NCBI GenBank assembly: GCA_017745595.1
Contig: WMBV01000001.1
Location: 1 to 64,000, forward strand
Direction: 5' to 3'
Length of the DNA stretch: 64,000 nucleotides
DNA from: Bordetella petrii
GTDB taxonomy: Bacteria; Pseudomonadota; Gammaproteobacteria; Burkholderiales; Burkholderiaceae_B
The translations under genes and the position numbers were made by a program. The notes beneath the pieces were generated by a model that worked only from the letters and a program-made list of their open reading frames with translations, did not search any database and was not told the origin of the DNA. Below, one piece after another: positions 1 to 64,000 of this stretch (the first letter of the stretch is position 1; every line of letters starts with the position of its first letter).

Positions 1-14
1 GGCGGGAGGGATGG

Positions 15-950
15 ATGGAATTCAAAGACTACTACCAGACGCTGGGCGTCAAGCAAGATGCCTCGGACGACGACATCAAGCGCGCCTACCGCAAGCTCGC
101 CCGCAAATACCATCCCGATGTCAGTAAAGAAAGCAACGCCGAAGCGCGCATGCGCGATGTCAACGAGGCCTACGACGTCCTGCGCGACGCGGAAAAGCGC
201 CGCGCCTACGACAAGCTCGCCAGCGGCGCCGCGCCCGACGGGCAATTCCAGCCGCCTCCCGGCTGGGACGAAGGGTTCGAATTCCACCGCACGGCGGCGC
301 CCGGCGAAGAGGCCCAGTTCAGCGAGTTCTTCTCTTCGTTGTTCGGCAGCCGCGCCCGGCCCGGCCCGCGCCCCGACTTCCGCGCCCGCGGCGAAGACCA
401 TCATGCCGCCATCGAAATCGATCTCGAAGACGCCCTGAAAGGCGCCACGCGCGACGTCAGCCTGCGCTCGGTGCACCTGGACGACCAGGGCCATCCGCAA
501 ATGCAGACGCGCACGCTCAGCGTGCGCATCCCGGCCGGCGTGCGCGAAGGCCAGTACATCCGCCTGGCCGGCCAGGGCATGCCCGGCCATGGCGGCGGCG
601 AAAACGGCGACCTGTACCTCGAAGTGCGTTTCAAGCCCCATCCGCGCTATCGCGTCGAAGGCCGCGACCTCACCATGACGCTGCCGGTCGCTCCCTGGGA
701 GGCCGCGCTGGGCGCCAGCGTCAACGCGCCCACGCCCGGCGGCGTGGTCGAAGTGACCATCCCCGCCGGCTCCGGCAACGGCCGCAAGTTGCGGCTACGC
801 GGCCGCGGCATTCCCGGCGAGCCGCCCGGCGACCTGTACCTGGTGCTCGAGGTGGTCCTGCCGCCCGCCAACACCGATGCCGCGCGCGCCGCCTATCGCA
901 AGATGCAGGCGGACCTGCCCTTCAATCCACGGCCCCAGATGGAGGTGTGA
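15..950 (+). CDS. cbpA: Curved DNA-binding protein CbpA (DnaJ-class co-chaperone)
   Basis: This 311-residue protein is a DnaJ-type co-chaperone that stimulates DnaK ATPase and, in the CbpA branch, binds curved DNA in the nucleoid. The J domain spans about residues 5-70, with the HPD motif at 33-35. A short Gly/Pro/Phe-rich linker follows at about 75-115, then the two C-terminal substrate-binding beta domains at about 130-300. There is no Cys-rich zinc-finger region, which separates it from DnaJ itself. The start is supported by GGGAGGG just upstream. The next gene, cbpM, starts 2 bases after the stop, the usual cbpA-cbpM pairing. Confidence 0.93.
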   Translation: MEFKDYYQTLGVKQDASDDDIKRAYRKLARKYHPDVSKESNAEARMRDVNEAYDVLRDAEKRRAYDKLASGAAPDGQFQPPPGWDEGFEFHRTAAPGEEAQFSEFFSSLFGSRARPGPRPDFRARGEDHHAAIEIDLEDALKGATRDVSLRSVHLDDQGHPQMQTRTLSVRIPAGVREGQYIRLAGQGMPGHGGGENGDLYLEVRFKPHPRYRVEGRDLTMTLPVAPWEAALGASVNAPTPGGVVEVTIPAGSGNGRKLRLRGRGIPGEPPGDLYLVLEVVLPPANTDAARAAYRKMQADLPFNPRPQMEV

Positions 951-952
951 TC

Positions 953-1270
953 ATGAAAACCGTCGTCATCGCCGCCAGCGGCACCTACGTGGGCCAGGCG
1001 CAGTCCCTCAGCGCCGACGACCTGGCGCGCGCCTGCGGAGCCGAAGTCGAATGGGTGGCGCAGTTGGTGCAAGTTGGCATCGTCGATGCCGCGGGCGCGC
1101 GGCCGGCCGACTGGCGTTTTCACAGCGGCGATCTGCAGCGCGCGCTGGAAACCCGCCGCCTCGAACGCGACTTCGGCGCCTGCCTCGACGCCGCCGCCCT
1201 GATCCTGGACCTTAGCCACGAAGTGCGGCAGCTGCGCGCGCAGTTGCGCGCCCTCGACGCGCCGCTCTAG
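953..1270 (+). CDS. cbpM: Chaperone modulator CbpM
   Basis: This small protein of about 105 residues resembles CbpM, a MerR-like helix-turn-helix-fold protein that binds the J domain of CbpA and inhibits it. The assignment rests mainly on size, its position directly behind cbpA, and the MerR-like N-terminal half followed by a C-terminal helix rich in Leu, Arg and Gln. GGAGG at 941-945, inside the last cbpA codons, places the start at the ATG at 953 and implies translational coupling. Confidence 0.85.
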   Translation: MKTVVIAASGTYVGQAQSLSADDLARACGAEVEWVAQLVQVGIVDAAGARPADWRFHSGDLQRALETRRLERDFGACLDAAALILDLSHEVRQLRAQLRALDAPL

Positions 1271-1296
1271 GTATCCTAGTGTCCCTGTAGTGTCCA

Positions 1297-1327
1297 GGTG
1301 TCTGACTCCCGCAGGGTGTCAGACACC
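1297..1327. repeat. REP-like inverted repeat between convergent genes
   Basis: Arms GGTGTCTGAC (1297-1306) and GTCAGACACC (1318-1327) are exact reverse complements around an 11-base loop. The element lies between the convergent ends of cbpM and the iron-uptake operon. Neither strand has a T-run after it, so it is not a standard intrinsic terminator. It resembles short dispersed REP-like palindromes that I believe occur in Bordetella/Achromobacter genomes, but I noticed only one copy here. Confidence 0.5.
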
Positions 1328-1370
1328 GAAGCGCGCGCCAGCCATTCCGATCCGCCTGGCAAGCCCGCGG

Positions 1371-1580
1371 CTACCGCGCGCGCCTGCGCCATGCCCAGCC
1401 CACCGTCGCGACCGGGGCCAGTATGGCCGCCCACGACAGCACGTCCCAGATGCCGTCGCCCAGCAGCGCCGAGATCAGGCCGACGATAGACGCCACCCCC
1501 AGCCAGACGGGGACGTGGAAAACTTCGCCGGGCGATTGCAGATGATCGGTGCGCACCCGGTGGGATTCATATCGGTTCAT
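1371..1580 (-). CDS. Small membrane protein at the end of the siderophore-uptake operon
   Basis: This is a 69-residue protein with a polar N terminus (about 1-25), two hydrophobic stretches (about 26-44 and 48-64) and an Arg-rich C-terminal tail (WRRRAR), so a two-pass inner-membrane protein is likely. Its ATG overlaps the TGA of the upstream PepSY gene in an ATGA arrangement, so it is almost certainly translated and co-transcribed with it. Small membrane proteins often accompany PepSY/TonB-receptor operons. I do not recognise a named family. Confidence 0.75.
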   Translation of the reverse strand: MNRYESHRVRTDHLQSPGEVFHVPVWLGVASIVGLISALLGDGIWDVLSWAAILAPVATVGWAWRRRAR

Positions 1581-2749
1581 TGCGCGGCCTCGTTCGTGTT
1601 GGTGCGACGCAATGCGGTGGCGGGCCCGGGCAGGCCGCCCTCGGCATGTGTCTTCGCCGCGGTCGCGGCCTTCGGCTTGCGCAGCCACAGGTACAGGCCG
1701 CTGCCCAGTATGACGATGGCGAAGATGTCCAGCACCGCCCACAGCACCTTCAGCGGCAGGCCGCCGTAGTCGCCGAAATGCAGCGGCTGCGACAGGAACA
1801 GCGTCTTCACATACCAGGGCATGTCGCGCGTATCGGTCAGTTGGCCGGTGGTGGCATCCACCAGGGCCGGCTTCAACAGCCTCGCCGTGACGGGCGTGCT
1901 GCCCTTCAGGAAAAACGTGTAGTGATGGGGGCTGGAAAACATCGTGCCCGGAAAGGCCACCAGGCTCACCGTCATGTCGGGCACCGCGGCGCGGGCGGCG
2001 CCGATGGACGCTTCGAGATGCGCGGGCTGCGTCACGGGCGGCAGGCCCCGGTAAGGCGCCGTCATTTCGGCCATCTGGTCCATCTGCCAAAGGCCCAGGA
2101 TGACCCGGTTCAGCGTGTTGATGGTGCCCGTCAGGCCGACGACGGTCAGCCACACCACCGTGACAATGCCCAACAGGTTATGCCAGTCCAGCCACTTGAC
2201 CCGGGTGCTGCGCCGCGTGCGCAGCGCGCCGAACTTCAGGCGGCGCATGAACGGGTAATACAGCACCACGCCCGACACGATGGCCACGACCATCAGCAGG
2301 CCCATGGCGCCCAGGAACAGCATGCCAGGCAGCCCCGCGTACATGTCGGTGTGCAGCTTGAGCATGACATACATGAAGCCTTCATTGGTCTTCGGTTCGT
2401 CCAGCACCTCGGCGGTGCGCGAATCGACAATGACGGCGTTGTTCTCCTCGGGCGGCGCATCGACGGCGCTGGCCATCGACACATAGGTGATGTCGGGATG
2501 CTCGTCCTGCTCCCAGAACATGTAGCGGATCACCTCGCCCGGGCGGCGCTCCAGCGCGGCTTGCGCAATCCGGTCCAGGCTGGCGTTCGGCGTGCCCGCG
2601 GGCATGGGCGGAGCCTCGACCACGCCCGTCAGGTGCTCGATTTCCTCGTGGAAGATCAGCGGCAGCCCGGTCAGGCAAAGCAGCAGCATGAACACGGTGC
2701 AGACCAGGCTGCTCCATTTGTGAATCCAGGACCAAGTGCGCGTAGACAT
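1577..2749 (-). CDS. PepSY-associated transmembrane protein (siderophore utilisation)
   Basis: This 390-residue inner-membrane protein of the PepSY_TM family has hydrophobic segments near residues 12-31, 140-165, 195-217 and 335-357, with periplasmic PepSY-type regions between them. Relatives such as FoxB and PiuB lie beside TonB-dependent siderophore receptors and are thought to help reduce or release iron from the imported siderophore. It starts 10 bases after the receptor gene, with an AAGGA ribosome site overlapping the receptor stop, and it overlaps the next small gene. All three therefore form one operon. Confidence 0.88.
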   Translation of the reverse strand: MSTRTWSWIHKWSSLVCTVFMLLLCLTGLPLIFHEEIEHLTGVVEAPPMPAGTPNASLDRIAQAALERRPGEVIRYMFWEQDEHPDITYVSMASAVDAPPEENNAVIVDSRTAEVLDEPKTNEGFMYVMLKLHTDMYAGLPGMLFLGAMGLLMVVAIVSGVVLYYPFMRRLKFGALRTRRSTRVKWLDWHNLLGIVTVVWLTVVGLTGTINTLNRVILGLWQMDQMAEMTAPYRGLPPVTQPAHLEASIGAARAAVPDMTVSLVAFPGTMFSSPHHYTFFLKGSTPVTARLLKPALVDATTGQLTDTRDMPWYVKTLFLSQPLHFGDYGGLPLKVLWAVLDIFAIVILGSGLYLWLRKPKAATAAKTHAEGGLPGPATALRRTNTNEAAQ

Positions 2750-2759
2750 CCGGACGTCC

Positions 2760-4958
2760 TTAGAAGCCGATGCTGGCCGACAGCATGAACGTGCGCGGCG
2801 AGCCCACGAACAAATAGCCCGCGGTCGCGGTGCCCCAGTAATCCCTGTCGAACAGGTTTTCCACGTTCAGGCGAAATGTGACGGGCTTGCCCGAGACTTG
2901 CGTCTCGTAGCGGGCGCCGGCATCGAACCGGGTCCAGCTGGGAACCGACAGCGTATTGGCGGCGTCGGCATAGGTGCTGGCGGTGTAGATCATGCGTCCC
3001 GTCAACGTCAGGCCCGGTAGAAAGGGGGTATCCCATTCTGCGCCCAGATTGAACTGCCAGTCGGGTACGCCGATGGCCTTGTTGTCTTTGAGCCCGGGCT
3101 CCACGGCCTTGTTGATGACGCCGTCGATGTAGCTGATGCCGCCCAGCAGCCGCACGCCGCGCGCCACTTCGCCGGCGAAGGTCGCCTCGATGCCGCGGTT
3201 GCGCTGTTCTCCGAAAACGCCAAAGGTATCGCCCGAAATGCCGGAGCTGGGCCGGGTCAGTTCGAACAGGCTGATGGTGGCCAGCATGTCGTCGTTCAGG
3301 TCGAACTTGGCCCCGATCTCTTTCTGCTTGGACTTGAACGGCGACAACTGTTCACCCGGATTGCTGATCGCCGCGCTGGTGGGCGCGGTGTCGCCCTGGG
3401 ATAAGCCTTCGACATAACTGGCATATAGCGAGATGTCGGGCCGCACCCTGACCACGGCGCCGACGAACGGCGTGGTGGCGTGTTCGTCGTAGCCCGGCCC
3501 GGAGGGGTCGCCGGTCATGAAGTTGTAGTTCTGGCTGACCACCTGCTGGCGGCGCGCACCCAGGGTCAGCAACAGCTTGTCCTGCATGAACGACATCGTG
3601 TCCGCCAAGGCATAGCTCGTCAGCTTGGTGTCCACATATCGCCGCAACGGGTTGTCGATGCCCGACGTGGACGGGGTGTCGAACACCTCGCCCGAATAGA
3701 TGTTGGACATGCCGCCCGGAAATCCGGTGTAGAAACCCAGGCGTTGGTCCTGGTCCAGCTTGGTGTAGCTGAACGCCACGTTGTGGCGCACCGGCCCGGT
3801 CGAGAACCTGCCGCGCAACCCGGCCTCGGTGGACTTGCTGTCGACCGTCATGCGCTGCCAGCCGCCGAAGAAGGAATAATCGCCCTGCGTATTCAGAAGC
3901 ACCGGATTGGCGGCGATCGCGTCCCAGTCCAGTTTGCGCTGGCCGTATCCGGCGTAGGCGGTAATGTGGTCCGTCAGGTCGTATTCAACCTTGAAAACGC
4001 CCGACTTATTGATTCCATCGCTCCAGCCCAGGCCGGGATAAGGGTTGTTATTGCTCGGCGCGTGGGGAATGGCGGTCAGATCCGGACCTGGCTGGAACTG
4101 GCGCACGACATTGTCGATACGTTCTTTCTGCCAGAGCAGGTCGAGCGACGCGCGCAGTGCTTCGCCCCGGTAGTCCAGCGCCAGGGAACCCAGGCCATCG
4201 CGCGTGGACTGCTCTTTGATCGGCGTATCGCCGTCGCGGATCATCCCGTTGACGCGGATGCCGAAAGCGTTGTCCGGCCCGAAGCGGCGGCCGATGTCGG
4301 CATGCACGCCGAACACCGAGTCCGACGACACACTGCCGGTGACGCGGGTAATGGGCTCGTCGGTCGCGCGCTTGGGCACCAGGTTGACGACGCCGCCCAC
4401 GCTGCCGCCGGGCGTCATGCCGAACAGCGCCGCCGACGGCCCCTTGATGATTTCCACCCGCTCCAGCGTCTCGACCGGCGCGCGCCAGAAAGGGGTCAAG
4501 CCGAACATGCCGTTCAGCGCGAAGTCTCCGCTGGGCACCGTGAAGCCGCGGATCGTAAGGTCTTCATTGATGTTGGACCGGGCGCTGCCCATCCGCACCG
4601 ACGGGTCCAGGGCGGCCACGTCGGCCACCGAACGCGCCTGTTCGTTCTCCATGGTCTGGGCGGTATAGCTGGTCACGCTGAAGGGCGTGTCCATGACGGA
4701 TGTGTTGCCCAGAATACCCATCCGGGCGCCGCCTCCGATCAGGCCGCCCGCGATGGCGGGGGGCGCCTCGCCCATCGCCTCCGGCGTGCCCGACACGGTA
4801 ATGGCGGGCAGCGACGTCGCCGTCGCCGCAGCCGGATCCGTCGTCTGCGCCGTTACCGTTGCCGCATAGAACGCCGCGCTGCTGGCCAGCGCCCGCTTGA
4901 CGGCCACGCTGGCGCGCCTTCTCGCCCCTGCCCGCTCTTCCGATGCTGTCTGCACCAT
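2760..4958 (-). CDS. TonB-dependent siderophore receptor
   Basis: This 732-residue outer-membrane receptor has an N-terminal export signal (about 1-38, basic then hydrophobic), a TonB-box-like AITVSGT at about 53-59, a plug domain to about residue 200, and a beta-barrel ending in the aromatic terminus SIGF. It lacks the extra N-terminal signalling domain of FecA/FpvA-type receptors, so it probably does not act through an anti-sigma factor. Its length and motifs fit ferric-siderophore receptors of the FhuE/FoxA kind; the ligand cannot be told. A Fur-like box lies 36-54 bases upstream of the start. Confidence 0.93.
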   Translation of the reverse strand: MVQTASEERAGARRRASVAVKRALASSAAFYAATVTAQTTDPAAATATSLPAITVSGTPEAMGEAPPAIAGGLIGGGARMGILGNTSVMDTPFSVTSYTAQTMENEQARSVADVAALDPSVRMGSARSNINEDLTIRGFTVPSGDFALNGMFGLTPFWRAPVETLERVEIIKGPSAALFGMTPGGSVGGVVNLVPKRATDEPITRVTGSVSSDSVFGVHADIGRRFGPDNAFGIRVNGMIRDGDTPIKEQSTRDGLGSLALDYRGEALRASLDLLWQKERIDNVVRQFQPGPDLTAIPHAPSNNNPYPGLGWSDGINKSGVFKVEYDLTDHITAYAGYGQRKLDWDAIAANPVLLNTQGDYSFFGGWQRMTVDSKSTEAGLRGRFSTGPVRHNVAFSYTKLDQDQRLGFYTGFPGGMSNIYSGEVFDTPSTSGIDNPLRRYVDTKLTSYALADTMSFMQDKLLLTLGARRQQVVSQNYNFMTGDPSGPGYDEHATTPFVGAVVRVRPDISLYASYVEGLSQGDTAPTSAAISNPGEQLSPFKSKQKEIGAKFDLNDDMLATISLFELTRPSSGISGDTFGVFGEQRNRGIEATFAGEVARGVRLLGGISYIDGVINKAVEPGLKDNKAIGVPDWQFNLGAEWDTPFLPGLTLTGRMIYTASTYADAANTLSVPSWTRFDAGARYETQVSGKPVTFRLNVENLFDRDYWGTATAGYLFVGSPRTFMLSASIGF

Positions 4959-4993
4959 GAGCCCCTTATTTTATGATTAGTCAAAACAAGCAT

Positions 4994-5012
4994 GATAATC
5001 ATTATTATTTAA
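4994..5012 (-). promoter_or_regulatory. Putative Fur box upstream of the siderophore receptor
   Basis: GATAATCATTATTATTTAA matches the 19-base Fur consensus (GATAATGATAATCATTATC) at 13 positions. It sits in an AT-rich island between chrA and the receptor gene, within promoter distance of the receptor start. Iron-repressed expression is the expected consequence. Confidence 0.7.
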
Positions 5013-5097
5013 TAATCATAGCGGGTTTTTGCTAATCCGGACCAAACTCGCGGCAGTCCCGCGGGCGGGGCCCGCCGAAGATATCGCGATCGGGGCC

Positions 5098-6291
5098 CTA
5101 CAGAATCGTGCTCAATAACCACCCGGCGGCGCCGCTGCCCGCCACCACCAGCCAGGGCGGCAGCTTCCAGAAGACCAGCGCGGCCAGCGCCACCAGCGCC
5201 AGGCTGAAGTCCCGCGGGGCGTGTATCGCGCTTGTCCACACGGGTTGGTACAAGGCGGCCAGCAACAGGCCGACCACGGCCGCATTGACGCCCAACAAAG
5301 CGGCCTGCGTGCGGGTATTGCGGCGCAGGCGCTCCCAGAAGGGCAGCACCCCCAAAACCAGAAGAAACGAGGGCGCGAAGATCGCCAACAGGGCGATCGC
5401 GCCGCCGAGCCAGCCAGAGGGCGCGCCGTTCATGGAAGCCCCCAGGAACGCCGCGAACGTGAATAGCGGGCCCGGGACGGCCTGGGCCGCGCCGTAGCCG
5501 GCCAGAAAGGCGTCATTGCCGACCCAGCCGGTCGATACGACCTCGGCTTGCAGCAACGGCAGCACGACGTGCCCCCCGCCGAACACCAGCGATCCCGCGC
5601 GGTAAAAGGCGCTTATCGTCGCCAGCGCCCGGTCGGGGAACAGGGCCGCCAGCACCGGCAGGCCAATCAGCAGGGCAAAGAACAGCGCCAGCCAGAACAA
5701 ACCGGCGCGGTACCGGACGGCCATCGGCAGAATGTCGTGGGCCGCCTGCTGCTCGGGCTTGAACAGCACAAGGCCAATGAGCGCGGCAACGGCGATGCTG
5801 CCCACCTGCCCCCAGATGGACGGCACCAGCAGCACGAAACAGGTGGCCGCCGTCATGATGGTCAGGCGCGGCACGTCGGGACAAAGATTGCGGGCCATTC
5901 CCCACACGGCTTGCGCGACCACCGCCACGGCCACCACCTTCAAGCCGCTCAGTACGCCGGCTGGCATCGCGCTGCCGTAGCTGGCAATGCCCAGCGCGAA
6001 CAGGATCATGGCCGCCGCGGACGGCAGCGTAAAGCCCGCCCAGGCCGCGACCGCCCCGCCATAGCCCGCGCGGGACAGTCCGAGCGCGATCCCGACCTGG
6101 CTGCTGGCGGGCCCCGGCAAGAACTGGCAAAGGGCGACCAGGTCCGCATAGCTGCGTTCGGTCAGCCAGCGCCGCCGCGTCACGAACTCGTCGCGGAAAT
6201 AACCCAGATGGGCAACCGGGCCGCCGAAAGAGGTCAGTCCCAGCCGCAGGAAGATCAGGAAAATCGCCCAGGAACTGCGATCAGCGCGCAC
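5098..6291 (-). CDS. chrA: Chromate transporter ChrA
   Basis: This 397-residue bidomain CHR-family membrane protein is of full length for the long ChrA type. Each half carries the family signature: LTSFGGPVAHLGYF near residue 19 and VFGGGHVVLPLL near 235, each followed by a Pro-Gly-Pro motif. Family members export chromate, or sometimes sulfate-like anions. It starts at a GTG that overlaps the end of the MFS gene by 11 bases, so it is probably the last gene of the transporter operon to its right, an unusual setting for a chromate pump. Confidence 0.9.
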   Translation of the reverse strand: MRADRSSWAIFLIFLRLGLTSFGGPVAHLGYFRDEFVTRRRWLTERSYADLVALCQFLPGPASSQVGIALGLSRAGYGGAVAAWAGFTLPSAAAMILFALGIASYGSAMPAGVLSGLKVVAVAVVAQAVWGMARNLCPDVPRLTIMTAATCFVLLVPSIWGQVGSIAVAALIGLVLFKPEQQAAHDILPMAVRYRAGLFWLALFFALLIGLPVLAALFPDRALATISAFYRAGSLVFGGGHVVLPLLQAEVVSTGWVGNDAFLAGYGAAQAVPGPLFTFAAFLGASMNGAPSGWLGGAIALLAIFAPSFLLVLGVLPFWERLRRNTRTQAALLGVNAAVVGLLLAALYQPVWTSAIHAPRDFSLALVALAALVFWKLPPWLVVAGSGAAGWLLSTIL

Positions 6292-7498
6292 CGGTAGCCG
6301 CCTTCAGGTGGGTTTCGACGCGATGGGCAAGAAAAATGGTTGCCGCGCCGCATGCCACCGCAAGATAACCCACCCAATTGAAATTTTGCAGATTTCCGTT
6401 GGGGTCGCGGTGGATGATGAGCCCGGAACTGAGGCTGGCCAGACTGAATGACAGCATCTGCAACGTAAAGACCAGGCTCATGAACGGCCCCCGGACCTCG
6501 GGTTTCGGTACCGCGCTGATCAGCGCCATGCCGGGCCCCATGCGTCCGGAGACAAAAATGAAAAATAGCACCGCGTTGATCAGAATCAGCCACCACGGCA
6601 CGACCGGAAGATGCGTCGTAATCAGCACGGGAACAAACGAGATGAAAGCGACGGTGCGAAACACCCGCGGCTTCCCGTATTTGTCCGCCATTCTACCGAA
6701 GACCTGCGCGCCGAAGAAGTTGGCGATGCCGCCGCACAAATAGACCAGGGTAATGAACGATTCCGGCTGGCCCAGGTTCAGCGTCAGGTAGAGCGGCACA
6801 TAGGGGGTGACGGTGAAACTCGCCATCATCAACATCAGGATCAGCACGAACGCGCTGATGTGATTGCGGTCTTTGGCCACCGCGAAAATCGTCTTCAGGA
6901 CTTTCCCGGGGTCGGTGTGCTTCGTGCGGCCGGGAATCGGCGGCAGAATCCAGCAACAGGCGCAGAACATCGCCGCGATCATGCAGGCCAGAAAGAAGAA
7001 TGAGGCCCGCCAGCTGAGCGCGGGAAAATGATTGGCCAGGAAAAGCGCCAGCGGTATGCCCACGACGGCCGACACGGACATCGCCGACATGACGACGCCC
7101 AGCGCCCTGCCCCGCCGCTCATACGGTATCAAGTCCGCCACGAACAATTGCACCATGGACCCCAGCAGCCCGCCGGTGGCGCCCGCGAACGCGCGGGCCA
7201 GCAGCAGGCTGTGGTAGTCGGGTGCCAGGCCGCAGGTGATCGTGGCGACCAGGAACAAGCCATAAACCACCAGCATCAGGGTGCGGCGGCCGTAGCGGTC
7301 GATGTACGTCGTCGCCAGCAGGTTCGACGCCGCCGCGATAAAGGTATAGGCCGCGAGCAGCGTGCTGAATTGCCGCGTGGTGATATGAAGATCGTTGATG
7401 AACTGCGGCCCGAGCGGCAGCATCATCATGAAACCCAGGACAAAGGTAAATTGCACCCCTGCCAGGGCAAGCAGGATCAGCGGCTCCGGTTTCTGCAT
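6281..7498 (-). CDS. Major facilitator superfamily transporter
   Basis: This 405-residue carrier has about 12 hydrophobic segments and the MFS loop motif DRYGRRTLM between helices 2 and 3. A longer reading frame exists, but the ATG at 7498 gives a normal cytoplasmic N terminus followed directly by helix 1. It lies between a flavoprotein oxidoreductase and chrA in the minus-strand unit that begins with TctB, so a role in moving a substrate or product of the same pathway is plausible. The substrate is unknown. Confidence 0.85.
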   Translation of the reverse strand: MQKPEPLILLALAGVQFTFVLGFMMMLPLGPQFINDLHITTRQFSTLLAAYTFIAAASNLLATTYIDRYGRRTLMLVVYGLFLVATITCGLAPDYHSLLLARAFAGATGGLLGSMVQLFVADLIPYERRGRALGVVMSAMSVSAVVGIPLALFLANHFPALSWRASFFFLACMIAAMFCACCWILPPIPGRTKHTDPGKVLKTIFAVAKDRNHISAFVLILMLMMASFTVTPYVPLYLTLNLGQPESFITLVYLCGGIANFFGAQVFGRMADKYGKPRVFRTVAFISFVPVLITTHLPVVPWWLILINAVLFFIFVSGRMGPGMALISAVPKPEVRGPFMSLVFTLQMLSFSLASLSSGLIIHRDPNGNLQNFNWVGYLAVACGAATIFLAHRVETHLKAATGAR

Positions 7499-7523
7499 TG
7501 ATTGTTCTTGCGCCGGCCCCGCC

Positions 7524-9005
7524 TCAGATCCAGGAATTTTCGGCCACCGCGTTGCGCGCGGCAATGCGGCCGAACGCGAAGCACTCGCCGATATTGCCCG
7601 TGCCTTGGTACAGGTAGCTGTAAATCGATCCCAGCTCGCCCGCGCTGTACAGCCGCGGGATGGGCTCCCCGCCCGGCCTGACGACCTGGGCCCGGGCGTT
7701 GCGGCGCGGCCCGCCCTGGGTATTGAGCATGGACGGCGACAGCTCGACGGCATAGTAAGGGCCATCGGAAAACGGCGTCAGCATTTTCTTTCTGCCCAGA
7801 TCCACGTCCTGGCCGCCGGCGCATAGTTCATTCCATCGGGCCACGGTCCGCGCAAGACTGCCCTCCGGCAAGCCGAGCAGGCCGGCCAGCGCCGCCAGGG
7901 TCGGCGCCGATTTGATCCACCCCTTGTTCAGCTCGCGTTCGTTGTCGGCGCTCCATGCATAGCCGCACATGATCTGTGTCCAGCCGTGCGTGGGCGTGCC
8001 GTTGTGCAGCGGCCCCGCCCTGAACAGCGCATGATCGAAAACCATGTACATCGGCAAGGGCATGCGCGGCGCAACCCAGTTGCCGCCATCGAATACTTTG
8101 CCATGCCGGTTCTTGTATTTTTCGTCGGCAAACCGCTTTCCGTCCGGGCCCACCACTACCATGCCTCCCCGCGGTTCATGGGAAAAATGCAGGGGCACCA
8201 GGGAAAACGTGGTCGGGTATTCCGGAACCTTCAGGGCCATGGTGGGCCCGGCGAAATTGTTCATGTGCCAGAGATCGGCGCCCACCTCCATGCCCATCCT
8301 GACGCCGTCTCCTTCGTTATAGGGAGTGCCGGACGTATAGCAGAACGGCAGGTTGGGCAGAAAATTGCGGATCATCTCCTGGTTGTTCTCGAAGCCCCCG
8401 CAAGTCAGGATCACCGCCTTGCGCGCCTGCACATTGAACATCCGGCCGTCGCGCTCGGCCCGGACGCCCAGAATGGCCCCGGTTTCGCCCGCCTGTATCA
8501 GGTGCCGGGCCGGCGACTCATACCAGATTTCAATATCGCGCCCGGCCACGGCGCGGGCCAGGGCTTCCCAGGTTTTCGAATACCCCAGAATGTCGCCGTG
8601 GTGGTATTTGTGTACGCAGGCCGCGCCCGGCAGCTCGGGAAACTCGACGCCTTCGGGAGGCAACTGGTGTTCCTGGGGGTCGCCGCCGATGGCTTCCAGC
8701 CACGCATTGTTCTTGCACATCTCTTCGGCCCAGGCCCGCGCCATGTCCGCGGGCACCGGATACGGCCCGCACAGCGCGTTCAAGTAGGTCTGGGCCAGGT
8801 CCGGCGATGACGGATTCAGGTACCCTTGCGCCGCGACGCGGGTGTTGCCGCCCTCGTTGCCCCGCGGGGCTTTCTCGAGCAAGATCACCGAAGCGCCCAG
8901 GTCGGCCGCGGTAATCGCGGCCGCCGCCCCCGCCCCTCCGAATCCAACCACGACCACATCAGCCTGCGCACGCCACTCGTGGCCGGAACTGCTTTTCTGG
9001 TTCAT
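7524..9005 (-). CDS. FAD-dependent oxidoreductase, fumarate reductase/3-ketosteroid dehydrogenase-like
   Basis: This flavoprotein of about 493 residues has an N-terminal FAD-binding Rossmann motif (VVVVGFGGAGAAAA), the acidic ribose-binding LLEK, and a C-terminal GELGSIYSYLYQGTGNIGE segment typical of the FAD_binding_2 family. Relatives include flavocytochrome-type fumarate reductases, tricarballylate dehydrogenase and 3-ketosteroid dehydrogenases, which introduce or remove a C=C bond next to a carbonyl or carboxylate. I chose the ATG at 9005; a TTG 30 bases upstream is possible. It follows the Bug receptor gene in the Tct operon. Confidence 0.85.
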   Translation of the reverse strand: MNQKSSSGHEWRAQADVVVVGFGGAGAAAAITAADLGASVILLEKAPRGNEGGNTRVAAQGYLNPSSPDLAQTYLNALCGPYPVPADMARAWAEEMCKNNAWLEAIGGDPQEHQLPPEGVEFPELPGAACVHKYHHGDILGYSKTWEALARAVAGRDIEIWYESPARHLIQAGETGAILGVRAERDGRMFNVQARKAVILTCGGFENNQEMIRNFLPNLPFCYTSGTPYNEGDGVRMGMEVGADLWHMNNFAGPTMALKVPEYPTTFSLVPLHFSHEPRGGMVVVGPDGKRFADEKYKNRHGKVFDGGNWVAPRMPLPMYMVFDHALFRAGPLHNGTPTHGWTQIMCGYAWSADNERELNKGWIKSAPTLAALAGLLGLPEGSLARTVARWNELCAGGQDVDLGRKKMLTPFSDGPYYAVELSPSMLNTQGGPRRNARAQVVRPGGEPIPRLYSAGELGSIYSYLYQGTGNIGECFAFGRIAARNAVAENSWI

Positions 9006-9097
9006 CCGCCAAACCCTTTCCGCATGGAACTCCAAGCCCTGGAACGCGCCCGCGGGGCGCGTTCCAGCACGTCTACGCCGCCTTTACCGGCGCCGCG

Positions 9098-10081
9098 TCA
9101 TTGGATCATTTCCACGCCCGCCTTCTTCAGGTAGTCCTTGTACCACTCCACTTCCGGCGGCATTTCTTTCATCACGGTCGCGCCGTCTTTATAGTCATAG
9201 GGCAGGTTGAATTTCTTCAGCAAATCCTGGAACGACTGCTCTTGCGCGGCCTGCTTGAGCGCGCCGCTCAGTTTCTGTGCCACGTCGTCGGGCAGCCCCG
9301 CGGGCGCGATCACAATCATGGCGCTGGCCGGGTTGCTGGGCGGGCAGCCAATGTCTTTCATGACCGGCGTATCGGGAGACTTCGGATCGCGCTCATCGCG
9401 ATGGAAAATCAGCAGTTCGCGGAATACACCCTGTTCGAGCAGCGGCAGGTGCGACCCGGAACCGGCCGCGAAATCCACGTGCTTGCCCATCAGCATCGTG
9501 TTCGACGCCGACCCGCCCTTGGTCGTCACGTGCTTGAACTTCAGCCCCTTGCACAGCGCCAGCGTCTCTACCCCCACCTGCTGTTGCGTATGGGTACCCG
9601 ACGAGGAATAGGACATGCCGGGGTGCTCTTTCGCATAGTCGATGAACTCGTTGATGTTCTTCCACGGCGAATCGCTATTGACGATAAGCGATCCGACATA
9701 CATGGAATACTGCATCAACACCTGGAAGTCTTCCGGCTTGTACGCCACCTTCATCAGCAACGGACGCATGGTGAGCGAACCCGTCGACGTCACCAGAATG
9801 GTGTAGCCATCGGGTTTTTTACTGGCCGTCAGGGCGTTGGCCACGGTCGAGCCGCCGCCCGCCTTGTTCTCAACCAGAATGGGCACGCCCAGGATTTTCT
9901 CGGCCCCCTGTGCCAGGGCACGGGCGGTCAAGTCAGTCGTGCCGCCCGCCGCATACGCGACATACATGGTGATCGGCCCGGTGGGAAAATCCGCCGCATG
10001 CGCCCCCGCCGAGAACGACAGGGCCATGCCCGACACGGCACCACGCATGGCCCACTGCAATGTTTTATTCTTGAACCCCAT
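9098..10081 (-). CDS. Bug-family periplasmic solute receptor (TctC type)
   Basis: This 327-residue protein has a signal peptide ending AGAHA (about residue 30) and the Bug fold. Landmark motifs are AAGGTTDLTARAL near 45-57 and VENKAGGGSTVAN near 70-82, which bind carboxylate ligands through main-chain contacts. The start at 10081 is backed by GGAGG upstream. It lies 36 bases downstream of the TctA gene, giving a complete TctB-TctA-Bug uptake system. Confidence 0.92.
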   Translation of the reverse strand: MGFKNKTLQWAMRGAVSGMALSFSAGAHAADFPTGPITMYVAYAAGGTTDLTARALAQGAEKILGVPILVENKAGGGSTVANALTASKKPDGYTILVTSTGSLTMRPLLMKVAYKPEDFQVLMQYSMYVGSLIVNSDSPWKNINEFIDYAKEHPGMSYSSSGTHTQQQVGVETLALCKGLKFKHVTTKGGSASNTMLMGKHVDFAAGSGSHLPLLEQGVFRELLIFHRDERDPKSPDTPVMKDIGCPPSNPASAMIVIAPAGLPDDVAQKLSGALKQAAQEQSFQDLLKKFNLPYDYKDGATVMKEMPPEVEWYKDYLKKAGVEMIQ

Positions 10082-10117
10082 AACAGCCTCCTTTAGCTGC
10101 ACCAGATAAAACCGCAA

Positions 10118-11632
10118 TCACGCCTCTTCTTCCGCCGTGGCGGCAAAGGCTTCTCTTTTCTTTCTGAATGCGGGCAAGACCGAGCTCAGCAGCAGCAGCG
10201 CCGCAAGCGCGAAAAAAGTAATAGAGATATAGCTGGACACGAAGATCTCCATGCTTCCGGACGACAGCACCAGCGACTGGCGCATGGCGTTCTCGAGCAT
10301 GGGGCTGAGCACGAATGCCAGGATCAGCGGCGCCGGCTCGTATTCGAACTTGCGCATCAGGTAGCCCAGCACGCCGAAGAACAGCATCAAATACAGATCC
10401 ATTTCGTTGCCGTTGATGACGTAGGCGCCGGTCAGGGCAATGAACAGAATCAGCGGGAACAAAATGCCGTAAGGCACGCGCAGCAGGCGCACCCAGACGC
10501 CGATCAAGGGCAGGTTCAGCAGCAGCAGCAGCACGTTGCCGACATACATGCTGCTGACGACGCCCCAGAACAGATCGGGGTGCTGCTGGATCATGAGCGG
10601 GCCGGGCGAAATGCCGTGGATCATCAGCGCGCCCAGCAGAATCGCCATGACCGAATTGCCGGGCACGCCCAGCGTCAAGAGGGGAATGAACGACGACTGC
10701 GCGGCGGCATTGTTTGCCGCCTCGGGGGCCGCCACCCCGGCAATCGAGCCCTGGCCGAATTCCTCGGGCGTCCTGGAAATGCGCTTTTCCGCGCTGTACG
10801 ACACGAACGTCGACAGCGTGGCGCCGCCACCGGGCAGAATGCCGAGGAAGAATCCGGTCACCGAGCCCCGCATCATGGGAAAAAACGCCTGCCGCCAGTC
10901 TTTCCTGCTGGGCAGAAGATTCTTGACCTGGCTGACGACCACGCCCTGCTTGACCGTGCGCTCGACGTTCAGAAGAATCTCGGACACACCGAACAAGCCC
11001 ATTGCCAGCGGGGCGATATCGATGCCGTCCAGCAGGTCGGGCCTGTCAAAAGTGAAGCGCGGCAGGCCGGTCATGTTGTCCAGGCCGACCGTACCGACCA
11101 CCACGCCCACGGCGGCCATCATCAAGGCCTTGACCATCGATTTCTGGGCCAGGTAAGTCAGGATGACCAGCCCCAGTATCATCAGCGCGAAATACTCTGG
11201 CGGGCCGAATCGCAGCGCGATCGACGCCAGGGGCGGCGCAAGCGCCATCAGGCCGATGATGGACAAGGTGCCCGCGATAAAAGAACCGAAGGCGGCAATG
11301 CCCAGCGCGGGTCCGGCCCTGCCCTTCAGGGCCATCTGGTGGCCGTCGAGCGCGGTAATGACCGACGACGCCTCACCCGGCACGCCCACCAGTATCGAGG
11401 TTGTCGAGCCGCCGTATTGCGCGCCGTAGTAAATGCCGGCAAGCATGATGACCGCCGTTACCGGCGAAACGCCGTAGGTGACGGGCAGCAGGATGGCCAT
11501 GGTTCCGATCGGCCCCAGGCCGGGCAGCACGCCGATCAATGTGCCGATCAGCACGCCGAGAAAACAGAAGATCAAGTTGTGCCACTGGAAGGCGACATCA
11601 AAGCCATGGGCAACGTTCTGCAAAAGATCCAT
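10118..11632 (-). CDS. tctA: Tripartite tricarboxylate transporter large permease (TctA family)
   Basis: This 504-residue protein has about 12 membrane spans and the TctA signatures GVLPGLGPIGTMAILLP near residue 33 and GGSTTSILVGVPGE near 73. It forms the channel of a sodium- or proton-driven high-affinity carboxylate uptake system with TctB and a Bug receptor. The gene order TctB, TctA, Bug is canonical. The Tct system has a citrate-like reference substrate, but the actual ligand is not determined by the permease sequence. Confidence 0.93.
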   Translation of the reverse strand: MDLLQNVAHGFDVAFQWHNLIFCFLGVLIGTLIGVLPGLGPIGTMAILLPVTYGVSPVTAVIMLAGIYYGAQYGGSTTSILVGVPGEASSVITALDGHQMALKGRAGPALGIAAFGSFIAGTLSIIGLMALAPPLASIALRFGPPEYFALMILGLVILTYLAQKSMVKALMMAAVGVVVGTVGLDNMTGLPRFTFDRPDLLDGIDIAPLAMGLFGVSEILLNVERTVKQGVVVSQVKNLLPSRKDWRQAFFPMMRGSVTGFFLGILPGGGATLSTFVSYSAEKRISRTPEEFGQGSIAGVAAPEAANNAAAQSSFIPLLTLGVPGNSVMAILLGALMIHGISPGPLMIQQHPDLFWGVVSSMYVGNVLLLLLNLPLIGVWVRLLRVPYGILFPLILFIALTGAYVINGNEMDLYLMLFFGVLGYLMRKFEYEPAPLILAFVLSPMLENAMRQSLVLSSGSMEIFVSSYISITFFALAALLLLSSVLPAFRKKREAFAATAEEEA

Positions 11633-11647
11633 ATCGTGACTTCCAGA

Positions 11648-12106
11648 TCAGATGCCGAAAATTCCGGCTGGCAAGTTGATTTTCAGAACCGTCTTGAACA
11701 ACGTGTACGTTGCCAGCACGACCACAATGGGAACAAGCAGCGAAAAGCGCCAGGACTGCCCTTCGATCCAGCGCATGATCACCACCAGCAGCAACAGGCT
11801 GCTGACGAAGTAGCCCAGCGTGCTGAACAGCAGGATGAAGGCCAGCACCAGCAGGCAGATCGCCGCCGACCGCCACCACTGCAGCCCCTTCCATAGTTCA
11901 GAAATACGCGTACCCGCGCTGGCGTCCGTGCAATACGATTTCACGCAGACGACCAACGCCAGCATCAGAATGAGCATTCCGCCCAGAAATGCCATGAACC
12001 CCGACCCCGGCTCGGACATCGTCCCTACCCCCAGCCCCTGCGCGCCGTAAACACTGGCTCCGCCCACCAGCAGCCAGAAAAATCCCCCTGCTCGCTCTGC
12101 GTTCAT
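11648..12106 (-). CDS. tctB: Tripartite tricarboxylate transporter small permease (TctB family)
   Basis: This 152-residue protein has four predicted hydrophobic segments, matching the small TctB subunit. The ATG at 12106 follows GGAGGAG at good spacing. It is the first gene of the long minus-strand unit running through TctA, Bug, flavoprotein, MFS and chrA. An operator-like palindrome copy lies 37 bases upstream of its start. Confidence 0.88.
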   Translation of the reverse strand: MNAERAGGFFWLLVGGASVYGAQGLGVGTMSEPGSGFMAFLGGMLILMLALVVCVKSYCTDASAGTRISELWKGLQWWRSAAICLLVLAFILLFSTLGYFVSSLLLLVVIMRWIEGQSWRFSLLVPIVVVLATYTLFKTVLKINLPAGIFGI

Positions 12107-12142
12107 TTCGCTCCTCCTGGTGAAGTCATCGCCGCCTTTCAT

Positions 12143-12159
12143 TATTTGCTATGCGAGTT
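12143..12159. promoter_or_regulatory. Cluster operator-like palindrome, copy 1 (tctB side)
   Basis: TATTTGC-TAT-GCGAGTT matches the cluster consensus AATTTGC-N3-GCAAATT at 11 of 14 arm positions. It lies 37 bases upstream of tctB. Confidence 0.5.
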
Positions 12160-12288
12160 GATAATTTATTTGTTTTTCAATCCTATGGCCTGCCATACGG
12201 CTTGTCAACACTGCGCGGTCACCGCTTCTCTCTGTTTCCCTACGGGTTTTTCCCGATTTCCGGCAAACCGGTACGGCGCGGAAGGCCG

Positions 12289-12317
12289 TTTTCGCCGCGC
12301 GGATCGCGCGGCGAAAA
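12289..12317. repeat. Perfect inverted repeat, 13-bp arms
   Basis: TTTTCGCCGCGCG and CGCGCGGCGAAAA flank a GAT loop. The stem begins with T4 and ends with A4 on either strand, the wrong polarity for a U-tract terminator, so it is listed as a structural repeat in the tctB/lyase divergent region. Confidence 0.7.
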
Positions 12318-12378
12318 GCGCCGAAACGGATTGACGCCCGCTAGTTTTGCCGGTAACTTAGGCCAAAAGCAAATTTTT

Positions 12379-12395
12379 AATTTGCATAATGAATT
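12379..12395. promoter_or_regulatory. Cluster operator-like palindrome, copy 2 (lyase side)
   Basis: AATTTGC-ATA-ATGAATT has an intact left arm and 4 of 7 matches in the right arm. It lies 73 bases upstream of the HMG-CoA-lyase-like start. Confidence 0.45.
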
Positions 12396-12467
12396 ACACA
12401 ACTCTAACGGAGGATGCCCGTCGAACGGCTCGCGCAGGGCGCGGACCGCAGGCGCGCAGATAGGACC

Positions 12468-13433
12468 ATGTCGGACTTACCGAAGAAAGTACATATCCTG
12501 GAAGAAGGCCCGCGCGAAGGGTTCCAAATCGAAAAGGGCCCTATTCCCACCGCCCGCAAGATCGAGTTCATCGACAGCCTGTCTGAAACGGGCCTCGAGC
12601 AGATCCAGGTCACCTCGTTCGTCAACCCGAAAGCCGTGCCGTCCATGGCCGACGCCGAACAGGTCGTCAGCGGCTTCACCAGAAAGCCCGGCATACGCTA
12701 TACGGGCCTGTGGCTCAACGACAGGGGTCTCGAAAGAGCCATCGCCACGCAAAAACTGGATATCCGGGGCTCGCTTTCCCTGACCGCGTCCGAAAAGTTC
12801 CTGCAGCGCAACCAGAAGCGCACCTTGCAGCAGAACCTCGACGCCGCGCGGCTCATGGCCGACATGTTCAAGCACTACGGCGTCGCCGTCGATCGCGCGA
12901 GCATCATGGCCGCATTCGGCTGCAACTTCGAAGGCGATATCGGCATCCCCCGCATTCTCGAACTCATCGCCCAGGTCTTCGACATCGCGGCAGAAAAACA
13001 GATCGCCCTCAAGACGCTTTCGCTGGCCGACACCATGGCGTGGGCAACGCCGCTATCCATCAAGCGCGTCGTGGGCGCCGTGCGCGAAAAATACCCGGAA
13101 CTCGAAATTTCCCTGCATTTGCACGATACCCGCGGCATGGGCGTCGCCAACGCCTACGCGGGCCTCGAAATGGGCGTCGCCACCTTCGATGCCGCGGTTG
13201 CGGGCTTGGGCGGGTGCCCGTTCGCGTCGCATGCCGGCGCGGCGGGCAACGTCTGCACCGAAGACCTGGTTTTCATGTGCGACGAAATGGGCATCGAAAC
13301 CGGCGTCGACCTCGAAAAACTCATCCAGTCCGCCCTGCTGGCCGAAGAAATCGTCGGACACCCCCTGCCCGGCTCGGTCATGAAAGGCGGAAGCCTGGCC
13401 AGGCTGCGCCAGAAAATCGCCGCCGCGCAATAA
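12468..13433 (+). CDS. Hydroxymethylglutaryl-CoA lyase family protein
   Basis: This 321-residue TIM-barrel enzyme of the HMGL-like family carries the metal-binding HLHDTRGMG and the lyase signature AGLGGCPFA with the catalytic-loop cysteine, followed by GNVCTEDLV. Classical members cleave 3-hydroxy-3-methylglutaryl-CoA to acetyl-CoA and acetoacetate. The context (CoA-transferases, hydratase, Tct uptake) suggests cleavage of a related branched 3-hydroxyacyl-CoA. The ATG at 12468 gives the usual N terminus but has a poor ribosome site; an in-frame ATG at 12414 abuts GGAGG too closely. It is followed after 21 bases by the MmgE/PrpD gene. Confidence 0.88.
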   Translation: MSDLPKKVHILEEGPREGFQIEKGPIPTARKIEFIDSLSETGLEQIQVTSFVNPKAVPSMADAEQVVSGFTRKPGIRYTGLWLNDRGLERAIATQKLDIRGSLSLTASEKFLQRNQKRTLQQNLDAARLMADMFKHYGVAVDRASIMAAFGCNFEGDIGIPRILELIAQVFDIAAEKQIALKTLSLADTMAWATPLSIKRVVGAVREKYPELEISLHLHDTRGMGVANAYAGLEMGVATFDAAVAGLGGCPFASHAGAAGNVCTEDLVFMCDEMGIETGVDLEKLIQSALLAEEIVGHPLPGSVMKGGSLARLRQKIAAAQ

Positions 13434-13454
13434 AGACACACCAAGGAGACGGAA

Positions 13455-14810
13455 GTGACTCGTTTGACAGAAAGTCTAGGCGCTTTTGTGGCCGGGCTGA
13501 CCTATGAAAAGATACCGGCGCAGGCGCTGCCGGTCATCCATACCGGATTCACGGACTGTGTCGGCGTGATGCTGGCGGGCCGCCATCAGCCCGCCGTGCA
13601 ACTGCTGCAACAGGTCCTGGCGCCCGGCGCCGGGCCATCCACCCTGTTATTCGGCGCCGCGACCGCCGCGCCCGCCGAAGCCGCCTTCATCAACGGCACG
13701 GCGGCGCACGCCCTGGACTTCGATGACGTCGGGCTGCGCGGCCATCCCAGCACCGTGCTGGTGCCCGCCATCCTGGCCGAGGCACAGGCGCTCGGCTCTT
13801 CTGGCAAAGACATGATGGCTGCCTATGCGGCCGGCTATGAAGTCTGGGCCGACCTGGCCCAGCGCGACCCCGACCACCACCATAACAAGGGCTGGCATCC
13901 CACCGGCATTTTCGGCGCCATCGGCGCCGCGGCCGCCTGCGCGTCGCTGAACAAGCTCGATGCCGAACGATGCGCGGTCGCGATTGCCCTGGGCGCTTCC
14001 CAGAGCAGCGGCATCATGGCCAATTTCGGCACCATGACGAAACCCTTTCATGCGGGCCGCGCGGCCTCGTCGGGGGTGCTGGCGGCCCGGCTCGCCCGCG
14101 CCGGATTCACGGCCTCGCTCGATGCGCTGGAGCATCCGCAGGGCTTTCTGCAAGCGGTGTCGCCGGCCGGCCGCGTCGATGCGGACACGGAAACCCGCGC
14201 CGGCAAAACCTGGAAACTGCCCACGACCAGGCTGTCGGTCAAGAAGTATCCGCTGTGCTTCTGCACCCATCGCGCGCTGGACGGCATGCTGGACCTCATC
14301 GCCGAAATGCCCATCGAAGCCGAAGAGATCGAAGGCATCACGGTATCCACCAGCCTGCGCAATGCCACGATGCTGCGCAACAGCCAGCCCCAGACCGGGC
14401 TGGAAGCCAAGTTCAGCATGCAATTTGCCATGGCCTCCGCCGTCATTGCGAAGGCCGCCGGCCTGAGCGAACTGACCGACACGTTCGTGCAGCGCCCCGA
14501 CGTACAGACGCTGATCAAGAAGGCCAAGGTCACGGTCGACCCCCGCGACCATCCCACCCTGCCCGGCTACGCCCCCTACGACCAGGTCACCGTGCAGCTC
14601 AAGGATGGCCGCACCATCAAGAGCCGCGAAGTCGTCGAGGTCAGGGGCGGCCCGGAACAACCCCTGAGCCGCGACGCGCTGTGGAACAAGTTCCAGGACT
14701 GCGCGCAAGCGGGCGAGGCCCGGGATACCGCCAAGGCCATCTTCGATGCCTTCATGTCGCTTGAAACCCTGGCCCGGGTACACGACATTCCCGGCCTGGA
14801 ACAACGATGA
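13455..14810 (+). CDS. MmgE/PrpD family protein (2-methylcitrate dehydratase-like)
   Basis: This 451-residue protein belongs to the MmgE/PrpD family, whose best known members dehydrate 2-methylcitrate. Others isomerise or hydrate itaconate-type acids, as in cis-aconitate decarboxylase. Visible family features are the early THE-like helix, HALDFDDVGLRGHPS near residues 75-90, the HPTG motif near 150, and the KKYPLCFCTHRALDG segment near 260. The GTG start follows AAGGAG. It forms a two-gene plus-strand unit with the lyase-like gene. Confidence 0.88.
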   Translation: MTRLTESLGAFVAGLTYEKIPAQALPVIHTGFTDCVGVMLAGRHQPAVQLLQQVLAPGAGPSTLLFGAATAAPAEAAFINGTAAHALDFDDVGLRGHPSTVLVPAILAEAQALGSSGKDMMAAYAAGYEVWADLAQRDPDHHHNKGWHPTGIFGAIGAAAACASLNKLDAERCAVAIALGASQSSGIMANFGTMTKPFHAGRAASSGVLAARLARAGFTASLDALEHPQGFLQAVSPAGRVDADTETRAGKTWKLPTTRLSVKKYPLCFCTHRALDGMLDLIAEMPIEAEEIEGITVSTSLRNATMLRNSQPQTGLEAKFSMQFAMASAVIAKAAGLSELTDTFVQRPDVQTLIKKAKVTVDPRDHPTLPGYAPYDQVTVQLKDGRTIKSREVVEVRGGPEQPLSRDALWNKFQDCAQAGEARDTAKAIFDAFMSLETLARVHDIPGLEQR

Positions 14811-14813
14811 CGC

Positions 14814-14865
14814 AAGCGCGGGCGGCCGGCGCGCGGCAGCCCGCGCCGCGTACCGCCCGCCGCTT
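14814..14865. terminator. Possible bidirectional terminator hairpin between convergent genes
   Basis: AAGCGCGGGCGG pairs with CCGCCCGCCGCTT apart from one unpaired base. The long GC-rich loop can itself pair. It fills the gap between the PrpD stop and the CaiB stop. There is no long T-run, so the call rests on position and stem strength. Confidence 0.4.
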
Positions 14866-14877
14866 CGGAAAGGCGCC

Positions 14878-16110
14878 TCAGGCTTGCCCTGCCGCCGGGT
14901 CCGCCGGCGCAATAATGACCCCAGCCTCGATCAGCGCGTCGATCTCGCCGTCCGTGTAGCCGGCTTCCCGCAAGACAGCGCGCGTATCCCGGCCGACCCG
15001 GTTCCTGCCGGCCCAGCGTATCTTTCCGGGCGTGCGGGAAAAGCGCGGCGGAATATTGGGCATCCGTATCCTGCCCAGGTCTTCGTCCAGATGCTCATGG
15101 ATGGAACCGACGGCCCGCACGTGCGGATCGTCGAAAAACTGCGCAATATCATTGATGGGGCCGGTCGCGACCTCGTGCTTTTGCAGAATGGCCAAGGCCT
15201 GCGCCTGTGTGTGGCGCCCCGCCCATTCCACCATCATCTGGTCGATTTCGGCGGCGCGCAATGCGCGCTGCTGGTTGGTGGCATAGGCCGGGTCCCGGGC
15301 CAGTTCGGGGCGGCCGATCGCGCGAAAGACCCGCCGGGCGATCGAATCCGTCGTGGCGGATACGACCAGCCAGCGCTGGTCGGCGGTCTGGTACGCATTG
15401 CGCGGCACCGACGACTTGGATTGGTTGCCGCGCCGTTGCATGATCTCGCCGAGCTGGTCGTAACCGAGCACCATATTTCCCATCAGGGCAAGCAATGATT
15501 CGTACAGGCTCAGGTCGATCTCTTGCCCCAGCCCCGAACGCTGCCTTTCCAGGGTCGCGGCCAGTATGCTCTGCACGCCGAACAACGCGGTCACCTGGTC
15601 CGCAATGGGAAACTGCAGCAAAGACGGGGGCCCTTCGGGCTGCCCGTTCGTGAAGACCATGCCCGAGAATGCCTCGGCCAACGTGCCGAACCCCGGAAAA
15701 TCGCGGTACGGGCCCTGGCGCCCGTAACCGCTGATGTGCAGCATGATCAGGCCCGGGTTGTCGCGCGACAAAGTGGGGTAATCCAGGCCCCACGACTCCA
15801 TTTTTCCCGGCCGGAAGTTCTCGACCAGAATGTCGGCGCCCTTAACGATGCGCCGCATCGCCTCGGCCCCCTCGCGGCGGCCCAGATCCAGGCTGGCCAG
15901 GCGCTTGTTGCGGGCGGTCAGCTTCCACCACAGCGGAATGCCGTTCTTCTGCGTGCCCAGGCGGCGGACATCGTCGCCTTTCAATGGCTCGATCTTGATG
16001 ACCTCGGCGCCCAGGTCGCCCAGCATGGCGCCGACGACCGGCCCGGCAAAAATCGAGCCGACGTCCACGACACGCAGGCCGGATAGCGGGCCTACACCTG
16101 CTGGCTGCAT
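14878..16110 (-). CDS. CaiB/BaiF family (class III) CoA-transferase
   Basis: This 410-residue enzyme is of normal length for the family. The N-terminal GLRVVDVGSIFAGPVVGAML and LGAEVIKIEP segments and the GRREGAEAMRR / ILVENFRPG motifs are typical. These enzymes move CoA from a donor thioester to a carboxylic acid. At the position of the classic catalytic Asp it reads PGFGTLAEAFSG, a Gly variant that I recall from malate/itaconate-type subfamilies, so loss of function should not be assumed. A strong AGGAGG precedes the ATG. It follows a Bug receptor in the minus-strand unit from 18188. Confidence 0.9.
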   Translation of the reverse strand: MQPAGVGPLSGLRVVDVGSIFAGPVVGAMLGDLGAEVIKIEPLKGDDVRRLGTQKNGIPLWWKLTARNKRLASLDLGRREGAEAMRRIVKGADILVENFRPGKMESWGLDYPTLSRDNPGLIMLHISGYGRQGPYRDFPGFGTLAEAFSGMVFTNGQPEGPPSLLQFPIADQVTALFGVQSILAATLERQRSGLGQEIDLSLYESLLALMGNMVLGYDQLGEIMQRRGNQSKSSVPRNAYQTADQRWLVVSATTDSIARRVFRAIGRPELARDPAYATNQQRALRAAEIDQMMVEWAGRHTQAQALAILQKHEVATGPINDIAQFFDDPHVRAVGSIHEHLDEDLGRIRMPNIPPRFSRTPGKIRWAGRNRVGRDTRAVLREAGYTDGEIDALIEAGVIIAPADPAAGQA

Positions 16111-16120
16111 GGTCCGCCTC

Positions 16121-17110
16121 CTATTTGGCGGCCAGGCCGGAGTCTTTGACCAGCTTCGAGAAAATGCCTTGCGCGCTTTCCAGATAGGCCTGGAAGTCGG
16201 CCGGGGTGCCCCCGATCACGGTGTAGCCATTGGCCTTGATGTACCGCTCGTCGAATGCCGGGTCTTTGATGATGGCCGCGACATCCGTCGCGATCTTGTC
16301 GATGATGGGCTGTGGCGTCCCCTTGGGAACGGCCAGCATCATCTTGAACGACACCACATCCACCGCGCCATACCCCTGCTCTTTCGCGGTTTTCACGCCG
16401 GGAAACATCGGGCTTTCGGCGGGGCCCGTAATAGAGATGGCCTTGATGGCCTTGGACTCCAGGCTGGTCTTGGCCAGGTGCGGCGGCAGCCAGGCGGAAT
16501 CCAGGCGGCCGCCCAGCAGGTCCACCGTGACGGCGCCGCTGCCCTTATAAGGAATGTGGTTGAACTTGTAGCCCCCCGCGGCCTCGCCCAGGATCCGCAT
16601 CCGGAACTCGGACGGGCTGCCTATCGCCTCGGAACCATACGTCACTTCCCCCGGCTTCCGGTTGGCCAGCGCCAGCAGCTCGCCGATGGAATCCACGCCG
16701 GTCTGGGTATTGACCACCAGTACGCCAAAGCCTTCGGCCAACTGGACCACCGGGCTCAGGTCCGCCGGCTTGTACGGCAGATTCTTCATGGTCAGTGCAT
16801 TGATGACATACGCCGCGTCGCTGGCCAGCAAGATCGTACTGCCGTCGGGATGGCTGGCGGCAACCGCGGCGGCGGCAATGCTTTCGCTGCCGCCGGGCTT
16901 GTTCTCGACGATGACCGGCTGCCCCCATTTTTTCGTCAGGCTTTCGGAAAGCGCCCGCGCCACCAGATCGGTAATTCCCCCCGGGCTGTACGGGATGACG
17001 ATTCTGACGGCCTTCGCGGGATAGTTCGTTTCCGCCTGCGCGGCAAAGGCCGATACGGCGGACAGCACCGCGCCGGCGCACATCAATTTCAACGTCTTTC
17101 GAATTTTCAT
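16121..17110 (-). CDS. Bug-family periplasmic solute receptor
   Basis: This 329-residue receptor has a signal peptide ending AAQA (about residue 26) and the Bug motifs PYSPGGITDLVARAL and VENKPGGSESIAAAAVA. No TctA/TctB genes lie in its own unit, so it would have to share the permease at 10118-12106 or act in sensing. It is 10 bases upstream of the CoA-transferase, suggesting that it binds the acid which that enzyme activates. GGAGA precedes the start. Confidence 0.92.
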   Translation of the reverse strand: MKIRKTLKLMCAGAVLSAVSAFAAQAETNYPAKAVRIVIPYSPGGITDLVARALSESLTKKWGQPVIVENKPGGSESIAAAAVAASHPDGSTILLASDAAYVINALTMKNLPYKPADLSPVVQLAEGFGVLVVNTQTGVDSIGELLALANRKPGEVTYGSEAIGSPSEFRMRILGEAAGGYKFNHIPYKGSGAVTVDLLGGRLDSAWLPPHLAKTSLESKAIKAISITGPAESPMFPGVKTAKEQGYGAVDVVSFKMMLAVPKGTPQPIIDKIATDVAAIIKDPAFDERYIKANGYTVIGGTPADFQAYLESAQGIFSKLVKDSGLAAK

Positions 17111-17190
17111 TTGTGTCTCCTTATATGCTCTTGTCGAGTCTTGTGTACGACGCGCCGCCGGATACGGCGGCCGGTTTCATAGGCAATGCA

Positions 17191-17667
17191 TCATGCCGAG
17201 GGGGCAACAAAGGGGTAAGGCACCGCCGGCCCGTCCCGGTATGGCAGGGCAACGGTGGCCGTGCCCGGCGTGGACTCTTTACCCTCGGCATTGCGTATGC
17301 CCAGTTCCAGGTCGACCAGGCCGTAATCCGCCATGCGGCGCAGGCCGGTAACGCGGCCCCATACATCCAGGGACTCGCCCACGATGTTCATCGCGCGAAA
17401 CTGGAAATTCACTTTCCAGACCCAACCCCGGGGCCCTACCCAGTCTTTCAGCAACTGCATGATGAACTGCTGCTTGAACGACCCGTTGACCAGCAGGCTG
17501 GGCAGCTTGTCGTGCCCGGTCGCAAACGGCAGGTCGTAATGAATCTTGTGCCAGTTCTCGATGGCGGACGACCAGCGCATCAGGTGCGCGGTCGTCAGCG
17601 GACCTTTGTGCAAGCCCGGGATCTCGTCGCCCTGCTTGATGTCGTCAAAGCTAATCGGGTGCCCCAT
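17191..17667 (-). CDS. MaoC-like dehydratase half (hot-dog fold)
   Basis: This 158-residue protein resembles the MaoC/R-specific enoyl-CoA hydratase domain. The active-site helix region reads SAIENWHKIHYD, keeping the His of the hydratase-2 signature but with the usual Asp replaced, followed by FATGHDKLPSLLVNG. It starts 2 bases after the end of the FAS1-like gene, so the two probably form one heteromeric hydratase acting on an acyl-CoA. The reaction is inferred from the family and from the neighbouring CoA-transferase. Confidence 0.75.
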   Translation of the reverse strand: MGHPISFDDIKQGDEIPGLHKGPLTTAHLMRWSSAIENWHKIHYDLPFATGHDKLPSLLVNGSFKQQFIMQLLKDWVGPRGWVWKVNFQFRAMNIVGESLDVWGRVTGLRRMADYGLVDLELGIRNAEGKESTPGTATVALPYRDGPAVPYPFVAPSA

Positions 17668-17669
17668 GA

Positions 17670-18188
17670 CTACCTCCGGATCAAAGTCTTGCGATAACGC
17701 ATGATCGGCTCGCCGCTTTCGATCGAATACACGGTGTCCACCACGACCAGGAGCATGGGGCCGGACTTGGACATCCGTTCCGTGATGTCGGCATAGCGTG
17801 CCTGCTGAAAAATCGTGTCGCCGTGCTGGGGGTGGCGAAAGCACTCGACTTCCGCGCCGCCGTTCAGCAGGGCCAACCCGTGCAGCGGCAGCTCGGGCAG
17901 GCCGTTTGAAACGCCCGTCACGGCACCGTCGAAATCCGGATCGGATGCGCGCTCGGTCAGATAGTCGATCGCGTCGAACGGCGTGCGGAACATGAATACC
18001 GGATAGAGCGGCGGCGCAATCGGCCTGCCGTTGGCCACGCCGGGCCGGCCGCGGTGATAGGCCTCGTCCCGGTCCATGATGGCCTGCGCATACCTGCGGA
18101 CCGCGCCCGCCTCGATGATGTCGCATGCGGCGACCCGCGGGCCTTCGATTCCGATATAGCCACGAACCTCGTCTGTCAAAAGCGTCAA
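17670..18188 (-). CDS. FAS1-like dehydratase domain protein (MaoC N-terminal-like)
   Basis: This protein of about 172 residues resembles the N-terminal hot-dog half of MaoC-type dehydratases such as mesaconyl-CoA hydratase. Landmarks are the DRDEAYHRG segment, PPLYPVFMF, and LNGGAEVECFRHPQHGDTI. I place the start at the TTG at 18188, because AAGGAGG sits 5 bases in front of it; a GTG 21 bases further upstream would bury that ribosome site in the coding region and touch the operator-like repeat. It is the first gene of the minus unit 14878-18188. Confidence 0.75.
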   Translation of the reverse strand: MTLLTDEVRGYIGIEGPRVAACDIIEAGAVRRYAQAIMDRDEAYHRGRPGVANGRPIAPPLYPVFMFRTPFDAIDYLTERASDPDFDGAVTGVSNGLPELPLHGLALLNGGAEVECFRHPQHGDTIFQQARYADITERMSKSGPMLLVVVDTVYSIESGEPIMRYRKTLIRR

Positions 18189-18202
18189 CGCAGCCTCCTT
18201 TT

Positions 18203-18219
18203 TATTCACTATGCAAGTA
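18203..18219. promoter_or_regulatory. Cluster operator-like palindrome, weak copy 3
   Basis: TATTCAC-TAT-GCAAGTA matches 9 of 14 arm positions of AATTTGC-N3-GCAAATT. It is 15 bases upstream of the FAS1-like gene, in the region shared with the divergent IclR gene. A second GC-rich half-site pair with a 5-base spacer follows at 18224-18241. Confidence 0.35.
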
Positions 18220-18296
18220 ACGTAATTGCTATATGCATAATACTAAGCAAGAGCCGCAACGAGCGCAATACCCGGAAGCCCCTGCTCACGACCTAA

Positions 18297-18313
18297 AATT
18301 TGCTGCGCGAGTA
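18297..18313. promoter_or_regulatory. Cluster operator-like palindrome, copy 4 (IclR side)
   Basis: AATTTGC-TGC-GCGAGTA has a perfect left arm and 4 of 7 right-arm matches. It lies 65 bases upstream of the IclR start, consistent with autoregulation. Confidence 0.45.
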
Positions 18314-18377
18314 CAATAATTGCACGCCAGTCCGCGCATGCGCGCCACCGCATGCACCACCAGGAGAGATAACAAAC

Positions 18378-19196
18378 ATGGCAACGCGAAAAAGTACGCC
18401 AGCCAGCGCGCGCGCGCCCCAGAAGGCCGCCCCCAAAGATCGGCAGTTCGTCACCGCGTTGGCGCGCGGCCTGCAAATTCTGGGGTGTTTTTCCGCCGCG
18501 CGCCCCGAACTCAGCGGGTCCGAACTGTCCAAACTGACCGGCATTCCCCAGCCCACCGTATGGCGCCTGTGCCACACCATGCTCAAGGTCGGTACGCTGG
18601 TCGCGGTCTCGGGCGAAAAGCTGCGCCCCAGCATCGCCGCGCTGCAGCTGGGCCACAGCGCGGTAAGCGGGCTGAGCATCATCGAACTGGCCCGTCCGCA
18701 CATGCAAGAAATCGCCGACGACTTCGGCGCCGCTTGCGGCCTGGCCGTGCGCAACGGCCTGGATATGGTGTTCGTCGAGCGTTGTGAAAGCAAGAACCAA
18801 CTGCACATGAGCCTCAGGACCGGCTCCGCCCTGCCCATCGCCACCACCGCGCACGGCTGGGCATTCTTGTCCGGCCTGCCGCTGCACAAGCGCAATGAGA
18901 TCCTTGCCCAGATAGACGCCGAAATGCCCAATCTGTGGCGGCCCGTCCGGGAAGCATGCCTCGAGGCGCTCAACGACTACGACGACAGCGGATACGTGCT
19001 GAATATCGGCGTATTCCACCCGGGCTACAACACGGCGGCCGTCCCCATCATGGCGCCCGACGGCACGGTAGCCTATACACTGAACTGCGGGGCCAGCATG
19101 GAATCATTGCCCCCCGCCACGCTGCGCAAGAAGGTCGCTCCGCGGCTCCTATCCCTGTCTGCGTCCTTGCAGAACCTGTTCGCCATCAAGAAGTGA
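18378..19196 (+). CDS. IclR-family transcriptional regulator
   Basis: This 272-residue regulator has an N-terminal winged helix-turn-helix at about residues 25-85 (ELSKLTGIPQPTVWRLCHTM is the recognition region) and a C-terminal effector-binding IclR domain at about 95-265. IclR proteins commonly control aromatic and carboxylate catabolism and bind palindromes. The ATG at 18378 follows AGGAGA. It sits centrally in the catabolic region, divergent from the hydratase unit and upstream of the dienelactone hydrolase, and is the only regulator between 5 and 30 kb. It is the natural candidate to bind the repeated palindrome. Confidence 0.92.
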   Translation: MATRKSTPASARAPQKAAPKDRQFVTALARGLQILGCFSAARPELSGSELSKLTGIPQPTVWRLCHTMLKVGTLVAVSGEKLRPSIAALQLGHSAVSGLSIIELARPHMQEIADDFGAACGLAVRNGLDMVFVERCESKNQLHMSLRTGSALPIATTAHGWAFLSGLPLHKRNEILAQIDAEMPNLWRPVREACLEALNDYDDSGYVLNIGVFHPGYNTAAVPIMAPDGTVAYTLNCGASMESLPPATLRKKVAPRLLSLSASLQNLFAIKK

Positions 19197-19241
19197 TACA
19201 CGACCCACCCACCCTTTCACCCACAACGGAGGCTTGACACC

Positions 19242-19901
19242 ATGGACATCGAATTGAAGACGGAAGACGGGCAGACCATTTCTGCATACCGCGCCGGAGA
19301 TGCCAACGCCAAGCGCGGCCTGGTCGTCCTGCAGGAAATTTTCGGCGTCAACGGCCATATCCGCGACGTCTGCGAGACGTTCGCCAAGCAGGGCTACGAT
19401 GTCATCGCGCCCGCATTGTTCGATCGCGCGCAGAAAGATGTCGAACTGGGCTACACCGGCGAAGACGTCCAGGCGGGCCTGGCCTTGCGCGCGAAAGTAG
19501 ACCTCGCCGACACGCTGAAAGACATCGAAGCGGCCATCAAGGCGCTGGCGGGCAAGCCCGTGGCCATCGTCGGCTACTGCTGGGGCGGCGCCCTGGCATG
19601 GCAGGCGGCATGCAAGCTCGGCGGCCTCGCCGCCGCGTCCTGCTGGTATGGCGGCGGTATCGCCCAAGCCAAAGACCTGACGCCCAAGATTCCGGTTCAG
19701 ATGCACTTCGGCGGCAAAGACGGTTCCATTCCCATGTCCGACGTCGAGGCCATCCAGGCCGCGCAGCCGAACGTGGAATTCCATGTCTACCCCGAAGCCG
19801 GCCACGGCTTCGGCTGCGACCAACGAGGCTCGTACGACGCCGCCGCGTATCAACTGGCACAAGAGCGCACGTTGCGCTACTTCGATCAGCACCTGTCCTG
19901 A
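19242..19901 (+). CDS. Dienelactone hydrolase family protein
   Basis: This 219-residue alpha/beta hydrolase has the dienelactone-hydrolase nucleophile elbow GYCWGG with Cys in place of Ser, the acid in GGKDGSIP and the His in EAGHGFGCD. That completes a Cys-Asp-His triad. Family members open enol-lactones in ring-cleavage pathways or hydrolyse related esters. It lies 45 bases downstream of the IclR gene with GGAGG before the start, and is followed by hairpins. Confidence 0.9.
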   Translation: MDIELKTEDGQTISAYRAGDANAKRGLVVLQEIFGVNGHIRDVCETFAKQGYDVIAPALFDRAQKDVELGYTGEDVQAGLALRAKVDLADTLKDIEAAIKALAGKPVAIVGYCWGGALAWQAACKLGGLAAASCWYGGGIAQAKDLTPKIPVQMHFGGKDGSIPMSDVEAIQAAQPNVEFHVYPEAGHGFGCDQRGSYDAAAYQLAQERTLRYFDQHLS

Positions 19902-19908
19902 TCCCTCC

Positions 19909-19965
19909 GGGCTGCCGCCATGGCAGCCCGCACCCGCCTGCCGGGCTTGCGCCGCCGGCCTTTTT
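19909..19965 (+). terminator. Tandem hairpins ending in T5 after the dienelactone hydrolase gene
   Basis: GGGCTGCC/GGCAGCCC form a stem at 19909-19929. A second, weaker stem GCCGG/CCGGC at 19940-19959 is followed by CTTTTT. Their position just after the stop fits a transcription terminator separating this gene from the next unit, which has its own operator. Confidence 0.55.
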
Positions 19966-19994
19966 CCGATAAGTTGTGCAAATAAAGAATAGTT

Positions 19995-20011
19995 AATTTG
20001 CATAGCAAATT
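19995..20011. promoter_or_regulatory. Cluster operator palindrome, exact copy 5 (ene-reductase)
   Basis: AATTTGCATAGCAAATT is a perfect palindrome with 7-base arms and a 3-base spacer. It is identical over 19 bases, including the preceding TT, to the copy at 27708-27724. It ends 26 bases before the ene-reductase start, a position suited to repression. Confidence 0.75.
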
Positions 20012-20037
20012 TTGAAACAAGGCGCAGAGACAAACCC

Positions 20038-21186
20038 ATGCAGACAGCCCTATTTTCGCCCCTGCGGTTACGCGGCCTGACGCTGCGCAACCGCATCGTG
20101 CTTGCACCGATGCTCACGTACCAGGCCCGCAACGGCCACGTGACAGACTGGCACCTGGCGCATCTTGCCAAGTTCGCCGTCGGCGGCGCCGGCCTGGTGT
20201 TCATGGAATCCACCAAAGTCGACCCGCGCGGATGCACGACGGCGAACGACCTGGGCCTGTGGAAAGACGATTTCATCGAACCGCTGCGGCGCATTACCCG
20301 CCTGCTGAAAGAACACGGCGCCGCCGCCGGCATCCAGCTGGGACACTCCGGACGCAAAGCCCGCAACGCGCTGCCCTGGCAGGGCCGGCACCCCATAGCA
20401 GACCTGCCGGGCGTGGACCACGGCGAACCCTGGGACCTGATCGGCCCCAGCGCGGTTCCCCATGGCCCCGGCTACGCCATCCCGCGCGCCATGACCGCGC
20501 ACGATATCGCGGGCCAACTCGATGCCTGGGCGCAGGCCGCCCGCCGGGCCGACCTGGCGGGCTTCGACGTCCTGGAAGTCCATGCGGCGCATGGCTATTT
20601 ATTGCACCAGTTCCTTTCGGCCGAAGCGAACCGGCGCGACGATGCCTACGGAGGCTCGCTGCAGAACCGCATGCGCTTCCCGCTCGAGGCCGTCCGCGCC
20701 GCGCGCGCGAACTGGCCCGCCGACAAGCCGCTGTTCTGCCGCATCTCCGCCGTCGACGAAGCGGGCTGGAGCCTCGAAGACAGCCACGTATTCGTGCGGG
20801 CCTTATTGGCCGAGGGCGTGGACGTCATCGATTGCAGCGCCGGCGGCATGACCCGGCGCTCGATCGCCGACCCGGGACCGCAGGCGCAACTGGGATACCA
20901 GGTGCCGTACGCCCAGAGCATCCGCGGCCAGACGGGGGCCCGGACGATGGCGGTCGGCCTGATCATCCATGCCGACCAGGCCGACACCATTCTGCGCGAC
21001 GGCAACGCCGACCTCGTCGCCCTGGGACGCGAATTGCTCTACAACCCGAACTGGCCCATGGACGCCGCCGGCAAGCTGGGGGTCGAGCAAGCTTTTTCCA
21101 TGGTGCCGCCCAGCTATGGTTACTGGCTGGAAAAGCGCGCCCATGCGGGCTTCGCCCGCGCCACATCCACCTGGCCCCGCCACTGA
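20038..21186 (+). CDS. NADH:flavin oxidoreductase, Old Yellow Enzyme family
   Basis: This 382-residue FMN-dependent (beta/alpha)8-barrel enzyme has the N-terminal LRNRIVLAPM, the substrate-carboxylate or carbonyl His pair in EVHAAHGYLLHQFLS, RRDDAYGGSLQNR, and the C-terminal phosphate-binding VALGRELLYNPNW. It is closest in style to YqjM-type ene-reductases and 2,4-dienoyl-CoA reductase N-terminal domains. The expected reaction is reduction of an activated C=C bond. It is preceded by an exact operator copy and so is probably its own transcription start. Confidence 0.88.
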   Translation: MQTALFSPLRLRGLTLRNRIVLAPMLTYQARNGHVTDWHLAHLAKFAVGGAGLVFMESTKVDPRGCTTANDLGLWKDDFIEPLRRITRLLKEHGAAAGIQLGHSGRKARNALPWQGRHPIADLPGVDHGEPWDLIGPSAVPHGPGYAIPRAMTAHDIAGQLDAWAQAARRADLAGFDVLEVHAAHGYLLHQFLSAEANRRDDAYGGSLQNRMRFPLEAVRAARANWPADKPLFCRISAVDEAGWSLEDSHVFVRALLAEGVDVIDCSAGGMTRRSIADPGPQAQLGYQVPYAQSIRGQTGARTMAVGLIIHADQADTILRDGNADLVALGRELLYNPNWPMDAAGKLGVEQAFSMVPPSYGYWLEKRAHAGFARATSTWPRH

Positions 21187-21206
21187 GCCGCCTTGGCGGA
21201 CGGCGC

Positions 21207-21224
21207 GGGCAAAAAATTTTGCCC
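21207..21224. repeat. Inverted repeat GGGCAAAA-N2-TTTTGCCC after the ene-reductase
   Basis: An 18-base perfect palindrome with 8-base arms lies between the ene-reductase stop and the next CoA-transferase. It could act as a weak terminator or a binding site; the arms differ from the cluster operator. Confidence 0.45.
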
Positions 21225-21242
21225 ATCCAAAAACGAATTGTT

Positions 21243-21259
21243 AATTTTCTAGGCGAATA
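21243..21259. promoter_or_regulatory. Cluster operator-like palindrome, copy 6 (second CoA-transferase)
   Basis: AATTTTC-TAG-GCGAATA matches 11 of 14 arm positions. It ends 2 bases before the ATG of the CoA-transferase and overlaps the only ribosome-site-like bases (AGGCG), so binding here would block translation initiation as well as transcription. Confidence 0.45.
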
Positions 21260-21261
21260 AT

Positions 21262-22545
21262 ATGGAAAGTACCGCTGCCTTTGCCCTCAATGGAACCGAC
21301 ACCGCGCTGCCGCTGGCCGGCCTTAAGGTCGTGGAAATCGGCGTAGCCATGGCGGGGCCCTTCTGCGCAATGATGCTGGGCGACTACGGCGCCGACGTCG
21401 TCAAGATCGAACGGCCGGGCGATGGCGACGACAGCCGTTCCTGGCCGCCGTATTTCCACGGATCGCTGGGCTATTACTACGCCGCGGCCAACCGCAACAA
21501 GCGCTGCCTGGCGCTGGATCTCAAGCGGCCCGAAGGCAGGGAAATCGCCCTGAAACTCATCAGCGAAGCGGATGTCGTGGTGCATAACTTCCGCTCGGGC
21601 GTCCTGGATCGGCTGGGGCTGGGCTGGGACGCCGTGTCCGCCCTGAACCCCCGCCTGATCTATTGTTCCATCAGCGGTTTCGGCAAAAACGGGCCGCTGG
21701 CCACCCAGCCCGCCAACGATCTGTTCATGCAGGCCTATTCCGGCGGCATGAGCATCACCGGCGAACCCGGCGGCAGCCCGGCCAAGATGGGGATTTCGAT
21801 CGCCGACATCGGCGCGGGCATGTTCGCCACCATCGGTATTCTGACCGCCTTGCAGGCCCGCCAGCGAACCGGCCTGGGCCAGCGCGTCGATACCTCGCTG
21901 CTCGAGGGGCAGATTTCGATGCTGGCGCACTTTCTGACGCGCTTCTTCGCCAGCGGCGAAGTACCGGGGCCGAGCGGCAGCGGCGCGCTCAGCAGCCCCA
22001 TCTACCGCGCCTACCAATGCAGCGACGATTGGATCGTGATCGCCGCCTTCAACCAGAAAATGTGGCGGTCGCTGTGCGAAGTGCTGGAAAAGCCCGAATG
22101 GATCGAGGACGAGCGCTTCCATAACGCGCACGCCCGGACCCTGAACCGCGACCTGATGATTGCATCGATCGGCGAGATCATCAAGCCTCATCCCGTGGCC
22201 CATTGGGAAAAGCGGCTGATCGCGCACGGCGTGCCCTGCTCGCCCGTCAACCGCATAGACAAGGTCGTGGCCGAAGAACAAGTGCACGCTTGCGAGATGG
22301 TCCAGGAAATCGACCTGCCTGACCTGGGGCTCATGCGCATGGCCGGCCTGCCCATCAAGCTGGGGCAGACGCCCGGCGACGTGCGGTTGCCGCCGCCGCG
22401 CCTGGGGCAGCATACTGAAGCCATTCTGCACGGCCTGGGCTTCAGCGCGGCCGAAATACACCGGTTGGCCGCGGCCGAGGTGGTCGAACTGGATCGAGGG
22501 TGGACCCGCCACGCATCCGCCGATGGCTCGGCCCTCAAGTCCTGA
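21262..22545 (+). CDS. CaiB/BaiF family (class III) CoA-transferase
   Basis: This 427-residue enzyme has the family segments LAGLKVVEIGVAMAGPFCAM, YGADVVKIERPGDGDD and VVHNFRSGVLDRLGL. The classic catalytic Asp is present in PANDLFMQAYSG, unlike in the paralogue at 14878. This suggests that the two transferases act on different acids or by different subfamily mechanisms. It heads a plus-strand run with the SMP-30 and HpcH genes. The ribosome site is weak and overlaps an operator-like repeat. Confidence 0.9.
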   Translation: MESTAAFALNGTDTALPLAGLKVVEIGVAMAGPFCAMMLGDYGADVVKIERPGDGDDSRSWPPYFHGSLGYYYAAANRNKRCLALDLKRPEGREIALKLISEADVVVHNFRSGVLDRLGLGWDAVSALNPRLIYCSISGFGKNGPLATQPANDLFMQAYSGGMSITGEPGGSPAKMGISIADIGAGMFATIGILTALQARQRTGLGQRVDTSLLEGQISMLAHFLTRFFASGEVPGPSGSGALSSPIYRAYQCSDDWIVIAAFNQKMWRSLCEVLEKPEWIEDERFHNAHARTLNRDLMIASIGEIIKPHPVAHWEKRLIAHGVPCSPVNRIDKVVAEEQVHACEMVQEIDLPDLGLMRMAGLPIKLGQTPGDVRLPPPRLGQHTEAILHGLGFSAAEIHRLAAAEVVELDRGWTRHASADGSALKS

Positions 22546-22573
22546 ATCCCCTTCCTGATCAAAACGAGAAAAC

Positions 22574-23458
22574 ATGGGCAAGCTGTCTTGCGATATTGAA
22601 GTTGCCGTCAATGAAACCGACATGCTCGGCGAATGTCCGATGTGGCATCCGACCGAGCAAACGCTGTACTGGGTGGACACGCGCCGGCCCGCGCTGCGCA
22701 AGCTGCAGGCCGACGGTACCGTGCGTACCTGGGAAATGCCGACGAACATCGGATCGTTCGTGTTCAGGCGCGACGGCAATCTGGTGGTCGCGCTGAAAAC
22801 GGGCTTCCATCACCTGGACCTGGCCTCGGGCAAACTCACTCTCATCGCCGACCCGGAGCCCCATTTGCCGGAAAACCGCCTGAATGACGGGCGATGCGAC
22901 CAGCGGGGGCGATTCTGGTGCGGCACGCGCGACCCCGGCAACGAAAACCCCGGCGGCTCGCTGTACCGGCTCGATCCGGACGGATCGACGCACAAGATGG
23001 ACAGCGGCATCATCGTGGCCAACGGCATGGCTTTCACGGCGGAAGGCGATACGCTGATTTTCGGCGACAGCCGGGGCGAAACCGTCTGGCGCTACGACCT
23101 CGACCTCGATACCGGCGCGCTGTCCAACAAGCGGGTGTATCTGCACACTGAAGGGCTGCCCTGGCGCATCGACGGGGCCACCTGCGATACCAGCGGCAAC
23201 TATTGGTGCGCCCTGATCGGCGGCGGCGCGGTGGGCTGTTTCGAACCCAATGGCCGGTTGATCCGCTTCATCCCCCTGCCCGTTTCGCACCCTACCATGT
23301 GCAATTTCGGCGGCCCGAACCTCGACGTGCTTTATGTCACGACCACCAGCGTGCTGGTCCCCGCCGAAGATCGCGCCAGGCAGCCGCTCGCCGGCAGCGT
23401 CCTGGCCGTGCACGGGCTGAACGTACGCGGCCTGCCCGAACCTTTTTTCGGCAGCTGA
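22574..23458 (+). CDS. SMP-30/gluconolactonase/LRE family protein
   Basis: This 294-residue six-bladed beta-propeller hydrolase has metal-site landmarks: Glu in LGECPMWH near residue 20, Asn/Asp in ENRLNDGRCD near 100, and the Asn and Asp in ANGMAFTAEGDTLIFGDS near 150. Characterised members hydrolyse aldonolactones and other lactones with a divalent metal. It lies 28 bases after the CoA-transferase and 24 before the aldolase, so it is probably part of the same operon and opens a lactone in the pathway. Confidence 0.9.
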   Translation: MGKLSCDIEVAVNETDMLGECPMWHPTEQTLYWVDTRRPALRKLQADGTVRTWEMPTNIGSFVFRRDGNLVVALKTGFHHLDLASGKLTLIADPEPHLPENRLNDGRCDQRGRFWCGTRDPGNENPGGSLYRLDPDGSTHKMDSGIIVANGMAFTAEGDTLIFGDSRGETVWRYDLDLDTGALSNKRVYLHTEGLPWRIDGATCDTSGNYWCALIGGGAVGCFEPNGRLIRFIPLPVSHPTMCNFGGPNLDVLYVTTTSVLVPAEDRARQPLAGSVLAVHGLNVRGLPEPFFGS

Positions 23459-23482
23459 ATAATCGTCCAAACAGGAAAACCG

Positions 23483-24280
23483 ATGAAAAAAACGCTCGAT
23501 GCCCCCGCCAATGCATTCAAGTCCCGCCTGGCGGCCCAGGAAACCCTGATCGGCTGCTGGGCCTCGCTCGCCAGCCCCTATGCTATTGAAATCTCCGCGG
23601 ACGCGGGCTTCGACTGGGTGCTGATCGATGGCGAACATGCGCCCAACGACGTGCGCACGACGGTCATGCAATTGCAGGCGGCCGCTGCGCATCCATCCCC
23701 GCTCGTCATCAGGCCGCCCCACCTCGAGCCCTGGCTGATCAAGCAGTACCTGGACATCGGGGCGCAGACCTTGCTTGCCCCGCTGGTCGACACCGCCGAC
23801 CAGGCGCGCGCCTTGGTGGCGGCCACCCGATACCCGCCCGAAGGCATCCGCGGCGTGGGCGCCGCGTTCGCCAGGGCCTCGGCATTCGGCAAGCGGGCCC
23901 GCTATATCGCCACCGCCAACGACGAAATCTGCATTCTGGCCCAGGCCGAGACCGCGCTGGCCATCCGCAACCTCGCCGACATTGCCCGCGTGCCCGGCAT
24001 CGATGGCGTATTCATCGGCCCTTCCGACCTGGCGGCGTCGATGGGCCATCCCGGCAACCCGGCGCATCCGGAAGTGCAGGAAACCATCCTGGCCGCCATT
24101 GCCACCATACTGGCCTGCGGCAAGGCCCCCGGCATCCTGTGCATGGACCCCGCGCTCGCCGCGCGCTATATCGAGGCCGGCGTGCGCTTCATCGCCGTGG
24201 GCTCGGATGTCTTGACCCTTACCAAAGGCCTGGCGCAACTGGCTTCGCAATTCAAGGCCGGCCCGTCGAAGCAGGCATAG
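23483..24280 (+). CDS. HpcH/HpaI family aldolase
   Basis: This 265-residue class II (metal-dependent) aldolase of the HpaI type has the catalytic region WVLIDGEHAPND near residue 50, the Glu metal ligand region ILAQAETALAIRN near 150, and FIGPSDLAASMGH near 177. Relatives cleave 4-hydroxy-2-oxo acids to pyruvate or an oxo acid plus an aldehyde. As the last gene of the plus-strand unit it could deliver pyruvate to central metabolism. Confidence 0.9.
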   Translation: MKKTLDAPANAFKSRLAAQETLIGCWASLASPYAIEISADAGFDWVLIDGEHAPNDVRTTVMQLQAAAAHPSPLVIRPPHLEPWLIKQYLDIGAQTLLAPLVDTADQARALVAATRYPPEGIRGVGAAFARASAFGKRARYIATANDEICILAQAETALAIRNLADIARVPGIDGVFIGPSDLAASMGHPGNPAHPEVQETILAAIATILACGKAPGILCMDPALAARYIEAGVRFIAVGSDVLTLTKGLAQLASQFKAGPSKQA

Positions 24281-24290
24281 CGTCCCCGGC

Positions 24291-24325
24291 AACACGCTTC
24301 GGCCGGCGGGCCGAAGCGTGTTTCT
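24291..24325. terminator. Bidirectional terminator between the aldolase and acyl-CoA dehydrogenase genes
   Basis: A perfect 14-base-pair stem (AACACGCTTCGGCC and complement) with a four-base GGCG loop lies at 24291-24322 between two convergent stops. On the plus strand it runs into GTTTCTC; on the minus strand into GTTGCC. Confidence 0.75.
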
Positions 24326-24337
24326 CGATGGCCGCGT

Positions 24338-25495
24338 TCAGGCGTGTGGCACGGCGCCGATGCGGACTTTGCCGGGCTGATCCAGCAAGGCGGCCGCGAC
24401 CGTGCGCCGATGCTCGGCCGAGGTGCCTCCGCGCAGGCTCCAGGAACCGACCCTGCGATACCAGAGGTTCAAGTCGAACTCGAGCATGAACCCCATGCCG
24501 CCATGGATCTGCTGCGCGGAACGGCACACCATCATGCAGTGTTCGTTGGCGAACGATTTCGCCTGGGCCACGTTGACGCGATACGGCAGCTTTTGCTCCA
24601 TGCGCCACAAGGCTTCCCTGGCAAGCAGGGTCGAGCCGTCCACCCCGTTCAGCATGTTCGCGCTCATGTGCTGAATGGCCTGGAACGCGCCTATCGGCTG
24701 GCCGAAGGCGACACGCTCTTTGGCATGCTCGACCGCCATGGCCAGCGTATGGCCGGCGGCCCCGGCCATCTGGGACGCGTACAGTACCGAGGCGATGTCC
24801 ATCATTTCGATCGCGATGGCCTGCCCTGCCTCGGGTGCGCCGATGCGCGCGCTTAGCGGAACCCGGACGTTATTGAAATGCACGATGGCTTCGTCATCTT
24901 TGGCCATGGGAAGCAGCGCTACGCTCTCGATACCGGCCGCGTCGGTCGGCACCAGCACTACGCCCGGCTTGCCGCCCGCGCCGGCATCGCGATACGTGAG
25001 CGCGCACAGGCTGGAAGCGTCGAACGAATCGACAAAGCTCTTGGTGCCATTCAGCACCAGCTCGGCGCCTTCCACCCTGCCCTCGACACCAGGGCGCTCG
25101 GGCGACCAGCGGCCCAGCCGGTCGACGACCGCATGGCTGAGGATCAGCTTCCCGTTGACGACCTCTTCGAGCAGCTTGCGCTGCCCGGGGCTGCCATGGC
25201 GGTCGATGGCCAGCGCCGGAACCATCGTGGCATGAAGAGGAATGGGCGCGATGTACTTGCCGGTCAGCTCGAACAGCAAGGCCAGGTACCATAGCGGCAG
25301 CCCCTGCCCGCCCGCCGCTTCAGACAGGCAAAGCTGCAGCCAGCCGTTGGCCGCGAACTTGCTCCAGAGTTCAGCCGAATACCGCGGCGCGCCCGCCTCG
25401 ACCTTGCGCACCAGCGCCGGCGAGCATTCTCCCGCCAGGAATTCCGCGGCGGCTTCCCGGATTTCGATTTCCTGTTCGTCCAGCAAAAGATCCAT
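24338..25495 (-). CDS. Acyl-CoA dehydrogenase family protein
   Basis: This 385-residue protein has the three acyl-CoA dehydrogenase domains. N-terminal helices are followed by LAIDRHG and the middle beta domain (VLNGTKSFVDSF near 125), then a C-terminal helical domain ending RGGTSAEHRRTVAAALLD. The position next to GTS, where medium-chain enzymes have the catalytic Glu, is Gly here, as in family members whose base lies elsewhere or which pair with a second subunit. It follows another acyl-CoA dehydrogenase gene by 18 bases, suggesting a heteromeric enzyme. Confidence 0.85.
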   Translation of the reverse strand: MDLLLDEQEIEIREAAAEFLAGECSPALVRKVEAGAPRYSAELWSKFAANGWLQLCLSEAAGGQGLPLWYLALLFELTGKYIAPIPLHATMVPALAIDRHGSPGQRKLLEEVVNGKLILSHAVVDRLGRWSPERPGVEGRVEGAELVLNGTKSFVDSFDASSLCALTYRDAGAGGKPGVVLVPTDAAGIESVALLPMAKDDEAIVHFNNVRVPLSARIGAPEAGQAIAIEMMDIASVLYASQMAGAAGHTLAMAVEHAKERVAFGQPIGAFQAIQHMSANMLNGVDGSTLLAREALWRMEQKLPYRVNVAQAKSFANEHCMMVCRSAQQIHGGMGFMLEFDLNLWYRRVGSWSLRGGTSAEHRRTVAAALLDQPGKVRIGAVPHA

Positions 25496-25513
25496 GATTT
25501 GTCAGCCTTATAT

Positions 25514-26725
25514 TCATTTAGCGGGCCGCGGCAAGCCGAGCCCAATACGCGCCACTTGATCCCGCATCACCTGTACGCTGCCGTGATTGATCGTTGACTG
25601 GTAGGCGCCCAGCAAGTTGTGGGCGAACACGCCCTGCTCGATGGCGTCCGGCGATCCGTTCATCAACTGGGCATGGGGGCCGAGAATCTGCGTGATCGCC
25701 TCGGTGGCACGCACACTGTGCTCGGGCGCGAACACCTTCTCGGCCGACCCTTCATAAGTAAACTTGCCGCCGTGCTGCTCGATGCTGATGCTGCGCATCG
25801 TCATCAGGCGGCAAACCTCCGCCTCTATCCACATCTCGGCGACCTTGTCGCGCACCTGCGGATCCGCGCGCAGCGAGTCCTGCAATTCCCCATCGCCATG
25901 CAGCCAATTGACGATATCCTCGTCGCGCTGCACGGACATCAGGTAGCGGAACGCGCCCACGCGATCCAGGTTCAGGCCGCGCCGCGCGACGTCCCAGCCG
26001 CCGCCCTCGGTGCCCAGCAGGCACGACGCGGGAACCTCCACGTTGTCCAGGAACACTTCATTGGTGCGCTCTTCTCCGTACGTGGTGCCGAACGGCGCCT
26101 TGGGATCATTCTGCACGGTCCAGAGCGGCCGCACTGTCAGGCCCGGCGTATTCATCGGAACCAGCAGGATGGACAGGCCACGGCTGCGCGTAGAGTCGGG
26201 ATCCGTGCGCACCATCAGGAAAATATGCGTCGCGCTCTGGGCATTGGTCGTGAAGATCTTCTGCCCGTTGATCACGTACTTGTCGCCCACCCGCTGCGCC
26301 CGGCAGCGAATGCCGGCAAGATCGGTTCCGCAGCCGGGTTCGCTATACCCCTGGCAAAATATGATGTCGCGGCGGATAGCCCCCGGAACGAACTCGTCTT
26401 TCTGGGCCTGCGAGCCGAAGGCCAGAATGGCGGGCGCGCCCGTGCCCCCGCCCAGGATGATGCCGGTTGCGCGAAAGAACTCTTCTTCAATGACGAACTG
26501 CGCCGTCCGGGTTCCGCCGCCGCCGCCGTACTCGGCCGGCCAGCTCCAGGCAAACCAGCGCTGCTCGTTGACCTTGTCATAAAAGGCCCGGATCAGCTTG
26601 CCCCAGCCTTCTCCCCTGCGGCCCGCGGCATACTCGGCACGCACGTCCGGGGTAAAGTGCTCGGCCAGAAATGCCTGCACCTTTTTGCGTAGCTGTTCTT
26701 CTTCAGCGCTGAAAGAAAACTCCAT
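25514..26725 (-). CDS. Acyl-CoA dehydrogenase family protein
   Basis: This 403-residue protein has the flavin- and substrate-binding segments FCQGYSEPGCGTDLAGIRCRA near residue 125 and GQKIFTTNAQSATHIFLMVRT near 155, and ends in the family-like RIGLGLPR. The usual C-terminal EGTSEIQ motif is replaced by NHGSVQVM, so the standard catalytic Glu position is His. With the adjacent paralogue this looks like an alpha/beta pair, as in steroid- and terpenoid-type acyl-CoA dehydrogenases. GGAGCG precedes the start. Confidence 0.86.
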   Translation of the reverse strand: MEFSFSAEEEQLRKKVQAFLAEHFTPDVRAEYAAGRRGEGWGKLIRAFYDKVNEQRWFAWSWPAEYGGGGGTRTAQFVIEEEFFRATGIILGGGTGAPAILAFGSQAQKDEFVPGAIRRDIIFCQGYSEPGCGTDLAGIRCRAQRVGDKYVINGQKIFTTNAQSATHIFLMVRTDPDSTRSRGLSILLVPMNTPGLTVRPLWTVQNDPKAPFGTTYGEERTNEVFLDNVEVPASCLLGTEGGGWDVARRGLNLDRVGAFRYLMSVQRDEDIVNWLHGDGELQDSLRADPQVRDKVAEMWIEAEVCRLMTMRSISIEQHGGKFTYEGSAEKVFAPEHSVRATEAITQILGPHAQLMNGSPDAIEQGVFAHNLLGAYQSTINHGSVQVMRDQVARIGLGLPRPAK

Positions 26726-26760
26726 TCCTGTCGCTCCTTGATTGCGAATATCGTCAGTCT

Positions 26761-27690
26761 TTACTCGGCGTACTTGCCGGTAAGTTGCGGCGTCGTCGCC
26801 CCCTCGAGATTGAGGTTCTGGCGCTGCAAGCGCGTTTCCCGGGCCCAGGTGCGCTTGAGATCGTCCTGCACACGGATACGCAGGCGTCCCAGGCCTTCTA
26901 CTTCGAGTTCGACCCGATCGCCGTCCTGGAATGGATTCAAGCCGCGGTGGTTAGTGCCCGTGGCCAGCACGTCGCCCGGGTCGAGCGTTTGAATCGCGCT
27001 GGCCCACTCGATGCAGCGCGGAATCTTGTGCGCCATGTCGTCGGTATTGAAATCCTGCATCAGCTGGCCATTGGTCCAGAGCCGGACCCGCAGGCGTTGC
27101 GGGTCTTCGATTTCGTCGGCGGTGACGATGTAGGGGCCGAGGGGCGCGAAGGTATCGCGGGACTTGATCCCGAAGAACATGTTCCTGTCCGAGCCGACGC
27201 CGCGCGCCGAGCCATCGATGAAGTTGACGTAGCCGAACACGTAGTTCATCGCGTCGGCGGCCGCCACATTGGCGGCCCGCTTGCCGATCACCAGCGCCAG
27301 TTCCGCCTCGCCCTCGAAGATCGTCGCGGGAATATCGGGCAAGACCATGGTGTCGCCGTCGCCGATCACGCTCGTGGCCGGCTTGTAGAACGCATCGATG
27401 GGCGCGGGCGCGGCGCGAGTACCGTCTTCCATGTAATTGACGGCCATGCAGAGAATCTTGCCCGGCCGCGGCAACGGCGGGCGGATGCGCACGGTATCCA
27501 GGGGCAGGCCGGGTCTTTCCCGCGCCGCCTTTTCGATTCGCGGGCGATACGCCTCGAACTGCTCGATCAGGCCGGTCATCAGGTCCTGAGGCCGGGCATG
27601 CGGAATGTCCGCCACCACGTCGGTCACATCGACGACCCGGTTTTCCTGCAGGATGCCGAGACGGTAGTCGTTGAAAAAAAGTATCTTCAT
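26761..27690 (-). CDS. Fumarylacetoacetate hydrolase family protein
   Basis: This 309-residue enzyme has a short N-terminal domain (about 1-75) and a C-terminal FAH barrel. The metal-binding acidic cluster appears in TIFEGEAELALVIGKRA near residue 120, followed by GYVNFIDGSARG and KSRDTFAPLGPYIV. Family members hydrolyse C-C bonds of acylpyruvates, or decarboxylate or hydrate related oxo acids. It is the first gene of a minus-strand operon with the two acyl-CoA dehydrogenases, and an exact operator copy lies 18 bases upstream of its start. Confidence 0.9.
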   Translation of the reverse strand: MKILFFNDYRLGILQENRVVDVTDVVADIPHARPQDLMTGLIEQFEAYRPRIEKAARERPGLPLDTVRIRPPLPRPGKILCMAVNYMEDGTRAAPAPIDAFYKPATSVIGDGDTMVLPDIPATIFEGEAELALVIGKRAANVAAADAMNYVFGYVNFIDGSARGVGSDRNMFFGIKSRDTFAPLGPYIVTADEIEDPQRLRVRLWTNGQLMQDFNTDDMAHKIPRCIEWASAIQTLDPGDVLATGTNHRGLNPFQDGDRVELEVEGLGRLRIRVQDDLKRTWARETRLQRQNLNLEGATTPQLTGKYAE

Positions 27691-27707
27691 CGCGCGATTC
27701 CCATATT

Positions 27708-27724
27708 AATTTGCATAGCAAATT
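27708..27724. promoter_or_regulatory. Cluster operator palindrome, exact copy 7 (FAH/acyl-CoA dehydrogenase operon)
   Basis: AATTTGCATAGCAAATT, identical to 19995-20011 including the flanking TT. It lies immediately upstream of the minus-strand operon 24338-27690 in an AT-rich divergent region. Confidence 0.75.
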
Positions 27725-27796
27725 ATTTATTTGTTTATTTTACAATCCTAAAGTCCTGGGATATCGTTGTCAAATCATTCAATGTGAATAGTTTTT

Positions 27797-27813
27797 TATT
27801 TTCTCTGCAAATT
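27797..27813. promoter_or_regulatory. Cluster operator-like palindrome, copy 8 (amidohydrolase side)
   Basis: TATTTTC-TCT-GCAAATT matches 12 of 14 arm positions, with a perfect right arm. It ends 23 bases before the amidohydrolase ATG. Confidence 0.5.
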
Positions 27814-27836
27814 AATAATCCACAATAACCGCGACG

Positions 27837-28919
27837 ATGCCTTCCAAACTTGTTCTACGACCGTCCCTGCCGCCATCCGCCAAGAATGCCCCCGGCCACG
27901 CCAAGCACGACAACTCGGCGTGGCGCGCATTGCGCCGCGAAGAAATCCTGGACCCGCAACGCCCCATCATCGACGCCCATCACCATCTGTGGGCCAAGGC
28001 CGGCGAAACGTATGCGCTGGAGGACTACCTGGCCGATACCCGGGCGGGGCACGATATCCGGGCCTCGGTCTATGTCGAATGCGGATCGAACTACCGCACC
28101 GACGGACCCGAGATGATGAACCGCCTGGGCGAAATCGAGTTCGCCCAAGAACAGGCGATGAAGGCGGCCGCCATGCCGCGGGACACGCGGGTCTGCGCCG
28201 CCATTGTCGGCACGGCGGATCTGACCTATGGCGCCGAAATCGCCCGGCTGCTCGATGCCGAGATCGCGGCCAGCCCGGACAGGGTCCGCGGCATCCGCCT
28301 GAGCACCAAGTGGGACCCCGACGAAGCCCTGAATCATGGGCGCTATGTCGTGCCGCCCCGCCTGCTCATGGACGAGAGTTTCCGCGAGGGGTACGCGCTG
28401 CTCGCGCCTCGGAACCTCAGCTTCGATGCCCTGGTGTATCACCCGCAGATTCCCGAACTGGCCCATCTGGCGCGCAGCTTCCCGGACACCCAGATCATTC
28501 TGAACCACATCGGCGGCCTGGTCGCGAACACGCGCACCTATCGCGACCATGCCGACCAGGCGGTTGCGCAATGGCGAACGGCCATGGCCGAACTCGCGCG
28601 CTGCCCCAACGTCATGGTCAAGCTGGGCGGCCTCGGTATGGCTTACGTGGATTACGGCCTGCATAGTCTCGCCACGCCGGCGTCGTCTCAGGAACTGGCC
28701 AGGATCTGGGGCCCGCTGCTTGAATTCTGCATCGACCAGTTCGGCCCCGACCGATGCATGTTCGAGAGCAACTTCCCGCCGGATCGCGATTCTGTCGATT
28801 TCCACGTCATGTGGAATGCATTCAAGCGCATCGCGTCCGGATATTCCGAAGACGAAAAGCACGAACTCTTCTTCGGCACCGCCGCGCGGGCATACCGGCT
28901 GAAACTGGACCCGCCCTAG
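27837..28919 (+). CDS. Amidohydrolase 2 family (TIM-barrel) hydrolase
   Basis: This 360-residue metal-dependent hydrolase has the early ligand motif PIIDAHHHLW near residue 40, ASVYVECG near 75, ILNHIGG near 220 and the late FESNFPPD near 308. Relatives include 2-pyrone-4,6-dicarboxylate hydrolase and decarboxylases of aromatic acids. It is a single plus-strand gene, divergent from the FAH operon and convergent with the ThDP gene. It probably belongs to the regulon through the palindrome upstream. The ribosome site is weak. Confidence 0.88.
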   Translation: MPSKLVLRPSLPPSAKNAPGHAKHDNSAWRALRREEILDPQRPIIDAHHHLWAKAGETYALEDYLADTRAGHDIRASVYVECGSNYRTDGPEMMNRLGEIEFAQEQAMKAAAMPRDTRVCAAIVGTADLTYGAEIARLLDAEIAASPDRVRGIRLSTKWDPDEALNHGRYVVPPRLLMDESFREGYALLAPRNLSFDALVYHPQIPELAHLARSFPDTQIILNHIGGLVANTRTYRDHADQAVAQWRTAMAELARCPNVMVKLGGLGMAYVDYGLHSLATPASSQELARIWGPLLEFCIDQFGPDRCMFESNFPPDRDSVDFHVMWNAFKRIASGYSEDEKHELFFGTAARAYRLKLDPP

Positions 28920-28937
28920 CCCGCAAAAGGGCCGAAA

Positions 28938-28968
28938 GCCGCTGGCGACTCGACGCGCCAGCGGCCTT
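28938..28968. terminator. Bidirectional terminator between convergent genes
   Basis: GCCGCTGGCG (28938-28947) and CGCCAGCGGC (28956-28965) form a perfect 10-base-pair stem with an 8-base loop. On the minus strand it is followed by TTTCGGCCCTTTT, on the plus strand by CTTCG. It separates the amidohydrolase and ThDP genes. Confidence 0.7.
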
Positions 28969-28986
28969 CGTGGACACGTACGCTGC

Positions 28987-30546
28987 TTAGATGAGCGCTT
29001 CGATCAGCATGGGGCCCTGGCCGGCCAGGCCCTCGCGCAGCGAACGGATGAACCCTTCGACCGTATCGACCCGCGCCGCCGGCACCCCCATGCCCTTGGC
29101 CACGCTGACCCAGTCGATGGCCGGATCATCCAGGTCCATCATCCGGTGCGCATTGCGGCCCGGCGCCTCGACGCCCACCCGCGTCATCTCGCCATGCAGC
29201 GTGGCATAAGAGCGGTTGGCGTACACGATGGTCAGCACATCGAGCCGTTCCCGCGCCTGCGTCCACAGCGCCTGCAAGGTATACATGCCGCTGCCGTCGG
29301 CCTGCATGACCACCACCTTGCGGTCGGGGCAGGCCACCGCCGCGCCCGTCGCCAGCGGCAGGCCGATGCCGATGGCGCCGCCCGTGATCTGCAGCCAGTC
29401 GTGCGGCGCCGCGGCCACGTTGTAAATGGCCAGGTCGCGGCCCGACGTCACCGACTCGTCGCACACGATGGCCTGTTCGGGCAGCATCGCCAGCGTAATG
29501 CGGTTGACCGCGGCGGCGGTAAGCGCCCCCGAAGCGGGTACGCTGGTGTCGAGCACGGGCATGGGAAGCGAAGCCGCATTGGCGCCTACGCCCAGTTCTT
29601 CGGCCAGCCACTCGAGCGCGTGCGCGAGGTCCTGCTCAGAAGTGGCCATGGTGTGCACCTCGCATTCCGGCGGCGCCAGCAGACTGGGCTTGCCCGGATA
29701 GGCGAAGAAAGCCACGGGCTGGCGCGCCCCCACCAAGATCAGGTGGCGGACATCTTTCAGAAACGCGACGGCCATATCGATGGGATACGGCACCCGTTCG
29801 AGCGGCACGCGGCCACGGCCCCGCTCGACGCGGATATTCGAGCTTTCGCTCGACACCCGCGCGCCGGTGGCCTGGGCGATACGGCCCGCGGCGGCCAGCG
29901 CGCGGCCGCGCAACGCGGCCCCACCCAGCAACAGCATCGCGGGCTGCCCCGAGCGCAGCAATTGCGCCGCCTGGCGGATGGCCTCGGCTTGCGGCGCGCC
30001 CGGCCGGGGAATGCTTACCGGCTTGGGGGCCGGCGTATCGGCGGGCAGTTCGCCCCAGGCCGCATCGGCCGGCAGGATCAGCGTGGCGATCTGGCCCGGC
30101 GCCTGCCGCGCCGCCAGAATGGCTTCGCTGGTCTTGCCCGACAAGGACGCCGCGGTCTCGGCGCGCGCCACCCAATGCGACATGGGCGCGGCCACCCCGA
30201 CCACGTCACTGGTCAACGGCGCGTCGTAGCCGACGTGATAGGTCGCGTGGTCGCCCACCACATTGATCATGGGCGTGCGTGCCCGCTTGGCGTTGTGCAG
30301 ATTGGCCAGGCCATTGCCCAGGCCCGGTCCCAGATGCAGCAAGGTGGCGGCGGGCTTGTCGGCCATGCGCGCATACCCGTCGGCCGCCCCCGTGACCACG
30401 CCTTCAAACAGCCCCAGCACGCAACGCATGCTCGGCTTGCGATCCAGCGCCGCCACGAAGTGCATCTCGGACGTGCCGGGGTTGGCGAAACAAACATCCA
30501 CCCCGTTGGCCAATAGGGTGTCGCACAGACTGTCAGCTCCGTTCAT
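28987..30546 (-). CDS. Thiamine-diphosphate-dependent enzyme, acetolactate synthase large subunit-like
   Basis: This 519-residue enzyme has the three ThDP-enzyme domains. The catalytic-type Glu is in GLFEGVVTGAADGYAR near residue 50, the central domain covers about 190-320, and the ThDP/metal motif reads MQADGSGMYTLQALW near 420, continuing to NRSYATL. Members of this branch, annotated as acetolactate-synthase-like or benzoylformate-decarboxylase-like, ligate or decarboxylate 2-oxo acids. Biosynthetic AHAS is unlikely in this context. GAGGA precedes the ATG. A palindrome copy lies 112 bases upstream. Confidence 0.86.
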   Translation of the reverse strand: MNGADSLCDTLLANGVDVCFANPGTSEMHFVAALDRKPSMRCVLGLFEGVVTGAADGYARMADKPAATLLHLGPGLGNGLANLHNAKRARTPMINVVGDHATYHVGYDAPLTSDVVGVAAPMSHWVARAETAASLSGKTSEAILAARQAPGQIATLILPADAAWGELPADTPAPKPVSIPRPGAPQAEAIRQAAQLLRSGQPAMLLLGGAALRGRALAAAGRIAQATGARVSSESSNIRVERGRGRVPLERVPYPIDMAVAFLKDVRHLILVGARQPVAFFAYPGKPSLLAPPECEVHTMATSEQDLAHALEWLAEELGVGANAASLPMPVLDTSVPASGALTAAAVNRITLAMLPEQAIVCDESVTSGRDLAIYNVAAAPHDWLQITGGAIGIGLPLATGAAVACPDRKVVVMQADGSGMYTLQALWTQARERLDVLTIVYANRSYATLHGEMTRVGVEAPGRNAHRMMDLDDPAIDWVSVAKGMGVPAARVDTVEGFIRSLREGLAGQGPMLIEALI

Positions 30547-30657
30547 TCGAATTCCTCTGCTCTATCGTTGACGGCGGCCATCCAGCCGTTGATGGACCCG
30601 CCTCTGCAAAGGCTGTTTATACCCCTTATGATCCGGATTGTGAAATTGCGTATAAAT

Positions 30658-30674
30658 AATATGCAGTGCAAATA
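30658..30674. promoter_or_regulatory. Cluster operator-like palindrome, copy 9 (ThDP gene)
   Basis: AATATGC-AGT-GCAAATA matches 12 of 14 arm positions. It lies 112 bases upstream of the ThDP start, further than the other copies. A second half-site-like GAAATTGCG lies nearer at 30641. Confidence 0.45.
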
Positions 30675-30733
30675 GACGGTAGCCATGGGCTTGCAGCGCA
30701 TGCCCGGCGCTCGAGGCATCGCCGGCTTTCCGA

Positions 30734-31330
30734 TCAGCCGACCTTGATCAAGTCTTTGAAGATCAGGTGCCCCCAGCTTTTTCCGCGCGCATGCACCAGC
30801 AATCCCCCTTCCGACAGCCCGCCAAGCTGGACCGGCGCAAAACCGAGGTTTTCCGCCAGCGCCCCCACGTCTGCCGCGGCGCCTTCATCGTTGCTCGCCA
30901 GGAACACGGCTCTCTTGCCACCCTGTACGGCCGAGTCCTGGTCTAGAACGGCAGCGACCAGATGGTTGAAGCCCTTCACCAGCCTGGCACCGGTAAACGT
31001 CTTCGCGACGAAAGCAGAGGACGGAAGGCCGTCCAGTTCCTCAAGCGGGGCCTGCGTGTTCATCGCATCGATAATGATCTTCCCCTTCCAGTCGGACAGC
31101 GCTTTTGCGACTTCCGGGTGCGACTCGAAACGGACGGCCAAAAAAATGATGTCCGCCTTGACGGCCTCCGCCAGGGTTTGGGGAATGATCGTGGGTCCGA
31201 TTGCGGCGGCACTGGATGCAACGCTTTCCGGGTCGCGCCGGGTTGCGACGGCGACTTCGATGCCGTTGCGGGCGAACGCCCTGGCCAGCGCCCGGCCGAT
31301 CTTGCCAAAGCCGACGATTGCATAGTTCAT
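30734..31330 (-). CDS. NADP-dependent oxidoreductase, F420-dependent reductase-like
   Basis: This 198-residue protein has an N-terminal Rossmann motif (AIVGFGKIGRALARAF) followed by VATRRDPES, which suits NADP binding, and no separate catalytic domain. It belongs to the NADP oxidoreductase, coenzyme F420-dependent family (COG2085). AAGGAGA precedes the start at 31330. It follows the short-chain dehydrogenase remnant by 73 bases. Its substrate is unknown, and I see no cluster operator directly upstream. Confidence 0.82.
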   Translation of the reverse strand: MNYAIVGFGKIGRALARAFARNGIEVAVATRRDPESVASSAAAIGPTIIPQTLAEAVKADIIFLAVRFESHPEVAKALSDWKGKIIIDAMNTQAPLEELDGLPSSAFVAKTFTGARLVKGFNHLVAAVLDQDSAVQGGKRAVFLASNDEGAAADVGALAENLGFAPVQLGGLSEGGLLVHARGKSWGHLIFKDLIKVG

Positions 31331-31403
31331 GAGATTCTCCTTCGGGTTTTCGGCGCGCTCAGGGCGGTTGCCCTTCAAGGATTGCGCCATTTGATTTTGC
31401 TGC

Positions 31404-32140
31404 TCAGCGTTGCGCCAGGCCGCCGTCAACGGCGACTTCGCTGGCGGTCATGAAGCTGCTGTCCGACGATGCGAGAAAGGCGGCCACCGCCCCGATTTCT
31501 GCCGGATCGGCCATGCGCTGAAGTGGAGTCATCGCTCCGTAGGCTTTCTGGCCCTCCTCGCCCAGCGCCTGCTTGGCGAGCTCGGTCGCCGTCGGCCCGG
31601 GCGACAGCACGTTCACCCGGATGCCGGTGCCCTTCAGGTCTTCCGCCCAGGTCCGCGCGAGGTTGCGCACGGCCGCCTTGCTCGCGCTATAGGCAGAGAA
31701 TCCCGCAGCACCCGTGGTGCCGGCGCTCGATCCCGTCAGGATGATCGAACCGCCCGGGCTCATCAGCGGCAACGCCTTCTGGACCGTGAAGATCGTGCCC
31801 TTCACATTGGTATCGAAGGTGTCGTCAATATGTTCGGCGGTGATCTGGCCGAGCGGAAGCGGGCTTCCCGCCCCGGCGTTGGCGACGACAATGTCGAGGG
31901 TTCCGCGCTCGGCCTTCACCGTCGAGTAGAGTCGGTCGAGGTCGGCCAGATCGGAGACCGAGCCCTTCACGGCGCGGGCATTGGCCCCCAGGGCGGCCAC
32001 GGCGGTGTCGAGCGCCTCTTGCCGGCGGCCGTAGATGAAGACGAAAGCGCCCTCCTCGATGAAGCGCTTTGCCGCGGCGAGGCCGATGGTGCGCGGCTGG
32101 TGCTGCGTGCCCAGGACAAAGGAACGGCGCGCGCCGACAT
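31404..32140 (-). pseudogene. Short-chain dehydrogenase/reductase with an N-terminal frameshift
   Basis: The intact part encodes an SDR: NAG near the middle, TGSSAGTTGAAGFSAYSASKAA with the catalytic Ser and Tyr-x-x-x-Lys, and the C-terminal MTASEVAVDGG. The nucleotide-binding Gly motif is missing in the frame that reads IGLAAAKRF. In the next frame an ATG at 32140 begins MSARAVPLSWARSTSR. Adding one G near 32092 would join them as STSRGTIGLAAAKRF and give a 245-residue protein, the normal SDR length. A one-base deletion, or a sequencing error, is the simplest explanation. Confidence 0.6.
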
Positions 32141-32262
32141 GACGGGGGACGACTGTTCGCCCTGATAACGGCGCTCGGCTGGGCGGTCGACCAGCCCTCA
32201 TTCGCGCCGCGGGCGAATCATCTCGTTCATCTCATTACGAGCGCCATCCTGGCACCAGCAGG

Positions 32263-33600
32263 TTAGAAACCCAGGTAATCTACCGCCTGCATGTACTTGA
32301 TTGCCAGCTGCTTAGCTGGCAAACGCAGCGCGTGAAACGGAATAGCGGCAAATCGCCCTTCACTGATCGGGCCCAATGATTCACCTGCGTCGCTTGTCGC
32401 CCGCTGTGCGAGCTCGCGCCCTAATAATGCGGACAAGGCCACCCCTCGGCCGTTGTAGCCAAGCGCATAATGCACATTTCTTCGCAGCATGCCGATGTGA
32501 GGCAGGCCGTCGAGCGTCACGGCAACCAGGCCAAACCATGCATATCTGATCGGAACACCATCCAGTTGCGGGAAAATTTTTGTCATGTCGCGCCTGACCC
32601 GCTCGTAGATTTTGGGCGAAGCACGACTGGAGGCGCCGCCCCGGCCCCCGAACAGCAAACTGCCGTCCGGCAGGATTCGGTAATAGTTCGTCAATCGCTT
32701 GGCGTCAGTTGCCACCTGCCCCCTCGGCAAGATGGTGGCTCGCACCCCAGGTGCCAATACTTGCGTCGAAATGACGGCCGACGCTACTGGCACGACGCGC
32801 TTGTTGAGATGGCGACCAGCCTTACTCAGATCGGAGTAGCCGTTGGTTGCGATGATGAGCTGGCGCGCTCTGACAGAACCGTCTGGCGTTCGTAGACGAA
32901 CGTGCTTTCCGTCCTCGATCCAATCCAGTACCGGCGTTTCGCAGAACAGACGAACCCCACGTCGGACAAGCGCGTTTCCCAGGCTCTGGCAATAATCGAA
33001 TGGGTGTATAGCACCTGCGCGCGGCTCCAGATACGATGCAGCATAGAATTCACTGCCCACGGCACATGCCGTTTCCTTCCGATCCAGCAGACACGGCGCG
33101 TTGTCGCCGACATGCCGCCGCAACCATTCGGCGTCGCTTCGGAAGCGGGCGATGTTCTTATCGCTGGTCATGGGTGTCAACAAGCCGCAGCGCACGAAGC
33201 CGCAAGGCAGGGCATGGTGATCTATAATTTGTTCCAATGTATCCAGCGCATCGTGCGCCCATCGGTACATACAAATTGCGATCTCCCGCCCATACCTGGC
33301 TTCGAGTTCCGGAAACGTTGGCTTGTACCTCGGAACGGCATTGCCGCCATTGCGCCCGCTGGCTCCCCACCCTATCTGATTGGCCTCCAGCACGGTCGCG
33401 GAGCGTCCCGCAAGATTTACATAATGGGCCGCCGACAGCCCGGTGAATCCGCCGCCGATAATCGCGACATCCGCATCCACATCAGCGGCCAAACGTGGAC
33501 ATTCGCAGCGCTCACGCGCCGAGGCAGACCAGAATGAAGCCGCATGCGGCTGGCGGCCGAGGTCTCGACCGAGACCGGTGAAACTGAGAACCCTAACCAT
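32263..33600 (-). CDS. FAD-dependent amine/amino-acid oxidase (DAO family)
   Basis: This flavoprotein of about 445 residues has a Rossmann FAD motif (DVAIIGGGFTGLSAAHYV), an Ala-Ser-Gly-Arg-Asn-Gly-Gly motif (GWGASGRNGGNAVPRY) like PuuB/DadA-type oxidases, and a C-terminal GYNGRGVALSALLG loop. These enzymes oxidise C-N bonds of amino acids, sarcosine or glutamyl-polyamines. It is the last gene of the hydantoinase operon, so the product of ring opening may be its substrate. A GTG at 33630 could extend the N terminus by 10 residues. Confidence 0.85.
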   Translation of the reverse strand: MVRVLSFTGLGRDLGRQPHAASFWSASARERCECPRLAADVDADVAIIGGGFTGLSAAHYVNLAGRSATVLEANQIGWGASGRNGGNAVPRYKPTFPELEARYGREIAICMYRWAHDALDTLEQIIDHHALPCGFVRCGLLTPMTSDKNIARFRSDAEWLRRHVGDNAPCLLDRKETACAVGSEFYAASYLEPRAGAIHPFDYCQSLGNALVRRGVRLFCETPVLDWIEDGKHVRLRTPDGSVRARQLIIATNGYSDLSKAGRHLNKRVVPVASAVISTQVLAPGVRATILPRGQVATDAKRLTNYYRILPDGSLLFGGRGGASSRASPKIYERVRRDMTKIFPQLDGVPIRYAWFGLVAVTLDGLPHIGMLRRNVHYALGYNGRGVALSALLGRELAQRATSDAGESLGPISEGRFAAIPFHALRLPAKQLAIKYMQAVDYLGF

Positions 33601-33664
33601 ATCGCTTGGAAACTCCGGCAAACGGGACACAGGGTCAGCACAAGACCAGGCTTCGCTTGATTTC

Positions 33665-34645
33665 CTAGTTCTCTATCTTCGGTATGCCCGCCCGCTCAAT
33701 GACGTCGGCCCAACGGCGTTTTTCATCCACGATGTGCTGCTCGAACTGCTTGGGAGACTCGCTGGTAACCGCGAATGCACCCAGGCCGCTGATCCGCTTT
33801 TTCATATCGGGATCGGCAATGACCTTGGCGACAGCATCGTGCAAACGATCAATGACGGGCTTGGCTGTGCCCGCAGGGGCCTCGACGCCTTGCCAGACCA
33901 TGAATTCGAAGCCCGGAAAATACTCGGCCATCGTCGGCACATCCGGCGCTGCGTCTACCCGCTCGAGGCTGGTCACCGCAAATGCTTTCAACTTTCCGGC
34001 AAGCACATGAGGCAACGAAGACGGAATCGAGTCGAAGAATACGTCGACGTCGCCCCCCATCAACCCCATCACGGCAGGTGTGGCACCTTGGTATGGAATC
34101 GCAGTCATCCGGATACCGGCCGCCTGCATGAACAACTGCGCTGCCAGCTGCGAACTTCCGCCCTGGCCATAGGTGGCGTAATTGAGCTTTTCCGGATTCG
34201 CTTTCGCATAGGAGATCAGTTCGCCCACGTCGTGAAAGCGCGACGAAACGGGGGCGACCATGATGGTGGGTGCGGCTGTGATCTGGGAAATTGGCGCAAA
34301 GTCCTTGACAGAGTCATAGGGAACCTTACGGTACATATTGGGAGCAATCACGTGCGTCGTCATGGTGACTAGCAGCAACGTGTAGCCGTCGGGCTTGGCC
34401 TTGGCCGCCAAATCAGTTCCGATAAAGCCGTTTGCCCCGGGCCGATTTTCCACCACAATGGGTTGGCCCAGTTCCTTCGATAACTTGTCCGCCAACAGGC
34501 GCCCCACGACATCGGTCACGCCGCCGGCGGGCCACGGAACGATCAGGCGCAGCGCGCGGTCTGGATAGCCAGCGGCATGAACGGACGCAACAGACGAAAC
34601 AGCACCAGCAATCAATGCAATCTTCAATAGAGAACGTCGTTTCAT
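33665..34645 (-). CDS. Bug-family periplasmic solute receptor
   Basis: This 326-residue protein has a signal peptide (basic MKRR, hydrophobic core, cleavage after SVHA) and the Bug motifs PWPAGGVTDVVGRLL and VENRPGANGFIGTDLA. It lies between the GntR regulator and the oxidase. No TctA/TctB is nearby, so it would use permeases encoded elsewhere. The start at 34645 was chosen because it gives a proper signal peptide. Confidence 0.92.
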   Translation of the reverse strand: MKRRSLLKIALIAGAVSSVASVHAAGYPDRALRLIVPWPAGGVTDVVGRLLADKLSKELGQPIVVENRPGANGFIGTDLAAKAKPDGYTLLLVTMTTHVIAPNMYRKVPYDSVKDFAPISQITAAPTIMVAPVSSRFHDVGELISYAKANPEKLNYATYGQGGSSQLAAQLFMQAAGIRMTAIPYQGATPAVMGLMGGDVDVFFDSIPSSLPHVLAGKLKAFAVTSLERVDAAPDVPTMAEYFPGFEFMVWQGVEAPAGTAKPVIDRLHDAVAKVIADPDMKKRISGLGAFAVTSESPKQFEQHIVDEKRRWADVIERAGIPKIEN

Positions 34646-34689
34646 CACAGCTTCCCCTTCTTTTATCGATGGAGTTGTGCAGCGGAATG

Positions 34690-35415
34690 TCAGGAAACAA
34701 CCAAGATACGCGTCTTCTCCGCACGGTTGATATGCCGCAGCGCGCACTCTGCGGCCACTTTTGGATCACGGCTCGCAATGGCGTCCACGATGTTTCGATG
34801 TTCTTTACCGGCCTCGATTCGGCCTTCTTCGACGGAATACGTCTCAAGGCCAAGCAACGCTACGGAGTCATCGATACTGTGGAGCGCGCGCTGCAAAAAT
34901 ACGTTATGTGCCGCGGTGTAAATGGCTTCGTGCAACAGCGAGTTCAGCCTGCCGAGCTCACGCGCGTTAAGGCTCGCATCCCAACGCGCGCAAATGTCGC
35001 GCATCAGCATGATGTCCGACGCTCTGGCATTCTGTGCGGCATAGCGGGCCGCCATGCTCTCCATATCGGCCCACACGACGTACAGCTCGGCAATCTCTTG
35101 TGGCGTAAGAGTTCGAACCATCAGGCCGTCGTGCCCCGCACTGGACACCATGCCTTGGGCCTCAAGCATCTTGAATGCTTCACGCACCGGTGTCCGGCTC
35201 ACGTCCAACCACTCGGCCACCTCGACTTCGCGCAGCCGATGCCCCGCCTTCAGATTACCCTCCCGGATCGCAGCTTTGATGGCCTTGTAGACCAAATCGG
35301 CACGCCCACCGCGCGCCGCGCGCCGCGGAACATCTGGCACTCGCACCCCGGGGGTTACCGGCGCTGAACTAGCTGACGGATCGCCATGGGTATTGACTCG
35401 CTTGGTATCACTCAT
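34690..35415 (-). CDS. GntR-family (FadR subfamily) transcriptional regulator
   Basis: This 241-residue regulator has a winged helix-turn-helix at about residues 30-100 (EVEVAEWLDVSRTPVREAFKML) and an all-helical FCD effector domain at about 105-230 with the His-rich LLHEAIYTAAHN region. Its ATG overlaps the end of the hydantoinase gene by 8 bases, so it is translationally coupled. It probably controls its own operon through the inverted repeats upstream of the hydantoinase gene. Confidence 0.9.
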   Translation of the reverse strand: MSDTKRVNTHGDPSASSAPVTPGVRVPDVPRRAARGGRADLVYKAIKAAIREGNLKAGHRLREVEVAEWLDVSRTPVREAFKMLEAQGMVSSAGHDGLMVRTLTPQEIAELYVVWADMESMAARYAAQNARASDIMLMRDICARWDASLNARELGRLNSLLHEAIYTAAHNVFLQRALHSIDDSVALLGLETYSVEEGRIEAGKEHRNIVDAIASRDPKVAAECALRHINRAEKTRILVVS

Positions 35416-38400
35416 CCTGCATCTCCATCGAAATCGATCCCGACGGTGCCGATATCGTTCCCTGGTAGCCGTATAGCGCACGAGCTTGTTCGCGCGATAC
35501 ATAGCCAAATGCAATGTCGCGTTCAATCGATTCGCGGCTGCGCTGCGCGGGATCGCCCAACCCTGCGCCGCCAGGAATTTCGCAGACCATCGTTCCACCG
35601 GGAGGTACTGATATGTCGCCGCCGCCCGTGACAATCTTGCCGTTTATCTGGAGGCGCCCCTTCGGGCCATCACCGCCCCCCATGATGCCCGGCACCGAAA
35701 AGTAGTAGCGGCCGCCGCGGAAACCGATCAGGAAGGGGCCGTCGGGGCCGATATCGCCTTCGAGCACCTGCATCTCGAAGCGCTGGCCCAGGCCACCACG
35801 GAAGCGGCCCGGCCCCGCGGAATCCTCCCACAGCTCCCGCCGCTTAACGACAACAGGAATATCGCTCTCGAGCACTTCGGCCGGCGTATTGCCAATATTT
35901 ACGGGGAAAGTCAGGCAAGATACGCCGTCCTGGTTCGCCCGGGCTCCCATGCCACCGCTGGCAGAATTCAGCGGCGCGAATTGCGTACCATCTTGGCGCT
36001 TGCCGAAGATATACTGAGCCCACAGCGGCGTTGCACCTGAACCGGCGACCACGCGCTCCGGCATAGCGGGTGCAAGTGCGGTAAAGATTATCTCGGGAAT
36101 AAAATTGCCAATGCTAGTCCGTGCAAAGACTGGCGCCGGGAACACTGCATTGACCATGCTGCCCGGCTCTGCCACGATAGAAATCGGTTTCATCGACCCT
36201 TCGTTACCCTGCACGGGTAACTGCAACAGCGCCAATATGGCAAACATGGTGTAGGCCGAGGTATATCTCAAGGTGCAGTTGATGGCCGGCCTGACTTGTG
36301 GCGAACTGCCAGTGAAATCGACCGTCATTTGGCTGCCAGAAACCGTTACGGCCACCTTGATGACCAATTCTTTGCCATCGATGATGTCAATCGGTGCCTG
36401 GTGAAAATAGACACCATCCGGAATTCGTTCGATCTCAAGACGCGCCAATTCCTCGCTGCGCGATATGATTTCGTCGGCCAGCACCTGAAAGTCCTGCCAT
36501 CCCTCTTCGATGCACAGCTCACGCAAACGCTCGCATCCGACGTGATTCGCCGCACATTGAGCACGCAAGTCACCGAGGACGGTTTCGGAAAGACGCACGT
36601 TGCTGGCAATGAAACGGAACACATCCTCGTTGGGCTCGCCGGCCTCGTACAGACGGCACACAGGAATGCGCAGGCCTTCCTCGTAGTTATCCTTGCTTTC
36701 GGTGGTGGCGCGCCGCCCTCCTATGTCGACATGGTGTGCCGAACATGCACCGAAACCAATCAGCTTTCCATTTAAAAAAGCCGGCGTGACGATAAAGATG
36801 TCGCTGTGGTGCCCGCTGCCGTGCCACGGGTTGTTGCCGATTAACACGTCCCCTTCCGCGAGTGTTTCTGGGGGGGTTATCTCTAGCATGTGACGCAGCA
36901 TGGGGCTCAATCCCCCCGCAATACCCGGAGTACTGTCGGTAGAGCGCACGAGCAAGCGGGCCTGGGCGTCGAAAATTCCGCACGCATAATCGTTGACATC
37001 GCGGATTACGCTGGAGAATGACGTACGCACTAATGCCGCGGCCAATTCATCGACCGAGGAACCCAGGCGGCGCCAGAGCATTTCGAGTTTAACGGCGTCA
37101 ATCTGAGCCGCGCTCTGTGCCGATGCCAGAAGCGCTGACTCGGCTGGCAGTTGCACAATCAGACTGCCTGACGCATCGATTGTCATGCTTGCGCCGACGC
37201 CCACGATAGTGGTGGACTCGGGTTCCTCGATGATCGCGGGCCCTTGGATGTGCGTATCCACCCCAAGCAACTGCCTTTGATACACCGCATGGGCGACGAA
37301 TTTTCCGACGACCGGGCAATATGCATCGCGCTGGGCCACAGGTTGCGCCAGTCCCGCGGCTTTTTCTGGCGCAACGTCAAAAAAGGATTGCCCCGGCGCA
37401 TACGCCGTCGCCCGCAAGCTCATGACCTCAAGTTCGAGATCGTCAAAAGTACGGCCATAGAGCTTGATGTAGACCTCGTTAAATGCCTGGCGCATCACGT
37501 TGACGAAGTCCTGATCTTGCAGCATCTGCCGATGCACGGGAACCTGCACGTCGTATCCCTGACCGATGTAGCGCATATCTGCGCTCAACTCGTACCAGAC
37601 GTCGGCATCGGCGATACCACGCGGCAAGCCAGCTCTACATTCTTTCTCCATCTCGGAAAATAAGGCGTCGATGCGGCCCACGTCGGCGCGCGCGACGCGC
37701 ACACGATGCGTACGCACAGTATCGAATGACGCGGGCGCAATCAACATGCCAAACGCCGAAGCAACTCCGGCACGTGGCGGAATAATTACCGTCGATGCAC
37801 CGATACGACGAGCCAGATCATAAGCATGTACCGGGCCAGCCCCTCCGAAGGCGACCAGCGCGCAACTAGCCGGGTTTTCCCCTTTCTCGGCCACATAGAC
37901 CTTGGCGGCGCTGGCCATATTTTCATTGACCAGGCTATGAATTCCCCATGCCGCCTGGTCCCATGCCAGACCGAGTGGATTGGCCAGTCGGAGTTCGATC
38001 GCGGCTGCCGCCTTATCACGGTCCAGCGACATCCGGCCACCCAGAAAGTACGAAGGATTCAGGTAGCCCAGTACGAGATCGGCATCTGATACTGTCGGCT
38101 CGGTACCGCCCTGTCCATAGCTCACCGGACCAGGCTGCGCCGATGCACTTTCCGGCCCCACTTCCAATGTGCCCTTGACGCTGACTTTTGCAATACTGCC
38201 GCCACCGGCACCGATTTCCATCAGATCGACGACAGGTACGCGCACGGGAATGCCGCTGCCTCGCTTAAATCGATGCACACGATCGACCTCGAGTTCATTG
38301 ACGCGCTCGACGCGGCCATCGACCACCAGGCACATCTTCGCAGTGGTTCCGCCCATATCGAAAGCCAGAACTTTGTCGAAACCGGCCAGGCGCGCGTAAT

Positions 38401-39220
38401 GCGCCGCGCCTATCATGCCTGCTGCGGGACCAGACTCAATAATATGGACCGGAAAGCGGCGCGCCATCTCGGACGAATTCAATCCGCCACTGGATTGCAT
38501 CAGCAAAAATTCGCCCTTGAACCCGACATCCAGAAGACGTTGATCCAAACGCTGCAAATAAGCCGAGATCACCGGCTTGGTGTAGGCGTTGACGGCTGTG
38601 GTGGTAGAGCGCTCATACTCCTTGAATTCGCGCATTACTTCGTGCGACAAGGTGACAGGAACGCCCGGCGCCACGCGTTCGGCGATCTCGCCGATGCGCT
38701 TCTCATGATCCGGATTCGCGAACGCGTTGAGCAGGCAAACCGCGATCGACTTGGCGCCCTGCGCAACCACAGTGCGAATAGCCCGTTCGGCAGAAGCCTC
38801 ATCAATCGGCGTCAGCACTCGGCCCGTAGTGTGGATCCGCTCATCAACTTCAACCCGCAATGGACGAGGCACTAGCGGCACAGGAAAACGGATCTGTAAG
38901 TCATTGCCGTCGTAGCGCTTCTCTCGACCGATTTCTAGCACATCACGAAATCCCTTGGTCGTAATCAAGCCAGTAACGGCACCTTTGCGCTCGATCACTG
39001 CATTAATGACCAAAGTGGTGCCATGCACCAGCGTCATGGCCTGGGCGATCGATCCGGGCAGCATGTCCTCAAAGCTGCGAATACCTGTTTCGATGGCGCG
39101 CGATGGATCGTCAGGGGTCGTCAAGACCTTTTCGACGTATGCCTTGCCGGTGGTGCCATCGATCATCAGTAGATCGGTGAACGTACCGCCAATATCACAA
39201 CCGACTCCTATCTGCTTCAT
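35408..39220 (-). CDS. Fused hydantoinase/oxoprolinase (HyuA-HyuB)
   Basis: This single protein of about 1270 residues joins both subunits of the ATP-dependent hydantoinase/5-oxoprolinase family. The HyuA part (about 1-680) has the actin-like ATP motifs CDIGGTFTDLLMID near residue 10 and DMGGTTAKMCLVVDG near 290, and FGGAGPVHAYDLARRIG near 460. The HyuB part (from about 700) has IRDVNDYACGIFD, GNNPWHGSGHHSDIF and AHHVDIGG. Bacteria often encode HyuA and HyuB separately; eukaryotic 5-oxoprolinase is a similar-sized fusion. Two ATGs are possible (39226 and 39220); spacing from GAGAGG favours 39220. Confidence 0.9.
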   Translation of the reverse strand: MKQIGVGCDIGGTFTDLLMIDGTTGKAYVEKVLTTPDDPSRAIETGIRSFEDMLPGSIAQAMTLVHGTTLVINAVIERKGAVTGLITTKGFRDVLEIGREKRYDGNDLQIRFPVPLVPRPLRVEVDERIHTTGRVLTPIDEASAERAIRTVVAQGAKSIAVCLLNAFANPDHEKRIGEIAERVAPGVPVTLSHEVMREFKEYERSTTTAVNAYTKPVISAYLQRLDQRLLDVGFKGEFLLMQSSGGLNSSEMARRFPVHIIESGPAAGMIGAAHYARLAGFDKVLAFDMGGTTAKMCLVVDGRVERVNELEVDRVHRFKRGSGIPVRVPVVDLMEIGAGGGSIAKVSVKGTLEVGPESASAQPGPVSYGQGGTEPTVSDADLVLGYLNPSYFLGGRMSLDRDKAAAAIELRLANPLGLAWDQAAWGIHSLVNENMASAAKVYVAEKGENPASCALVAFGGAGPVHAYDLARRIGASTVIIPPRAGVASAFGMLIAPASFDTVRTHRVRVARADVGRIDALFSEMEKECRAGLPRGIADADVWYELSADMRYIGQGYDVQVPVHRQMLQDQDFVNVMRQAFNEVYIKLYGRTFDDLELEVMSLRATAYAPGQSFFDVAPEKAAGLAQPVAQRDAYCPVVGKFVAHAVYQRQLLGVDTHIQGPAIIEEPESTTIVGVGASMTIDASGSLIVQLPAESALLASAQSAAQIDAVKLEMLWRRLGSSVDELAAALVRTSFSSVIRDVNDYACGIFDAQARLLVRSTDSTPGIAGGLSPMLRHMLEITPPETLAEGDVLIGNNPWHGSGHHSDIFIVTPAFLNGKLIGFGACSAHHVDIGGRRATTESKDNYEEGLRIPVCRLYEAGEPNEDVFRFIASNVRLSETVLGDLRAQCAANHVGCERLRELCIEEGWQDFQVLADEIISRSEELARLEIERIPDGVYFHQAPIDIIDGKELVIKVAVTVSGSQMTVDFTGSSPQVRPAINCTLRYTSAYTMFAILALLQLPVQGNEGSMKPISIVAEPGSMVNAVFPAPVFARTSIGNFIPEIIFTALAPAMPERVVAGSGATPLWAQYIFGKRQDGTQFAPLNSASGGMGARANQDGVSCLTFPVNIGNTPAEVLESDIPVVVKRRELWEDSAGPGRFRGGLGQRFEMQVLEGDIGPDGPFLIGFRGGRYYFSVPGIMGGGDGPKGRLQINGKIVTGGGDISVPPGGTMVCEIPGGAGLGDPAQRSRESIERDIAFGYVSREQARALYGYQGTISAPSGSISMEMQDE

Positions 39221-39268
39221 GGACATGCCTCTCGATCCGTTTATGTGTGAACAAGGCGGATCTTATTC

Positions 39269-39288
39269 TTGCATGCTCTTGTATGCAA
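39269..39288. promoter_or_regulatory. GntR-like operator upstream of the hydantoinase operon
   Basis: TTGCAT-N8-ATGCAA is an inverted repeat whose right half contains TTGTATGCAA, close to FadR-subfamily GntR operators. It lies about 50 bases upstream of the hydantoinase start and is the likely target of the GntR protein in the operon. Confidence 0.5.
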
Positions 39289-39290
39289 AG

Positions 39291-39306
39291 TAGGTAATTT
39301 TACCTA
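39291..39306. promoter_or_regulatory. Palindrome TAGGTAATTTTACCTA
   Basis: A perfect palindrome with 7-base arms and a 2-base centre adjoins the GntR-like operator. The same TAGGT-N6-ACCTA pattern is found upstream of guaB at 42810-42825. The binding protein is unknown. Confidence 0.45.
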
Positions 39307-39417
39307 TACTCATATATAAATTTTTATGCTAGGGAAATAGGTCTCGACGGCAAAGCGTCCGACGCTCATACCTGTGTACGGTAAGGAGCTTCGCGAGATG
39401 GGTCCGGAGCCGGCGGC

Positions 39418-39447
39418 CAGCCAGTCGCGGAATTCCGCGACTGGCTG
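39418..39447. repeat. Perfect 30-bp palindrome
   Basis: The half-sequence CAGCCAGTCGCGGAA is followed directly by its exact complement with no loop. It lies 163 bases beyond the guaA stop. It has no T-run on either side, so a normal terminator function is not evident. Confidence 0.75.
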
Positions 39448-39609
39448 CGCGCAAAAGCAGCACTGAGGCGATTTTCGCCCAGATACGGCCAAAAACTGCG
39501 TGGGCTTGCCTAGTACTGGGCGGTACTGGATGGCACAGTCAATTCCTTGCCACGCTTAGGTTCATTGTGATTTTCAGCGCTATATGAAACAGCGTCGAAG
39601 GATGCTTGA

Positions 39610-41205
39610 TCACTCCCACTCGATGGTGGCCGGCGGCTTGCTCGACACGTCGTACACCACGCGATTGATGCCGCGCACTTCGTTGATGATGCGCGACGAC
39701 ACCCGCGCCAGCAGCGCGTGCGGCAGCGGCGCCCAGTCGGCGGTCATGAAGTCGAACGTCTGCACGGCGCGCAGGGCCACCACGTATTCGTAGGTGCGGC
39801 CGTCGCCCATCACGCCCACCGACTTCACCGGCAGGAACACGGCAAAGGCCTGCGAGGTCAGGTCGTACCAGCTCTTGCCGCTGGTGTCGTCGATGGTGCT
39901 GCGCAGTTCGTCGATGAAGATGGCGTCGGCGCGGCGCAGCAGGTCGGCGAATTCTTGCTTGACCTCGCCCAGGATGCGCACGCCCAGGCCGGGGCCCGGG
40001 AACGGATGGCGGTACACCATCTGCGGCGGCAGGCCCAGGGCCACGCCCAGTTCGCGTACCTCGTCCTTGAACAGTTCGCGCAGGGGTTCCAGCAGCTGCA
40101 GGTTCAGCGTGTCGGGCAGCCCGCCCACGTTGTGGTGCGACTTGATGGAAGTGGCCTTGCCCGTCTTGGCGCCGGCCGATTCGATGACGTCGGGGTAGAT
40201 GGTGCCCTGGGCCAGCCACTTGGCGCTTTTCAGCTTGGCGGCCTCGGACTGGAAGACTTCGACGAATTCGCGGCCGATGATCTTGCGCTTGGCTTCGGGG
40301 TCGGCCTGGCCGGCCAGCTTGCCCATGAACTGTTCGGTGGCATCGACGTGGACGATCTTCACGCCCATGTTTTCGGCGAAGGTCTGCATTACCTGCTTGC
40401 CTTCATCCAGGCGCAGCAGGCCATGGTCGACGAATACGCAGGTCAGCTGGTCGCCGATGGCCTTGTGGATGAGCGCCGCGGCCACGGACGAATCCACGCC
40501 GCCCGACAGGCCCAGGATGACTTCGTCGCCGCCGACTTGTTCGCGGATGCGCGCCACCGCTTCGGACACGTAGTCGGGCATGTTCCAGTCGCCCTGGCAG
40601 CCGCAGATTTCGTGCACGAAGCGGGCCAGCATGGCCTTGCCTTGCACGGTATGAGTGACTTCAGGGTGGAACTGCACCGCGTAGAACTTGCGGGTTTCGT
40701 CGGCCATGCCGGCGATGGGGCACGACGGAGTCGAGGCCATCAGCTTGAAGCCCGGCGGCAGTTCGGTGACCTTGTCGCCGTGGCTCATCCACACCTTGAG
40801 CATGCCGTGCCCTTCCGGCGTGGTGAAGTCGGCCAGGCCGTCCAGCAGCTTGGTGTGGCCGTGGGCGCGCACCTCGGCGTAGCCGAACTCGCGGTGGTCG
40901 GAAAAGCTGACCGTGCCGCCCAGCTGCTGCGCCATCGACTGCATGCCATAGCAGATGCCCAGTACCGGCACGCCCAGTTCGAACACGGCGGCGGGCACGC
41001 GCAGCGAGTCGTCGGCATAGGCCGACGCATGGCTGCCCGACAAAATGACGCCCTTGAGCCCCTGCCCCGCCTGGTCGCGCACGAACGCATCGTCGACGTC
41101 ACCGGGATGGATTTCGGAATAGACGCCGGCTTCGCGGACGCGGCGGGCGATCAGTTGGGTGACTTGCGAACCGTAGTCAAGAATGAGAATGCGCTGGTGG
41201 TGCAT
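39610..41205 (-). CDS. guaA: GMP synthase (glutamine-hydrolysing)
   Basis: This 531-residue enzyme converts XMP to GMP with ATP and glutamine. The class I amidotransferase domain (about 1-205) has the nucleophile in [15 protein letters not shown] and the His in FHPEVTHT. The ATP-pyrophosphatase P-loop is [15 protein letters not shown] near residue 235. The C-terminal dimerisation domain includes [16 protein letters not shown] and ends in the conserved [12 protein letters not shown]-like tail ([12 protein letters not shown]). The start at [14 protein letters not shown] matches the family. It lies downstream of guaB, separated by a hairpin. Confidence 0.97.
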
Positions 41206-41221
41206 GAAGACTCTGCCGGTT

Positions 41222-41269
41222 TGGAAATAAAAGCGCACCGGCCAGAACCGCGGGGTTCTGCCGGTGCGC
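41222..41269 (-). terminator. Intrinsic terminator or attenuator between guaB and guaA
   Basis: On the minus strand a 16-base-pair stem with one bulge and a 4-base loop (arms GCGCACCGGC and complement, then AGAACC/GGTTCT; 41233-41269) runs straight into TTTTATTTCC. This is a textbook factor-independent terminator placed 30 bases after the guaB stop and 28 before the guaA start. Confidence 0.85.
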
Positions 41270-41298
41270 GATGGATTGCATTGTACTGGGCCGGTGGA

Positions 41299-42759
41299 TC
41301 AGTCGGCCCGGTAGTTGGGGGCTTCCTTGGTGATCTGCACGTCGTGCACGTGGGATTCGCGCACCCCTGCCGAGGTGATCTCGACGAACTGCGTTTTGGT
41401 GCGCATGTCGTCGATGGTGGCGCAGCCGCAGTACCCCATGGACGCGCGGATACCGCCCACCAGCTGGTAGATGATGGCCAGCACGCTGCCCTTGTAGGGC
41501 ACGCGGCCTTCGATGCCCTCGGGCACCAGCTTGTCGGCGTTGTTGGCGGGGTCTTGGAAATAGCGGTCGGCCGAGCCGTCGGACATGGCGCCCAGGCTGC
41601 CCATGCCGCGATACGACTTGTACGAACGGCCCTGGAACAGCACCACTTCGCCGGGCGCTTCTTCGGTGCCGGCGAACATGCCGCCCATCATGCAGGCGAA
41701 GGCGCCGGCCGACAGGGCCTTGGCAATGTCGCCCGAATAGCGGATGCCACCGTCGGCGATCAGGGGCACGCCGGTGCCCTCGAGGGCCTTGGCGACGTCG
41801 GCAATGGCCGTGATTTGCGGCACGCCCACGCCGGCCACGATGCGGGTGGTGCAGATGGAGCCCGGGCCGATGCCGACCTTGACGCCGTCGGCGCCGTGTT
41901 CCACCAGCGCGCGCGCGGCGGCGGCGGTGGCGATGTTGCCGCCGATGACCTCGACCTTGGGGAAGTTCTGCTTGACCCAGCGCACGCGTTCCAGCACGCC
42001 GGCCGAATGGCCGTGCGCCGTGTCGACGATGATGACGTCGACGCCCGCCGCCGCCAGTTTTTCGACGCGTTCTTCGGTGCCGGCGCCCACGCCCACCGCC
42101 GCGCCCACGCGCAGCTGGCCCTGGGTGTCTTTGTTGGCGACCGGGTGTTCGGTGTTCTTGACGATGTCTTTGACGGTGGCCAGGCCGCGCAATTCGAAGG
42201 CGTCGTTGACGATCAGGACGCGTTCCAGGCGGTGCTTGTGCATCAGGGCCTGAGCTTCATCCAGCGTGGCGCCTTCTTGCATGGTGACCAGACGTTCCTG
42301 CGGGGTCATGATGTTGCGCAGCGGCTGGTCCAGGCGGTCTTCGAAGCGCAGGTCGCGATTGGTGACGATGCCCACGACCTTCTTGCCCTCTACGACCGGC
42401 AGGCCCGAAAACCCGTGCTGGCGCTGCAGCGCGATGGCGTCGCGCACTTTCATGTCGGGCGTGACGGTAACCGGGTCGATGACGATGCCGAACTCGTGGC
42501 GCTTGACGCGGGCCACTTCCTTGGCCTGGTCGTCGGCCGACAGGTTCTTGTGGATGATGCCGATGCCGCCTTCCTGGGCCATGGCGATGGCCAGGCGCGA
42601 TTCGGTGACGGTGTCCATGGCGGCGGACACGAGCGGAATATTGAGGGTGATGTTTCGGGTCAGGCGGGTGACCAGCGAGGTGTCGCGCGGCAACACCTCG
42701 GAGTACGCGGGCACCAACAACACATCGTCGAAGGTGAGCGCTTTTTGGACGAGACGCAT
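41299..42759 (-). CDS. guaB: Inosine-5'-monophosphate dehydrogenase
   Basis: This 486-residue enzyme oxidises IMP to XMP with NAD+, the first committed step to GMP. The catalytic loop [17 protein letters not shown] contains the active Cys near residue 303. The flap region has the conserved [10 protein letters not shown]. Two CBS domains lie at about 93-205, inserted in the barrel. The start [20 protein letters not shown] is the standard N terminus. The pathway partner guaA follows on the same strand. Confidence 0.97.
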
Positions 42760-42808
42760 GGGGAACTCCGGGCGCAAAGCAAGATTATACGCCGCTGCCA
42801 TGTTTTTA

Positions 42809-42826
42809 CTAGGTGTTTCTACCTAG
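42809..42826. promoter_or_regulatory. Inverted repeat CTAGGT-N6-ACCTAG upstream of guaB
   Basis: Six-base arms with a 6-base spacer lie 50 bases upstream of the guaB start. Its TAGGT-N6-ACCTA core has the same geometry as the repeat at 39291-39306. A second weak repeat, GGGTAA-N15-TTACCC, lies at 42863-42889. They may be operators for guaB or the divergent DUF2239 gene. Confidence 0.4.
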
Positions 42827-42925
42827 CCGTGGGCGCCAATGTCTGGTTGCAAAATTTAACCCGGGTAATATTGACCGAAATTTTTACCCAGCAAATAATA
42901 GGCGGTCCGCATAGCAGGAGGCCTT

Positions 42926-43528
42926 ATGGAGACCCCGAACAATACGACCCTGGCATGCACCGCCTTCGACGGCCATCGCCGCATCGCGGCCGGCCCATTG
43001 CCGGCCGTGGCGCTGGCCGTCAAGCGCGCCCTGCAATCCACTACCCCCGGTCCCGTGCTGATCTACAGCGACGCCACCGGGCGGCTGGTCGACGTAGACT
43101 TGCGCGGCAGCGACGAAGAAATCGTCGCCCGGATCTCGCCCGGCGAGACACCGGCCAGCGTAGCGGCTCCGGCCGCGCGCGGGCGCGGAAGGCCGCGGCT
43201 GGGGGTCGTATCGCGGGAAGTCACCCTGCTGCCGCGCCACTGGGACTGGCTGGGTGCCCAGCCAGGCGGCGCGTCGGTGGCGCTGCGCAAGCTGGTGGAA
43301 GAAGCGCGCCTGGCCAACCAGGAACAAGACCGGTATCGCCAGCGCCAGGAAGCTGCCTATCACTTCATGTCTTCCATTGCGGGGGATATGGCCGGCTTTG
43401 AAGAGGCCACGCGCGCCTTGTTCGCCAACGACCGCGAACGGCTCGGGCTGTGTGTGGCCGGGTGGCCGCAGGATGTCCGCAACCACGCCCTGCGGCTGGC
43501 GTTCGAGCCGGACACGGCCGCCGCCTGA
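42926..43528 (+). CDS. DUF2239 family protein
   Basis: This 200-residue protein matches the DUF2239 family by the core GRGRPRLGVVSREVTLLPRHWDWL near residues 85-108, followed by VALRKLVEEAR and a C-terminal segment LFANDRERLGLCVAGWPQDVRNHA. It has no signal peptide or membrane segment and is basic in the centre. Its function is unknown; the family is common in Proteobacteria. It is a single gene divergent from guaB, with an AGGAGG-type site (AGGAGGCCTT) before the ATG. Confidence 0.82.
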   Translation: METPNNTTLACTAFDGHRRIAAGPLPAVALAVKRALQSTTPGPVLIYSDATGRLVDVDLRGSDEEIVARISPGETPASVAAPAARGRGRPRLGVVSREVTLLPRHWDWLGAQPGGASVALRKLVEEARLANQEQDRYRQRQEAAYHFMSSIAGDMAGFEEATRALFANDRERLGLCVAGWPQDVRNHALRLAFEPDTAAA

Positions 43529-43545
43529 CCGGCACCGCCAGCACG

Positions 43546-44226
43546 CTACCGCGCGCCGGACATGTATATCTTGGCGTACGCTTCTTTGATGAATGCGCTG
43601 ATCTGCTCTTGCCGGCGATTGATGTGCTTTTCGAGCAGCGATGCGCATTGATCGGCATCGCGCGCTTTCAGTGCGGCGGCGATGGCATGGTGATCGGCCG
43701 GCACGCCATGGCGCTTGTCGCCCAGGTCTATGTCGATCCAGCGCACGAACCGGATACGTGCGTTAATGTTGCGCAACACCTGCTGCATTTCGGCGTTGCC
43801 TGACATCGCCATCAAACGCAGGTGGAAGTCCTCGTCCAATTCGGCCAGCGCTTGCGTGGATAGCGACCCCGAGCCTGGCGTGGTGCGGTCCAGGAATGCG
43901 CACAACGCATCGATGTCGGCGTCGCTGGCGCGCATCACCGCCAGGCGCGCGGCGCCGGTTTCCATGACCTTGCGCATCTCGTACAACGAGAAGATTTCTT
44001 GCACGTCGAGGTCGCGGCAAAAGAACCCCTTGCCGGGCGAGGCCGTGAGCAGCCCCTCGGTGTTCAGGCGATTCAGCGCCTCGCGCAGCGGCGTGCGGCT
44101 CACGCCCAGGCGCCGCGACAAGGCCCCCTCGTTGAGGCGCTCGCCGGGCTTGAACTGATACGACACGGCCATGGCCTTGATCTGGTCATAGACGCGGTCG
44201 ACGATGCTGTCCGCTGTGACTTCCAC
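43546..44226 (-). CDS. GntR-family (FadR subfamily) transcriptional regulator
   Basis: This 226-residue regulator has a winged helix-turn-helix at about residues 8-75 (GALSRRLGVSRTPLREALNRL) and an FCD domain at about 80-215 with LDEDFHLRLMAMSGN. The GTG at 44226 is preceded by GGAGA at correct spacing; the longer upstream frame has no regulator-like sequence. It is the last gene of a unit with a Bug receptor and an aldolase, and probably binds the palindrome upstream of that unit. Confidence 0.88.
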   Translation of the reverse strand: MEVTADSIVDRVYDQIKAMAVSYQFKPGERLNEGALSRRLGVSRTPLREALNRLNTEGLLTASPGKGFFCRDLDVQEIFSLYEMRKVMETGAARLAVMRASDADIDALCAFLDRTTPGSGSLSTQALAELDEDFHLRLMAMSGNAEMQQVLRNINARIRFVRWIDIDLGDKRHGVPADHHAIAAALKARDADQCASLLEKHINRRQEQISAFIKEAYAKIYMSGAR

Positions 44227-44293
44227 CTGGTCTCCGCAAACCGGAGCACCGTTGGGGCCCCGACCATGCGAGCAGTATAGCGGCCCGCCCGGA

Positions 44294-45277
44294 TTACTCG
44301 GCGACGATGCCGGCACGGTCGGCCACGCCCTTCCATTTTGCGATGTCGTCACGAATTTGCCGCGAGAATGCCTCGGGCGTGCTGGCAATGGGTTCCACGC
44401 CCAGTTGGGCCAATACGGCCTTGCCCTTCTCCGAGCCGGCGAATTGCGCCACCCCTGTCTGGATCTTGTCGACCACCGCCTGCGGCGTACCTGCCGGCGC
44501 CACCACGCCATACCAGAACACGGCATCGAAACCGGGCACGCCCACTTCGGCGAATGAAGGAGTGTTCGGCAGCAATGCCGTTTTTTGAGTCACCGCCAGG
44601 CCCCGCAGCTTGCCGCTCTTGATGTATTCGGCGGAAGCCACCGGGTTATCGAAGAAGGCCTTCACCACGCCGCTCATCAGGTCGGTGTACACCTGCGACG
44701 AACCTTTATATGGCACGTGCATCATGTCGACCTGCCTGTCCAGCTTGAACAGTTCGGATATCAGGTAGCCCAGCGTCGTGGGGCCGACCGAGGCATACTC
44801 GACCTTGCCCGGATGCTGCTTCAGGTAGGCCAGGAACGCGTTCATGTCCTGGGCGGGAAAATCGGGAGTAATCGCCAGCACATACCCGGTGCGGCCGATC
44901 TCGGATACGGGCATGAAATCGATAAGGGGGTTGTAGGGCGTGTCTTTCTTCAGAATGTACGAAGTCACATGGGTGCTGGACGTGGCCAGGCCCAGGGTAT
45001 AGCCATCGGCCGCGGCGCCCGCCACCAGGTTCGATCCCAGCGTGCCTCCGGCGCCGGGCTTGTTCTCGACGATGACCGGTTGGCCCAGAGTCGTGCTGAG
45101 AGATTCGGCAATGGCGCGCCCCACCATGTCCGTGCCGCCGCCGGCGGGAAAAGGCACAATCAATTTGATCGGCCGGGCCGGCCAGGCATCGGCTGCTTGC
45201 GCGGCGCCGGCCCACACACTGGCACAGCACACCGACGCGACGCACAGCAGTTTGAAACGCTTCAGGAATGCGGACAT
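44294..45277 (-). CDS. Bug-family periplasmic solute receptor
   Basis: This 327-residue receptor has a signal peptide ending AAQAAD (about residue 29) and the Bug motifs PFPAGGGTDMVGRAIAE and VENKPGAGGTLGSNLVAG. It is encoded between a class II aldolase and a GntR regulator, without its own TctA/TctB. It probably binds the acid which the aldolase later handles. Confidence 0.93.
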   Translation of the reverse strand: MSAFLKRFKLLCVASVCCASVWAGAAQAADAWPARPIKLIVPFPAGGGTDMVGRAIAESLSTTLGQPVIVENKPGAGGTLGSNLVAGAAADGYTLGLATSSTHVTSYILKKDTPYNPLIDFMPVSEIGRTGYVLAITPDFPAQDMNAFLAYLKQHPGKVEYASVGPTTLGYLISELFKLDRQVDMMHVPYKGSSQVYTDLMSGVVKAFFDNPVASAEYIKSGKLRGLAVTQKTALLPNTPSFAEVGVPGFDAVFWYGVVAPAGTPQAVVDKIQTGVAQFAGSEKGKAVLAQLGVEPIASTPEAFSRQIRDDIAKWKGVADRAGIVAE

Positions 45278-45328
45278 AGAGGATCTCCGTAAGCTCGGAA
45301 TTGCGTCCGAAATGCCAATAAAAGATTG

Positions 45329-46081
45329 TCAGCCGGCCGGCTTCTTGGTAACGGCACTGGGATAGACTACGCTGTCGCCACGCGCGTACATCCATTCCAT
45401 ATCCGCTTTGGACAGATACTCCGGGCGGGTCTTGTGCAGGCCCGACAGGGTTTCGACAATGATGTTGCGCTTGACTTCCGAGACCAGCACATTGGTGCGG
45501 TGATAGCACTCGGACACGGTGCGCCCCAGCACCGTGAAGCCATGGCGGCGCATGATGATGCAGTTCGTGTCGGCGATGAACGTCTTGATGGGCGCGACGT
45601 CTTCTTCCACGTTCAGGTGCGCCGGCAAATAATGCGCGGGCCTCTGCATCAAGTATGAAAACGTGAGCGAGGTGCTGCGAATCTCTTCGAATCCGGCGGC
45701 CAGGAATGCAATGGTCTCGTCGTGATGCAGGTGGATCACGCAATTGACGTCGGGCCGCAGCCGCAGGATTTCGCGGTTCATCTGATGGCCGACGGTGGTG
45801 GGCCGATCGCCGTAGATAATGCGGCCGTCCGGGATATCGGTAATTACCAGGTCTTCAAGCGACATCTCTTCCAGCGACACGGCCGATGGTTTGGCATAGG
45901 CCACGCCATCCGGATAGTCGGGGTGCGGCGCCCGGATGACCATTCCACCCAGCGAGCTCTGTACATAGCCGCGGGCGACCAGCATGCCGGCATATTTCAA
46001 GTAGGTCTGCCCGAGGGCCGGGTCGAACCGCACGGCGGGATCGGGCGTTATCTCATTGACGCGATGGGAAGGCTCGGACAT
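45329..46081 (-). CDS. Class II aldolase/adducin family protein
   Basis: This 250-residue protein has the family landmarks SSLGGMVIRAP near residue 45, the zinc-ligand cluster CVIHLHHDETIAF near 135 and RRHGFTVLGRTVSECYHR near 190. Members include fuculose-phosphate aldolase and decarboxylating or epimerising sugar-acid enzymes. The reaction here is not determined. The ATG at 46081 avoids a short unsupported N-terminal extension. It is the first gene of a unit with Bug and GntR. Confidence 0.87.
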   Translation of the reverse strand: MSEPSHRVNEITPDPAVRFDPALGQTYLKYAGMLVARGYVQSSLGGMVIRAPHPDYPDGVAYAKPSAVSLEEMSLEDLVITDIPDGRIIYGDRPTTVGHQMNREILRLRPDVNCVIHLHHDETIAFLAAGFEEIRSTSLTFSYLMQRPAHYLPAHLNVEEDVAPIKTFIADTNCIIMRRHGFTVLGRTVSECYHRTNVLVSEVKRNIIVETLSGLHKTRPEYLSKADMEWMYARGDSVVYPSAVTKKPAG

Positions 46082-46147
46082 AGGACCTCGGGGGCAGAAG
46101 ACTGGCAAGGCGCCAACGCGCCGCCATTCAGTTTTCGATCAAAATTC

Positions 46148-46182
46148 TGATCTGTATACAGATCAAAATACTATACAGATCA
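46148..46182. promoter_or_regulatory. GntR operator upstream of the aldolase operon
   Basis: TGATCTGTATACAGATCA (46148-46165) is a perfect 18-base palindrome with the GTATAC core usual for FadR-type GntR regulators. A half-site, TATACAGATCAAA, recurs 18 bases further on (46173-46185), so two dimers could bind on the same DNA face region. It begins 67 bases upstream of the aldolase start. Confidence 0.75.
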
Positions 46183-46302
46183 AACGATTGCCCCTATCGG
46201 GGTTTTCCCGAGACAGTCTTCCGCATGGCGATCCAATCAGCAGGCCGGGACGATTTCAGTAAACTGGATGGTTTCCCCTAGCCTTCGTGGTACACCGCTC
46301 CT

Positions 46303-47133
46303 GTGTCCCCTGCCCCCGAAATCCGTCCTGGCCAGTCCGTCGAACTGCTGAAGGAACTGCATATCCTGACCCGCGACGGCAAGCTCAACCAGGACAGCCG
46401 CCGCAAACTGAAGCAGGTGTATCACTTGTTCCAGTTCATCGAGCCCCTGCTGCAAGACGTCAAGGCCGAGCGCGACGCCGTGACCCTGGTGGACCATGGA
46501 GCGGGTAAGTCGTACCTGGGGTTCATCCTGTACGACCTGTACTTCAAGGCGCTGCGCGACGCGTCGCATGTCTATGGCATTGAAACCCGCCCCGAGCTTG
46601 TGGCTTCGTCGCAGGCCCTGGCGGCGCGGCTGGGTTTTGCCGGCATGTCGTTCCTGAACCTGTCGGTGGCCGAATCGATTGCATCCGACAGCCTGCCCGC
46701 GCGCGTGGATGTGGTGACCGCGCTGCATGCCTGCAATACGGCCACCGATGACGCCATACGCTTCGCGCTGGAAAAACACGCCAAGTACATCGTGGTGGTG
46801 CCCTGTTGCCAGGCAGAGGTGGCGGCCGTGCTGCGCCAGAACAAGGGCCGCGCGCTGGCCGACCCGCTGGCCGAGATCTGGCGGCACCCTCTGCACACGC
46901 GCGAATTCGGCAGCCAGATCACCAACGTATTGCGCTGCCTGCAGCTCGAGGCCCATGGTTACCAGGTCAGCGTGACCGAACTGGTGGGTTGGGAACACTC
47001 GATGAAAAACGAACTCATCATCGCGCAATACAAAGACCTGCCGCGCCGCAAGCCGGCCGAACGGCTGAACGAGATTCTGGAACGCATCGGCCTGCAGGCC
47101 TTGCGCGAGCGCTTTTTCGTGCCGGCCGCCTAG
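46303..47133 (+). CDS. Class I SAM-dependent methyltransferase
   Basis: This 276-residue protein has a methyltransferase motif I, LVDHGAGKSYLGFIL, near residue 65, an acidic position after HVYGIETRPELV, and VDVVTALHACNTATDDAI further on. It resembles the Methyltransf_32-type domain. A basic helical N terminus (about 10-50) may bind nucleic acid. The substrate is unknown. The GTG start at 46303 has no clear ribosome site. It is a single gene convergent with the Tad locus. Confidence 0.8.
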   Translation: MSPAPEIRPGQSVELLKELHILTRDGKLNQDSRRKLKQVYHLFQFIEPLLQDVKAERDAVTLVDHGAGKSYLGFILYDLYFKALRDASHVYGIETRPELVASSQALAARLGFAGMSFLNLSVAESIASDSLPARVDVVTALHACNTATDDAIRFALEKHAKYIVVVPCCQAEVAAVLRQNKGRALADPLAEIWRHPLHTREFGSQITNVLRCLQLEAHGYQVSVTELVGWEHSMKNELIIAQYKDLPRRKPAERLNEILERIGLQALRERFFVPAA

Positions 47134-47192
47134 GCGGTACGGCTTGCGCCCGTTTGGGCCAAAGCGGTGCGGGGCGGCGGCGGCCGTGGCCG

Positions 47193-47558
47193 CTACGCCA
47201 TCGTGGCGTTGCGCCGCAGCGCCAGGTGCAGCCGCCGCCGGTAGCGCAACGGCGTGTCGACGGTATTGACCGCCAATTCCACTACCGAAACGGCGCGGCG
47301 GCACCAGACCATTCGCCCGGGACGCACATTGCGCGCCAGGCGCAGCACGCGGCCATCGGCACCGATGAACGCCACGTCGATGCAATAGCGCATGCCCATC
47401 GTATGCACGGCCCGGCACGGCGACAACCACAGGCCCGTGCGCGGCCCCGGTGCGCGCGCCCGGCACAACAGCCCGCGCAACCTGCCCACGCAACCGCGCG
47501 CGCGTGCCAACCGCAGGCGCCGGGGCGCCGCGCCCCGCAGGAAGTGACGGGCGTTCAT
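47193..47558 (-). CDS. DUF192 family protein at the end of the Tad locus
   Basis: This 121-residue protein has the DUF192 (UPF0127) core: GLWLSPCRAVHTMGMRYCIDVAFI followed by the conserved Val-Val/Glu-Leu segment near residue 92. The usual secretion signal is replaced by a very Arg-rich N terminus (1-40). Its ATG overlaps the tadC stop by 4 bases. DUF192 proteins are known neighbours of some Tad clusters, but their function is not settled. Confidence 0.8.
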   Translation of the reverse strand: MNARHFLRGAAPRRLRLARARGCVGRLRGLLCRARAPGPRTGLWLSPCRAVHTMGMRYCIDVAFIGADGRVLRLARNVRPGRMVWCRRAVSVVELAVNTVDTPLRYRRRLHLALRRNATMA

Positions 47559-48427
47559 TGGGCAGCCTGCCAGAGCTGCACCGCGATGGGAAACGCCAGC
47601 ACGATGAACGTGCACGGAAAGATGCAGCCGATCAGCGGCAACAGCATTTTTACCGGGGCTTCCATGGCCAGTTTTTCGGCGCGTTGGAACCGGTCGGTGC
47701 GGCATTGCGCCGCGTGTCCCCGCAACACCGTGCCCAGGCTCATGCCCAGGCCGTCGGCCTGGGTGAGCGCGGCGATCCAGTTGCGCACGGCCGGCGTGCC
47801 GGCGCGTTCGGCCAGCGCCTTCAGGGCGGCGGCGCGCGGCATGCCCGCGCGCATGTCGGCCAGGGCATGCGCCAGTTCTTGCCGCAAGGGCCCTGGCGGG
47901 CCATGCTGCTCGGCCTGTTGCAGGGCGCCGTGCAGCCCCAGCCCGGACTCGACGCAAAGCGTCATCATGTCGAGCACGAACGGCAGCTCGCGTCCGATGC
48001 GCAGGCGCCGCCTGGCCACGCGCTGCCGCACCCAGACCAGCGGCCAGCCTCCTGACAGGACACCCGCCGCCCCGGCCAGCGGCAGCCAGTCGGGCGATGC
48101 CCCCAGCCACCCCGCCGTTCCCAGGCTGGTGATGGCGCCCAGGGCCGCGGCGCTGGCTACCAGTGCGGCGGCATGCGCGGGGGTCACGGCGGCGGGCACA
48201 CCCGCCTGGGCCAGGCGACGCGCCAGCGCGGTACGCAAGCGCCACGACAAGAACGACGCACAGGCTGGCGCCCAGCCCGCCAGCCAGGGCCAGGACCAGC
48301 GCCAGATCCACGGCATGGCGGCCAGCGCCTGCGGCGCGGCGGCAGCATGCAGGGCCGGCCGCAGCAGCAGCCAGGCGGTGATGGCGACGGCCGTTCCGGC
48401 CAGAAGCATGGCAAGCAGCGACAGCAC
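47555..48427 (-). CDS. tadC: Tad pilus inner-membrane protein TadC (T2SS F family)
   Basis: This 290-residue protein is of T2SSF type. The cytoplasmic domain includes RELPFVLDMMTLCVESGLGL near residue 148 and ADGLGMSLGTVL near 222. Three or four membrane segments flank it, including the C-terminal FIVLAFPIAVQL. With TadB it forms the pilus assembly platform. It starts at a GTG 9 bases after tadB and overlaps the DUF192 gene. Confidence 0.9.
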   Translation of the reverse strand: MLSLLAMLLAGTAVAITAWLLLRPALHAAAAPQALAAMPWIWRWSWPWLAGWAPACASFLSWRLRTALARRLAQAGVPAAVTPAHAAALVASAAALGAITSLGTAGWLGASPDWLPLAGAAGVLSGGWPLVWVRQRVARRRLRIGRELPFVLDMMTLCVESGLGLHGALQQAEQHGPPGPLRQELAHALADMRAGMPRAAALKALAERAGTPAVRNWIAALTQADGLGMSLGTVLRGHAAQCRTDRFQRAEKLAMEAPVKMLLPLIGCIFPCTFIVLAFPIAVQLWQAAQ

Positions 48428-48436
48428 GGCACCCCC

Positions 48437-49282
48437 CTAGATGTCGATATCGACGATGCGGCGGATCAGCAACACCCCCGCCGTTTCCAGGCCGGCCATT
48501 ACCGCCAGCACGGCCCAGCCCAGCGGGGTATGCCACAGCACCGCCATGGCCTGGGGCTCCATGCGATCGAGCACGGCCATCAGCAATAACGGCAAGGCCC
48601 CCACGATCCATGCCTGCAGGCGACCCTGGGCGGTCAGCGCCCGCACCTTGCCCTGCAATTGCAGGCGCTCGCGCAGCGTGCGGGCGATGCCGTCGAGGGT
48701 TTCGGCCAGGTTGCCGCCGGTGTGCGAGGCCACGCGCAGCGCGGCCACCACCAGGGCCGACGCCTCGGAAGGCACGCGCTGGCTCAGGTGTTCCAACGCG
48801 GCATCGAAAGAGACCCCCAGCCGCTGTTCGCGCAGCATCAAGCCGAATTCCTGCGCCAGCGGCGCCTCGCTGTGATCGACGATGTGGCGCATGGCGGTGG
48901 ACACGCCTACGCCGGCCCGCAGCGCCGCGGCCAGGGCCAGCAGCGCCCCGGGCAGTTGCTGCTCGAAGCGCGCCAGCCGGCGATGGCGCAGCCGCCCGAC
49001 CATTTGCCGCGGCAGCCGGGCGGCCAGCGCGGCGGCCAGGCCGCCCAGCACGACACTGCCGCTGGCGGCCCATGTCGCCATGCCGGCCATGCCCGCCAGC
49101 AACAAGGCCGCCAGCCATAACTGGCCCGGGTCGATGAACAGGAACACTTCGCCGAGCCTGACACCGGCGTCATGCGTATACACCTGGCGGTAGCGTTGCA
49201 GCGCCGGTCCGAACCAGGCCTGCGCGCGCCAGGCCAGCAGCGCCGTGCAGGCCATGGACATTGCCAGCGCCAGCCAGATCAT
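48437..49282 (-). CDS. tadB: Tad pilus inner-membrane protein TadB (T2SS F family)
   Basis: This 281-residue T2SSF protein has a cytoplasmic domain of about 110-225 with LPGALLALAAALRAGVGV and HTGGNLAETLDGIARTLRER, and membrane segments near 5-15, 55-85 and 230-275. It partners TadC around the TadA ATPase. It overlaps the tadA stop in an ATGA arrangement, indicating coupled translation. Confidence 0.91.
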   Translation of the reverse strand: MIWLALAMSMACTALLAWRAQAWFGPALQRYRQVYTHDAGVRLGEVFLFIDPGQLWLAALLLAGMAGMATWAASGSVVLGGLAAALAARLPRQMVGRLRHRRLARFEQQLPGALLALAAALRAGVGVSTAMRHIVDHSEAPLAQEFGLMLREQRLGVSFDAALEHLSQRVPSEASALVVAALRVASHTGGNLAETLDGIARTLRERLQLQGKVRALTAQGRLQAWIVGALPLLLMAVLDRMEPQAMAVLWHTPLGWAVLAVMAGLETAGVLLIRRIVDIDI

Positions 49283-50934
49283 GATGCGACGGCGGCCGCG
49301 CCGCCCGCGCCGCCGCAGAACAAGGCAGGATCGAAAGCGATGCCGGCGGCGCGCCAGTCGTCAGCGAAACTGGGCAGCAGCCCGCAGCTCTGGAACCCCT
49401 GGCCGGGCCGATGGAGAAATAGTTCCTGCAGCTGGATACGGCCGCTTTCCAGGCCGGTGATCTCGACGATGGAGGTTGCCACGCGGCGGCCGTCGGACAG
49501 CCGCGCCTGTTGCACGATGATGTCGATGCTGGCGCCAATATGTTCGCGCACCACGCTCAATGGCAGGTCCATGCCGGCCATCAACACCATCGCTTCCAGG
49601 CGGCCCAGCGCATCGCGCGGCGAATTGGCGTGCAACGTCGTCAGCGACCCTTCGTGGCCGGTGTTCATGGCCGTGAGCATGTCGAAGGCTTCGGCGCCCC
49701 GGCACTCGCCCACCACGATACGGTCTGGACGCATGCGCAGGGCGTTGCGCACCAGGTCGCGGATATCGATGCGGCCGCGGTTCTCGAGATTGGCCGGGCG
49801 CGCCTCAAGCGCGACCAGATGGGCGTGGTCGAGCTTCAGCTCGGCGGCGTCTTCGATCGTGACGATGCGCTCGCCCTCGGGAATGCCGTTGGATAGTATG
49901 TTCAGCAGCGTGGTCTTGCCCGATCCGGTGCCGCCCGATACGACGATGTTCTTGCGGCTGCGCACGCACAGGTAAAGGAATTCGGCCATGGCGGCGTCGA
50001 TGGAACCCGCCTGGACCAGGTCGGCCATGCGCGGCCGGCGCATCGGAAATTTGCGGATGGTGACGCAGGCCCCTTTCAGGGCCACCGGCGGAATCACCGC
50101 GTTGACGCGCGAGCCGTCGGCCAGGCGGGCGTCGACCATGGGCGCGCTTTCGTCGATGCGGCGCCCCACCGGCGCCACGATGCGCTCGATGACCCAGCGC
50201 ACCGACTGCTCGCTGCTGAAAGCGGAATCGTGGCGCCACAGGCGCCCGTCGCGTTCGATGTAGATTTCATCGTGGCGGTTGATCATGATCTCGCTGATGC
50301 CCGTGTCGGCCAGCAGAGGTTCCAACGGCCCCAGGCCCACGGCTTCGTCCAGCACGTCGCGGCACAGCGCGGCGCGGTCGGCGTGGACCGGGATGCCGGT
50401 ATCGGCGGCGGCAATGTCGTCGAGCAGGCGCTGTGCCTCGCTGCGCAGCAAGGTGTCGCTCATGCCCGCCACGTCGCGCCGGCGCAGGTCCAGCGCCTGC
50501 AGCAAGGCGGCATGCAGGCGCCGGCGATGCGGCAGCAGGGCCAGCGCGCCCGCGGCCGGATCGGCTACGGAATCCGCCGCCGCGTCGCCCTGCGCGGACG
50601 GCGCCGTGAAGTCGGCAACGGGACCGGGCAGGCCGCCGACGCCGCTGTCGGCCAGGCGCACGCGCAGGCGGCAGGGCCCGATCAGGATGTCGTCTTCGGG
50701 CAGCACCGGCCGATGCACCGTGATGCGATGGCCGTTGACGAAAGTGCCCCCCAAAGAGCCGAGGTCTTCGAGTTCGAGCACCTGGCCCTGCCGCAGCAGC
50801 CGCGCGTGGTTCTTGGCCACGCGCCAATTGGCGATGCGCAAGCCGCATTGCGCGGTCCGGCCGATCAGCACGGGCGCGGCGGCCCGAGCGGAATGCTGTT
50901 GGCCGTCTTCGAAGGTCATGGAGATGTCGAGCAT
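49279..50934 (-). CDS. tadA: Tad pilus ATPase TadA/CpaF with an N-terminal FHA domain
   Basis: This 551-residue protein has an N-terminal forkhead-associated domain (about 1-100: LIGRTAQCGLRI, NHARLLR, LGGTFVNGHRI) joined to a CpaF-type ATPase (about 165-530). ATPase motifs are Walker A GGTGSGKTTLLN near 355, the Asp box RIVTIEDAAELKL, a Walker-B-like RMRPDRIVVGECRGAE, and HEGSLTTLHANS. FHA domains bind phosphothreonine peptides and are not part of standard TadA. The ATG at 50934 starts 2 bases after the rcpA stop. Confidence 0.92.
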   Translation of the reverse strand: MLDISMTFEDGQQHSARAAAPVLIGRTAQCGLRIANWRVAKNHARLLRQGQVLELEDLGSLGGTFVNGHRITVHRPVLPEDDILIGPCRLRVRLADSGVGGLPGPVADFTAPSAQGDAAADSVADPAAGALALLPHRRRLHAALLQALDLRRRDVAGMSDTLLRSEAQRLLDDIAAADTGIPVHADRAALCRDVLDEAVGLGPLEPLLADTGISEIMINRHDEIYIERDGRLWRHDSAFSSEQSVRWVIERIVAPVGRRIDESAPMVDARLADGSRVNAVIPPVALKGACVTIRKFPMRRPRMADLVQAGSIDAAMAEFLYLCVRSRKNIVVSGGTGSGKTTLLNILSNGIPEGERIVTIEDAAELKLDHAHLVALEARPANLENRGRIDIRDLVRNALRMRPDRIVVGECRGAEAFDMLTAMNTGHEGSLTTLHANSPRDALGRLEAMVLMAGMDLPLSVVREHIGASIDIIVQQARLSDGRRVATSIVEITGLESGRIQLQELFLHRPGQGFQSCGLLPSFADDWRAAGIAFDPALFCGGAGGAAAVAS

Positions 50935-50936
50935 GG

Positions 50937-52310
50937 TCACCTGGAATTGCCGTCGAGAGTGGTGGGCGCGGCCGGCCGCCATTGCGAACCGGGCCCCATA
51001 TAAGCGCCCCAGTCGAAATCGCCCGGCCCCGGCGCGGCGGTGCCCAGGGCGGGAGCGTCGGGAAACGCCTGTTTCAGCACGTGGCGGCCACGCTGCACGC
51101 GCTGCGCCAGTTCGGCATGGTCTTGCGACACAATGCGCGGCGTCACGAAGATGGCGAGTTCGGTTTCCTTGTGCTGGTCGCGGCGCGACGAAAACAAGGG
51201 CCCCAGCAAAGGGACGTCTTGCAGCCACGGCAACCCCGTGCGCTCGTGCGAACGCTCGCGCGACAGGAAGCCCCCCAATACCAGGGTCTGGCCCGAGCGC
51301 ACGTTGAACTCGGTCGTGGCGCGGCGCGTGCGCAGCGCCGGGCCGCCCGCCACGCTGAGCGAGGTATCGATGGAACTGGCTTCGACTTCGATGCGGGACC
51401 GGATGGCGCCATTGCGATCGATGCGCGGCGTGATGTTCAGTGAAACCCCGTACGGCTTGAATTCGGTCGTGTTGTTGCCTTGCGCGTCGGTGGTGTTGTA
51501 GGGCACTTCGCCGCCCGCCAGGAACGAAGCCGTGGTGCCGCTGCGGGCCAGCAACTGCGGCTGTGCCAGCAGCACGGCTTCGCCGCGCTGGGCCATGGCC
51601 GCGATACGCGCGGAAACCAGCGCGTTGACGCCGAAGTAGCCGCCGGCCGCCATGCCTTGCATGGCAAGCGGCGGCGCCTCTGCCGTATCGCCGAGCTGCA
51701 CGCCGGACGCGGGCTGCCAGATTCCCCCGGCATGTACCCCGCCCTGCGACACCGCGTCCCATTGCAGGCCGAACTCGCGCAGGCGCGAGCTGGGCAGTTC
51801 TACTACCTGCACGTCCAGCAGCACCATGCTGTCCCAGCCGACCTGGCCGGTGAAATCGAGAATGCGGGGATAACGCTGTGCCAGCGCGGCCACGCGGCCA
51901 CGGTCGTCGTCGGCCAGGTCGTCGCCTTCGATCACGATATTGCCGCCAACCACGTTGCTGCGCACATTGGGAATGCGCAGCAACAATGCCTGGACTTCTT
52001 CTTGCATCAGCGCCCAGCCGGCGGGCCGCACCTGCACGTCGTAAGCGGCGCCCACCCCCGCCGGCGTCCAGACGTGCACCGAAGACGCGCCCTCCTGGCG
52101 AGCGAACAGCACCACCTCGCGACCGTCGACCGACACGGCGCTAACCACCTGGCCATTGCCCACCGCCACCCGGGTGACCTCGGCGTGGCGCAGTACCTGT
52201 GTCTGGCCGACTTCCAGCGTCAGCGGGGCCGACGCCAGGGCCATGGCTGGCCGGGCAACCAGCAGCAACACCATGCCCAGCGCCCCCGCGCACCAGCGCG
52301 ACATTTTCAT
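50937..52310 (-). CDS. rcpA: Tad pilus outer-membrane secretin RcpA/CpaC
   Basis: This 457-residue protein has a signal peptide ending ARPAMALA, an N-terminal pilus-assembly domain (about 30-100), a BON-like region (about 105-170), and a C-terminal secretin domain (about 215-400) with AQPQLLARSGTTASFLAGGE and VRSGQTLVLGGFLSRE. It forms the outer-membrane channel. It overlaps the upstream CpaB gene by 4 bases. Confidence 0.92.
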   Translation of the reverse strand: MKMSRWCAGALGMVLLLVARPAMALASAPLTLEVGQTQVLRHAEVTRVAVGNGQVVSAVSVDGREVVLFARQEGASSVHVWTPAGVGAAYDVQVRPAGWALMQEEVQALLLRIPNVRSNVVGGNIVIEGDDLADDDRGRVAALAQRYPRILDFTGQVGWDSMVLLDVQVVELPSSRLREFGLQWDAVSQGGVHAGGIWQPASGVQLGDTAEAPPLAMQGMAAGGYFGVNALVSARIAAMAQRGEAVLLAQPQLLARSGTTASFLAGGEVPYNTTDAQGNNTTEFKPYGVSLNITPRIDRNGAIRSRIEVEASSIDTSLSVAGGPALRTRRATTEFNVRSGQTLVLGGFLSRERSHERTGLPWLQDVPLLGPLFSSRRDQHKETELAIFVTPRIVSQDHAELAQRVQRGRHVLKQAFPDAPALGTAAPGPGDFDWGAYMGPGSQWRPAAPTTLDGNSR

Positions 52311-53152
52311 GGCGCCCCCGGATCGGCCATGTGGCGGACGGCATCGGCGTCGAGCGCATGCGGCGCCGGCTCGGTATCGAGCCGATCGCCATACAGAATG
52401 GGCACGGGCGGACGCGGGCCCGCCACGTTGGTATCGATGCCCATCAACGCCGCCAGGTCGCCGGATGGCGATGACTGCGGCGCCGCGCCGTCGCCGCGAT
52501 GACGCAGCATGGCAGTCAGGGTGCCGCTATGCCGGGCCGCCACCAGCTTGATGGCATCCTGCGCCGAGGTATCCAGCGTAATGGCCGGGGTGGCATCCGC
52601 TGCGCCTCCCATTGCCAGAACGCGCACGCCTTGCAGCAACGGCGCCGTCAGGTGCTGGCCACGGTGCACGAACGATACGTAGAGGTCGATGAGATCGCCG
52701 GGCTGCAGCAGGCCCGGTACCGCATTGATGGCGTCGGCCGGCACGGTGACGGCGCGCCGCCCCGCCGCTACCAGGTCGGACAGTGGCGCGGCGCCGGCGT
52801 CGGGACTCAGGTGCACGTCGAGCAGCGCGTCGCCCCGTTTTATGTCGGTGGCCAGCACCATGCCGACGACCTGCCCGACCGCGTCGGGATCGAACGTGCC
52901 GCTGGCTACCCAGGGCAAGGGAATGCCGCGCACCGCCAGGTGCTCGGCTTGCATGCGGGTACCGGCCGGCAGGTCGAGGGCGGCGACCAGTTTGTCGGCC
53001 ACCGCGACGTTCGCTTCGCGTTCGAGCTCGAGTACCCGCGCCTGGATGTGCTCGCGGGCCGCCCAGGCGGCCACCAGGCCGGCGGCCAGCGCGAATCCGT
53101 AGACGCCCAGGGCGCGCAGTCGCGGCAGATATACCGACAGCGCGGATGTCAT
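52307..53152 (-). CDS. cpaB: Flp pilus assembly protein CpaB/RcpC
   Basis: This 281-residue protein has an N-terminal membrane anchor (about 14-32) and a SAF domain (about 50-115: LPAGTRMQAEHLAVRGIPLPW, DIKRGDALLDVHLSP). The RcpC/CpaB C-terminal domain follows, with RRAVTVPADAINAVPGLLQPGD. It stabilises the secretin channel in the periplasm. The ATG at 53152 overlaps the preceding gene stop by 4 bases. Confidence 0.9.
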   Translation of the reverse strand: MTSALSVYLPRLRALGVYGFALAAGLVAAWAAREHIQARVLELEREANVAVADKLVAALDLPAGTRMQAEHLAVRGIPLPWVASGTFDPDAVGQVVGMVLATDIKRGDALLDVHLSPDAGAAPLSDLVAAGRRAVTVPADAINAVPGLLQPGDLIDLYVSFVHRGQHLTAPLLQGVRVLAMGGAADATPAITLDTSAQDAIKLVAARHSGTLTAMLRHRGDGAAPQSSPSGDLAALMGIDTNVAGPRPPVPILYGDRLDTEPAPHALDADAVRHMADPGAP

Positions 53153-53844
53153 GGCGTGCCCTTTTGATGCTGCTGCAACAGAATGCCGCTGCCGCCGTCG
53201 ACCGCGGCGTAGGCGATGTCGAGCGAGGCGTGGCCGCGCGTACAGTGTTCGGCATCGCCCGCGCCGGCGATGCATTGCCAGCCATCGCGGCGCAGCCCCT
53301 GGGCGGCGGCCTGCCGGGCCTGGGACACCGGCAGCGGCAGGGTCCAGACCTGGTGCAGGGTGAGGCGGTCGCCATCGTGGTCGCTGAAGTCGAGGCGCAG
53401 GTTCGCCTGGCCGGGCAGCCAGGACGGCCGCCTGGCAATGTGCGCGCCGCCGGCCAGATTCAGTACCGTTACGCTGCCGCGCGTACGCCCTGGGCCGGCG
53501 GCCTCGAGCGCGGCCAGCCACATCTGGCCCGCCGCCTGCCCGGACAATATGGCAAAACCGGGGTACACCCCCAGGTCGGAAAGCATGGGATACCGTTTGG
53601 TCAGCGCGGGCACGGCCTGCGCAATGGGCAGCGGGATGTCGACAAGGCGGATATCGGCCGGCATGCCATACAGCCGCATGCCCGCGCCCAATGGCCCCTG
53701 GGTGCTGCCCGGCGGCAACGCCAGAGCATCCGGTGCCGATGCGGGCGCGGCATGCGCCGTACACGCCAGCAGGCACGCCAGTACGCCCACCGCCGGGGCC
53801 GGAAGCACGCCGCGACGGCGCCTTGAACGATGCGGTTTATTCAT
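53149..53844 (-). CDS. Exported protein of unknown function in the Tad locus
   Basis: This 231-residue protein has a clear signal peptide: basic MNKPHRSRRRR, a hydrophobic core, then ACTAHAAP near residue 33. The mature part is alanine- and glycine-rich with two cysteines near the C terminus (WQCIAG and EHCTRG), which could form a disulfide. I recognise no family. Its place between the TadE-like protein and CpaB, with overlaps or tiny gaps, suggests a periplasmic or outer-membrane accessory such as an RcpB or TadD substitute. Confidence 0.75.
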   Translation of the reverse strand: MNKPHRSRRRRGVLPAPAVGVLACLLACTAHAAPASAPDALALPPGSTQGPLGAGMRLYGMPADIRLVDIPLPIAQAVPALTKRYPMLSDLGVYPGFAILSGQAAGQMWLAALEAAGPGRTRGSVTVLNLAGGAHIARRPSWLPGQANLRLDFSDHDGDRLTLHQVWTLPLPVSQARQAAAQGLRRDGWQCIAGAGDAEHCTRGHASLDIAYAAVDGGSGILLQQHQKGTP

Positions 53845-53848
53845 GGGA

Positions 53849-54478
53849 TCAGTGCCTTGCTGCGGCGGGCGCCAGATCGGCCCATGGCGCCAGCCAATCG
53901 GTGGACCAGCGGCCGCGCCCCCAAGGCGCATCGACCGGCTGCATGCGGCGGTACACGGCCTGCGCTGCCGCCCGGGATTGCTGCTCGGCATCGGACCAAC
54001 CGGTAGGCGACAGGCCCAGGCGCTGTACCGTGGCCACCGCGCCATCGGCATGCCCGGCGTTCTCGGCCAATACGGTATGGCGTTGCACCGACAGGAAGGC
54101 GGCGGGTTCGTCGTGCCGCATGAAAGCCTGGCCGCGATGCGCATGGACGCGGGCCTGGGCCACGCGCAGACGCGGATCGGCCCGCAGCCAATCGCGCGCC
54201 AGCACCACGGCCTGCGCATCGCCGGCCTGCGCGTGGGCATCGCGGTAAGACGACAAGCCGGTGGAGATCGTGGCCCGTGTCCAGGCGGGAATTTCCGCCT
54301 GGCCGCGCGCAGCGGCAAACGCGGCATGCCTGCCCAGCTGGCTGGCCTGCAAACCCTGCATCTGCAATGCACCCACCATGGCCATGCCCTGCACCAGCCC
54401 TGCCACCACGGCCAGGGCCAGCACGGCCTCGATCAGCGCATGGCCCCGCATGGCCGGGGGCCTGAAGAAAGGCGTCAT
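53849..54478 (-). CDS. TadE-like pseudopilin/pilus assembly protein
   Basis: This 209-residue protein has a short positive N terminus and a single hydrophobic segment (RGHALIEAVLALAVVAGLVQ), typical of TadE-like proteins with a pilin-like Glu early in the membrane helix. A long extracytoplasmic domain follows. It overlaps the upstream TadG-like gene by 4 bases. TadE-type pseudopilins prime or cap Flp pili. Confidence 0.72.
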   Translation of the reverse strand: MTPFFRPPAMRGHALIEAVLALAVVAGLVQGMAMVGALQMQGLQASQLGRHAAFAAARGQAEIPAWTRATISTGLSSYRDAHAQAGDAQAVVLARDWLRADPRLRVAQARVHAHRGQAFMRHDEPAAFLSVQRHTVLAENAGHADGAVATVQRLGLSPTGWSDAEQQSRAAAQAVYRRMQPVDAPWGRGRWSTDWLAPWADLAPAAARH

Positions 54479-55881
54479 AGCGATTCTCTGAAAGTATCGC
54501 CGGCCGCCACCGGGCTGAGGCGCGCCTGCCAATAAGGGCGGAACAAGCCGGCGAATTCGAGCGGCCCAGCGGCCGGTGGTGGCGCGAAATAGGTTTCTGC
54601 CGCGCTGGCGACGGTAACGGCTTCGCCCGCGCGCAGGCCAGCGTAGGCATAGCGGCCCATGGGTGCGGCGACTTGGCTGACGGCGTCGGTGGTGGAAAGT
54701 GCAGCGGCCGTCTGGCGCACCTGGATGGCGAAACGCAGCGGCTGTTCGGAAACGCGGCCGGCAAGCTCGTGGTACGACGGCAACCCGCGGCTGGACCAAC
54801 GCACGCCGCCCGCCACCGCATACGAATTGGCCATGGGATTGTCGCGGCCGGAAAAGATGTCCCAGGACGTGTGCTCGTGCACCCAGCGCCAGAAATCTTG
54901 TTGCGAAAAATCTTGCGGCGGCTTGTCGATGTATTCGTCCGAGCCCAGGAATGGGCGCCCGCCCTGGCCCCACCCCATGGCGTACTCGCGGTAGTAGCAG
55001 CCGATCCAGCGATTGGAGCGCAAGGCATGATACGAAAGGGTATCCAGCGCCCCCCAGCGGCCGTCGCTGCCCAGCCAGGTGCCGCCGCGACGCCGCAATT
55101 CGTGCCGGCGCGTCGGGCAGCTGCGATGCACGATCCAGGCGCTATGGCGGGTCAGGGTGCGCGGACGCAGAAAGTCGTAGCGGCCGGCGGCCGATTCGAC
55201 CATGCCGCGCAGGCTGGCGGGCGCGTTGCCGGCATACTGTTGCAGGTAGCCGGCCGCGGCGTCTGGCGATTCGCGCAGCGACAGCGGCCCGTGCTGCGCA
55301 ACCGCCTGGGCGCCGTAGGCGGGGTAGAACTCGGGATAGTTCGCATGCAGCACGCGCAGCATGGTCTGGCGGCGGGCTTCGGGCAAATGAGAAACCGCCG
55401 AGGCCGATGCTTGCTGCAGCACCTGGTGCACGGCCTGGTCGTGCTGCTGGAAGGCGCGGGCCAATTCGGGCACCGCGCTGCCCGTGGCGCTGGCCCGCGC
55501 ATAGGCGGTACCCAGCGTGGGCCCGAACAGCGCCCCTATCAGGGTGGCGGGCGGATTGCCGCGGGCGCGCTGCTGCGATTGCGCTTGGCCGAACTGGGCC
55601 CACGACGCCAGGGTGACCAGGTGCGCCATGGCCACCTGATGCGCGACTTGCGCGCGATTGACGTAGGCAAGCAGGTTGAGCGCGCGGGCCTGCGACAATG
55701 CACCGCTATAGGCGGCGGCGTCGGCCGCGTGCGTCAGGCGTACGCGCGCGGCGGCGGTTTGCCCGACGTTGTACAACGCCACCAGGGCCACGCCGCCGAC
55801 CGCGGCCAGCGCCAGGACCAGGGGCAACGCCTGGCCGCGCTGAGCCGCCCCGCGCCGTGGGCGCCGCGGCCGCCGCATCAT
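54475..55881 (-). CDS. TadG-like pilus assembly protein
   Basis: This 468-residue protein has a basic N terminus (RRPRRPRRG), the TadE/G-like N-terminal membrane helix RGQALPLVLALAAVGGVALV, and a long periplasmic part starting HAADAAAYSGALSQARALN, the usual TadG context. No von Willebrand A domain motif is evident. It overlaps both neighbours by 4 bases. Confidence 0.8.
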   Translation of the reverse strand: MMRRPRRPRRGAAQRGQALPLVLALAAVGGVALVALYNVGQTAAARVRLTHAADAAAYSGALSQARALNLLAYVNRAQVAHQVAMAHLVTLASWAQFGQAQSQQRARGNPPATLIGALFGPTLGTAYARASATGSAVPELARAFQQHDQAVHQVLQQASASAVSHLPEARRQTMLRVLHANYPEFYPAYGAQAVAQHGPLSLRESPDAAAGYLQQYAGNAPASLRGMVESAAGRYDFLRPRTLTRHSAWIVHRSCPTRRHELRRRGGTWLGSDGRWGALDTLSYHALRSNRWIGCYYREYAMGWGQGGRPFLGSDEYIDKPPQDFSQQDFWRWVHEHTSWDIFSGRDNPMANSYAVAGGVRWSSRGLPSYHELAGRVSEQPLRFAIQVRQTAAALSTTDAVSQVAAPMGRYAYAGLRAGEAVTVASAAETYFAPPPAAGPLEFAGLFRPYWQARLSPVAAGDTFRESL

Positions 55882-56135
55882 TTGGCATTGCCGGTAAACG
55901 ACTTCAGCGTGCGCTCTTTGGTTTGCGCCGCCGCCTTGCCGGCCGCCGACTGCGCCGCGCGAGCTTCAGCACTGCCGTCTTCGCCCGCCAGCTCGCGCGC
56001 CATGGCGGCGGTTTGCGACCGCACCACCTGGCCGAACAATTGATAGACCGCGATGGCCGCCACGGCGATCAGCGCCACCACAATGATGTATTCGGTCATT
56101 CCTTGCCCGCGCTGGCGGGAAACGCATCGGACCAT
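55878..56135 (-). CDS. Flp-type (type IVb) pilin
   Basis: This 85-residue prepilin has the class-defining G/XXXXEY cleavage motif: Gly10 followed by QGMTEY, which puts Glu at mature position 5 and Tyr at 6. A hydrophobic helix, IIVVALIAVAAIAVYQLFG, follows, then an Ala-rich C-terminal tail. It is the first gene of the Tad operon and the best candidate for the structural pilin. It is longer than typical Flp (50-75 residues). No tadV prepilin peptidase gene is in the window. Confidence 0.85.
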   Translation of the reverse strand: MVRCVSRQRGQGMTEYIIVVALIAVAAIAVYQLFGQVVRSQTAAMARELAGEDGSAEARAAQSAAGKAAAQTKERTLKSFTGNAK

Positions 56136-56260
56136 GTCCAGCCCCTTTTCAGTAAACAGAGGCTGTAGTCTGAATCGGGCGCGGCGGGCCGGCTATTCGC
56201 GGATACCGAGGTGGGCCGAATGCTCCCGCGCTTGATGTGGCAGGCCGGGCCGGATGCCGC

Positions 56261-56300
56261 GGCAACGACAACGGCCCCCGCGGGGGCCGTTGTCGTTGCC
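56261..56300. terminator. Perfect 40-bp palindrome after the entericidin-like gene
   Basis: Twenty-base arms (beginning GGCAACGACAACGG) meet with no loop. It lies 12 bases beyond the stop of the entericidin-like gene, where a terminator is expected. On the minus strand no T-run follows, so it would be a Rho-independent-like stop of unusual form or an mRNA-stabilising hairpin. Confidence 0.55.
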
Positions 56301-56312
56301 GGCCGTCAAGCC

Positions 56313-56444
56313 TTATTTTTCGGCGGCGGCGGCAATGGCATTGCCTGCCTTGGACATATCCTTGCCCATCCCTGCCACCGTATTGCAGCCTTGCAGTACG
56401 ACACCGAAAACAATAAGCGCCGTCAGCATGACTCGTCCACGCAT
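56313..56444 (-). CDS. Entericidin A/B family lipoprotein
   Basis: This 43-residue lipoprotein precursor has a basic MRGR start, hydrophobic LTALIVFGVV, and the lipobox LQGC with Cys20. The mature part is NTVAGMGKDMSKAGNAIA with Ala-rich repeats, as in entericidin B (GxGxDxxxxGxxI). GGAG lies upstream of the ATG. Entericidins are small cell-envelope lipoproteins linked to stationary-phase lysis. Confidence 0.85.
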   Translation of the reverse strand: MRGRVMLTALIVFGVVLQGCNTVAGMGKDMSKAGNAIAAAAEK

Positions 56445-56476
56445 GATTCAGCTCCTGTATGGAAAAAGCCGCGGGC

Positions 56477-57172
56477 TCAGGCGATGCGCACGCGCAACTC
56501 GCCCAGGCCCTCGACGCCGCCGGCCAGGACGTCGCCCTGCACCACCGCGCCGACTCCTTCGGGCGTGCCGGTGAAGATCAGGTCGCCGGCCTTCAGTTCG
56601 AACAGGCCCGACAGGTACGAGATGCTTTCGGGAATGTTCCAGATCATTTGCGAGATGTCGCTGGACTGCTTGCGCTGGCCATTGACGTCGAGCCAGATGG
56701 CGCCGCGCTCGAGCGTGCCCACGGCGCTGCGCGAGTGAATGGGCCCCAGCGGCGCGGAATGGTCGAACGCCTTGCCCACTTCCCAGGGCCGGCCCTGCTT
56801 CTTGGCTTCGCCCTGCAGGTCGCGGCGGGTCATGTCCAGGCCCAGCGCATAGCCCCAGATGCAATCGTTGGCCTGCTCGACGGGAATGTCTTTGCCGCCC
56901 TTGCCCAGCACCACGACCAGTTCCATTTCGTAGTGCAGGTTGCTGGTCTTGGGCGGGTACGGCATGCTGCCCGTCTGGCCATCGGCCACGGACACGATGG
57001 CGTCGGCGGGCTTGCAGAAAAAGAACGGGTCTTCACGGCCGGTAAAGCCCATTTCTTTGGCGTGTTCGGCATAGTTGCGCCCCACGCAATACACGCGGCG
57101 CGCCGGCAACAGCGCGCTGCTGCCGGCAATGGGCAGCCCCACGGGCGGCAACGGAGGAAAAACGTAGTCCAT
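56477..57172 (-). CDS. Fumarylacetoacetate hydrolase family protein
   Basis: This 231-residue FAH-barrel protein has YCVGRNYAEHAKEMG near residue 28, the metal-binding Glu pair in LHYEMELVVVLGKGG near 80, and FTGTPEGVGAV near 200. It is closest in style to single-domain fumarylpyruvate hydrolase/acylpyruvase enzymes (FAHD1-like). It lies 24 bases downstream of ppa and may be the last gene of the hem-ppa unit. Its role there, perhaps oxaloacetate or acylpyruvate clean-up, is inferred only from the family. Confidence 0.88.
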   Translation of the reverse strand: MDYVFPPLPPVGLPIAGSSALLPARRVYCVGRNYAEHAKEMGFTGREDPFFFCKPADAIVSVADGQTGSMPYPPKTSNLHYEMELVVVLGKGGKDIPVEQANDCIWGYALGLDMTRRDLQGEAKKQGRPWEVGKAFDHSAPLGPIHSRSAVGTLERGAIWLDVNGQRKQSSDISQMIWNIPESISYLSGLFELKAGDLIFTGTPEGVGAVVQGDVLAGGVEGLGELRVRIA

Positions 57173-57196
57173 GTTTTTTGGCCTTGTTGGAAAGCT

Positions 57197-57727
57197 TCAG
57201 GCTTTGCTGTGGCGCTCGGCGCTGCGCACGATTTCTTCTTGCGCGGCCTGGACGCCCTTCCAGCCCTTGACCTTCACCCACTTGCCCTTTTCCAGGTCTT
57301 TGTAGTGCTCGAAGAAATGCTGGATGCGGGCGATGTCTTCGGCCGGCAGGTCTTCATACGACTGGATGTTGCGGTACGGCGGGTACAGCTTGTCGACCGG
57401 CACGGCCAGCAGCTTGGCGTCGCCGCCGGCTTCGTCGTCCATTTCCAGCACGCCCAGCGCGCGGCAGCGCACGACCGCCCCCACCTGGATGGGGAACGGC
57501 GTGACGACCAGCACGTCGGCGGGATCGCCGTCGTCGGACAGGGTCTGGGGGATGTAGCCGTAGTTGCACGGATAGTGCATGGCGGTAAGCATGAAGCGGT
57601 CAACGAATACCGCGCCGGTGTCTTTATCGACTTCGTACTTCACCGGGTCGGCGTTCATGGGAATTTCGATGATGACATTGAAGTCTTCCGGCAGCTTCTT
57701 GCCGGAAGACACGCGATCGAGGCTCAT
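57197..57727 (-). CDS. ppa: Inorganic pyrophosphatase
   Basis: This 176-residue family I soluble pyrophosphatase has [20 protein letters not shown], the signature [10 protein letters not shown] with its metal-binding Asp residues, and the later DAKLLAVP segment. It hydrolyses PPi to phosphate in the cytoplasm. It starts 3 bases after the hemY stop, so it is co-transcribed with the hem genes. Confidence 0.96.
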
Positions 57728-57730
57728 GAT

Positions 57731-59368
57731 TCAACCTTGCTTGTTTGGAAGAGAATGGGAAGGTTCGTCGCCGGCCGCGGGCTTGGCATCGGGCTTGGCA
57801 TCGGACTTGGCGTCGGCTGCCTGCCTGGGCGTGGGGGTGCCATAGGTGGGCACCGGCACGTCGAATGCCGCGACGGGAATCGGCGCGCTGTCGAAGTAGT
57901 CTTCGATGTCGATGGCCGAGCGTGGCGGCGGCGCGGCCGGGGGGGCGGATTCGAGCGCCGCGGCGGCTTCTTCGCCGGCCGCGCGGGCGTACGGGTCGAG
58001 CACGTAATCGGCCGGCGCCGCTTGCGCGGGCGGCTCGGCGGAGTACGAAACGGTATCGGCGGGCAGGCTGGCTTCGGGGGGATAGGCGGAATACTCGCCT
58101 TCGGCATCCAGGTGCCGCGGGTCGGCCGCCATTTCGGCCGCGGGCAGCGCCTGGTCGGCGGCCAGCACCGGCAACGCCATGCTGGCCGCCGTGGCCAGCC
58201 GCCAGTGGCGCACGGCATCGGCCGGACGGTCTAGGCGATCGTACAGGCTGCCCAGCAGGGCATGGGTGTGGGAATCGTTGCGAAAGCCCAGGCTGCGCTG
58301 CAGGTAGCGTTCGGCCTGGCCCCACAACTGCCCGTTCAGGCACAGCATGCCCAAGGCCGCCAGCAGATCGGCGTCGGCCGGCCGCTTCTGCAGCCAGCCT
58401 TCGGCCTTGGCCAGGCGGCGCGGCACCTGGTCGGCATCGCACCGGGCATAGGCCGCCACCAGCGCGGGCGTGAAATGCACGGGCACCGCGGCTTCCAGCA
58501 CGCGCGCGGCCTCGGCGGGCTCGCCAGCCGCTTCGAACGCGGTGGCGCCGGCCAGGGCGATTTCGGGCAAGGTGCGTTCGTCGCTTTTCAGGTCTTTCCA
58601 GACGGCCCGCCATGCATCGGTGCCCGAAGCGGCCGCGGCACGCACGCGCGCCGCGCCGGCGGTGTCGATCAGGTGCCCGGCTTCGGTCTTGGACAGCGCA
58701 TTGCGCCGCGACAGGCCGCGCGCCAGCGTGAATACGCGGTCGTGATGGCCCAGCGCGGCCTCGGCGCGCAGCAGCAGGCGCATGGTATGCAGATGGCGCA
58801 CGCCGCCATCTTGCAGCGGGGCCAGCACGGTCAGGGCGTCTTGCGCCTTGCCCTGGTCCAGCAACTGGTCTGCCGACACGGTGGCGATGGCTTCTTGCAG
58901 GCCCGCGTTGCCATCGGCGTGTTCGCGCGCCGATTCGAGCAGGCGGTCGCGGCGCTCGAATTCGCCCAGGCCGTGCGCGGCGCGCGCCGCGGACAAGGCG
59001 GCCAGCACGCGGCGGCTGGCCACGCGGGTTTGTTCGAGCAGCTTGGTCAGGTCTTTTTCGGCGTGGGCGTAGCGGCCTTCCAGCAGTTCGGTCCAGCCGC
59101 GTTCGAGCAATTCGTGGTCGCGCGCCTGGGCACGCTGGCCACGCCAGGCGCGCATGCGGTCGGGGATGGCAAGCAGCCAGGCCAGCACGCGCAAGCCCAC
59201 ATACAGGGCCACGAACAAGGCCAGCACGAGCAACACGGCCAGGGTCAGCGACAGCTCGATGCGCCACGGCCACACCAGCACCATCACGTTGCCGGCATGG
59301 GTGCGCAGTACGACGGCCAGCGCAACAGCGACGACAGCAAGCAGCAGAGTCCAGAACCAGGTACGCAT
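57731..59368 (-). CDS. hemY: HemY protein (tetrapyrrole-operon TPR membrane protein)
   Basis: This 545-residue protein has two N-terminal membrane helices (about 3-20 and 38-62) followed by the HemY N-terminal domain and tetratricopeptide-type helical repeats (about 85-400). The C-terminal tail (about 430-545) is long, low in complexity and Pro/Ala-rich. It is the non-enzymatic HemY of proteobacterial hemCDXY operons, not protoporphyrinogen oxidase. It starts 3 bases after hemX. Confidence 0.92.
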   Translation of the reverse strand: MRTWFWTLLLAVVAVALAVVLRTHAGNVMVLVWPWRIELSLTLAVLLVLALFVALYVGLRVLAWLLAIPDRMRAWRGQRAQARDHELLERGWTELLEGRYAHAEKDLTKLLEQTRVASRRVLAALSAARAAHGLGEFERRDRLLESAREHADGNAGLQEAIATVSADQLLDQGKAQDALTVLAPLQDGGVRHLHTMRLLLRAEAALGHHDRVFTLARGLSRRNALSKTEAGHLIDTAGAARVRAAAASGTDAWRAVWKDLKSDERTLPEIALAGATAFEAAGEPAEAARVLEAAVPVHFTPALVAAYARCDADQVPRRLAKAEGWLQKRPADADLLAALGMLCLNGQLWGQAERYLQRSLGFRNDSHTHALLGSLYDRLDRPADAVRHWRLATAASMALPVLAADQALPAAEMAADPRHLDAEGEYSAYPPEASLPADTVSYSAEPPAQAAPADYVLDPYARAAGEEAAAALESAPPAAPPPRSAIDIEDYFDSAPIPVAAFDVPVPTYGTPTPRQAADAKSDAKPDAKPAAGDEPSHSLPNKQG

Positions 59369-59371
59369 GCG

Positions 59372-60583
59372 TCAGTCCTGTTTGTCGGTCGCGTCGAAAC
59401 CGGCGGCGCGCAAGGCGGCCACGCCGGCCAGGCTGTCGCTGACATCGGGCAGGCGCACCGCGATGTCGGTCTGCGCCAGGTCTTCGGCCAGGCGCAGCGC
59501 GGCCTGCGTGTCGGGCGAGCGCGGATCGTAATACGCACGCAGCGCCTGCACCACGTTGTCGAGTTCGTTTTTCCAGACTTCGGGCTGGCGCATCAGCATG
59601 GCCAGCTGGGCGGTCATCAGGCGCTGGCGCAAGGCCGCGCGTGCCTGCCCGGCCTGCTCGGCCGACAGCATCAGGGCCGCCGGCTGGTCGACGCGCTGGA
59701 TGCTGATGAGATCGCCCAGCTCGTGGGCCAGCGCGCTGCCTGCCCGGCCGGGCCACGAGGCGACTTCGGCGCGCCAGACTTGCCACCAGGCCGCGTCGGC
59801 CGGCAGGCTGGCGCGCGGGTCGGTGTCGGTTGGCATGGGCGCCTGGCGGCGCGGCGCCGCGCCGTCGGCATTGTCGGACTGGTTGGGCGCGGCGGCATCG
59901 GGCACCAGCATGGGCGCCTTGGACACCAGCCCGGCCAGGCGGTCGATGCGGCCGGACTGGCTGGAAATATCGATGGTCGCCACGGCGCGCAGACGCTCGA
60001 GGTCGCCGTTGATGCTCTGCTGCAAGCTGGCAAAACGCGGACGATCGGCATGGGCCAGCCGCGCCTGGGCGGTTTCGAGGGCCACGATGGCATTGTTCAC
60101 GTTGCCGGCCAGCCGCAATTGCTGATTGGCCAGCACCAGCAGGCGATCGATGTCATTGGCCAGCAGTTCGTCGCTGGCGCCCCCGCTGAAGGTTTCCCAG
60201 GCTTGCTGCAGGTCGTCGTAGCGGCTCTTGGCTTCTTGGGCCTGGCTTTGCAGTTCGGCCACCCGGCCGGTCTGCGCCTGCGCCAGGGCCAGGGCCTCGC
60301 GGGCCTCTTTGCGGCTTTGCGCGACCGATTGCTCGAGCGTAGCGAGACGCATGGCGACTTCGCGGCCGGCCGTCTGGAATTGCTGGCGCTGCAGCCACAA
60401 CGCCCATCCCAGCCCGACGGCCAGCAACAGCACGATGACGAGCGCCGCGGTCAGGGTGCCTACCGCGCTGGAAGGCTTCTTGGTCTTGGCCCTGGACGGG
60501 CCCGGCGACGGCGAGGCGGGCGAACCTGTGCCCGGGGCTGCCGCGGAAGCGGACGATTCGGTAGCGTGGGTCTGGTCTGTCAT
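59372..60583 (-). CDS. hemX: HemX protein (uroporphyrinogen-III C-methyltransferase-like)
   Basis: This 403-residue protein has an N-terminal low-complexity cytoplasmic region (1-45), one membrane helix at about 48-70, a coiled-coil stretch at about 75-140 and a periplasmic HemX domain. The name refers to an old annotation; no SAM-binding motif is seen. The start MTDQTHATESS at 60583 was chosen over a short upstream extension. It lies between hemD and hemY. Confidence 0.9.
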   Translation of the reverse strand: MTDQTHATESSASAAAPGTGSPASPSPGPSRAKTKKPSSAVGTLTAALVIVLLLAVGLGWALWLQRQQFQTAGREVAMRLATLEQSVAQSRKEAREALALAQAQTGRVAELQSQAQEAKSRYDDLQQAWETFSGGASDELLANDIDRLLVLANQQLRLAGNVNNAIVALETAQARLAHADRPRFASLQQSINGDLERLRAVATIDISSQSGRIDRLAGLVSKAPMLVPDAAAPNQSDNADGAAPRRQAPMPTDTDPRASLPADAAWWQVWRAEVASWPGRAGSALAHELGDLISIQRVDQPAALMLSAEQAGQARAALRQRLMTAQLAMLMRQPEVWKNELDNVVQALRAYYDPRSPDTQAALRLAEDLAQTDIAVRLPDVSDSLAGVAALRAAGFDATDKQD

Positions 60584-60622
60584 AGACGCTGATTGTATTC
60601 GGTGAAAAGCCAAAACTTCGAT

Positions 60623-61414
60623 TCAAGCCGCAACAAAAGCGGCGAGGATCGCTTCGTCGAGGGGCAAGCAGATTTGTACCATCGGAGCCGGCAGGTCGCC
60701 ATCGGCGTCTTGCCGCAGGCGCCGGGCCAGCGCCGGATGGGTGACGATGCAACGAGAGGCGGACCACCAGGCTTGCAGCCCATGCTGCCGGACTTGCGCC
60801 TGCACCGCCGCCAGCCCTTCGCCGCTGGTCAGCAGCCACGTGGCCGAAGCGCCCTGCCCGGCCCACTGGCGCAGGCACGGCACGGCCGCCGCCGGCCAGG
60901 GCGCGGGCTGGCGCCGATAGACGGCGTGCCGCAACACCTGGGCGCCGGCGTTTTCAAGCTGCTCGGCCAACCAGTCGCGCCCTTGCGTGCCGCGTACCAG
61001 CAAGACCCTGCGCGGCAACGGGCCGCGCGCGGTCAGCACCGTCCACAAGGCTTCTGAATCGTGGGTAGGGGCCTCCGGCGGCGGGCACAGAACTGTTGCA
61101 TCCGCGCCAAAGCCCGGCAGTTCGCGCAAGGCGCGCGCGCTGGCCGGACCGACGGTGGCGGCGGGCGTGGCGGCCGGCCACGAGGCCTGGCCAGCCACGC
61201 TTTGCAGTTGCTGCAGGTACAGGCGCGCCGCATTGCCGCTGACGAACACCACCAGGTCGTAGTGTTGCGGCAACGGCAGTTGGGTCGCCTGGGCGGGCAA
61301 GGGCTGGATTTCGAGGGCCGGCAATTCGAGCACCTGCCAGCCCAGGGCGCGCAGCGGGACGGCCAGCGCGTCGTTGCGGCCGTCGGGCCGGGTCAGGATG
61401 GCAATACGCGACAT
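60623..61414 (-). CDS. hemD: Uroporphyrinogen-III synthase
   Basis: This 263-residue enzyme is of normal HemD size and has two similar alpha/beta halves. Landmarks are TRPDGRNDALAVPLRALGW at the N terminus, VVFVSGNAARLYL near 65, VGPASARAL near 95 and a conserved TSGEG near 195. It cyclises hydroxymethylbilane to uroporphyrinogen III with inversion of ring D. The start at 61414 follows hemC by 47 bases. Confidence 0.93.
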   Translation of the reverse strand: MSRIAILTRPDGRNDALAVPLRALGWQVLELPALEIQPLPAQATQLPLPQHYDLVVFVSGNAARLYLQQLQSVAGQASWPAATPAATVGPASARALRELPGFGADATVLCPPPEAPTHDSEALWTVLTARGPLPRRVLLVRGTQGRDWLAEQLENAGAQVLRHAVYRRQPAPWPAAAVPCLRQWAGQGASATWLLTSGEGLAAVQAQVRQHGLQAWWSASRCIVTHPALARRLRQDADGDLPAPMVQICLPLDEAILAAFVAA

Positions 61415-61461
61415 GGGCACTCTCAGTGACGGCCCCGATCGGACGGCGCCGGCCGGCGCCG

Positions 61462-62403
61462 TCAGGAGGCCGAGGGGTCTTGCAGTTCGGCCAGGATGGC
61501 GTCGGCGCCGTTGGCCAGCAATTCTTGCGCGGCGGCCTGCCCGATGGCCAGTGCCTGGCCGGCCGGCCCGGCATGCTGGCAACGGATCGTGCGGGTGCCG
61601 TCGGGCGCAGCCACCAGGGCGCGCAACGACAGGGTGCCGCCGTCGAGCTGCGCATAGGCCGCCAGGGGCACCTGGCACGACCCGCCCAGAACGCGCGATA
61701 CCGCGCGTTCGGCCACGACGCAGGCGGTGGTGCTGGCGCAGGCCAGCGGCGCCAGCCAAGTGCGCAGGTCGTTGCGGTCGTTGCGGATCTCGATGCCCAG
61801 CGCCCCCTGCCCGGCCGCCGGCAGGCTGTCTTCGGGTTCGAGCAGGCTGCGGATGCGCGCGCCCAGGCCCAGCCGCTGCAGGCCGGCGGCAGCCAGCACG
61901 ATGGCGGCGTAATCGCCGCGGTCGAGCTTGCCCAGGCGGGTATCCAGGTTGCCCCGCAGAGGCTTGACCGACAGGTGCGGGTAGCGCTGGCGGATCTGGG
62001 ATTCGCGGCGCAGGCTTGAAGTGCCGACGATCGCGCCGGCGGGCAGTTCGGCCAGCGAGCCATATTGGCTGGACACGAACGCATCGCGGGGATCGGCGCG
62101 TTCGAGGATGGCGCACAGTTCGAATGGCGCCTGCAGGTCGACCGGGACGTCTTTCAGGGAATGGACGGCCAGGTCGGCCCGGCCGTCGAGCAAGGCGGTT
62201 TCGAGCTCTTTGACGAACAGGCCCTTGCCGCCGACCTTGGACAAGGTGCGATCGAGGATCTGGTCGCCGCGGGTGGTGAGCGTCAGCAGTTCGACGGCGC
62301 AGTCGGGATACAGGGCGCGCAGGCGGTCGCGCACGTGCTCGGCTTGCCAAAGGGCAAGCCGGCTGGCGCGAGTGGCGATGACGAGGCGTTGCGGAACGGA
62401 CAC
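61462..62403 (-). CDS. hemC: Porphobilinogen deaminase (hydroxymethylbilane synthase)
   Basis: This 313-residue enzyme has [40 protein letters not shown] with the catalytic Asp, and [23 protein letters not shown] carries the Cys that holds the dipyrromethane cofactor. It polymerises four porphobilinogen units. It is the first gene of the hemC-hemD-hemX-hemY-ppa run. Confidence 0.97.
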
Positions 62404-62411
62404 GAACTGCG

Positions 62412-62525
62412 TCAGATCAGGCTGGAGAAGATGACCGAGGCGATGACGCCCAGGACGGCCAGCACCAGCAGACCTTGCAGCAGGCTCAGGCCGGATTCGG
62501 GATTTTCGCTTTTACGCAGACTCAT
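62412..62525 (-). CDS. 37-residue single-pass membrane protein
   Basis: The predicted peptide has a polar basic start ([12 protein letters not shown]) and one hydrophobic helix from about residue 13 to the end ([20 protein letters not shown]). The ATG overlaps the last codons of terC by 14 bases and is preceded by AAGGA at 8 bases, a good ribosome site. It lies between terC and hemC on the same strand. I recognise no family; its size and shape suggest a small membrane regulator or accessory subunit. Confidence 0.65.
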
Positions 62526-63231
62526 GGGCGGATTCCTTGGAGGCATTCTTACGGCTGGCAAACCACCGGCCCACAAGAATGACCAAGAGCGCGCCGATGA
62601 CTTCGGCAGCGATTTTAACCGTAGTCGGCTGTACGCCGAATTGATTCACGATGACCACGTCGGTAATGAACATGCCGCCGGCGATCCAGCCCAGCAGGCC
62701 CGCGCCGAAGGTCACGACCAGGGGGTAGCGGTCGATGAGCTTCAATACCAGTGTGCTGCCCCAGATGATGATGGGCACGCTGACGATCAGGCCGAACGCG
62801 ACCAGGCCGATCTGGTGGCCTTCGTGGGCGTTCTGGGCCGCGCCCGCGATGGCGATGACGTTGTCGAGGCTCATGACGAAATCGGCCACGATGATGGTCT
62901 TGACCGCGCTGGCAATGGACGTGCCGCCCTTGATGTTGCCGTGGGAGTCGTCTTCGGGAATCAGCAGTTTGACGCCGATCCAGAGCAGCAGCAGGCCGCC
63001 GACGATTTTCAGGAACGGAATGGCCAGCAGGGTCAGGGCGAAGGCGATGAGCACGACGCGCAGGATGATGGCGCCGGCGGTGCCCCACAGGATGCCCTGC
63101 ATGCGTTGCTTGGGCGCCAGATTGCGGCAGGCGAGCGCGATGACCACGGCATTATCGCCACCCAGCAGGATGTCGATAAGAATTATCTGGAACACCGCCG
63201 CCCAACTCAGCGTCTGGAAAAACTCAAGCAC
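62512..63231 (-). CDS. TerC family integral membrane protein (YjbE type)
   Basis: This 239-residue protein has seven predicted membrane segments and two acidic, inverted repeat motifs: LGGDNAVVIALACRNL near residue 23 and DFVMSLDNVIAIAGAA near 116. TerC/YjbE proteins are linked to metal (manganese) export and metalation of exported enzymes. It uses a GTG start with GGGGGT upstream. A paralogue lies immediately upstream on the same strand. Confidence 0.9.
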   Translation of the reverse strand: MLEFFQTLSWAAVFQIILIDILLGGDNAVVIALACRNLAPKQRMQGILWGTAGAIILRVVLIAFALTLLAIPFLKIVGGLLLLWIGVKLLIPEDDSHGNIKGGTSIASAVKTIIVADFVMSLDNVIAIAGAAQNAHEGHQIGLVAFGLIVSVPIIIWGSTLVLKLIDRYPLVVTFGAGLLGWIAGGMFITDVVIVNQFGVQPTTVKIAAEVIGALLVILVGRWFASRKNASKESAHESA

Positions 63232-63292
63232 TTTAGACCCCCAGGGAATTTATTGACTGAAACAGTAATGCACGCCGGCCGCGCACCGGCGC

Positions 63293-63319
63293 GGGTGGCG
63301 GGCGCAAGGCGCGCCACCC
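63293..63319. terminator. Possible hairpin between the two terC paralogues
   Basis: GGGTGGCG and CGCCACCC form an 8-base-pair stem with an 11-base GC-rich loop, 24 bases beyond the stop of the upstream TerC gene. No T-run follows, so termination is uncertain. Confidence 0.35.
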
Positions 63320-63343
63320 AGAGTGCGAATCTATTATTGTAGT

Positions 63344-64000
63344 TCAGCTTTGAGTCAGCATCTTTTGACGTGCCAGGAAAATTTTCCCTAAACCCAGCAC
63401 GATCAGCGCCCCCGCCGCACCGGCAATGAGCGCCAGCTGGTGCTGCGTCAGGCCCAGCGCCGTGTCGATGCGCGCCACCGAGTCTTGCAGCGCGGGATCG
63501 CCTACCAGCAGTTCGCCGGCAATGAAGCCCAACAGCGCCGCGCCCACCCACACGATAAGGGGAAAGCGTTCGATGACTTTAAGCAACAGAGTGCTGCCAA
63601 AAATGACCAACGGGATGCTGATCGCCAGGCCGACCACCAGCAAGGTGGTGTCGCCCATGGCGGCGGCGGCCACTGCGACGACGTTGTCCAGGCTCATGAC
63701 CAGGTCGGCGATCATGATGGTACGGATGGCCGACAACAGGCTGCCATGCTGTTTGCCTTCGCCGTCTTCCTCGCCTTCGGGCAGGAGCAGCGACACGCCG
63801 ATGTAGACCAGCAGCAGCGCGCCGATCAGCTTCAGCCAGGGCAGCAGCAACAGCTTGGCCGCGACCAGGGTCAAGATGATACGCATGATGATCGCGGCGG
63901 CCGAGCCGACCACGATGGCCTTTTTCTGCTGTGTGGGAGGCAGCGAGCGCGCGGCGAGCGCGATGACCACGGCGTTGTCGCCGGATAGCAGGATGTTGAC
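63344..64000 (-). CDS. TerC family integral membrane protein, cut by the window edge
   Basis: At least 218 residues are visible; the reading frame stays open to the last base, so the true start is outside the window. It carries the same repeat motifs as its neighbour: ILLSGDNAVVIALAARSL at the edge and DLVMSLDNVVAVAAAAMG further on. It ends with KIFLARQKMLTQS. The tandem arrangement with the gene at 62512 points to duplication. Confidence 0.9.
   Translation of the reverse strand, partial: VNILLSGDNAVVIALAARSLPPTQQKKAIVVGSAAAIIMRIILTLVAAKLLLLPWLKLIGALLLVYIGVSLLLPEGEEDGEGKQHGSLLSAIRTIMIADLVMSLDNVVAVAAAAMGDTTLLVVGLAISIPLVIFGSTLLLKVIERFPLIVWVGAALLGFIAGELLVGDPALQDSVARIDTALGLTQHQLALIAGAAGALIVLGLGKIFLARQKMLTQS

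Follow-up and report, generated by a model that had tools for sequence, protein, structure and literature searches.

A Tad pilus subtype in Bordetella petrii and its relatives with an FHA domain on the motor ATPase and no adjacent tadZ

The stretch of Bordetella petrii DNA analysed here (64 kb, hereafter the window) carries ten confirmed open reading frames on the minus strand, running from position 56135 to 47193. The first encodes a short Flp-like prepilin of 85 aa (55878-56135) with a weak match to Pfam Flp_Fap (E 0.021, below cut-off); 83 relatives share the consensus GQgMTEY near the N-terminus. It is followed by a TadG-like protein of 468 aa (54475-55881; PF13400 Tad, 21.7 bits against a cut-off of 22.3) and by a putative TadE-like pseudopilin of 209 aa (53849-54478), which has a hydrophobic N-terminal segment but no Pfam match and is named from its position and a reading of its sequence. 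Next come a protein of 231 aa, here called ExpW (53149-53844), judged to be exported from a signal sequence recognised by eye, CpaB/RcpC of 281 aa (52307-53152; PF16976 at E 1.8e-16, SAF and TIGR03177), and the RcpA/CpaC secretin of 457 aa (50937-52310; PF00263 at E 5.4e-46, and PF13629). The TadA/CpaF motor ATPase of 551 aa (49279-50934; Pfam FHA at E 2.7e-12, T2SSE at 6e-62) bears an N-terminal FHA domain at residues 1-94 (50653-50934), with the Pfam match at residues 22-84. The inner-membrane platform proteins TadB (281 aa, 48437-49282; PF00482 at E 4.5e-20) and TadC (290 aa, GTG start, 47555-48427; PF00482 at E 5.8e-16) and a DUF192 protein of 121 aa (47193-47558; PF02643 at E 1.1e-7) complete the locus.

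Six of the nine junctions are 4-base overlaps (pilin/TadG, TadG/TadE, exported/CpaB, CpaB/RcpA, TadA/TadB and TadC/DUF192), and the other three are gaps of 4 b (TadE/exported), 2 b (RcpA/TadA) and 9 b (TadB/TadC). The ten genes, their six overlaps, the FHA-TadA fusion and the absence of tadZ and tadV from the locus had all been described in a sequence-only reading of this DNA, and all are confirmed. With an alternative GTG start at 50940, the RcpA/TadA junction would become a further overlap, the seventh.

The locus has the hallmarks of a Tad (type IVc) system: two separate T2SSF platform proteins (PF00482), a secretin with its CpaB/RcpC partner (PF00263, PF16976, TIGR03177), and a TadA/CpaF motor whose nearest solved structure is CpaF, at 44% identity over 408 columns. 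The identical ten-gene order recurs in 75 of 82 FHA-TadA loci with sufficient flank, which places the arrangement beyond chance. The best explanation is that the window locus is a complete, distinct Tad pilus subtype, not a decayed one.

The AlphaFold2 model of TadA shows a confidently modelled FHA fold (residues 1-94), a disordered linker (~98-125), a three-helix region (127-177), an NTD and the ATPase domain. The best fold matches in the PDB are CpaF structures (9e24 and 8rkd), and in sequence the FHA domain comes closest, among solved proteins, to GarA and OdhI. The motor has a conserved P-loop, GGTGSGKT. Purifying selection acts on the FHA domain, whose dN/dS is 0.13-0.26, versus 0.54-0.97 for the linker, in five comparisons within the genus, and that of the ATPase domain is 0.045-0.065. 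Of 93 FHA-TadA sequences, 90 retain W37, 92 H43, 90 N67 and 92 Gly25, and the conservation of W37, R38, N67 and P76 suggests that one face of the domain is still in use.

All detected FHA-TadA sequences, Achromobacter and Bordetella members included, form one clade in a tree built by a quick method with SH-aLRT support only, from 192 rows thinned to 148 and omitting L163 (VirB11-like) and one row with a short core. Relatives that align only from about residue 102-137 were considered as lacking the FHA domain, and this was rejected: most of those with a whole N-terminus have an FHA domain and a longer linker. The second-type TadA of loci L077-L080 has no FHA domain. Among plasmid records 317 matched, always over less than 80% of the query at any single place, and no FHA part was seen.

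Contig C20 of the same genome carries another Tad locus, of the conventional kind, which the earlier reading did not see. Pfam identifies Flp, TadV, TadE, CpaB and an FHA-less TadA in it; the TadZ of this locus matches nothing in Pfam by itself and was named by profile similarity and place. Both loci have TadA, TadB, TadC, the RcpA secretin, CpaB, a Flp-like pilin and TadE/G-like proteins. Whereas the C20 locus has tadZ, tadV and tadD and no FHA domain, the window locus lacks those three genes and has the FHA domain, DUF192 and the exported protein. The description "no tadZ" is true of the window locus but not of the genome.

We compared 200 loci: the window locus; 41 consisting of 40 of 44 further tadA places plus the C20 locus; 78 found with search patterns from the window protein, and so biased to its relatives; and 80 made up of 42 places (all but two low-scoring ones of one scan) and 38 picked by hand from another scan, a subset of the places found there. 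Among 194 distinct TadA loci, 93 have the FHA domain and no adjacent TadZ, 90 have TadZ and no FHA domain (one, L078, placed in this class after its sequence was read), none has both and 11 have neither. In this survey of TadA homologues, of the kind that the sequence-only reading had proposed, FHA coincides with the absence of an adjacent tadZ in all 93 FHA loci. None of these has a TadZ match above 100 bits, the single weak one (20 bits, in L174) lying 6.5 kb off. A TadZ hidden elsewhere in the window was ruled out, since neither the TadZ nor the TadV profile finds a match in the 64 kb, including just outside the operon, where a tadZ was to have counted against the earlier proposal.

The 11 loci with neither are a mixed group: L062 is cut by its contig; L156, L159 and L160 are from Fusobacteria/Bacillota and have an unassigned upstream ORF; L163 was read as not Tad; L179 has an FHA domain directly upstream in another frame; and two are the TadA proteins of L244, one of which has an FHA-like N-terminus missed by the FHA profile, itself built from the FHA-TadA family. 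In the remaining three, L195, L206 and L237, the stretch read shows neither an FHA domain on TadA nor a TadZ. The genome of L195 has no TadZ-level match anywhere, so TadZ can be missing without an FHA domain on the motor.

To place TadZ at the genome level we used a profile of 13 members, 4 of which match Pfam TadZ_N; it recovers TadZ and CpaE chains of solved structure. Across 51 FHA-TadA genomes, a set that omits G024 (FHA cut by the contig end), G028 (75% complete) and G180, the profile scores at least 150 bits in 20; in the other 31 it reaches at most 108 bits, the level of MinD/ParA proteins, or finds nothing. With MinD/ParA-level matches counted, 50 of the 51 have some match. We therefore rejected the idea that TadZ is supplied in trans in all FHA-TadA genomes. 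The suggestion that the FHA domain replaces TadZ is consistent with this and with the lack of co-occurrence in the 194 loci, but is weakened by the single origin of the FHA type and by the three loci lacking both. Because the tree shows a single origin, the exclusion is a correlation only: within one clade the absence of TadZ, the FHA domain, the absence of TadV, DUF192 and the exported protein travel together, and any of them could matter.

TadV occurs at none of the 93 FHA-type loci versus 75 of the 90 TadZ-type loci, DUF192 at 90 versus 3, and the exported protein at 84 versus none; tadZ, tadV and mostly tadD are missing from the FHA type. A pilin gene of the window kind is found at 83 of the 93 FHA-type loci, the TadG-like family at 88 and the TadE-like family at 89. 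TadB and TadC were scored at all 93, which stands for T2SSF proteins only, as the TadB and TadC profiles match each other. That prepilin peptidase must come from elsewhere, as the earlier reading had it, agrees with the genomes: the B. petrii genome has one on contig C32 and the TadV on C20, and 29 of the 31 TadZ-less FHA-TadA genomes have one over the cut-off, with a sub-cut-off match only in G030 and none in G034.

The mature part of the exported protein is modelled with high confidence (AlphaFold2, mean pLDDT 93). The window protein has no Pfam match; 44 family members gave seven Pfam families, each matched by no more than two members and never better than E 0.013; and a sequence search of the PDB returned none at E up to 1. 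The best Foldseek hit (MucB, E 5e-3, TM 0.18) is not above the tool's chance level, and the best from VIA (PsbP, Z 7.2) is within the chance range stated by that tool. From its signal sequence, the protein is expected to be separated from the motor by the membrane.

FHA domains contact phosphopeptides directly through an Arg, a Ser and an Asn (PMC4037201). The window FHA domain retains the Arg (Arg26) together with the structural Gly25 and His43 of phosphothreonine-binding FHA domains, and has Ala40 in place of the contact Ser and Gly62 in place of the Asn of the S-x-N-G-T loop. Across the 93 FHA-TadA sequences the Ser position is Ala in 44, Gly in 44 and Ser in 5, the Asn is present in none, and Arg26 is Arg in 77, Lys in 14 and Ser in 2. 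Control FHA domains from related genomes (12 non-TadA loci, 20 fetched places and L010, a subset of the non-TadA FHA matches) have the Ser in 28 of 33 and the Asn in 26 of 33. Five of these controls, of the C23 type, also lack the Ser.

We scanned 23 FHA-TadA genomes (the first 22 of the 51-genome list and G024) with the Pfam Pkinase family, the only kinase family used. Ten have a domain over the cut-off. The other 13 have none, 12 of them having only short sub-cut-off matches, and for 7 of these 13 genomes no FHA match other than FHA-TadA was found. The B. petrii genome has one Pkinase domain over the cut-off, on contig C10. None of the ten operon proteins matches a protein kinase family in Pfam.

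We suggest, with a little less than even confidence, that the FHA type is a Tad subtype without TadZ in which the FHA domain docks the motor independently of phosphorylation, covering part of the role of TadZ. The proposal draws on the FHA/TadZ exclusion, the 31 of 51 genomes without a TadZ-level match, the conservation of the FHA domain and selection on it, and the altered phosphothreonine pocket. In the machine envisaged, TadA would power the addition and removal of pilin via TadB and TadC, CpaB and the RcpA secretin would form the exit path, and prepilins would, by homology, be cut by a peptidase encoded elsewhere in the genome. TadZ is described as a hub recruiting other Tad components (PMC6668835), and CpaE has been fitted in situ as a ring around CpaF (PMC13170226). 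With this ParA/MinD-like hub missing, the motor would carry its FHA domain on a flexible linker instead, and a hexamer of CpaF-like build would have six of them. Through these domains the motor could dock to some partner, either within the inner-membrane complex or at the assembly site, so that a share of the recruitment that TadZ performs in other Tad systems would be handled in cis. A fuller version, to which we give slightly less credence, is that the lineage has dispensed with TadZ, the FHA domain, stripped of phosphothreonine binding, holding the TadA hexamer in place via an unphosphorylated partner, and DUF192 and the new exported protein making up the rest of a reshaped apparatus. A search by conservation for a docking motif in FHA-type TadB (93 sequences) and TadC (76) gave nothing clear, and we found no published experiment on any member of the FHA-TadA clade.

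It is also conceivable, if unlikely, that the FHA domain caps the ATPase to regulate or autoinhibit it, or helps the hexamer to assemble, and is unrelated to TadZ, whose job is either unneeded or falls to DUF192, to the exported protein or to a MinD/ParA protein of the cell. The modelled position of the FHA domain on a flexible linker beside the motor would suit a cap, and variable N-terminal extensions could modulate the CpaF active site (PMC11300603); DUF192 and the exported protein characterise the subtype just as well, nearly all genomes have a match at least at the MinD/ParA level, and there are TadA loci that have neither TadZ nor FHA. Alone, however, this explanation leaves the FHA/TadZ exclusion in 183 loci unaccounted for, though a single origin could give it by descent, and the exported protein would be expected to lie across the membrane from the motor.

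Quite improbable is the original idea of the sequence-only reading, implied also by the wording of PMC12019362, that the FHA domain uses its altered pocket to recognise a phosphorylated partner and a Ser/Thr kinase switches the pilus. The confident FHA fold, the kinship to GarA and OdhI, the frequent Arg26 and the kinases over the cut-off in 10 of 23 genomes speak for it, as does the FHA signalling suggested by the authors for the Myxococcus Kil system (PMC8460266). However, two of the three direct contacts are gone in nearly all members, 13 of the 23 genomes lack an over-cut-off Pkinase (7 of them with no other FHA match), and the operon itself encodes no recognisable kinase. Given the loss of the Ser and Asn contacts and the 13 genomes without an over-cut-off match in the kinase scan, a check that the earlier reading had called for, phospho-control is disfavoured on the residues and genomes surveyed. 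Given the Arg (or Lys) at position 26 and the few members with Ser, an unusual phospho-ligand could conceivably be bound by the domain. The view that the window locus is what remains of a truncated Tad locus and no longer works, a verdict once passed on a Kerstersia gyiorum cluster (tadE-orf-rcpCA-tadABC, incomplete, without flp and "likely to be null"; PMC6461280), has hardly any standing: tadZ, tadV and mostly tadD are indeed missing, but the gene order, the low dN/dS of the ATPase and FHA domains, the pilin gene and the P-loop are all maintained.

TadZ/CpaE has been called a ubiquitous Tad component (PMC13170226), yet a conserved FHA lineage appears to manage without it. This FHA-motor subtype is widespread and little noticed, and since genomes such as that of B. 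petrii have both kinds of Tad locus, the role of TadZ could be compared between two machines in one cell.

The FHA-TadA fusion is already published, as class III CpaF (PMC12019362) and as KilF (PMC8460266); its genomic setting is the new part. Class III CpaF, exemplified by Achromobacter xylosoxidans E3HIW0, is FHA-IDR-3HB-NTD-CAD (PMC12019362), and by Pfam and AlphaFold2 the window TadA follows the same order, from the FHA domain at the N-terminus through a disordered linker, a three-helix bundle and the NTD to the ATPase domain. The words TadZ and CpaE do not occur in the main text of that paper, which says that the FHA domain binds phosphothreonine peptides; with two of three contacts lost in the window type, the residues do not support this, and we question it. 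The second Tad cluster of K. gyiorum is of the window type by gene order only (PMC6461280), and conservation of the type speaks against the verdict there that it is truncated and null. The Tad-like Kil system of Myxococcus xanthus resembles the window locus in its hexameric ATPase KilF with an N-terminal FHA domain (PMC8460266, PMC12075869), but the kil genes encode further FHA proteins, and KilF was compared by description only. EssC of the T7SSb belongs to another motor family (FtsK-related according to PMC11217815) and another membrane system, yet its FHA domains, which have lost the phosphothreonine site or never had it, bind EssB in a way presumed to need no phosphorylation (PMC11217815). 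In the way it works, though only in that, EssC may resemble what we propose for FHA-TadA: an FHA domain on a secretion motor ATPase that has no phosphothreonine site and docks a partner.

The Tad locus in the window consists of ten genes on the minus strand (56135 to 47193) in the order pilin, TadG-like, TadE-like, exported protein (53149..53844, 231 residues), CpaB, RcpA, FHA-TadA (49279..50934), TadB, TadC and DUF192 (47193..47558), and six of the nine junctions are 4-base overlaps. Pfam and NCBIfam back the assignments of the ATPase, FHA, secretin, CpaB, TadB, TadC and DUF192; the pilin gives a weak family match, the TadG-like protein scores slightly below its Pfam cut-off, and the TadE-like and exported proteins match nothing in either database. 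The fold of the exported protein family is predicted with confidence, and by eye the two halves of the model display a similar strand-helix-strand order. TadZ and TadV profiles returned no match in the 64 kb. The sequence-only reading of a compact Tad locus with an FHA-TadA fusion was right overall; its "no tadZ or tadV" is correct for the locus but not for the genome, because a second Tad locus on contig C20 (L081:3541-15781) carries both.

The host genome (6.1 Mb in 68 contigs) has Bordetella sp. BOR01, B. genomosp. 2 and 7 and B. petrii as its nearest named relatives. Its C20 locus is conventional: flp, tadV, tadE-/tadF-like, cpaB, rcpA, tadZ, tadA, tadB, tadC, tadD and a TadG-like gene, with a tadA that lacks FHA. 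Pfam confirms Flp, TadV, TadE, CpaB and TadA; TadZ, which has no Pfam match by itself, was named from profile similarity and place, and the remaining genes from place and reading of the sequence. Downstream lies a gene resembling, by eye, a sigma-54-type regulator.

FHA-TadA and TadZ exclude each other across loci. The FHA-TadA protein was searched against the window's genome and 60 relatives, 61 genomes in all, and 40 of them contain a match with an E-value of 1e-100 or lower. Neighbourhoods were scanned at 200 loci, representing 194 distinct TadA cores. This survey, which the sequence-only reading had proposed, found FHA without TadZ at 93 loci, TadZ without FHA at 90 (89 by profile, plus L078 from reading its sequence), neither at 11, and FHA-TadA with adjacent TadZ at none of the 194. 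No TadZ match above 100 bits lies within 8 kb of any of the 93 FHA-TadA genes, the single match being one of 20 bits at L174. The 11 cores with neither include L062, which is truncated at a contig end; L163, which reads as not Tad; L179, whose FHA part sits out of frame just upstream; three from Fusobacteria/Bacillota; and two from L244, one of them with an FHA-like N-terminus. The remaining three, L195, L206 and L237, have neither FHA nor TadZ in the stretch read, which counts against FHA being required wherever TadZ is lost, especially as G142, the genome of L195, has no TadZ-level match at all.

Two side observations concern locus structure. At L179 (10384-10710, genome G091) an FHA part lies immediately upstream of tadA in a different reading frame, representing a frameshift, a sequencing error or a split gene. 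In nine Paenibacillus/Cohnella loci (L144, L145, L147, L148, L150, L151, L154, L155, L161) a diverged TadZ adjoins tadA, and a separate ORF several kb downstream gives a weak FHA match (25-35 bits).

The two locus types also differ in gene content. TadV is found in 0/93 FHA-type versus 75/90 TadZ-type loci and TadD in 16/93 versus 60/90, whereas the exported protein (84/93 versus 0/90), DUF192 (90/93 versus 3/90) and a pilin of the window's kind (83/93 versus 10/90) mark the FHA type. T2SSF platform proteins are present in all 93 FHA-type loci, and the window's exact gene order is kept in 75 of the 82 with enough flank.

A TadZ profile built from 13 proteins, four of which match Pfam TadZ_N, retrieves TadZ and CpaE chains of known structure from the PDB. 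When 51 FHA-TadA genomes were scanned with this profile, the scores separated clearly: 20 genomes reach at least 150 bits, and the others stay at 108 bits or lower, mostly to the MinD-like part alone (nothing in G082), so that 31 have no TadZ-level match genome-wide. In the two-locus genomes read (G000, G016, G022, G035, G042, G091, G136), TadZ adjoins the FHA-less TadA. The expectation that prepilin peptidase comes from elsewhere is supported: the window's locus lacks TadV, its genome encodes two peptidases (at C32 and within C20), and 29 of the 31 TadZ-less genomes have one above cut-off, consistent with a shared enzyme cutting prepilins.

When 148 TadA cores were placed on a quick maximum-likelihood tree, every one of the 64 FHA rows fell, together with L179 and L062, into a single group (SH-aLRT 93). 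Its members come from many families of the order, plus two families that belong to other orders of the class. The exclusion therefore reads as one old change long retained rather than repeated events. The two L244 rows adjoin this group (support 85). One L244 TadA (7800-9698; genome G224, same phylum) has by eye an FHA-like N-terminus that the family profile misses, has no TadZ match nearby and sits on a long branch beside the FHA clade, of which it is perhaps the deepest member.

The AlphaFold2 model of FHA-TadA predicts a confident block at residues 1-90 (pLDDT 89-97), a linker at 98-125 under 50, then helices and the ATPase; in sequence, GarA/Rv1827 and OdhI are the closest FHA domains with a solved structure. 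Purifying selection acts on the domain: five within-genus comparisons give it a dN/dS of 0.13-0.26, where the short linker has 0.54-0.97 and the ATPase part 0.045-0.065. FHA domains have five highly conserved residues, a structural Gly and His and the phosphopeptide contacts Arg, Ser and Asn (PMC4037201). Across the 93 FHA-TadA proteins the Gly and His are each kept in 92, and of the contact residues Arg occurs in 77 (Lys 14, Ser 2), Ser in 5 (Ala 44, Gly 44) and Asn in none. The 33 control FHA domains from related genomes have Arg in 33, Ser in 28, Asn in 26 and all three in 26. In exchange, FHA-TadA has invariant positions elsewhere: Trp37 is present in 90/93 FHA-TadA and 0/33 controls, and Asn67 in 90/93 FHA-TadA.

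Control by protein phosphorylation, one proposal of the sequence-only reading, fares poorly: a kinase look-up found one Pkinase domain above cut-off in the window's genome (C10:28935-29564, L085, in a 1887-residue open frame on a contig other than the Tad locus's) and such domains occur in 10 of 23 FHA-type genomes, the window's included, but, counting the Pkinase family alone, 13 have none (12 of these with short sub-cut-off matches only) and in seven of the 13 (G009, G010, G012, G014, G018, G021, G022) FHA-TadA is the sole FHA match, which together with the altered pocket makes Hanks-kinase control unlikely in general. The one other FHA match in the window's genome (L082, C23, 9924-11072) lies within what appears by eye to be a type VI secretion cluster; it and four relatives (L290-L293) have Cys at the usual phospho-contact Ser position, and this second FHA protein may likewise not read phosphothreonine.

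TadZ is described as a hub recruiting other Tad parts (PMC6668835), and a motor carrying its own docking domain could dispense with it. We therefore favour a phospho-independent FHA that would dock the TadA motor and cover TadZ's role. The earlier suggestion of a TadZ substitute is consistent with the mutual exclusion and the 31 TadZ-less genomes; against it stand the three loci with neither FHA nor TadZ and the single origin. The analysis found no docking partner, nor did conservation in TadB and TadC point clearly to a site. In the main rival reading FHA would cap the motor, TadZ's role being unneeded or filled in some other way.

The FHA-TadA fusion is already known. One paper describes class III CpaF, an FHA-bearing form found mostly in betaproteobacteria and exemplified by Achromobacter; it says that this FHA binds phosphothreonine peptides, and the words TadZ and CpaE are absent from its main text (PMC12019362). 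Myxococcus KilF also has FHA (PMC8460266). Among the open-licence papers seen, none connected FHA-TadA with a missing TadZ; as far as could be seen, the FHA subtype, its exclusion of TadZ, altered pocket and own extra parts are undescribed. A Kerstersia cluster called truncated and likely null (PMC6461280) resembles the FHA type in its gene order. CpaE, fitted in situ as a ring around CpaF, has been termed ubiquitous (PMC13170226). A precedent for the docking we favour is EssC, the T7SSb motor: its FHA domains have no pThr site, and their binding to EssB presumably does not depend on phosphorylation (PMC11217815).
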